Positions 1 to 21,412 of a stretch of DNA of 21,412 nucleotides are shown in pieces (position 1 is the stretch's first letter; each line of letters begins with the position of its first letter). The DNA lies in IMG/VR virus record IMGVR_UViG_3300032289_000853, positions 1 to 21,412 of that record. One strand, given 5' to 3'. The position numbers and the translations under genes are program-made. The notes beneath the pieces are model-generated. The model searched no databases, was not told the DNA's origin, and saw nothing but the letters and a program-made list of their open reading frames with translations. The stretch is from a virus.

Positions 1-621
1 AGCAACGAACATCAAAGCAGGAGGAACGATCAACTTGCGGGGCTTTGCAGCGATCAGCAAGCTACGCTCGTCTGTCCAAGCAGCGATCTGAATAACGGCA
101 TTCTCAAGAGAAGTCTCGTTCAAATCGGCAGGAGTTGCGGGTGTATTGCTGTTAACGCCACCAGAAACCAAGGGGTGCTGTGTCGAGAACAAAACTTGAC
201 CGTCACCGTATGTGGGGTTGCCAGCACCGGTAAAACCTTGGTTCAGAACCGCAGCAGCTTTAACCTGCTTGGTGTAAGCCATACCACGGGCCAAAGCCTT
301 GGTATAACGTGAAGACAGGCTGTCGTACAAGTTATCTTCCACAGCTTCCTCTGTGATGGAGAAGCCCATCGCAATGGTTTCGTGGGTGTAACGTGCAGTC
401 CATGCTTCCTGTGCATTGTCATAAGCGATGGCAGAACCCTCGTTTTTGACTGGTGCAGCAGCAAAGCCAGACAGCTTTGTCTCTTCTTCAAAGCTACGCT
501 CAGATGTCTCTGTTTCGTAGATTTCTTTGTGCTCTTCGCCGTATTTAGCGTACTCAAGACCGAACAAAGCGTTCAAGCCGGGGAGTAATTCTTTGAGCAG
601 TTGTGCGCGTGAAATAGCCAT
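1..621 (-). CDS. Major capsid protein, N-terminal part (runs off window edge)
   Basis: The frame is open from an ATG at 621 to the window edge and gives 207 residues beginning MAISRAQLLKELLPGLNALF. It forms the capsid shell. The start has a clear Shine-Dalgarno, AAGGAG, that overlaps the stop codon of the upstream virion gene. The N-terminus (LLKELLPGLNALFGLEY), an acidic stretch around residues 25-45 and the segment KPRKLIVPPALMFVA resemble the Mu gpT-like major head protein family. Position after portal, scaffold-like and decoration-like genes supports this. The C-terminus lies outside the window, so full length and fold cannot be checked. Family assignment is by recall of sequence style and less certain than the capsid role. 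Confidence 0.82.
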   Translation of the reverse strand, partial: MAISRAQLLKELLPGLNALFGLEYAKYGEEHKEIYETETSERSFEEETKLSGFAAAPVKNEGSAIAYDNAQEAWTARYTHETIAMGFSITEEAVEDNLYDSLSSRYTKALARGMAYTKQVKAAAVLNQGFTGAGNPTYGDGQVLFSTQHPLVSGGVNSNTPATPADLNETSLENAVIQIAAWTDERSLLIAAKPRKLIVPPALMFVA

Positions 622-632
622 GATTTAGCTCC

Positions 633-1235
633 TTAGATGCCAACGGCGTTAGTGAAAGCGGAAGCGCCGGGATTGAACTTAACAAACACTTCAGTGTAAG
701 TATCAGTCAATGGGGAGGCGAAACCGATGATCTTAAACGCAGCGGCAGTCGTTACAACTGTGCTTTCCAAAGCGCTGGTAGAGTTACCTGTACGGGTAGA
801 ACCTGTAGAAGTAGACTGTGCAGCAGCAAAGAAGGTGTTTGCGCCAAGAGCGGCTTGAGTAACTTGGCCATCCAATTGAGCTTGGAAAGTCACGTTAGGG
901 TCAGTGATAACGTATGCAGTTACCACGCCGGTTGTGCCGGAGGGATAGTACTGACCGTAGATCTGCTGACCTTGTGCGTTGATGTATGAAGCACCAACAA
1001 AAACGCCCCAAGCACCAAGAGTATCGCCACCAAGGTTATTGGTAGTTAAGTCTGCGCCGGTAGCGGTACACAAAGCAATATAACCGTCTGCATTGATGAG
1101 AACAGCTTGTCCATAGAACAAGTTGGACGCAAGACCTGCTGGGTTAATCAGATACTGACTCGTAGCGCCGGCATAAGGCATGCCGTCGTTACGATTGATG
1201 GGACGCAGCCCATAGGGAGCATTCGTAGTTGACAT
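633..1235 (-). CDS. Probable virion (capsid decoration-like) protein
   Basis: The product has 200 residues and is rich in Gly, Ala, Thr, Ser and Asn with almost no Cys or His, typical of beta-rich virion proteins. It begins MSTTNAPYGLRPINRNDGMP, a style common in small head proteins of environmental phages, and carries a Thr/Ser/Gly-rich stretch around residues 140-165. It lies between the scaffold block and the major capsid gene, where decoration or head-stabilising proteins are usually found. The SD GGAG sits just upstream of the ATG. No catalytic motif is seen. The structural role is inferred from context and composition; the decoration label is a guess among head proteins. Confidence 0.6.
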   Translation of the reverse strand: MSTTNAPYGLRPINRNDGMPYAGATSQYLINPAGLASNLFYGQAVLINADGYIALCTATGADLTTNNLGGDTLGAWGVFVGASYINAQGQQIYGQYYPSGTTGVVTAYVITDPNVTFQAQLDGQVTQAALGANTFFAAAQSTSTGSTRTGNSTSALESTVVTTAAAFKIIGFASPLTDTYTEVFVKFNPGASAFTNAVGI

Positions 1236-1254
1236 TTAAGTCTCCAAAAAAAAA

Positions 1255-1713
1255 TTAAGTACCTTTTCCGAAAGTGACCGTGGACTTACGTTCTTTGAAC
1301 ATAGGCATCCGTGGATCATTTTCTCGCATATAGGTGTTGTCTACTGACTGCATTTGCGCTTCCGCTTGATTGCGATAGTACGCATTACGCTGCTCAGTAA
1401 ATTCCACGGGTGTTTTGCAAAGTAACAAACCACTGACTTGAACGCTATCTGGAAACTGTGCATGACTGCTAGATCCAAACAAACGAATTTCAGGATGGTC
1501 AGAAGCCTTTACGGGTTCCCAGCCTTCGCGCAGTTTTGAAGAAATATTGGTAGCGTCTTCCTTATTCAAGGTACTAACACGGATCCAACGGAAAGCATAG
1601 CCCGGCTCTGGATGAGGATCAGGCAAAAGCTGGGGCGGCATCCAATGTTTTGGACGGGCAACAGCCTCACGGCTTTCAGTATCACGTTTAGCACGAGTTT
1701 GATTTTCAGACAT
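1255..1713 (-). CDS. Conserved-looking phage head-region protein, function unknown
   Basis: The product has 152 residues. The N-terminal third is charged and Pro-rich (RPKHWMPPQLLPDPHPEPG), followed by a compact domain around residues 38-95 (FRWIRVSTLNKEDATNISSKLREGWEPVKASDHPE, split here by eye) and a polar, Met- and Arg-rich tail. No enzyme motif, signal peptide or membrane segment is visible. The gene starts 1 base after the scaffold-like stop codon, with an AAGG motif inside the end of that gene, so the two are probably co-translated. Its place between scaffold and capsid suggests a role in head assembly, which is inference only. Confidence 0.7.
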   Translation of the reverse strand: MSENQTRAKRDTESREAVARPKHWMPPQLLPDPHPEPGYAFRWIRVSTLNKEDATNISSKLREGWEPVKASDHPEIRLFGSSSHAQFPDSVQVSGLLLCKTPVEFTEQRNAYYRNQAEAQMQSVDNTYMRENDPRMPMFKERKSTVTFGKGT

Positions 1714-1714
1714 A

Positions 1715-2635
1715 TCAATTACCTTTTCTTAATTCTGCAATTTTTTGAGCCATAAGTTCGTGGGATACACCAAACTTTTTAGCCATCGTTACCTGAAATG
1801 GAGTGAGCCGGATCTTGGAAGATGAGGTGCTCCGTGTCGCAGGTGCGACGACATTCGATTTTTGACGAGGAGCGGAACTCGTTTGAGTTTCCGATTCGTT
1901 GTTATCCAGATCGAAGTTCTCTGGAAACACTTGGCGAATACGCGAATTCAATCGCGTGTAATATTCGTCGGAGTTAGGGTCGATACCATTCTTAATGAGC
2001 TTAGTATGTAAGCCCAGAGCAAAGCTGGTCATCTCATCATCACTGCCAAACCAAGAATTCTCGCTTTGCCATCTAGCAGCTTTAGGATCTACTTGTGGCT
2101 GGCGAGGGACTTCCCTAGGTGCGATTTTTACTTCATTTTCTTCTTTTTGTAAAGCGGGTTTGAAATTATTTACTCGCTCCATTTTAATTTTGGCAGAAGT
2201 TAATAACTCCTGAGCCTCAACTAAAGCGTCAGAATCACCTGATTCATACGCATTTTTGTAGCGTCGTTTAGCTTCATCAACCTCATTAGATACTACTTTT
2301 TTAGCCTGTTCTAGTAATGCTGACTGCCCCTCAGATAATGAACCTTTGAGCTTTTTATTCTCTTCGGCCACAGATTGAGCAAAAGCAATAGCCTCTTCCC
2401 GCTCGCGAGCAGCTTCCTCAGCACGGCGACGCTCATTGTGAAAGCCTGACTGTAAATCAGAAATACGCTTTTTTACTTTTTCGTCGTATCTTTCAATTTC
2501 ATCATCATCTTTATCGGCTTCTTTTTTATTAGAGACTTGAATCTCTACATCTACGCCGCCGTCATCTTCCTGAACTGTTGTTTTTTTGTCAACTTCATCG
2601 GGAAATGCAAATTCTTCTTTATTAAAATTATCCAT
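1715..2635 (-). CDS. Putative capsid scaffolding protein
   Basis: The product has 306 residues. The first 65 are very acidic (EDDGGVDVEIQ, ADKDDDE). Residues about 50-170 are dominated by Glu, Lys, Arg and Ala and look like long coiled coils. A short globular segment follows (NSWFGSDDEMTSFALGLHTK, then DPNSDEYYTRLNSRIRQVFP), and the end is basic with a helix-like KIRLTPFQVTMAKKFGVSHE. An acidic, helical protein immediately before the capsid genes, with a basic C-terminal helix that could bind the capsid protein, is the usual picture of a scaffolding protein that guides procapsid assembly and leaves later. No protease domain is visible. The call rests on layout and composition. Confidence 0.7.
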   Translation of the reverse strand: MDNFNKEEFAFPDEVDKKTTVQEDDGGVDVEIQVSNKKEADKDDDEIERYDEKVKKRISDLQSGFHNERRRAEEAAREREEAIAFAQSVAEENKKLKGSLSEGQSALLEQAKKVVSNEVDEAKRRYKNAYESGDSDALVEAQELLTSAKIKMERVNNFKPALQKEENEVKIAPREVPRQPQVDPKAARWQSENSWFGSDDEMTSFALGLHTKLIKNGIDPNSDEYYTRLNSRIRQVFPENFDLDNNESETQTSSAPRQKSNVVAPATRSTSSSKIRLTPFQVTMAKKFGVSHELMAQKIAELRKGN

Positions 2636-2645
2636 AAACTACTCC

Positions 2646-3053
2646 TTAATAGTTAGGTCGCTGAATTCCACGGGGATCCTGAACAACCGCTTCGACGCTA
2701 TCGTCGTTAATCAGTCGCCACTCGGTACCGTGTATCTTCATTCGCGTCCCAGTATTAGGTCGCGTAATGATGAAGTCTCCCACTTTGCATGAAGCCCCTG
2801 AAGGAAATCGTTTTTCGTCTTTAAAAGCGTCTGGGCCAATCTTGGCCACAAACAAGACGGGAGAAAGCAATTCTTCATGGTGCATTGCCGTGGCTGATTT
2901 TAAAATGCCAGTTTCGCTAAATTCCTCTTCAGCTTTGGGAAGCATACAAAGAATATGGTAAGTAGCGGGATCGGGCACTTGTCGTGCTTTTTCCTCTGGT
3001 TCTTTGTTTAGAAGACCAGATAGATTAACAGCAGACACATCAAATTCACTCAT
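2646..3053 (-). CDS. GroES-like co-chaperonin (Cpn10 fold)
   Basis: The product has 135 residues from the chosen start. After a 28-residue extension it reads as a Cpn10 barrel: YHILCMLPKAEEEFSETGIL, then SPVLFVAKIGPDAF, CKVGDFIITRPNTGTRMKIH and a final EWRLINDDSVEAVVQDP. GroES caps the host GroEL ring, and some phages, such as T4 with gp31, bring their own version to fold the capsid protein. The gene sits upstream of scaffold and capsid genes, which fits such a job. The mobile-loop region (about residues 40-60) is unlike the usual bacterial one. ATGs at 3062, 3059 and 3053 are possible; AAGGA is best spaced for 3053. The 5' end overlaps the 65-aa gene. Confidence 0.75.
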   Translation of the reverse strand: MSEFDVSAVNLSGLLNKEPEEKARQVPDPATYHILCMLPKAEEEFSETGILKSATAMHHEELLSPVLFVAKIGPDAFKDEKRFPSGASCKVGDFIITRPNTGTRMKIHGTEWRLINDDSVEAVVQDPRGIQRPNY

Positions 3054-3243
3054 CGTCATCATCCTTAATTTTTCTTAAAAGGTCATTCAACTCATACTGC
3101 GCGGTTCGTAGACCCTTAATTACTCCGCACATTCCCTTGTAATCAGCGTAGTCTTTAGCTACGCCGTCACACAAAGACCCACTAATATCCAGAACCCGCT
3201 CATTAATTTTTTGGTTCAAGATTTCGAATATCTTCAGTTCCAT
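3046..3243 (-). CDS. Small helical protein in the head operon, unknown function
   Basis: The product has 65 residues, mostly helical in appearance (MELKIFEILNQKINERVLDI), with two Cys, and ends in a very acidic tail, KIKDDDDE. It starts inside the end of the glycosyltransferase gene (41-base overlap) behind a good SD, GAGGT, and its end overlaps the start of the GroES-like gene. This nesting suggests coupled translation. No family is recognised. Similar small helical proteins are common near phage portals, but nothing here shows a specific role. Confidence 0.65.
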   Translation of the reverse strand: MELKIFEILNQKINERVLDISGSLCDGVAKDYADYKGMCGVIKGLRTAQYELNDLLRKIKDDDDE

Positions 3244-3988
3244 GATGCACCTCTATTGGTTTAAAAGTAGTAATGTCGTAGTTAGCAGACTTACACCATA
3301 CTCGTGCAAAGTTGCAATCCATTCTTAATGGACACGCTTCGCACTTAGCATTCTTTGTACTAATGTTGTTTCCGTGGTTTCGGTATAAATACAACACTTT
3401 AGGTAATCGTGCCGCAGGAAATTTTTCAACAATTTGCATAAACAAATCGCCGTCTGCACAGCCATTAGTACTAGCTAACTTCTCGTTGTAACCTTGGATG
3501 TGCTCCATTACATCTGAGCGGTACATTCCAAAATGTCTCCACCCGTGTTGATGTAATTTATTGGGATCAAATGTAGGACTTGGGGAATAATGTTCGACCT
3601 CACCCTTCTTACCTATCTGGGCAAAGTCAGAGTAAATGAACTTAACGTTAGGTAGCTGGTCAAAAGCCAGCAACATCTCCTCAATGGCATACCTTTCAAG
3701 CATGTCATCGCTGTCAAAATGAGCATAAAAGTCCCCTTTTGCAAGCCCAGAAAGCTTCAACATTGTGCTGTTATAGCCAATATTTACCCCATTTTTGTGG
3801 ACTTTTATGCGTTTATCACCCTTAGATAAGACCTCCGCTAGCTCCCACGTACCATCATCAGACCCATCATCGAGAATTATCAGTTCCCAATTCTTATAAG
3901 TCTGCTTTTTAACGCTTTCTATAGCGTTTTTGATGTAAGCCACGTTGTTATACGCAGCCATTAGTAGGGAAACTAGCGGTTTAGTCAT
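3203..3988 (-). CDS. Family 2 (GT-A) glycosyltransferase with C-terminal Cys cluster
   Basis: The product has 261 residues. It opens with the GT2 signature (PLVSLLMAAYNNVAYIKNAI, then SVKKQTYKNWELIILDDGSDDGT), followed by NIGYN and the metal/nucleotide-sugar motif FDSDD (Asp92 and Asp94). These proteins move a sugar from a nucleotide-sugar to an acceptor in the cytoplasm. No membrane segment is seen. Residues 216-232 hold four cysteines (C216, C219, C225, C232; CX2C-X5-C-X6-C), an unusual tail that could bind metal. The ATG directly follows the portal stop (TAAATG), so it belongs to the head operon. The acceptor could be a virion protein or a host surface glycan; the sequence does not say which. 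Confidence 0.9.
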   Translation of the reverse strand: MTKPLVSLLMAAYNNVAYIKNAIESVKKQTYKNWELIILDDGSDDGTWELAEVLSKGDKRIKVHKNGVNIGYNSTMLKLSGLAKGDFYAHFDSDDMLERYAIEEMLLAFDQLPNVKFIYSDFAQIGKKGEVEHYSPSPTFDPNKLHQHGWRHFGMYRSDVMEHIQGYNEKLASTNGCADGDLFMQIVEKFPAARLPKVLYLYRNHGNNISTKNAKCEACPLRMDCNFARVWCKSANYDITTFKPIEVHHGTEDIRNLEPKN

Positions 3989-6355
3989 TTAGCCTCGCGT
4001 CATTTTGGTAATTACATCAGCTTTAAGCTTCTGTTCGGTCTGTTTCTGCTGGGATTGCAGTCTCATAGCCTCTCTTTGGCTCTCAGCCTTGATTCTTTCA
4101 GCATCAATGGCCAATCTAGCCTGCGCCAGCGCCATATCCGCCTGATCTTTTGCAGTTTTACGCTTAACTTCTTCAGCTTTGATCTGCAATTCAGCCTGTT
4201 GCATCTGGATAAGTGGATCCTGAGCCTGTTGTTGAGCTTGTTTCTGCTGAGCCATAGCGGTATTGCTCTGTAAAAGCTGTGCACTTGCCTCTGCAATCAA
4301 CTTAGACAATTGAACTTCCACATCTTCTGGCAATCTTTCGTTTGGTGGAGGAAGTGGTACACCCATTTGCTCTTCAATCTTGCGTCTGTACAAGAATCCT
4401 AAGTGCTCCGCGATGTGTGCTTGAATAGCAGCCATCATTTGCTGAGCCATTGGGTTCTGCCCCATCGTTGCAGCGATCATTGGATCCTGCATAAACGTAG
4501 TATGAGCCGCAATGTGAGCATCTTGATCCTGATAGATGAATGCTCTAGTAGGTTCACCCTTCAAGAACGCCATGTTCTCAGAGATAGGATCTCTTGGTTG
4601 TTCATCGTCAGGAGTTGGAACCAGCTTATCGCCATTCTTAATACCAAGAATCTCAATCATTTGTCTATGGAGATTAGGTAAGTTGTAGATCTGCGGAGCT
4701 TGCTGCGCCATTTGCATCACAGCTTGGTACTGCATGATGCGCTGAGCCATCGTAGAACTATTAGGATCAGACACGGGTATGACATCCACCATGTCATAGT
4801 CTTCCTGCTTGGCCATCCTCGTACCAGAGGTGGGTTCGTACTCATACTCTGTAGGAGCGTAATCACGAATAATCGCTTTGAGGATTTTAAACTCTTGCTT
4901 CATAGCGTAGTGAACGCGAGCCTGCACAGCAGACATTGTTTTCAACTGACGCTCTAATAAAGCTAACGTAGTTCCTACTGGAGAATTAGCAGACATATCA
5001 CTGATATTCATATCAGCAATAGATCCCAAACGTCTACCCTCTTCAGTGACCTTATCTAACAACATAGACAAGACTTGTGATGGCTCCTTATAAGGAAGCA
5101 TCATTATGTTGTCTTTGATAGATCCACTAGGTACGTCTACATCCCTGAACTCACCGGGAGCGATAGGAGTGTCATCTCCCTTTACTCGTAAACCTCTAGA
5201 CTTCAAGCCGCCGGGCAGATTACTTAGTGTGCCAGCGTCAATGAGTTGTCTAATAAGAGACGTACCGGCTCTGGCATAACCACCAATAAGATGTATGAAA
5301 CCAAAGCCATAAGCACCAAAGCCGGGTACATAATCGTACTGAACAAAGTGTTGTCTCTTAAGGCGTTTCTTATCTGATTCATTCCAGTTCCTGTAAATAG
5401 ATAGAACCTTATTAGTCCCAACGTCAATCGTGATGATGTAAGGTAAAGCAATACCGTCTTCATCTTCATAGCCCGGAAGATCGTAGTCAACTTGAATTTC
5501 ATAAATTTGGTAGCGGTCGTCGTCAGTTACTGAGTAACCCTGCTCGTCCGCTTTCTTTTTCTCTACGTCCGTGTGTAAGTTACTAGGTTCTCCAAGTTCT
5601 ACATCAACATAGAAGCCTGCTACTTGTAATTTCTTTAGTTCATTCTTAGACTTACGCATGATGTGCGTAACTCTTTCTGCCGTCCTAGAGCTACTAGAGC
5701 CATAAGGAATAATCACATCCTCGGCGGGTACATAAACAGAAGTCTGCCGGCCAAGAGAAGGATCATAGTAAACCTTCTTAAAGGCCGAGCCAGCTAGACC
5801 TAAGTTAAACAACATTCTCTCGTGCTCAGGACGATACTCAGGCATCTCTTCCGTGAGCTTATAGTTCATGTCCTCCTGAACTCGCGCAGCCGCTTCAGTT
5901 TTGAGACGGTCAATTGCACCAATAATTTCCGTTTTGACTGGGCCCGCCGCTGGAAACGTTTCAATAATCGTTTCGCTTTGGAACCTAACCGCAGCTTCTG
6001 TAAGGATCGTAGAGAAAACTCCACAAGCGCCATTCCACGGCTCAGTACGTTCTTCATACTTCATCCCCAAAACATCTAGACCCTTGACATACATCTCCAC
6101 CCAGTCTTTACGAGATGTAATATCACTAGACACCTCCTCAACTAAATCAGATCCAATCGTCGCTAGAGTTCCTTCATCTATGAACTCAGCCAAGTTGTCG
6201 TCAAATTGATCCTCTCCTCCTTTAGGAGGAAACAAATCAATCTCAATCCCATCTATCTCAATAGACATAGATTCAGGATTCTCAACTTCGATTTCAATTT
6301 CTGGGCCTTCCAGAGATTCAATGCCTTTGGGCATTTCGTATAAAGATTTTTCCAT
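3989..6355 (-). CDS. Portal protein
   Basis: The product has 788 residues, the large size seen in P22-like portals. It forms the dodecameric ring at one capsid vertex through which DNA enters and leaves. Visible features are an acidic N-terminus (EIEIEVENPESMSIEIDGIE), a core with DWVEMYVKGLDVLGMKYEER, YVPAEDVIIPYGSSSS and FVQYDYVPGFGAYGFGFIHL, and a Gln/Ala/Lys-rich coiled-coil tail over about residues 685-788, comparable with portal barrel helices. It follows the large terminase by 7 bases; the SD GAGG overlaps the terminase stop. Order terminase, portal, scaffold, capsid is standard. The P22-type fold is inferred from length and tail. Confidence 0.9.
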   Translation of the reverse strand: MEKSLYEMPKGIESLEGPEIEIEVENPESMSIEIDGIEIDLFPPKGGEDQFDDNLAEFIDEGTLATIGSDLVEEVSSDITSRKDWVEMYVKGLDVLGMKYEERTEPWNGACGVFSTILTEAAVRFQSETIIETFPAAGPVKTEIIGAIDRLKTEAAARVQEDMNYKLTEEMPEYRPEHERMLFNLGLAGSAFKKVYYDPSLGRQTSVYVPAEDVIIPYGSSSSRTAERVTHIMRKSKNELKKLQVAGFYVDVELGEPSNLHTDVEKKKADEQGYSVTDDDRYQIYEIQVDYDLPGYEDEDGIALPYIITIDVGTNKVLSIYRNWNESDKKRLKRQHFVQYDYVPGFGAYGFGFIHLIGGYARAGTSLIRQLIDAGTLSNLPGGLKSRGLRVKGDDTPIAPGEFRDVDVPSGSIKDNIMMLPYKEPSQVLSMLLDKVTEEGRRLGSIADMNISDMSANSPVGTTLALLERQLKTMSAVQARVHYAMKQEFKILKAIIRDYAPTEYEYEPTSGTRMAKQEDYDMVDVIPVSDPNSSTMAQRIMQYQAVMQMAQQAPQIYNLPNLHRQMIEILGIKNGDKLVPTPDDEQPRDPISENMAFLKGEPTRAFIYQDQDAHIAAHTTFMQDPMIAATMGQNPMAQQMMAAIQAHIAEHLGFLYRRKIEEQMGVPLPPPNERLPEDVEVQLSKLIAEASAQLLQSNTAMAQQKQAQQQAQDPLIQMQQAELQIKAEEVKRKTAKDQADMALAQARLAIDAERIKAESQREAMRLQSQQKQTEQKLKADVITKMTRG

Positions 6356-6362
6356 TAGAGCC

Positions 6363-7853
6363 TCAATAGTAAACGTGCTTCTTTCTGAAGCCGATTAGAT
6401 CTTCACGCTCGTCTGTATCGAGCCGCAAAAATCCACCTTGTCTGAAACGAATTAATCCTTGAACACAAGCGTCAACCAAGTCATCATGATCTGCGTTCGG
6501 GAAAGCAGCCATTTGCTCAACCAACTCGTGCGCCCATCTCGTATCAGGTGCCCATACTTTACCCGACTTGAACAAATCAGTCACCGAGTTTAGACGCACA
6601 AATTTATCATTTCCTCTAGATGGGGTGTATTCACTCACCACAATCCCCATCCTTCTCAATTCAAATATCAACGGTGCTCCTGCGGCCTTAGCCTCAACAA
6701 CAAAAGCATCTGGCTCCCAATCTTTATAGTGGTTAAAAGCTTTCTCTTTCAACTCAGGAAACTCCATCCTCTTCTGGAAAGCATCTAACAAAATAATATT
6801 GATGTCTTCAGGGTTCTCTTTTAAATGAAAAACGCCAAGGGTCACGCAGGCGGAATAGTCCGATCTCTCATTCTTAGTGAATGCGGTATCCCAAGACTGA
6901 ATAATAAACTCACACTTAGGAGGATCTTCATGCTCCCAAATCTTCCACCACTCTCTCTTAACTAAAGCACCCTCTTCTCCCGTAGGGTTCTGCTGATACT
7001 GAGCATTCCACTTACTAGGAGGCAACTCATCCCGAAGTGCTTCTAATTCTTCCAAACTCCAAAACTCAGGCCATAAAGGTTTGCCACTCGGCATGATCGC
7101 TGGGAGTTCTATTAACTCCCACTCTTCCCCTCTATCCCTACTTGCTGCATCCTTGATGATTCTACCAGTCAGGTCTTTCTCCGACCAACGGGTCATCACT
7201 ACAACAATAGTACCTCCCGGCTGTAAACGCTGTCTAGGGCCAGAAGTGTACCATTCATAAATCTTGTCAAAGACAGTAGGATCTCCCTGAGCTAAAGCAG
7301 CTTCCTGTTCAGAGTGGGGATCGTCAATGATTAAAAGATCCGCACCTTTACCAGTTACTGTACCTCCAACGCCGATAGCGAAATACTCTCCACCGCCATT
7401 AGTAGCCCAGCGGCCAGCAGCTTTACTGTCTTGTCTCAAAGCCACATTAGGAAAGATTTTTGCATACTGTTCACTGTCTACTAAGTTCCTAACCTTCCTA
7501 CCGAATCCAACGGCGAGATCAGCCGTGTTAGAACACTGAATAACTTTCTTATTAGGAAACTTCCCAAGGAACCAAGAAGGTAAAAGATAACTAGCAAACT
7601 CACTCTTAGTATGCCGAGGAGCCATATTGATGATTAATCTCTTAATCTTCCCATTAGCAACATCTTCAAACTTCTTAGCCATGAGAGAGTGATGCCTCCC
7701 CGAAACAAACCCGGGCCACATCGTCTTAATATAGTCCATGAAAGACTCCTGCGCCTTCTCACGTATAAGCGCACTCTTATAGTCCTCCACCTCCGCTAAG
7801 AACAAATCCTTCTCGTTCTCCGGCAAACTATCAATCAACTGCTCAAGCTTCAT
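6363..7853 (-). CDS. Terminase large subunit (packaging ATPase and nuclease)
   Basis: The product has 496 residues. The ATPase domain shows a phage-type Walker A, APRHTKSE (78-85), and Walker B LLIIDD (173-178), with a likely coupling motif in VVVMTRW (217-223). The RNase H-like nuclease domain has QSWDTAF (Asp322), VVEAKAAG (Glu387) and HDDLVDA (Asp457/458), the acidic triad that cuts concatemers. It pumps DNA into the procapsid together with the portal. The N-terminal MWPGF...HHSLMAKKFEDV segment is typical of the family. Its ATG overlaps the stop of the winged-helix gene (ATGA), so translation is coupled. Length and motifs look complete. Confidence 0.96.
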   Translation of the reverse strand: MKLEQLIDSLPENEKDLFLAEVEDYKSALIREKAQESFMDYIKTMWPGFVSGRHHSLMAKKFEDVANGKIKRLIINMAPRHTKSEFASYLLPSWFLGKFPNKKVIQCSNTADLAVGFGRKVRNLVDSEQYAKIFPNVALRQDSKAAGRWATNGGGEYFAIGVGGTVTGKGADLLIIDDPHSEQEAALAQGDPTVFDKIYEWYTSGPRQRLQPGGTIVVVMTRWSEKDLTGRIIKDAASRDRGEEWELIELPAIMPSGKPLWPEFWSLEELEALRDELPPSKWNAQYQQNPTGEEGALVKREWWKIWEHEDPPKCEFIIQSWDTAFTKNERSDYSACVTLGVFHLKENPEDINIILLDAFQKRMEFPELKEKAFNHYKDWEPDAFVVEAKAAGAPLIFELRRMGIVVSEYTPSRGNDKFVRLNSVTDLFKSGKVWAPDTRWAHELVEQMAAFPNADHDDLVDACVQGLIRFRQGGFLRLDTDEREDLIGFRKKHVYY

Positions 7854-8074
7854 TCAAGATTCCTGAAGTTAATGTAAACAGGTCTAATCGTCCTACCCTG
7901 TCTATCAACCTTCTTTATAACACCTATATTTACAAGTCGCTTAACTATTTTTGAAGTATTTGACATACTCATCTTTCCTCTCTGATGGGCTATGTCCTTA
8001 AGAGACGGGCTAAACCCATACTTCTTCCACCATTCATCAATAATCAAAAACACTTCCTTCTGCACCGGGGTCAT
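7850..8074 (-). CDS. LexA-type winged-helix DNA-binding protein (no protease domain)
   Basis: The product is 74 residues from an ATG at 8074, which has a very good SD, GGAGGT. A longer frame reaches ATG at 8155, but that codon lies inside an operator-like repeat and has no SD. The sequence MTPVQKEVFLIIDEWWKKYG then FSPSLKDIA, SMSNTSKIVKRLVNIGVIKK and a basic wing VDRQGRTIRP match the N-terminal DNA-binding domain of LexA. No peptidase domain is present, so it should not self-cleave as LexA does. It lies between the two terminase genes, overlapping the large one by ATGA. Three dyad repeats just upstream suggest autoregulation. It is the best candidate to bind all five copies; this is inference. 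Confidence 0.8.
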   Translation of the reverse strand: MTPVQKEVFLIIDEWWKKYGFSPSLKDIAHQRGKMSMSNTSKIVKRLVNIGVIKKVDRQGRTIRPVYINFRNLE

Positions 8075-8146
8075 CTCTACCTCCATACATTCTTCAAACG
8101 TTCTGTCGCTTTTACGCGACACCATCTTCTTGTTAATTTGTACTCT

Positions 8147-8227
8147 AGAAATCATTTATCATTTCTGCGTTGTAGAAATCATTTATCATTTCTAGAAAAT
8201 TTTTTGTAGAAATCATTAATCATTTCT
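8147..8227. promoter_or_regulatory. Cluster of three operator-like dyad repeats
   Basis: Three 20-bp copies lie at 8147-8166, 8174-8193 and 8208-8227. The first two are identical (AGAAATCATTTATCATTTCT), the third differs by one base (TTAATC for TTTATC). Each has arms AGAAAT and ATTTCT around 8 bases. Centre spacings are 27 and 34. The cluster spans the gap between terS and the winged-helix gene; the terS stop codon is inside copy 3 and a spurious ATG of the winged-helix frame is inside copy 1. The N8 spacing equals that of the Gram-negative LexA box. Iteron or packaging-site roles remain possible. Confidence 0.75.
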
Positions 8228-8950
8228 ACCCGGGGTGTCTTCCCTAAACGCATGGGTGGGTATGCTGCCAGAAACTTTTTCTGGGGGTGGGGGTTCTTCC
8301 GAATCAGATTCTTGATGGGTTGATTCGGGTGGAATAGTATGTATAGGATCTAGGGACTCCGCAACGTCGTCTGGGGGGGTCGGGGATGGGTGGGTCTCGC
8401 CCGCCAACTCGCGCAAAAGGGTGTCCGCCTCCACGAACGTCACATCCTCCGCGCCCGCCTTCAGCATCTCACGCAACTGCCCCATGATCTTGGCCTTCGT
8501 GTCCTCGCTCGACCGGATGTGCCTGATCTCCTTGCGTTCAGTAAAGGCCGACACTTCGGTGACTGTGCCGAGTACCTTAGACGCCTGTACCTTCGTTGCC
8601 TGTTTAGCTTCAGGGTCAATCAGCACTTGGACGAGGGATTGAATTACCAACGACCTCAAGGCTTCAGGGGTGCGATGTTTAGCCGACTCAATAGCCAGCT
8701 TATACGCCTCGACCTCAAGGGCTATCCTTGGGTCACTGGCCAGCTTATACGGCTCACATGCTAGCGTCGCCTTCGTCGCCTCCTTTTTGTGGCTCTGCCT
8801 GTATGCGTCCGCCTTCGTCTTACCGAGGGCGAGACCCTTCGCGAACTCCTTTTGCTTACCCGTCAAAGCTCGATCGGAAACACCTAGAAGCTCAGTCATT
8901 GGGACTTGCTCTAGCCCTTCCCTTATCTGCTTTCTTGTTAATGCTTTCAT
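8216..8950 (-). CDS. Terminase small subunit (DNA recognition)
   Basis: The product is 244 residues from ATG at 8950. A longer frame goes to 9040, but that ATG lies within an operator-like repeat. Residues 28-85 (LTGKQKEFAKGLALGKTKAD, then ASDPRIALEVEAYKLAIES) match the helix-turn-helix of small terminases, which bind the pac or cos site and load DNA on the large subunit. A helical middle follows. The last 65 residues are Pro, Glu, Asp and Ser rich and look disordered (SPTPPDDVAESLDPIHTIPP). The gene is visibly more GC-rich than the large terminase and portal, which may mark transfer. The SD, GGAGAG, is further from the ATG than usual, so the exact start is uncertain. Confidence 0.8.
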   Translation of the reverse strand: MKALTRKQIREGLEQVPMTELLGVSDRALTGKQKEFAKGLALGKTKADAYRQSHKKEATKATLACEPYKLASDPRIALEVEAYKLAIESAKHRTPEALRSLVIQSLVQVLIDPEAKQATKVQASKVLGTVTEVSAFTERKEIRHIRSSEDTKAKIMGQLREMLKAGAEDVTFVEADTLLRELAGETHPSPTPPDDVAESLDPIHTIPPESTHQESDSEEPPPPEKVSGSIPTHAFREDTPGRND

Positions 8951-9031
8951 GTGTGTTATCTCTCTCCTGTATTGGGGGAATGGGAAGCAAAGCTGTCCCG
9001 CTTCGCTATGTCCCGACGGGGCGATTTGAAC

Positions 9032-9051
9032 AGAAATCATTTGTAATTTCT
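9032..9051. promoter_or_regulatory. Operator-like dyad repeat, copy 4
   Basis: The sequence is AGAAATCATTTGTAATTTCT, with the same arms and 8-base spacer as the cluster at 8147-8227 and three changes near the right of the spacer. It lies 82 bases upstream of the chosen terS start, where it could block a leftward promoter. Confidence 0.7.
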
Positions 9052-9229
9052 AGCCCCTTTATGCAGCTTGTTTTTGTAGTCATTTCGTTCACAGTTTGAA
9101 AAACACTTTCACCCTGTTTTTTTAATACTTTGGATTACATAGGGAAAACCCCTAGCGTTGATTTTAAAGGCTTTTTTCATACATGGCACGATTCTATTAT
9201 GCTATATATGTGTAAGGCACAACATTTTG

Positions 9230-9254
9230 TTACACTGCTTTACACCAACTTACA
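9230..9254 (+). repeat. Three TTACA words at exact 10-bp steps
   Basis: TTACA occurs at 9230, 9240 and 9250, one helical turn apart, in the leader of the first rightward gene. An inverted TGTAAG lies at 9211-9216. Such phasing can mark a protein-binding site on one DNA face, but the words are short and chance is possible. Confidence 0.4.
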
Positions 9255-9269
9255 AAGGAACTTAAAATC

Positions 9270-9488
9270 ATGACCAAGATCAATGCTGAATGTTACTTCC
9301 AACCCGAGACCTACAACCCTCGTATTCGTGCAACTGTGCCACCCGCTTGGGTTATCGAATTTGAGTGCGCCTTGCCCAACACAAACGTTTCGCCTGTGTT
9401 CTACGGGCACACACGCAGGGAAGCCATTGAAAACGCTATTGCGACCCTTCAATCCTTCGGTCTTACTGGCCGTTTGATTCTTAACTAA
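9270..9488 (+). CDS. Small phage protein, first gene of the rightward operon
   Basis: The product has 72 residues and no recognised family. It reads as a small alpha/beta protein: strands around VIEFECALPN and a helix TRREAIENAIATLQSFG near the C-terminus. The pattern of a short beta segment then a helix with EAI is common in tiny phage proteins. The SD AAAGGA is 10 bases from the ATG. The gene is followed by a GC-rich UUCG hairpin. As the first gene after the control region it is probably expressed early; that is inference from position. Confidence 0.75.
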   Translation: MTKINAECYFQPETYNPRIRATVPPAWVIEFECALPNTNVSPVFYGHTRREAIENAIATLQSFGLTGRLILN

Positions 9489-9492
9489 TCCC

Positions 9493-9510
9493 GCCCCTTC
9501 GGGGGCTTTT
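9493..9510 (+). terminator. UUCG-loop hairpin with short U-run (weak terminator or attenuator)
   Basis: GCCCC-TTCG-GGGGC followed by TTTT lies just after the first rightward gene. The tetraloop is very stable but the stem is short and the U-run only four bases, so partial termination or RNA end protection is more likely than a full stop. Confidence 0.5.
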
Positions 9511-9527
9511 ACTTCAAAGGAAAAACC

Positions 9528-9770
9528 ATGCACACCGGAAAAACTTACTGGGCAATTCAAATCGACACTTGGGCATTGCAAGAGAAACTCCCAAAAGATC
9601 AATATCACCCTACCCGCAGAAAACTACAAGCAGACCTAAAAACCGCCCTCAATGGCTTGACGGAATACAAAACCGAACAATCCGCTACTGAGGCATTTAA
9701 CAAACTGCCAACCGATCTACAAGCCGTTTCCGGCATTGTTGAGACTACCCCAGTGTTCGGAATACTTTAA
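9528..9770 (+). CDS. Small hypothetical phage protein
   Basis: The product has 80 residues beginning MHTGKTYWAIQIDTWALQEK. It is hydrophilic, with a helical stretch around residues 28-45 and no Cys, signal peptide or membrane segment. The SD AAAGGA lies six bases before the ATG. It follows the UUCG hairpin and precedes a second hairpin element at 9771. No family is recognised and no function can be proposed from the sequence. Confidence 0.75.
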   Translation: MHTGKTYWAIQIDTWALQEKLPKDQYHPTRRKLQADLKTALNGLTEYKTEQSATEAFNKLPTDLQAVSGIVETTPVFGIL

Positions 9771-9811
9771 CCGCCTGAGCACTGCCTGAAGCCCTTGTGT
9801 GAGGGCTTTGG
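9771..9811 (+). repeat. Intergenic hairpin element, copy 1
   Basis: CCGCCTGA, then after an inserted 12 bases the stem AAGCCCT (9789-9795), loop TGTGTG, and AGGGCTT (9802-9808). The same element recurs at 10973-11001. There is no U-tract, so it is more likely an RNA stability or attenuation element than an intrinsic terminator. Confidence 0.6.
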
Positions 9812-9842
9812 GGATTACTTACCACCAACCAAAGGAGAAACC

Positions 9843-10019
9843 ATGAACGACAAACCTAAAACAATGGGCGAACTGGAAGCCGAAAACCTTGACGGCTTCC
9901 GCAACCCCTCCAGGACTCCGGCAGAACAAGCCGAGATTGACAGACGCACAAAAGCCATGCGCGAGCATGACCGACTGCACACCGCCATTGAAAAAGATCA
10001 ACCCGAAACCGATGAATAA
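9843..10019 (+). CDS. Small charged phage protein
   Basis: The product has 58 residues, highly charged and probably mostly helical or disordered (GELEAENLDGFRNPSRTPAE, REHDRLHTAIEKDQ). The chosen ATG at 9843 has the SD AAAGGAG; a longer frame from 9795 has none and would run through the hairpin element. It is followed directly by the first GGAGACCATCCGATG cassette. No family is recognised. Confidence 0.75.
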   Translation: MNDKPKTMGELEAENLDGFRNPSRTPAEQAEIDRRTKAMREHDRLHTAIEKDQPETDE

Positions 10020-10036
10020 AGGAGACCATCCGATGA
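10017..10036 (+). promoter_or_regulatory. Shared RBS cassette, copy 1
   Basis: TAAAGGAGACCATCCGATGA contains the stop of the upstream gene, the SD and the start of the next gene. The same 20 bases recur at 10351-10370. Related cassettes lie at 11653, 11832, 12005 and 12977. Confidence 0.85.
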
Positions 10037-10176
10037 AACGCTATTTTGTCCACATCCCAACATGGATACATGCCATGACCTGCTACGGCACGAACAAAAA
10101 GGACGCTATCGCCCGATTTCGCCATCAGCATGGGCTTGTCCGCATGCCCAAGGGCTACGGCATTTGGGAGGCTTGA
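10033..10176 (+). CDS. Tiny phage protein with basic alpha/beta look
   Basis: The product has 47 residues: MKRYFVHIPTWIHAMTCYGT, then NKKDAIARFRHQHGLVRMPK and GYGIWEA. A strand, a helix with DAIARF, and a basic end are the visible parts. It uses the shared RBS cassette. A longer in-frame reading from 9889 is rejected because the cassette places the SD here and that reading would overlap the previous gene. Function is unknown. Confidence 0.75.
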   Translation: MKRYFVHIPTWIHAMTCYGTNKKDAIARFRHQHGLVRMPKGYGIWEA

Positions 10177-10353
10177 ATGTTTACCTATATCGCGTTTTAC
10201 AAAGGCAAAGAAATCACAGTTAACGCCCTCCGTTCTTTCGATGCTCAGGAGATCGCTAGCAAGATTTTTAAAGCCAAAAAAAGCTACGAAGTGACTGTGA
10301 TGCTTGTCGCCAAAGGTGACGAGCCAGTTATCCAAAACCCCGCAATTCTTTAA
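10177..10353 (+). CDS. Tiny conserved-looking phage protein
   Basis: The product has 58 residues: MFTYIAFYKGKEITVNALRS then FDAQEIASKIFKAKKSYEVT and VMLVAKGDEPVIQNPAIL. The pattern beta-beta-helix (AQEIASKIFKAKK) then a strand VTVMLVAKG resembles short proteins seen in many environmental phages, though no function is known for them. The ATG follows the upstream stop directly (TGAATG) and the SD GGAGG lies in the end of that gene. Confidence 0.78.
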   Translation: MFTYIAFYKGKEITVNALRSFDAQEIASKIFKAKKSYEVTVMLVAKGDEPVIQNPAIL

Positions 10354-10370
10354 AGGAGACCATCCGATGA
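10351..10370 (+). promoter_or_regulatory. Shared RBS cassette, copy 2
   Basis: These 20 bases are identical to 10017-10036, covering the upstream stop, the SD, the CATCC linker and the next start. Confidence 0.85.
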
Positions 10371-10645
10371 CCAACCTCAACAACCTTATCTGTGACGCTA
10401 AAGCGGGGAAACCCGCCACCCTGACCGATGCACAAAAGCACGATTTACTCTGCATGGTCAGCAAATATTGCAGACGCGAAACAGTCAACAAACTGGCGCG
10501 ACGAATTAACCTTCCTTTGTCCCTTTGGCAAGATGCGGGGCTTTTCTCTCGCGTGACTGTTGACGATGGAGGGGTGAGCTATATCTGCGGGCAATCATGG
10601 CGCGATGAGATGCGAACCCTTCGCGACCTGATTTTGTATAAATGA
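10367..10645 (+). CDS. Small phage protein with possible DNA-binding helices
   Basis: The product has 92 residues. The first part is polar (LICDAKAGKPATLTDAQKHD), then comes SKYCRRETVNKLARRINLPLS, which could be a helix-turn-helix-like element, and a C-terminal QSWRDEMRTLRDLILYK helix. The start at 10367 is set by the shared RBS cassette; an in-frame extension to 10304 overlaps the previous gene. Function is unknown and the DNA-binding hint is weak. Confidence 0.75.
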   Translation: MTNLNNLICDAKAGKPATLTDAQKHDLLCMVSKYCRRETVNKLARRINLPLSLWQDAGLFSRVTVDDGGVSYICGQSWRDEMRTLRDLILYK

Positions 10646-10652
10646 GGACAAC

Positions 10653-10802
10653 ATGAGCAAGTCAGACCTACAAACCATTTTTGAGATCGCCCGCATAACT
10701 TTGTCGCACCAAGCAACTAGCGACCTGATAGCCCGCGAGCTTGATCTAAGCGATGAAGAACTAAACCGCCTTTTTTCCGTCATTGAGGAGGTTACAGGAT
10801 GA
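10653..10802 (+). CDS. Tiny helical phage protein
   Basis: The product has 49 residues: MSKSDLQTIFEIARITLSHQ, then ATSDLIARELDLSDEELNRL and FSVIEEVTG. It looks all helical, with ATSDLIARELDLSDEEL suggesting a helix-turn-helix-like pair. The SD GAGG lies at the end of the upstream gene. Its stop overlaps the next start (ATGA), and its end encodes the next SD (GAGGAGG). Confidence 0.75.
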   Translation: MSKSDLQTIFEIARITLSHQATSDLIARELDLSDEELNRLFSVIEEVTG

Positions 10803-10972
10803 ACTACCCACCCGCTTACATCATCGACATGGGCTATAAATTCGAGCGCACAAAAAGCAGCAAAACCGCGAAAACTTACCGCGATTGGCTAGCCCAAGCC
10901 ACCGCCAAAGACCCCGACAACCGCTTGGAGATCGTCCGATTGTTTGAGATAGGCAGGGCAGAGGCTAGATAA
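10799..10972 (+). CDS. Tiny basic phage protein
   Basis: The product has 57 residues: MNYPPAYIIDMGYKFERTKS, then SKTAKTYRDWLAQATAKDPD and NRLEIVRLFEIGRAEAR. It is basic and likely helical in the second half. It overlaps the upstream gene by ATGA with a strong SD inside that gene. A hairpin element follows its stop at once. No family is recognised. Confidence 0.75.
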   Translation: MNYPPAYIIDMGYKFERTKSSKTAKTYRDWLAQATAKDPDNRLEIVRLFEIGRAEAR

Positions 10973-11001
10973 CCGCCTGAAGCCCTTTTTGAGGGCTTTG
11001 G
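10973..11001 (+). repeat. Intergenic hairpin element, copy 2
   Basis: CCGCCTGAAGCCCT, loop TTTTG, then AGGGCTTTGG. The stem AAGCCCT/AGGGCTT (10980-10986 and 10992-10998) is the same as in copy 1 at 9771, with the same CCGCCTGA lead. Both copies directly follow a TAA stop. Confidence 0.6.
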
Positions 11002-11032
11002 AGGGTACTTTTGCCCGAACAGGAGAAACTAA

Positions 11033-11341
11033 ATGATGAAAGTTGATAAATACAACGTCAGGATTGTACGAAAGGGCGACCGATACGGGCGCGACGATTG
11101 CCTGACCCATGACGACGACCGACCAGTGGTTGAATTCTATGACTCAAACCATCCGACCGAGGACGGGCGAGGCGGGTTTGTGAGCCGTTATTACGTCGGG
11201 ACGCTACTCGGGCATGAGGGCTTTTATGGGGGCGACCCTACGGGCGGACTATGCCTAGACGGGGGTCAGCGTGACGTCTACACAGTCAGCGATCAGGATA
11301 TGAACACAGTCAGAGATTATTTAAAGGAAGAAACAAAATGA
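11033..11341 (+). CDS. Small hypothetical phage protein
   Basis: The product has 102 residues, acidic and Gly/Tyr-rich: VDKYNVRIVRKGDRYGRDDC, then DRPVVEFYDSNH, GGFVSRYYVGTLLGHEGFYG and SDQDMNTVRDYLKEETK. It looks like a compact alpha/beta domain with several aromatic residues. The SD AGGAG is seven bases from the first of two ATGs. Its stop overlaps the next start (ATGA). The general pattern is familiar from other phage hypotheticals, but no function is known. Confidence 0.8.
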   Translation: MMKVDKYNVRIVRKGDRYGRDDCLTHDDDRPVVEFYDSNHPTEDGRGGFVSRYYVGTLLGHEGFYGGDPTGGLCLDGGQRDVYTVSDQDMNTVRDYLKEETK

Positions 11342-11652
11342 ACACCAAAACTCACAGATCACCGCACCGAGGATGGATGACAGAATCTCACGTTGAGATT
11401 AACGACACCATGCGCCTGAGAATCCTCACCATGAAACGATGGGGCGGGTCTCTCTGCACCACCGCGACAGTTGAGCACAAAGACGGAAATTATTTCTCAT
11501 ACGAGCCGTTTAAAGACTACGACAAAACAATTTTGAGCACACGCCCCGCCCGAGTAACTCAGCGCACAGTCGAGGAACAACACGCACAGGCTACGCGAAA
11601 CCTTGACGTTATCCGCGACACCATCGACCACCATTACGCAACCCTGAATTGA
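11338..11652 (+). CDS. Small hypothetical phage protein
   Basis: The product has 104 residues and is basic. The middle (MRLRILTMKRWGGSLCTTAT, then VEHKDGNYFSYEPFKDYDK) reads as a small beta sheet, and the end (RTVEEQHAQATRNLDVIRDT) as a long helix. It overlaps the upstream gene by ATGA; the SD AAGGA is inside that gene. A shared RBS cassette follows its stop. Function is unknown. Confidence 0.78.
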   Translation: MNTKTHRSPHRGWMTESHVEINDTMRLRILTMKRWGGSLCTTATVEHKDGNYFSYEPFKDYDKTILSTRPARVTQRTVEEQHAQATRNLDVIRDTIDHHYATLN

Positions 11653-11667
11653 GGAGACCATCCGATG
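11653..11667 (+). promoter_or_regulatory. Shared RBS cassette, copy 3
   Basis: GGAGACCATCCGATG is an exact match to copies 1, 2 and 4. It directly follows the TGA stop of the upstream gene. Confidence 0.85.
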
Positions 11668-11847
11668 AAAACCTACGATATAAATTTTACATACACGGCA
11701 CAACACAACATCATTGTTGAGGCTGAAACAGAAGAACAAGCTAGAGAGATTGCACAACAAAAATTCAACGCTAATGAATCCAATTACGAACTTTGGGGTT
11801 CTTGGGAAATTGGATACATAGACGAACTAGAGGAGACCATCCGATGA
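11665..11847 (+). CDS. Small alpha/beta phage protein
   Basis: The product has 60 residues: MKTYDINFTYTAQHNIIVEA then ETEEQAREIAQQKFNANESN and a tail YELWGSWEIGYIDELEETIR. Two strands and the helix EEQAREIAQQKF make a pattern common in tiny phage proteins and reminiscent of the 58-aa protein at 10177. It starts from a shared cassette, and its own last residues EETIR are encoded by the next cassette, so coding and RBS functions coincide. Confidence 0.8.
   Translation: MKTYDINFTYTAQHNIIVEAETEEQAREIAQQKFNANESNYELWGSWEIGYIDELEETIR
11832..11846 (+). promoter_or_regulatory. Shared RBS cassette, copy 4 (inside coding sequence)
   Basis: GGAGACCATCCGATG here is read in frame as the end of the upstream protein (EETIR) and also serves as SD and start of the next gene. 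Confidence 0.85.
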
Positions 11848-12020
11848 TTGACCAAAACGATATTTCAAATGCAGTTTTGAATATGTACGACATTCGGGAC
11901 GCTTTGTCTAAACGAATGAAGGCAAGACGTATACATGACCCCGACACAGACTATTCCATTGGCGACTGTATAGATGATGTGATCTTATTTTTGGAACAAC
12001 TAGAGGAGACCAACCAATGA
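11844..12020 (+). CDS. Small acidic helical phage protein
   Basis: The product has 58 residues: MIDQNDISNAVLNMYDIRDA, then LSKRMKARRIHDPDTDYSIG and DCIDDVILFLEQLEETNQ. It appears all helical. The start at 11844 is fixed by the cassette; an in-frame extension to 11793 would overlap the previous gene. Its end again encodes a cassette variant (EETNQ) and overlaps the next gene by ATGA. No family is recognised. Confidence 0.78.
   Translation: MIDQNDISNAVLNMYDIRDALSKRMKARRIHDPDTDYSIGDCIDDVILFLEQLEETNQ
12005..12019 (+). promoter_or_regulatory. Shared RBS cassette, variant copy 5
   Basis: GGAGACCAACCAATG differs from the main form at two linker positions. It is coding for the upstream protein and gives the SD and start of the next gene. 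Confidence 0.75.
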
Positions 12021-12436
12021 TTCAAATTATCACGACCAAAGACGGATTCATGGTGCAACACATGGACGGAGAACTTGAGGGCGAATACCTTTGCGATGCC
12101 AAGGGCGATAACCTTTTCCAGTGGCACAGAGAAGCCGAGGCCGTCATGTATGCCGCTTTTGATAAAGATCAAAGCCTCATGACTGACGACCGAGCTTTAC
12201 TGTATTACACCGAAAAACTGGCTCAACATGGTTGGTATGCGATGGGAATGATCCACCTTGAAGATGTTAAAGACCACATCAACGGAGGCACAGACATTGT
12301 AGAGATGCCATCCGATGAAGTGCTGAACCAAGCCTGCGCCCGCGTTGCCCGCAAATACTCGTTTGAGGATTACTTGATGTGTACCGAATGGGCGGCAGAA
12401 CTGGCAATGCAATACGCACAGGAGGAAACACAATGA
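12017..12436 (+). CDS. Hypothetical phage protein (largest of the small-gene island)
   Basis: The product has 139 residues and is acidic: MIQIITTKDGFMVQHMDGEL, then YLCDAKGDNLFQWHREAEAV, and a C-terminal half rich in helix (DEVLNQACARVARKYSFEDY, LMCTEWAAELAMQYAQEETQ). The N-terminal 35 residues look like a small beta unit. No catalytic motif is evident. It overlaps both neighbours by ATGA. Function is unknown. Confidence 0.8.
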   Translation: MIQIITTKDGFMVQHMDGELEGEYLCDAKGDNLFQWHREAEAVMYAAFDKDQSLMTDDRALLYYTEKLAQHGWYAMGMIHLEDVKDHINGGTDIVEMPSDEVLNQACARVARKYSFEDYLMCTEWAAELAMQYAQEETQ

Positions 12437-12648
12437 AAACATCTGAACACTTTGCACTTGACGAATGGTTGTCAGACTACCCCGACAACCTGACCTATGA
12501 CCAAGTAATCACCATCTTGCGCGACCCTGAGAACACATGGTGCGCGGATGACATTACTGTTTGGGAAGTGGTAGAGGACTGCACTTGTGACCAAGTGGCG
12601 GGATTTATTGAGAGCACAAAGAAACATTTTGAAAGGGTTACATCGTGA
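12433..12648 (+). CDS. Small acidic phage protein
   Basis: The product has 71 residues: MKTSEHFALDEWLSDYPDNL, then TYDQVITILRDPENTWCADD and ITVWEVVEDCTCDQVAGFIE, ending STKKHFERVTS. It is acidic, with three Cys (including CTC). The ending is like that of the 67-aa protein at 12989 (RKAFEKVST), hinting at shared ancestry. SD AGGAGG lies inside the upstream gene and the start overlaps its stop. Confidence 0.78.
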   Translation: MKTSEHFALDEWLSDYPDNLTYDQVITILRDPENTWCADDITVWEVVEDCTCDQVAGFIESTKKHFERVTS

Positions 12649-12992
12649 AAGACGATTCTTATGAACGCATTGACAAAATGTGGGAGACCAAAGCTATGGA
12701 AGAAAGACAACTTTTAAAAGCCAAGATTAAAGAACTGTTAGATGAAAACCATCCGGCAGAAATGGAGCGACTAACTGGCGCGAGCGAAACCTTGTGCTAT
12801 CAGATCGTGCATGAGATCTACAAAGACGGAGGCTTGCACGAACCCCAGTATTGGGAAGCCGAGCGAGTGGGTGACATTTGGGCTATCTACGGCAAGACAT
12901 TTGCGGGTGAATACATAGATGCCAATGGCGATTGCCTTGCGTTTGATACAGAGGAAGAAGCTAACGAATACATAAAGGAGTCCATCCGATGA
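12645..12992 (+). CDS. Small hypothetical phage protein with GTG start
   Basis: The product has 115 residues. It starts at a GTG that overlaps the upstream stop (GTGA), behind AAGGG. The first 65 residues look helical (MEERQLLKAKIKELLDENHP, then LTGASETLCYQIVHEIYKDG), and the rest is an alpha/beta unit (VGDIWAIYGKTFAGEYIDAN, EEEANEYIKESIR). The ending ESIR is coded by another RBS cassette variant. An ATG at 12660 or 12675 could also serve but lacks an SD. Function is unknown. Confidence 0.75.
   Translation: MKDDSYERIDKMWETKAMEERQLLKAKIKELLDENHPAEMERLTGASETLCYQIVHEIYKDGGLHEPQYWEAERVGDIWAIYGKTFAGEYIDANGDCLAFDTEEEANEYIKESIR
12977..12991 (+). promoter_or_regulatory. Shared RBS cassette, variant copy 6
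   Basis: GGAGTCCATCCGATG differs from the main form at one base. It codes for the last residues of the upstream protein and sets the next start. Confidence 0.8.
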
Positions 12993-13192
12993 TCTACTTT
13001 GCACTAAACCCTGATGGGCTTTTGTATAACTTGGGCGACCACGGAGATTGGGAATCGGCAGAAGAAACCGCTAGCGATCTACGCATTGACCCAATATGGA
13101 CGCTCAACGAGGACGAAGCCCTCAACTGGGCAGAATTTATTCTGACTGAAATTAAACAAACCCGTAAAGCATTTGAAAAGGTATCAACATGA
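12989..13192 (+). CDS. Small acidic phage protein
   Basis: The product has 67 residues: MIYFALNPDGLLYNLGDHGD, then WESAEETASDLRIDPIWTLN and EDEALNWAEFILTEIKQTRK, ending AFEKVST. A short beta hairpin, then a helix with SAEETASDL, then a long helix. It overlaps both neighbours by ATGA. No family is recognised. Confidence 0.78.
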   Translation: MIYFALNPDGLLYNLGDHGDWESAEETASDLRIDPIWTLNEDEALNWAEFILTEIKQTRKAFEKVST

Positions 13193-13350
13193 AAGTATCT
13201 GAACTAATCGCCCACCTAAGCGAACTGCCCCCGCACCTTGACGTAATGGTGTGGGATGCCGGAAATCGCAGCAAAATTGCGAGCGTGGACGACTCATTTA
13301 TCCATGACGAACAACCATTCGTTGAACTAAACACAGACACAGACGACTAA
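13189..13350 (+). CDS. Tiny phage protein of the KVSELI type
   Basis: The product has 53 residues: MKVSELIAHLSELPPHLDVM, then VWDAGNRSKIASVDDSFIHD and EQPFVELNTDTDD. A helix KVSELIAHLSELPPHLDV followed by a small beta unit is a pattern seen in many phage proteins of unknown role. SD AAGG lies eight bases before the ATG, which overlaps the upstream stop. Confidence 0.78.
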   Translation: MKVSELIAHLSELPPHLDVMVWDAGNRSKIASVDDSFIHDEQPFVELNTDTDD

Positions 13351-13366
13351 TTAAAGGAGAAAGAAA

Positions 13367-13567
13367 ATGACTGCAATAACTAAAACACAGATGGTAAACG
13401 CCTGTGCTGACTACGAAACGGATTGGTTCTTTGATAGAGAACCCGAGGAACAGAGGGAGGTGTTCCGACACATCCAACTGCATGGGTTTGAGGGGTTTAA
13501 CAAAATCCCAGACGAAGAATTGTTCGCCACTTGTATACACAAGGGCATCTTTTTAATGGAGGAATGA
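13367..13567 (+). CDS. Small acidic phage protein
   Basis: The product has 66 residues: MTAITKTQMVNACADYETDW, then FFDREPEEQREVFRHIQLHG and FEGFNKIPDEELFATCIHKG, ending IFLMEE. It seems largely helical. SD AAGGAG is close to the ATG. The end codes for the next SD (GGAGG). No family is recognised. Confidence 0.77.
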   Translation: MTAITKTQMVNACADYETDWFFDREPEEQREVFRHIQLHGFEGFNKIPDEELFATCIHKGIFLMEE

Positions 13568-13568
13568 A

Positions 13569-13889
13569 ATGAAATACGAACAAGTTTGCAAGATACTTAA
13601 TGACGCAAAGATTGACTTTTGGGTCAACGATATTGACAAGACTAAATACATTCATGTCAACTTTGATGCTGAGTTTGAACCAACACACGAACAAACGGCA
13701 TTCATTGACGCTTACCTAACTTGCGTCGCAAGCGCAACAGAGGAGGAGTGCATAGCCTTTTTTGAAGAAGAAGCACCGCAAGATGGAGACGCATTCACAG
13801 ACAAGTGGAGCTTAGGCACATACTCATCCATCATGGACGCATGGTGCGTTTGGCAACAAGCTATGAGCTACGCAAGGAGCAACAAATGA
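13569..13889 (+). CDS. Small acidic phage protein
   Basis: The product has 106 residues: KYEQVCKILNDAKIDFWVND, then IDKTKYIHVNFDAEFEPTHE, QTAFIDAYLTCVASATEEEC and a helical C-terminus with SIMDAWCVWQQAMSYARSNK. It is acidic with several Trp and Cys. The SD GGAGG is eight bases upstream. Its stop overlaps the next start. Function is unknown. Confidence 0.77.
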   Translation: MKYEQVCKILNDAKIDFWVNDIDKTKYIHVNFDAEFEPTHEQTAFIDAYLTCVASATEEECIAFFEEEAPQDGDAFTDKWSLGTYSSIMDAWCVWQQAMSYARSNK

Positions 13890-14050
13890 ACTACCAATCA
13901 AGCTACTGGGATGATGAGAAGCTAGACATATTCCGAGACATGGAACGCAGGGCTTTTGCCGAGGGTAAACCGCAGGAAATAACCGAACTCTACGGCTTTA
14001 TCATCGACACCCTAGAAGAACTTATTCAAGTAAAAGAATCATTGGAGTAA
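13886..14050 (+). CDS. Tiny acidic helical phage protein
   Basis: The product has 54 residues: MNYQSSYWDDEKLDIFRDME, then RRAFAEGKPQEITELYGFII and DTLEELIQVKESLE. It is acidic and almost all helical. The ATG at 13886 overlaps the upstream stop and has AAGGAG; a longer frame from 13805 would lie inside the previous gene. Its last codons supply the next SD (GGAG). Confidence 0.77.
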   Translation: MNYQSSYWDDEKLDIFRDMERRAFAEGKPQEITELYGFIIDTLEELIQVKESLE

Positions 14051-14052
14051 TC

Positions 14053-14235
14053 ATGGACACCACTAGAACCTATCCCCGCACCTTAGCCGAGGCTTTTCCC
14101 GATGATCCCGAACACCGCGCACGCTATGGATGCGCTATCGAGATCATGAAAAAACGTCCGACTTACTGGCAAGAGACCCTTCAAATAGCCATCATTTGTA
14201 TTGCAATCGGCTATTGTTTAGGCAAAATGTTTTGA
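14053..14235 (+). CDS. Small phage membrane protein
   Basis: The product has 60 residues. The first 35 are soluble (TYPRTLAEAFPDDPEHRARY, then GCAIEIMKKRP), and the last 20 form one likely membrane segment, LQIAIICIAIGYCLGKMF, at the very C-terminus. The AEAFP...YGCAIE style occurs in small phage membrane proteins of unknown role. It probably sits in the host inner membrane with the N-terminus inside (positive charges before the segment). It has no lysozyme partner nearby, so a holin role is not supported. Confidence 0.75.
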   Translation: MDTTRTYPRTLAEAFPDDPEHRARYGCAIEIMKKRPTYWQETLQIAIICIAIGYCLGKMF

Positions 14236-14435
14236 TGAAAAAGAAAACTTCGTTTGTAATCTATCTCATAGAAGATGAATCCGGTTTCGTAACTGTCAAG
14301 TCTGACCACATAGGACACGGCATGATGAGCTACGAAATCGGTTTAGAAATATTGTCCAACCTCAAGATCGCGGAGGCTATGCACCCCGAAATCTTGAGCG
14401 TTGACTACATGTATTACTCAGACCAACTTCAATGA
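14235..14435 (+). CDS. Small phage protein, last of the rightward operon
   Basis: The product has 66 residues: MKKKTSFVIYLIEDESGFVT, then VKSDHIGHGMMSYEIGLEIL and SNLKIAEAMHPEILSVDYMY, ending YSDQLQ. It reads as a small alpha/beta protein. The ATG shares its A with the upstream stop (TGATG) and there is no SD, so it is translated by re-initiation. Its last 18 bases overlap the end of the convergent primase-like gene; no terminator lies between. Confidence 0.75.
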   Translation: MKKKTSFVIYLIEDESGFVTVKSDHIGHGMMSYEIGLEILSNLKIAEAMHPEILSVDYMYYSDQLQ

Positions 14436-15242
14436 CGCAACTAGGCTTAGACCTAACTTCAATACGCCTATCCTTTGGTGCGTATCGTTTGCGTCCTCTC
14501 CCTCTACATCGCTCATCCAATAAGGCCATCCGATCTCCTTAGCTATGCGCTCACCCGTCCCACTTTTATCGTTGTCCGCAATGATGAGGCCATCCGGTAA
14601 GCCCTGAGCAACCTTCTTCATATTCCCCGCACTAAAACATACATGAATCGTGTATCTGCGACTCATCTTCCTTAATGCCGTTTGAATGGATAGAGCCGTA
14701 GCATATCCCTCACAAAGAATATGCACACCCTTGTTGTCAATTAACAACTCCGCATTACTGGTGCGCTGACCATACAGAAACTTCTTTGAGCCGTCCTCAT
14801 CTATTAGCTGACATCCGACAAGGCTTCCACCCACCCGCATAGGTACAACAAGAATCTTTCTACCCTCATGTCCCCAAATCTTATCCTCTGCGCCCTCAAA
14901 CCCCTTACTGTTTAGGTACTCATGCTTACCTAGGACTGTCTGACTCATGATAAATGCCGCCCGCTTGACTGCATCCGCTTGGTCAGCTAACCGCTTAGCG
15001 TCAGCCTCACGCATATCCTTTGCTATTCTTTTTCTATCTACATTGATAGGTGTCTCAGTCTGCCACAAAGAAACCTCTGTATCTATCGCATGATTCTGGA
15101 CAAAACCATGATCTCCCATGTATTTGACCGCCCCGTTTCTTTTTCTTGGATGGTCATCCGTTGGGTATCTTTTCCACACCCCAATAGGTGGAGGAAAGTC
15201 TATTTGAATACCATGCGCCCTGCAAAATGAAATGAATTCCAT
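14418..15242 (-). CDS. Toprim-domain primase-like protein
   Basis: The product has 274 residues. A Toprim fold is seen in the C-terminal half: VHILCEGYATALSIQTAL with Glu178-Gly179, and LIIADNDKSGTG with Asp223 and Asp225, which bind the metals used for RNA primer synthesis. Residues 75-160 (MREADAKRLADQADAVKRAA, then SKGFEG, LVVPMRVGGSLVGCQLIDED) match the domain before Toprim in phage primase-helicases. No zinc-binding N-terminus and no DnaB-type helicase is fused. It directly follows the SF2 helicase (TAATG), so both act together in replication. It may need a partner for template recognition. Confidence 0.85.
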   Translation of the reverse strand: MEFISFCRAHGIQIDFPPPIGVWKRYPTDDHPRKRNGAVKYMGDHGFVQNHAIDTEVSLWQTETPINVDRKRIAKDMREADAKRLADQADAVKRAAFIMSQTVLGKHEYLNSKGFEGAEDKIWGHEGRKILVVPMRVGGSLVGCQLIDEDGSKKFLYGQRTSNAELLIDNKGVHILCEGYATALSIQTALRKMSRRYTIHVCFSAGNMKKVAQGLPDGLIIADNDKSGTGERIAKEIGWPYWMSDVEGEDANDTHQRIGVLKLGLSLVASLKLV

Positions 15243-16717
15243 TATCGAGTTCTCCGAATTTGACGTATGTATTTTTTAATCCCGTCATCCACAAATTTAC
15301 TGACTAACGCACTCGGCATCATTGGATCATCTTTCAACCCGCGAGGCCATACCCCAAACTTATCTTTATACACATGAGCTGCCCGCCCATTCGACCAACC
15401 TTGATTCTTTACATACCACTGAAGCATTGACCACCATAACTGCTTATCCTCGCGAGCCATCGTGCCAGTTAACTCTTGTAATTCACCCGCCACCGCTTCG
15501 ACCTTGGTCTTTCTCTCCCTTATGTGACCGCATGACTTGCATGTATCAGAATTTAATGGCCATAAAGCACCACACTTAGGACACTTAGCCGCTTCCTTCT
15601 CACGCTCGGTAGGTTCACGCTTAGCCTTCTCCGCCCCGTCATCTAGTTCATTAACACCACCTCCGAACACCTCATCCCACTCCTCACGGAATCTTAGATA
15701 GTTACCCGAATGGTCTAACCACACCGCAAACTCTTTACCATCACATCCACGCATGACCCTTCCCATCTGCTGAATGTGAGAGGACAAAGACTTAGAGAAC
15801 GGCCTAGCCGAGACTCCGATCATCACATCTGGAACATCAAATCCTTTAGTCAAGATGTCCGTAGCAATCAACCCATGTATCTCTGTGTCAGGCTTGCTAA
15901 ATTCCTTGATGACTTCCTTTTTAAATTCATCATCATCTCGGTAGCTGATATTAATAAAGTTATAGCCACGCTCACCAAACTTCTGCGCCAAGTCAGAGCC
16001 ATGAGCTACACCCGAACAAAACACCACAGTCTTAGCCGGCTTACCAAAGATTTCATGGGTCTTTTTCTCCCACTCAACCACAATATCCCCAGTGATCTGC
16101 ATCCCTCGCTTAGTAGTTTCAACCGGAGACCACTCACCCGCAACCTTCTTAGCCCCAGTCATGTCAATCTCTTTGGCAATAAATACTTTTAGCGGAACAA
16201 GAACATCCTGATCTACCAACTCCCTTGTAGTTACAGTAGAGATCACATCCTCGTAAACCTTGGCTAACCCCTTTGTAAATGGCGTAGCACTCAAGCCTAT
16301 TACTCTGATCGTTGGATTGTTTTTGATGAACTCGACTGTTGCCGCACGGGTCTGGTGAGCTTCGTCAATGATGAGTAAGTTAAGGTTAGGGAACTCTTCC
16401 CTTCTCTCCAAGGTCTGAGCCGAGCAGATTTGTATCTTCTCCGATGGGAGATTACGCCAGTGACCTGACTGTAAAACTCCATGCTCAATCTTGTATTTGT
16501 CTAGCCGTTGACTTGTCTGATCGCACAGAATGATCCTGTCTAAGACCATTGCCGCACGATTACCCTTCATCTTTGTGGCTTCAAGCAAAGCAATAGCCAT
16601 CTCTGTCTTGCCTGCTCCTGTCGGGGCATAAAGCATTAGGCTTTTCTTGCCCGATGCAAATCCCTCACGCAATGCCTTCAGCGTAGCCTCTTGATAAGGC
16701 CGTAGTTCTAATCCCAT
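15242..16717 (-). CDS. SF2 DEAH helicase with zinc ribbon
   Basis: The product has 491 residues from ATG at 16717, chosen for its SD GGAG; a longer frame goes to 16738. Motif I APTGAGKTE (31-39), motif II DEAH (118-121), motif III SATP (143-146), motif V around ATDILTKGFDVPDV (285-298) and motif VI QQMGRVMR (316-323) are all present. A Cys4 zinc ribbon follows (C379, C382, C393, C396). This is the RecG/Rad25-like ATP-driven helicase type used in many phage replication modules. The C-terminal part after the ribbon is basic with no known domain. It is coupled to the primase-like gene. Confidence 0.93.
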   Translation of the reverse strand: MGLELRPYQEATLKALREGFASGKKSLMLYAPTGAGKTEMAIALLEATKMKGNRAAMVLDRIILCDQTSQRLDKYKIEHGVLQSGHWRNLPSEKIQICSAQTLERREEFPNLNLLIIDEAHQTRAATVEFIKNNPTIRVIGLSATPFTKGLAKVYEDVISTVTTRELVDQDVLVPLKVFIAKEIDMTGAKKVAGEWSPVETTKRGMQITGDIVVEWEKKTHEIFGKPAKTVVFCSGVAHGSDLAQKFGERGYNFINISYRDDDEFKKEVIKEFSKPDTEIHGLIATDILTKGFDVPDVMIGVSARPFSKSLSSHIQQMGRVMRGCDGKEFAVWLDHSGNYLRFREEWDEVFGGGVNELDDGAEKAKREPTEREKEAAKCPKCGALWPLNSDTCKSCGHIRERKTKVEAVAGELQELTGTMAREDKQLWWSMLQWYVKNQGWSNGRAAHVYKDKFGVWPRGLKDDPMMPSALVSKFVDDGIKKYIRQIRRTR

Positions 16718-16733
16718 ATTGTTTCTCCAGCTA

Positions 16734-16761
16734 CCCACACATTAGCCTGTGGGCTTAGGCT
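16734..16761 (-). promoter_or_regulatory. Two mutually exclusive hairpins between ParB-like and helicase genes
   Basis: On the minus strand CCCACA/TGTGGG (16753-16748 with 16739-16734) and AGCCT/AGGCT (16761-16757 with 16748-16744) cannot form together. They sit just upstream of the helicase SD, so they could tune its translation. Short stems make this tentative. Confidence 0.4.
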
Positions 16762-16765
16762 TCTC

Positions 16766-17524
16766 TTACTTCTTTAACTGCCTTTGTAGGGCTGCGATTT
16801 GTTTCTTCATTGCCGCATTTTCATTGAGCAATGTGTCACGACTTATACGGGTGGATTTCAACTCCAACTCCAGTATGCGAATGTCCTCACGCAACTGAGC
16901 TATTGTGTTCTCAACTAGCTTCTTTTCTGATTCGTCAGCCGCATAAACTGCCACCGCCAAACGATCCTTCAGCTTGTCGTTCTCATCTGCCAATGCCTTA
17001 ATAACATCATCGCTTTGGTCATGCTTTGGTTCTTCCTCTGGTTTCTCATACTTAGCTTTACGCTCGAACGTCTTTCCGTTCCGAGTAACCTTCACCACCT
17101 CTGGCTTTGCACCACTACGCATAGACTCGACCAAAGTAACAGACACACGACACGCCTTCGCGATCTCTGCCGTGTTCCAAAACTGCCACTCAAAGTCATC
17201 AAGCATAGCCTGAACTGCGTTACGCTTGTCCTCGTTTGTTCTATGCCGTCCGTTCTCTGCGTTCACACTAAAGGATCGCAGAATCGCATCCCTCAATGTG
17301 CCGTTGACAACTGTTACCTCAATGTCCTTGATCCCCGCCTTCTGGTGGGCAAAGTAACGATGGTATCCGTCTGTCAGGTAATACTTAATGCCGTCAAAGT
17401 ACGCAAGCACCGGAGGAAACCGCGCACCATTCTTTAGTGACTCTGCGTATTCATCCACCGCCTCTTGAATAATCTTAACCCGTGACTGTGTACCGCCATC
17501 TATTGTGAGTTGATTAAGTTTCAT
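16766..17524 (-). CDS. ParB-like protein with coiled-coil tail
   Basis: The product is 252 residues from ATG at 17524, which overlaps the upstream stop (ATGA); a longer frame reaches 17611. The N-terminus has a ParB/Srx-like fold: MKLNQLTIDGGTQSRV, PPVLAYFDGIKYYLTDGYHR (motif DGYHR at 52-56), then NAENGRHRTNEDKRNAV. An HTH follows at about 118-138 (TAEIAKACRVSVTLVESMRS). Residues 185-252 form a long coiled coil. ParB proteins bind DNA and CTP, and some family members are nucleases. No parA gene is present, so plasmid-type partition is not indicated; a replication or regulation role is more likely by its operon. Confidence 0.82.
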   Translation of the reverse strand: MKLNQLTIDGGTQSRVKIIQEAVDEYAESLKNGARFPPVLAYFDGIKYYLTDGYHRYFAHQKAGIKDIEVTVVNGTLRDAILRSFSVNAENGRHRTNEDKRNAVQAMLDDFEWQFWNTAEIAKACRVSVTLVESMRSGAKPEVVKVTRNGKTFERKAKYEKPEEEPKHDQSDDVIKALADENDKLKDRLAVAVYAADESEKKLVENTIAQLREDIRILELELKSTRISRDTLLNENAAMKKQIAALQRQLKK

Positions 17525-17676
17525 TTGCCTTGTCCCCTCATTGTCCATCCTATTAAAAAGTAACACCACTTGGTATTGATGTTGATATTGGTGTACCTCT
17601 TGCCATTCCAAGCATCGGCAATGCTTCTGCCTTTGGTGGCCATGTAGGATTCAAACGCTTGTCGTGCTTCGTTCAT
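17521..17676 (-). CDS. Tiny phage protein before the ParB-like gene
   Basis: The product has 51 residues: MNEARQAFESYMATKGRSIA, then DAWNGKRYTNININTKWCYF and LIGWTMRGQGK. The pattern helix, then N-rich strand, then an aromatic end recalls small phage proteins with a DW/W-rich core. A longer frame from 17757 is rejected because the next gene upstream ends with ATGA at exactly this ATG. It overlaps the ParB-like gene in the same way. Confidence 0.75.
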   Translation of the reverse strand: MNEARQAFESYMATKGRSIADAWNGKRYTNININTKWCYFLIGWTMRGQGK

Positions 17677-17783
17677 AAGTTTGCTTTCAGATAATTGATC
17701 TCGCGTTGGTAGTGAGCTATTAACTCCTCCAACATTTTGCTGTACTTCTTTTCCCATTCTAGTTTTGCTTTTAGTTCTTCCAT
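17673..17783 (-). CDS. 36-residue coiled-coil microprotein
   Basis: The product has only 36 residues: MEELKAKLEWEKKYSKMLEE, then LIAHYQREINYLKANL. It is a single amphipathic helix with Leu/Ile spacing of a coiled coil. The SD AAGGAG is well placed, and both ends are coupled: TAATG with the zinc-ribbon gene and ATGA with the next. The couplings make it a credible gene despite its size. It may dimerise or pair with the ParB-like coiled coil, which is speculation. Confidence 0.7.
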   Translation of the reverse strand: MEELKAKLEWEKKYSKMLEELIAHYQREINYLKANL

Positions 17784-17956
17784 TACGATCTCCTTATTGC
17801 TTGTTTAGTCCAGCAGTTTGCACAGTGCCACTTGTTAGGCGACATCTGGATACCTCCCTCTGGTGGTTTAATTTCTTTGCACTTATCACAATGTTTTAGT
17901 TTGTGGTAGTGCTGCTTACTACCAATCGACAACTGTTGAGCTACAAATCCGTTCAT
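17783..17956 (-). CDS. 57-residue zinc-ribbon protein
   Basis: The product has 57 residues: MNGFVAQQLSIGSKQHYHKL, then KHCDKCKEIKPPEGGIQMSP and NKWHCANCWTKQAIRRS. Two CX2C pairs (C23/C26 and C45/C48) form a likely zinc ribbon, and the end is basic. Such ribbons often bind nucleic acid or protein partners. The gene overlaps both neighbours by start/stop overlap. Since the nearby Toprim protein lacks a zinc domain, a partner role is possible but unproven. Confidence 0.75.
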   Translation of the reverse strand: MNGFVAQQLSIGSKQHYHKLKHCDKCKEIKPPEGGIQMSPNKWHCANCWTKQAIRRS

Positions 17957-18192
17957 TCTTCGTCATCCCAAAAATCTTGAGACCATACCAGTACGGGTGT
18001 CGTAACCCCCAAGTAACCGCCTTCAATGTTGAACTCGATGTACTCTCTAGCTTCTTCGGCATCTATGCCGTCACGCATGAGAATCTCCACAATCTTTTCA
18101 GCGTCATAGACAAGCACTTGAACTTGTTGTCGATCACGCCAAATAAATGCAGGGCCAAGGATGGCTTCGTCATATCCTTCATACTTAATCAT
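17953..18192 (-). CDS. Small acidic phage protein
   Basis: The product has 79 residues: MIKYEGYDEAILGPAFIWRD, then RQQVQVLVYDAEKIVEILMR, DGIDAEEAREYIEFNIEGGY and LGVTTPVLVWSQDFWDDEE. The pattern Y-D-x-EKI-x-EILM-x-DGID-x-EEAREYIEFNIEGGYLG is well known among phage hypotheticals, but its role is not. AAGGA lies ten bases before the ATG. It overlaps both neighbours by ATGA. Confidence 0.83.
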   Translation of the reverse strand: MIKYEGYDEAILGPAFIWRDRQQVQVLVYDAEKIVEILMRDGIDAEEAREYIEFNIEGGYLGVTTPVLVWSQDFWDDEE

Positions 18193-18389
18193 CGCTTCAT
18201 CATCCTTACATAAGTGGCAAAGCTTTGAGACGTGTCGCCAAATGGCTTCATCTTGTCAAACTCTTTGGCAACTTCCTCAAGCGTATCGTTGCGTATCTTC
18301 TCTGACACTTCGTTGATTTGTGACTTAATCATTTGCCGCTTGCGCCAACTCAGTGCCCGCTCCCATATATTTAAATTTAAGTCGGACAT
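18189..18389 (-). CDS. Small basic helical phage protein
   Basis: The product has 66 residues: MSDLNLNIWERALSWRKRQM, then IKSQINEVSEKIRNDTLEEV and AKEFDKMKPFGDTSQSFATY, ending VRMMKR. It looks helical and basic; segment RNDTLEEVAKEFDKM followed by SFATYVRMMK is often seen in tiny phage proteins. It starts inside the upstream gene (13-base overlap) with only a weak SD, and its stop overlaps the next start. Function is unknown. Confidence 0.78.
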   Translation of the reverse strand: MSDLNLNIWERALSWRKRQMIKSQINEVSEKIRNDTLEEVAKEFDKMKPFGDTSQSFATYVRMMKR

Positions 18390-18556
18390 GAAATTTCTTT
18401 CAACTCTGGAAACATCTTATCTACCTGCGCTTTGATTCTGTCGTTTCGTTCTTTGATCTTGGCCGCCCTCTCAAGGATTGGTGCAATAAGCCATGTAATT
18501 GTTTTGTTATGCCCCATCTTGGCTAAGACCCGCTTGCGATTAGTCCTGACCTTCAT
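18377..18556 (-). CDS. Small basic phage protein
   Basis: The product has 59 residues: MKVRTNRKRVLAKMGHNKTI, then TWLIAPILERAAKIKERNDR and IKAQVDKMFPELKEISCPT. It is strongly basic in the first 20 residues and helical after that, which may suit nucleic acid binding. The SD AAGGAG is eight bases upstream and the start overlaps the upstream stop (ATGA). No family is recognised. Confidence 0.75.
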   Translation of the reverse strand: MKVRTNRKRVLAKMGHNKTITWLIAPILERAAKIKERNDRIKAQVDKMFPELKEISCPT

Positions 18557-18834
18557 GTGTTCTTCTCCTTGAGTTTGACTTCAATGGCTTTGGCAAACTC
18601 TAAAGTAGATTCAATTTCCCAATCACCAACAGGCAAAAGCTCAATGGCCTCGTCCTCTGTAAGCCCAACCCAAGGTCTTAAAGTCCTTTGCACATCAGCC
18701 TGAGCCGCCATGCCATCCTCAACCCCTTTGGCATACACCTCGTTGTCGGCATCAATCAGTTGCTTGATGAGGTTTAAACTTTCCTCACATACTTTGGTCA
18801 AGCTCTCTACGGCAATAGCACGTTTGATAATCAT
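18553..18834 (-). CDS. Small acidic phage protein
   Basis: The product has 93 residues: a helical first half (RAIAVESLTKVCEESLNLIK, then QLIDADNEVYAKGVEDGMAA) and a second half PWVGLTEDEAIELLPVGDWE then FAKAIEVKLKEKN. The GLTEDEAIEL... followed by AIEVKLKEKN is a recurrent tail in phage proteins of unknown function, where it appears as a C-terminal module. The SD AAGGA is well placed and the start overlaps the upstream stop. Confidence 0.8.
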   Translation of the reverse strand: MIIKRAIAVESLTKVCEESLNLIKQLIDADNEVYAKGVEDGMAAQADVQRTLRPWVGLTEDEAIELLPVGDWEIESTLEFAKAIEVKLKEKNT

Positions 18835-19163
18835 GGTTTATCCTTTAATTCTGGTTTGTAATCATTCTCAAAGATTTCTTCGAACTGTTTTGCCAACTTC
18901 TGAGTTACCTCAGCTTCCACCCACGCAACCATTGTTCTTCCCAAAATGTTGTCAAACTCTGGGAATGTTTGGTTGAATCTTTCCATCTGCTCTTTGTTCA
19001 TCACTGTTCTCCTCTGTTTAAGTTTCTTACTTTCCACATGACAACCCATGTCATCCTCCCATGTAGCCCACTCAAAGAGCCACCGCCACATGAAGTCCTC
19101 ATTCCTACACCTGTACTGGTAGTAAGCCATCGTCAGGCATGTGTCTTTACTTGGCCTTTCCAT
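18831..19163 (-). CDS. Small phage protein, start uncertain
   Basis: From ATG at 19163, one base after the upstream stop, the product is 110 residues. The first half is Trp/Cys-rich (MERPSKDTCLTMAYYQYRCR, then FMWRWLFEWATWEDDMGCHV). The second half is acidic and helical (MNKEQMERFNQTFPEFDNIL, EVTQKLAKQFEEIFENDYKP). A very good SD, GAGGAG, lies before an internal ATG at 19001, so a shorter 56-residue product may be made instead or as well. Neither half is recognised. Its stop overlaps the next start. Confidence 0.65.
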   Translation of the reverse strand: MERPSKDTCLTMAYYQYRCRNEDFMWRWLFEWATWEDDMGCHVESKKLKQRRTVMNKEQMERFNQTFPEFDNILGRTMVAWVEAEVTQKLAKQFEEIFENDYKPELKDKP

Positions 19164-19164
19164 A

Positions 19165-19485
19165 TCAATAGAAAATCTTTGAACGCCACTGAGTAACAAC
19201 CATGCCGTGAACCTTTGGACTCTCGGCTCTTACCCATCCGTCACCAATCACATAGCCTTCACGCCTAGCCAACAGTGCCACCTGTCCCCATGCCCGCATA
19301 TCCGGAGGAGATGGAAGCTCTGGAAATGCAGCTCTTACCTCTTCAGTCGTAAACTTCGGATGTGTCGATGCGTGTAAACGGAAAGCCTCTAATGCAAGAG
19401 CTTTCCAATCATCGCCGGCACGGTCTGCCGCTAAGCTAGCCATTTGATGGCCGAGTTCTAATCCTTCTAAACTTCTTTGTTGCAT
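19165..19485 (-). CDS. Winged-helix-like replication-region protein
   Basis: The product has 106 residues: a helical N-terminus (LGHQMASLAADRAGDDWKAL), then ALEAFRLHASTHPKFTTEEV, RAAFPELPSPPDMRAWGQVA and LLARREGYVIGDGWVRAESP, ending basic (VVTQWRSKIFY). The fold suggested is winged helix: FTTEEVRAAFPELP, AWGQVALLARREGYV and a wing. Similar proteins often sit beside VRR-NUC and primase genes in phages, but their function is not established. SD AGGA is nine bases upstream. Confidence 0.78.
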   Translation of the reverse strand: MQQRSLEGLELGHQMASLAADRAGDDWKALALEAFRLHASTHPKFTTEEVRAAFPELPSPPDMRAWGQVALLARREGYVIGDGWVRAESPKVHGMVVTQWRSKIFY

Positions 19486-19664
19486 GATCTTTTAATCCTA
19501 TCTAGTGCGTACCTAATGATGTGATCCTTCACACCAAATCTTGCCGCTATGTCTGCTATCGAAAAACCTTGCGCCCTAAGCGACAATATTCTTTTCTCAT
19601 CTAACTGTGTAGCTGGCCTGCCCGCCCCTTTTCTAGCTCCACCGTGCGACTCGTTATACCTCAT
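19467..19664 (-). CDS. HTH protein, first gene of the replication operon
   Basis: The product has 65 residues: MRYNESHGGARKGAGRPATQ, then LDEKRILSLRAQGFSIADIA and ARFGVKDHIIRYALDRIKRS. GGARKGAGRP is a basic arm that often binds the DNA minor groove, and residues 23-55 form a resolvase-like helix-turn-helix (RILSLRAQGFSIADIAARFGV). It probably binds DNA as a regulator of this operon. The SD AGGAGG is near perfect. It overlaps the next gene by 19 bases. Confidence 0.85.
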   Translation of the reverse strand: MRYNESHGGARKGAGRPATQLDEKRILSLRAQGFSIADIAARFGVKDHIIRYALDRIKRSCNKEV

Positions 19665-19711
19665 TGCTTACCTCCTGTTATACCTGCTATGTTTCCAATT
19701 ATTATTGCACA

Positions 19712-19741
19712 GTTCTAGCAGTTTGTGCCGTGTGTTGTAAA
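19712..19741 (-). promoter_or_regulatory. Candidate promoter of the replication operon
   Basis: On the minus strand TTTACA (19741-19736), 18 bases, then TAGAAC (19717-19712). The -35 matches five of six and the -10 four of six. A start near 19705 gives a leader of about 40 bases to the HTH gene. Confidence 0.4.
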
Positions 19742-20118
19742 AATGTACTAGGGACTTTCCCTAATGTTGTATTTTGGCCATAGGTTCCCCAAGGGTGAGA
19801 AGCACTCCCCCTCTCCCAGCGTAGCTCACTTAAGTGGAGCCAGCCTAGAGTACGCAGAACGTAGCGATTCGTCTGTAGTGGTCTTGTTATCACCATGTTC
19901 CCACTACATTGCCCAGTCCCTCGCTAACAGGCTGGACGGCTTCTCTGGGGGTGTACCAGTGCCGGTGTTTCCTTCCGCGCCACCCATGCAGGTGCTTGAT
20001 AACGTTCGGAGTACGGCTGTCGTAGGAGGAGAGACTAGGACTGCTCACATAAAGCAGTGTGTTCAAAACATAAGAAAGGACTTTGTAACGGCGCTAACCC
20101 GCCACCAGTCCCAGTCTC
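19742..20118. other. GC-rich orphan segment without convincing gene
   Basis: This stretch is more GC-rich than its neighbours and has no ORF with a good start. It carries several dyads: TAGGGA/TCCCTA (19749-19763), a near-palindrome GCTCACTTAAGTGGAGC (19824-19840), TGTAGTGG/CCACTACA (19874-19881 and 19901-19908) and ACTGCT/AGCAGT (20040-20058). A long plus frame (19764-20411) and a 64-codon minus frame (19702-19896) cross it but lack SDs and a protein-like look. It might be a structured RNA, a site for replication proteins or a decayed gene. Confidence 0.5.
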
Positions 20119-20120
20119 AA

Positions 20121-20213
20121 AACAAAAAAGCCACTTACAACTGCCCCGTCGTGGTTCCCCTAACGGGGCGAGGCATGTGTAAATGGCTTCTGAGCGTTGA
20201 CCACGACGACAAC
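20121..20213 (-). ncRNA. Candidate ~93-nt small RNA with kissing-loop potential
   Basis: A consensus-like promoter lies just upstream and an intrinsic terminator ends it. The 5' end can form CGTTG/CAACG (20214-20210 with 20199-20195) around a 10-base loop holding CGTCGTGGT. That loop is complementary over nine bases to ACCACGACG (20155-20147), which lies in and beside the loop of the terminator hairpin, so a kissing or pseudoknot contact is possible. No ORF is present. It might regulate host or phage mRNA, or act as an attenuator for the leftward region beyond. Ends are estimated from promoter and terminator. Confidence 0.6.
20128..20189 (-). terminator. Intrinsic terminator of the candidate RNA
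   Basis: On the minus strand AAGCCATTTACA pairs with TGTAAGTGGCTT (12 bp including one G.U) and encloses a second stem GCCCCGT/ACGGGGC (20169-20163 with 20149-20143). TTTT-G-TTTT follows at 20127-20119. The G.U becomes C.A on the plus strand, so the structure fits leftward transcription. Confidence 0.8.
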
Positions 20214-20219
20214 GAGCGG

Positions 20220-20250
20220 ATTATAAGCACAACTTTTCCGGCTTTGTCAA
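20220..20250 (-). promoter_or_regulatory. Leftward promoter with perfect -35 and -10, 19-bp spacer
   Basis: TTGACA (20250-20245) and TATAAT (20225-20220) are both perfect sigma-70 hexamers. The 19-base spacer is longer than the usual 17, as at MerR-type promoters, so it may be weak unless helped. Operator copy 5 starts seven bases upstream of the -35. Confidence 0.7.
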
Positions 20251-20257
20251 CCCCAGT

Positions 20258-20277
20258 AGAAATCTTTTATTATTTCT
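20258..20277. promoter_or_regulatory. Operator-like dyad repeat, copy 5
   Basis: AGAAATCTTTTATTATTTCT has the same arms and 8-base spacer as the copies near the terminase genes; with flanks the arms are GTAGAAAT/ATTTCTAC, eight bases each. It lies between the VRR-NUC terminator and the candidate RNA promoter, centred near -55 from the predicted start. Confidence 0.65.
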
Positions 20278-20279
20278 AC

Positions 20280-20309
20280 AAAAAAAAGTGGCCTCAGTTA
20301 CGAGGCCAC
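20280..20309 (-). terminator. Intrinsic terminator of the VRR-NUC gene
   Basis: On the minus strand the stem GTGGCCTC (20309-20302), loop GTAACT, stem GAGGCCAC (20295-20288) is followed by eight T. The stem is perfect and GC-rich. It ends leftward transcription from the nuclease gene about 60 bases after its stop. Confidence 0.92.
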
Positions 20310-20369
20310 CAAACCAATCAAAGGAAAAAAGCAACTCAAAAACAACCAGCCCTCTGGATTGCCTCCATA

Positions 20370-20657
20370 TTACTCGCAGCGTTTAAGAATTTCAAGAGCT
20401 TCTTCTACTGAGTTAACAATAACCAACAGTCCACCTGTCCACTCGTCAAAGAATTTCTGCTCGGCCTCGGTAAGCTTCCTAGCTGACGGCACTTTGTCCC
20501 CGTCCTTGACCTCCATAAGGATCGTATAGCCCTTGTAAGCCACTAAAAGATCAGGGATGCCATCACCCTGCGTAACGATGCGAACGACGGCTCCTGCGCC
20601 CCGTAATGCGTCCACGATTTTGTTCTGGTTAGCGTCGATTCTGTTGGCGTATCTCAT
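20370..20657 (-). CDS. VRR-NUC domain nuclease
   Basis: The product has 95 residues, the length of a stand-alone VRR-NUC protein. This is a PD-(D/E)XK nuclease family related to Holliday junction resolvases. The core is visible: NQNKIVDALRGAGAVVRIVT, GDGIPDLLVAYKG (Asp36), TILMEVKDG (Glu49-Val-Lys51) and LTEAEQKFFDEW, ending VNSVEEALEIL. It probably cuts branched or flap DNA during phage replication and packaging. The start has GGGGA a few bases upstream. It has its own terminator and is divergent from the RecB-like nuclease, with which it may share control. Confidence 0.93.
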   Translation of the reverse strand: MRYANRIDANQNKIVDALRGAGAVVRIVTQGDGIPDLLVAYKGYTILMEVKDGDKVPSARKLTEAEQKFFDEWTGGLLVIVNSVEEALEILKRCE

Positions 20658-20695
20658 GGCTTCCCCTACCTGATAAAAATATTTTAACCTACCTA

Positions 20696-20724
20696 TTGCA
20701 AAATTAAAATGTAGCAGGTATAAT
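20696..20724 (+). promoter_or_regulatory. Strong rightward sigma-70 promoter
   Basis: TTGCAA (20696-20701), a 17-base spacer and TATAAT (20719-20724). The -10 is perfect, the -35 five of six. The start near 20731 gives a leader of about 23 bases with the SD AGGAG before the GTG start. Confidence 0.88.
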
Positions 20725-20753
20725 CACACAAACACTAACACACAGGAGTGATT

Positions 20754-21412
20754 GTGAAGTTCACAAACAAGTTCAACTTACCTCAGACATTTGTCAATGT
20801 AATCCATAGACCAACGTACTCGAAAGGTAAAGCTCACATCTCTGCTACTGAGATCATCAACTCACCTCGCATCGTCCAGTTAAAAAAGAAACACTGGGAT
20901 GACATTGAGCAAGACGCAAGTGAAATGGTGTGGTCACTGTTCGGCTCGGCTGTTCATAACATTCTTGAACACGGCAAAGACAAACACCACATCGTTGAAG
21001 AGAGATTGAACATTGAGTTTGAAGGATGGAAGATCTCCGGTGCTATTGATCTACAAGAGCTAGAGCCTAACGGGACTATGACGATCAGTGATTACAAAGT
21101 AACTGGTGCATGGGCAGTGATGAATGAGAAGGATGACTGGCACCGCCAACTTAATATTTATGGGTGGTTGGTGGAGAAGGTTAAGCAAGTACCCGTGGGG
21201 AAGCTTCAGATCATTGCCATCATTCGTGACTGGTCTGCCCGCGATGCGGCTACTAAGGAAGGCTACCCGCCGTCTCCAGTAGCGACGATAGATATTCCCC
21301 TGTGGTCATTTGAAGAGCGTGAAGCATTCATCAAGAAAAGAATCTATGACCACGGCACAGCACTCTTTGAGATGGAGACAGATGGCGAGATGCCAGACTG
21401 CACACCCGAAGA
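20754..21412 (+). CDS. RecB/Cas4-like PD-(D/E)XK nuclease (partial, runs off window)
   Basis: The frame starts at GTG 20754, behind AGGAG, and is open to the window end (219 residues). The RecB-type nuclease motifs are in order: GSAVHNILEHG (His68), ISGAIDLQE (Asp99), TISDYKV (Asp113 and Lys115) and WHRQLNIYGWL (Gln132, Tyr136). Such enzymes degrade or trim DNA ends using Mg2+ or Mn2+; phage versions act in replication, recombination or host DNA breakdown. A Cys near the end (PDC) might begin a Cas4-type iron-sulphur site, but the rest is missing. There is no ATG nearby that would fit better. Confidence 0.9.
   Translation, partial: MKFTNKFNLPQTFVNVIHRPTYSKGKAHISATEIINSPRIVQLKKKHWDDIEQDASEMVWSLFGSAVHNILEHGKDKHHIVEERLNIEFEGWKISGAIDLQELEPNGTMTISDYKVTGAWAVMNEKDDWHRQLNIYGWLVEKVKQVPVGKLQIIAIIRDWSARDAATKEGYPPSPVATIDIPLWSFEEREAFIKKRIYDHGTALFEMETDGEMPDCTPE

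Follow-up and report, generated by a model that had tools for sequence, protein, structure and literature searches.

In the Salmonella prophage Gifsy-1, a single promoter gives rise to two forms of the IsrK RNA, a short terminated RNA and a longer read-through RNA (PMC4825925). The put RNA of phage HK022 is about 70 nt long and comprises two stem-loops, putL lying directly after an early promoter; put RNA contains a triple helix and suppresses terminators at a distance (PMC9378689). GOLLD and ROOL are large structured phage RNAs of unknown function that contain kissing loops; in GOLLD the 5' part is less well conserved than the 3' part, and a tRNA is sometimes enclosed (PMC12286853). A small antisense RNA, c4, underlies heteroimmunity in phages P1 and P7, and the sequences through which it pairs are presumed to be in loops (PMC12197685).

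The stretch of DNA analysed here (hereafter the window) is the whole of a 21.4-kb virus record of 21,412 nucleotides (IMGVR_UViG_3300032289_000853), in which terminase and replication genes lie on the minus strand. The terminase is nearest to terminases from aquatic phages, Pelagibacter phages among them, a resemblance that does not by itself assign a host. The preliminary description of this DNA had reported an orphan small RNA at 20121-20257. That interval corresponds to the 5' part only of a longer feature, conserved sequence continuing to about 19779, and the window thus appears to carry an RNA gene of ~470 nt, predicted to run on the minus strand from 20213 to about 19740 and to contain an internal terminator.

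The 5' unit begins on the minus strand with hairpin P1, GTTG-(10 nt)-CAAC (20213-20196), whose alignment cells are 100% paired in 43 sequences. Downstream of P1 is a terminator hairpin (20189-20128, minus; fold z -6.1 for that part) composed of the 12-bp stem P2 (20189-20178 with 20139-20128), a 2x2 internal loop, the 7-bp stem P2b (20175-20169 with 20148-20142) and the 4-bp stem P3 (20168-20165 with 20160-20157). Stem P2 contains G+C and stands directly before a run of six U (20129-20124), as in an intrinsic terminator, and both are conserved in relatives; the U-run is the predicted 3' end of a short RNA, about 91 nt from 20213. The loop of P1 carries CGTCGTGGT (20208-20200, minus), complementary over 9 nt to ACCACGACG (20155-20147, minus), a segment of the terminator hairpin of which 7-8 nt are unpaired within the hairpin fold; the resulting kissing helix covaries among relatives. 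In 106 of 155 units, the P1 stem and the kissing helix add up to 12 bp. The minus strand folds better (-42.8 kcal/mol, z -4.8) than the plus strand (-31.8 kcal/mol, z -2.5), and a U-G wobble of the stem suits the minus-strand RNA only. All of these elements, namely the 12-bp hairpin with its U-run, the 5' hairpin, the nine-base loop complementarity and the minus-strand polarity, had been recognized in the preliminary description and are present. However, that description also proposed two alternative folds, and this part has to be given up: in minimum-energy folds the pairing target of the loop is an unpaired bulge of the terminator hairpin, so that loop pairing can coexist with the terminator stem in a single pseudoknot, and mutually exclusive folds are ruled out.

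A -35 hexamer, TTGACA (20250-20245, minus), and a -10 hexamer, TATAAT (20225-20220, minus), separated by a 19-nt spacer, precede P1. The position of the -10 box is kept in relatives, whose promoters are equally spaced from P1: the end of the box lies 6-7 nt ahead of P1 in 137 of 155 units. The RNA is therefore expected to begin at or adjoining the first base of P1, and its predicted 5' end in the window should be 20213 or a neighbouring base. Promoters with at least nine of 12 consensus matches are found in 120/155 units versus 14/567 control segments. The autonomous leftward promoter that had been proposed from the two hexamers is thus borne out by its position in relatives.

Upstream of the -35 box lies the palindrome TAGAAATnnTTnAnnATTTCTA (20257-20278, no strand given), a candidate operator that is also present, slightly altered, in locus L327. 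The window contains five copies (8146-8167, 8173-8194, 8207-8228, 9031-9052 and 20257-20278), compared with 0.15 expected by chance; three follow one another in tandem where a repressor-like gene (7850-8155, minus) begins, and one stands just upstream of the RNA promoter. It is possible that the copies are operators of a phage regulator that would control the RNA as well. Elsewhere in the window, at 10014-12994 on the plus strand, small open reading frames start with the leader AAAGGAGACCATCCGATGA or close variants of it, which occur six times in all (family D1).

A weak BLAST match to the metagenomic phage MW202484 spanned exactly the 5' unit, and both loop and bulge are altered there relative to the window with their complementarity retained. 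Pattern scans of viral contigs yielded 187 relatives, 157 of them distinct. Several hundred viral DNA fragments or loci carry the RNA gene. The first relaxed pattern also matched coding sequence at four loci (L168-L171), which were excluded as members. A scan pattern without the 5' hairpin recovered one unit, L172, in which a different loop is matched by the bulge. In an alignment-free count, the loop has a perfect match within the hairpin in 155 of 156 distinct units analysed, and the pairing sequences comprise about 30 heptamers (33 distinct by their first seven letters). Since this search takes the best hairpin per unit, a control with swapped partners was used: matches of at least 6 nt occur in 154/156 units with their own partners and in about 56 with swapped ones, the latter number being inflated by relatives that share a common heptamer.

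The 43-sequence alignment, pseudoknot included, has 95.9% of its cells paired versus 84.4% when shuffled. Two-sided changes affect 163 cells versus 46 shuffled, and the covariation score for the stems and the loop-bulge helix is 0.370 versus 0.146, a value reached in 0/500 shuffles, although shared ancestry inflates such counts. All slid controls fall far below the true structure. In P2 and P2b, 7 of 19 pairs covary with 100% of cells paired, and as many as six pair types occur at a single pair. MAFFT shifted the class with a 7-nt bulge by one column (about ten rows in the pseudoknot), so that the alignment-based figure for pseudoknot covariation is conservative. The four Watson-Crick types seen at one pseudoknot pair seem hard to explain without pairing. 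Judged from this covariation, the conserved pseudoknotted fold of the 5' unit is real; homologues keep the stem and the loop complementarity. Intrinsic terminators are common in phages, and an ordinary terminator whose complementarity is due to chance, with no RNA function, could be imagined here. This is scarcely credible: the covariation contradicts it decisively, as do the swapped-partner controls, the position of the promoter and the constant geometry. An antisense RNA with a conserved single-stranded seed was also considered and ruled out, the alignment showing no such segment.

An independent set of loci was gathered by two downstream motifs alone, and most of these have no unit recognizable by the first patterns. 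A generic search that compares the loop of a 5' hairpin with the interior of a terminator hairpin found a match of at least 7 nt in 82 of these 124 loci versus about 7 with swapped partners, where not every locus is an independent lineage. The 78 distinct divergent units obtained in this way hold 47 heptamers, and their hairpins span 63 to 113 nt; in 69 of the 78 the pairing site is nevertheless 19-22 nt from the U-run. This near-constant distance of ~20 nt, about two helical turns, would suit a cis contact of the loop with one set level of the terminator helix, without proving it.

Between close relatives the unit can differ where its surroundings do not. Locus L327 is 96% identical to the window in the promoter segment, 91% in the downstream domain and 85% beyond the domain, whereas the 5' unit is only 36% identical, having another sequence with the same architecture. 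Three more loci (L388, L367 and L325) have different units ahead of a 90-93% identical domain, their promoter segments differing too, and in L359 the unit is 93% identical to that of the window. The 5' unit thus looks like an exchangeable cassette. Such exchange between relatives raises the question of RNA self-recognition in phages, in which the loop of the short RNA would pair with the bulge in the nascent RNA of a same-type phage and cause termination, giving incompatibility or superinfection immunity comparable to that of c4 in P1 and P7. The dozens of heptamers and the replacement of the cassette in an otherwise conserved locus speak for this, but every RNA contains its own pairing partner in cis, compensated drift together with recombination accounts for the diversity equally well, and the bacterial genomes searched contain no member and hence no sign of lysogens. 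We consider this explanation very unlikely.

Over the 600 nt past the U-run, 149 of 157 units fall into one similarity group, whereas the upstream regions form many small groups; in these 149 units 200-330 nt of further conserved sequence follow. In the window, the sequence between the U-run and this downstream part holds an optional inserted hairpin, GAGACTGGG...TAGTCTC (20118-20031, minus), present also in L109, L113, L006, L009, L327 and others and absent from other units. The downstream structured RNA domain itself (20018-19779, minus; ~240 nt) ends in the near-invariant TCACCCTTGGGGAACCTATG (19798-19779, minus). A 14-sequence alignment of the window's class, the one among several downstream classes that this evidence covers, gives 41 predicted pairs, 27 of them with two-sided changes. 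A second terminator-like hairpin (19765-19747) with a U-rich tail follows (19765-19738 as a whole, minus); it is kept in L327 and is likely to form the 3' end of the predicted ~470-nt RNA.

A promoter signal of the sigma70 type with a score of at least 8 occurs before the downstream RNA in only 4 of 153 gaps, compared with 62 of 417 control segments. Since the gap scores lie below the controls, synthesis of the downstream RNA seems to depend on read-through of the terminator. The label of an orphan therefore does not hold, as these units continue into conserved sequence that has no promoter signal of its own. The further suggestion, of a switch that decides read-through, stands in one half: read-through seems to be required for the downstream RNA, whereas its regulation is nowhere indicated.

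Besides the class of the window, several further downstream classes exist. In L059 and L091 (L059:8239-8356 and L091:4206-4323) the Betaproteobacteria-1 RNA (Rfam RF02932), which reportedly comes from a 2017 study of 224 candidate structured RNAs, directly follows the 5' unit and constitutes the first ~120 nt of the downstream RNA. A second class, with the motif CTAGGGGGCAGTTCCCGAANAATCC, is very abundant among the matches listed (loci L398 onwards), and the examples of it that were scanned (L016, L039, L009 and L099) have no match in Rfam. A tRNA (RF00005) or tRNA-like insert lies within the downstream module in L269 (5790-5855, a tRNA), L039 (about 960-1078) and L140. In L106, L120, L148, L179 and L190 a further near-consensus promoter stands right after the downstream domain, with additional sequence of non-coding appearance beyond it. 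In MW202484 (L003:5721-6080) the annotation of a hypothetical protein, UOF77725.1, which overlaps both the RNA unit and the downstream domain, is probably spurious.

We tentatively favour, at somewhat less than even confidence, the explanation that this phage RNA gene, new and modular, carries a built-in transcription gate in the form of its 5' module. Sequence and comparison support a strong promoter that starts the RNA at P1 and a P1 loop that pairs with the bulge of the intrinsic-terminator hairpin, tying both into one pseudoknotted fold. Most transcripts would end at the U-run as a stable ~91-nt RNA with both ends closed in helices, and a minority would read through to give the ~470-nt RNA. 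The loop-bulge contact would be able to form before the last stem strand is transcribed, and may set the frequency of termination, either in cis or through an effect of the short RNA on other RNAs of its type while these are being transcribed. The promoter fixed relative to P1, the covarying stems and loop-bulge helix with their nearly universal match, the own-partner excess in the downstream-motif loci, the pairing site held close to 20 nt from the U-run, and the single downstream group that covaries as RNA (in the class of the window) without a promoter signal all argue for such a gate. Against it, the fold does not by itself require any influence on termination, the loop pairing being compatible with the terminator stem, and weak leakage alone could produce the downstream RNA; termination, read-through and both RNA sizes are sequence predictions, and the gating role and any action in trans are inferred.

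Two other explanations were weighed. The ~91-nt pseudoknotted RNA could itself be the product, a stable trans-acting small RNA that might, for instance, serve a host protein or RNA polymerase as ligand or decoy, with the downstream RNA as a second product of terminator leakage. The near-consensus promoter, the 5' end closed in P1 and the 3' terminator suit this, and conservation falls on the fold rather than on any single-stranded seed. However, it leaves unexplained both the downstream RNA in nearly all units and the exchange of the unit beside a retained downstream domain, and we think it possible but somewhat unlikely. Alternatively, the unit could be a mere 5' domain of one large RNA, its U-run unused as a terminator and the P1-P2 pseudoknot capping and protecting the 5' end of a ~470-nt RNA that functions in its entirety, in the manner of GOLLD or ROOL. 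The unit and the downstream domain do co-occur, and the less conserved 5' part, the conserved 3' part and the tRNA in some modules, as in L269, recall GOLLD (PMC12286853). This reading is unlikely, because a hairpin with an immediate U-run is kept across units of different sequence, as for a terminator, and Rfam gives no match to GOLLD or ROOL. Compared with both, the transcription gate remains our preferred explanation.

The strict pattern, which divergent units would escape, matched 14 times in 84,980 prokaryote species genomes, each time without the structure, and a covariance model run over 399 genomes of one order found plain terminator hairpins only. Among phage records the unit is carried by the metagenomic record MW202484 alone, with none in the isolate phages searched; one representative unit has no match in plasmids, and the RNA of the window has none in E. 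coli. The genomic position varies in viral contigs, and most flanking genes share the strand, the nearest downstream gene being co-directional in 114 of 139 cases. Flanking gene families differ, which leaves the idea of a leader of one particular operon unsupported.

That no known RNA family is involved, as had been stated from the sequence, agrees with the Rfam search. Rfam 15 has no match in the window (for the unit, only unrelated weak matches at E up to 10), nor over the 5' unit in the loci of 30 relatives. The GOLLD and ROOL models have no match in the window or in the relatives' loci scanned, and the c4 antisense RNA model has none at any reported level. For the RNA of the window (19690-20125) the RF02932 model gives no match at E up to 5. 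In the literature searched, which largely fell short of subscription papers, the element is nowhere described. The RNA class and its architecture thus appear to be new, a claim that stops short of a new physical principle. The family has an unusually clear covarying pseudoknot and is absent from Rfam and from the bacterial genomes and isolate phages searched; it also brings to light large structured RNAs downstream, mostly unclassified as well, and gives the Betaproteobacteria-1 RNA a phage context. A bolder generalization is quite unlikely in our estimate, namely that these genes form a widespread modular class in which a pseudoknotted terminator cassette with exchangeable self-complementary specificity gates interchangeable structured RNAs and also provides RNA-only self-recognition between related phages.

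Among the systems already described, the Betaproteobacteria-1 RNA corresponds to the opening part of the downstream RNA at two loci, L059 and L091, and not to the 5' unit; it gives no match to the downstream domain of the window. In one bacterial order it was found at a few sites, where the 5' sequence inspected (one side for minus-strand loci) is without such a unit. The likeness to IsrK, drawn by description and with no Rfam homology, lies in one promoter, terminated and read-through forms, and base pairing as the basis of control. The two forms are shown for IsrK and only predicted from sequence here, and the read-through product is an mRNA in IsrK (PMC4825925) and a structured RNA here. 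The unit of the window has two stem-loops after a promoter, a possible parallel to put, again by description; unlike put, it itself ends in a terminator, held by a loop-bulge helix of 7-9 bp. GOLLD members are often >800 nt, compared with a predicted ~470 nt for the window RNA, and a promoter-proximal pseudoknotted terminator is absent from the descriptions of GOLLD and ROOL (PMC12286853). The c4 RNA pairs with a separate mRNA, whereas the complementary partner in the window RNA lies within the same RNA. The element is thus assigned to none of IsrK, put, GOLLD and ROOL, the first two being alike in logic and the last two in style.
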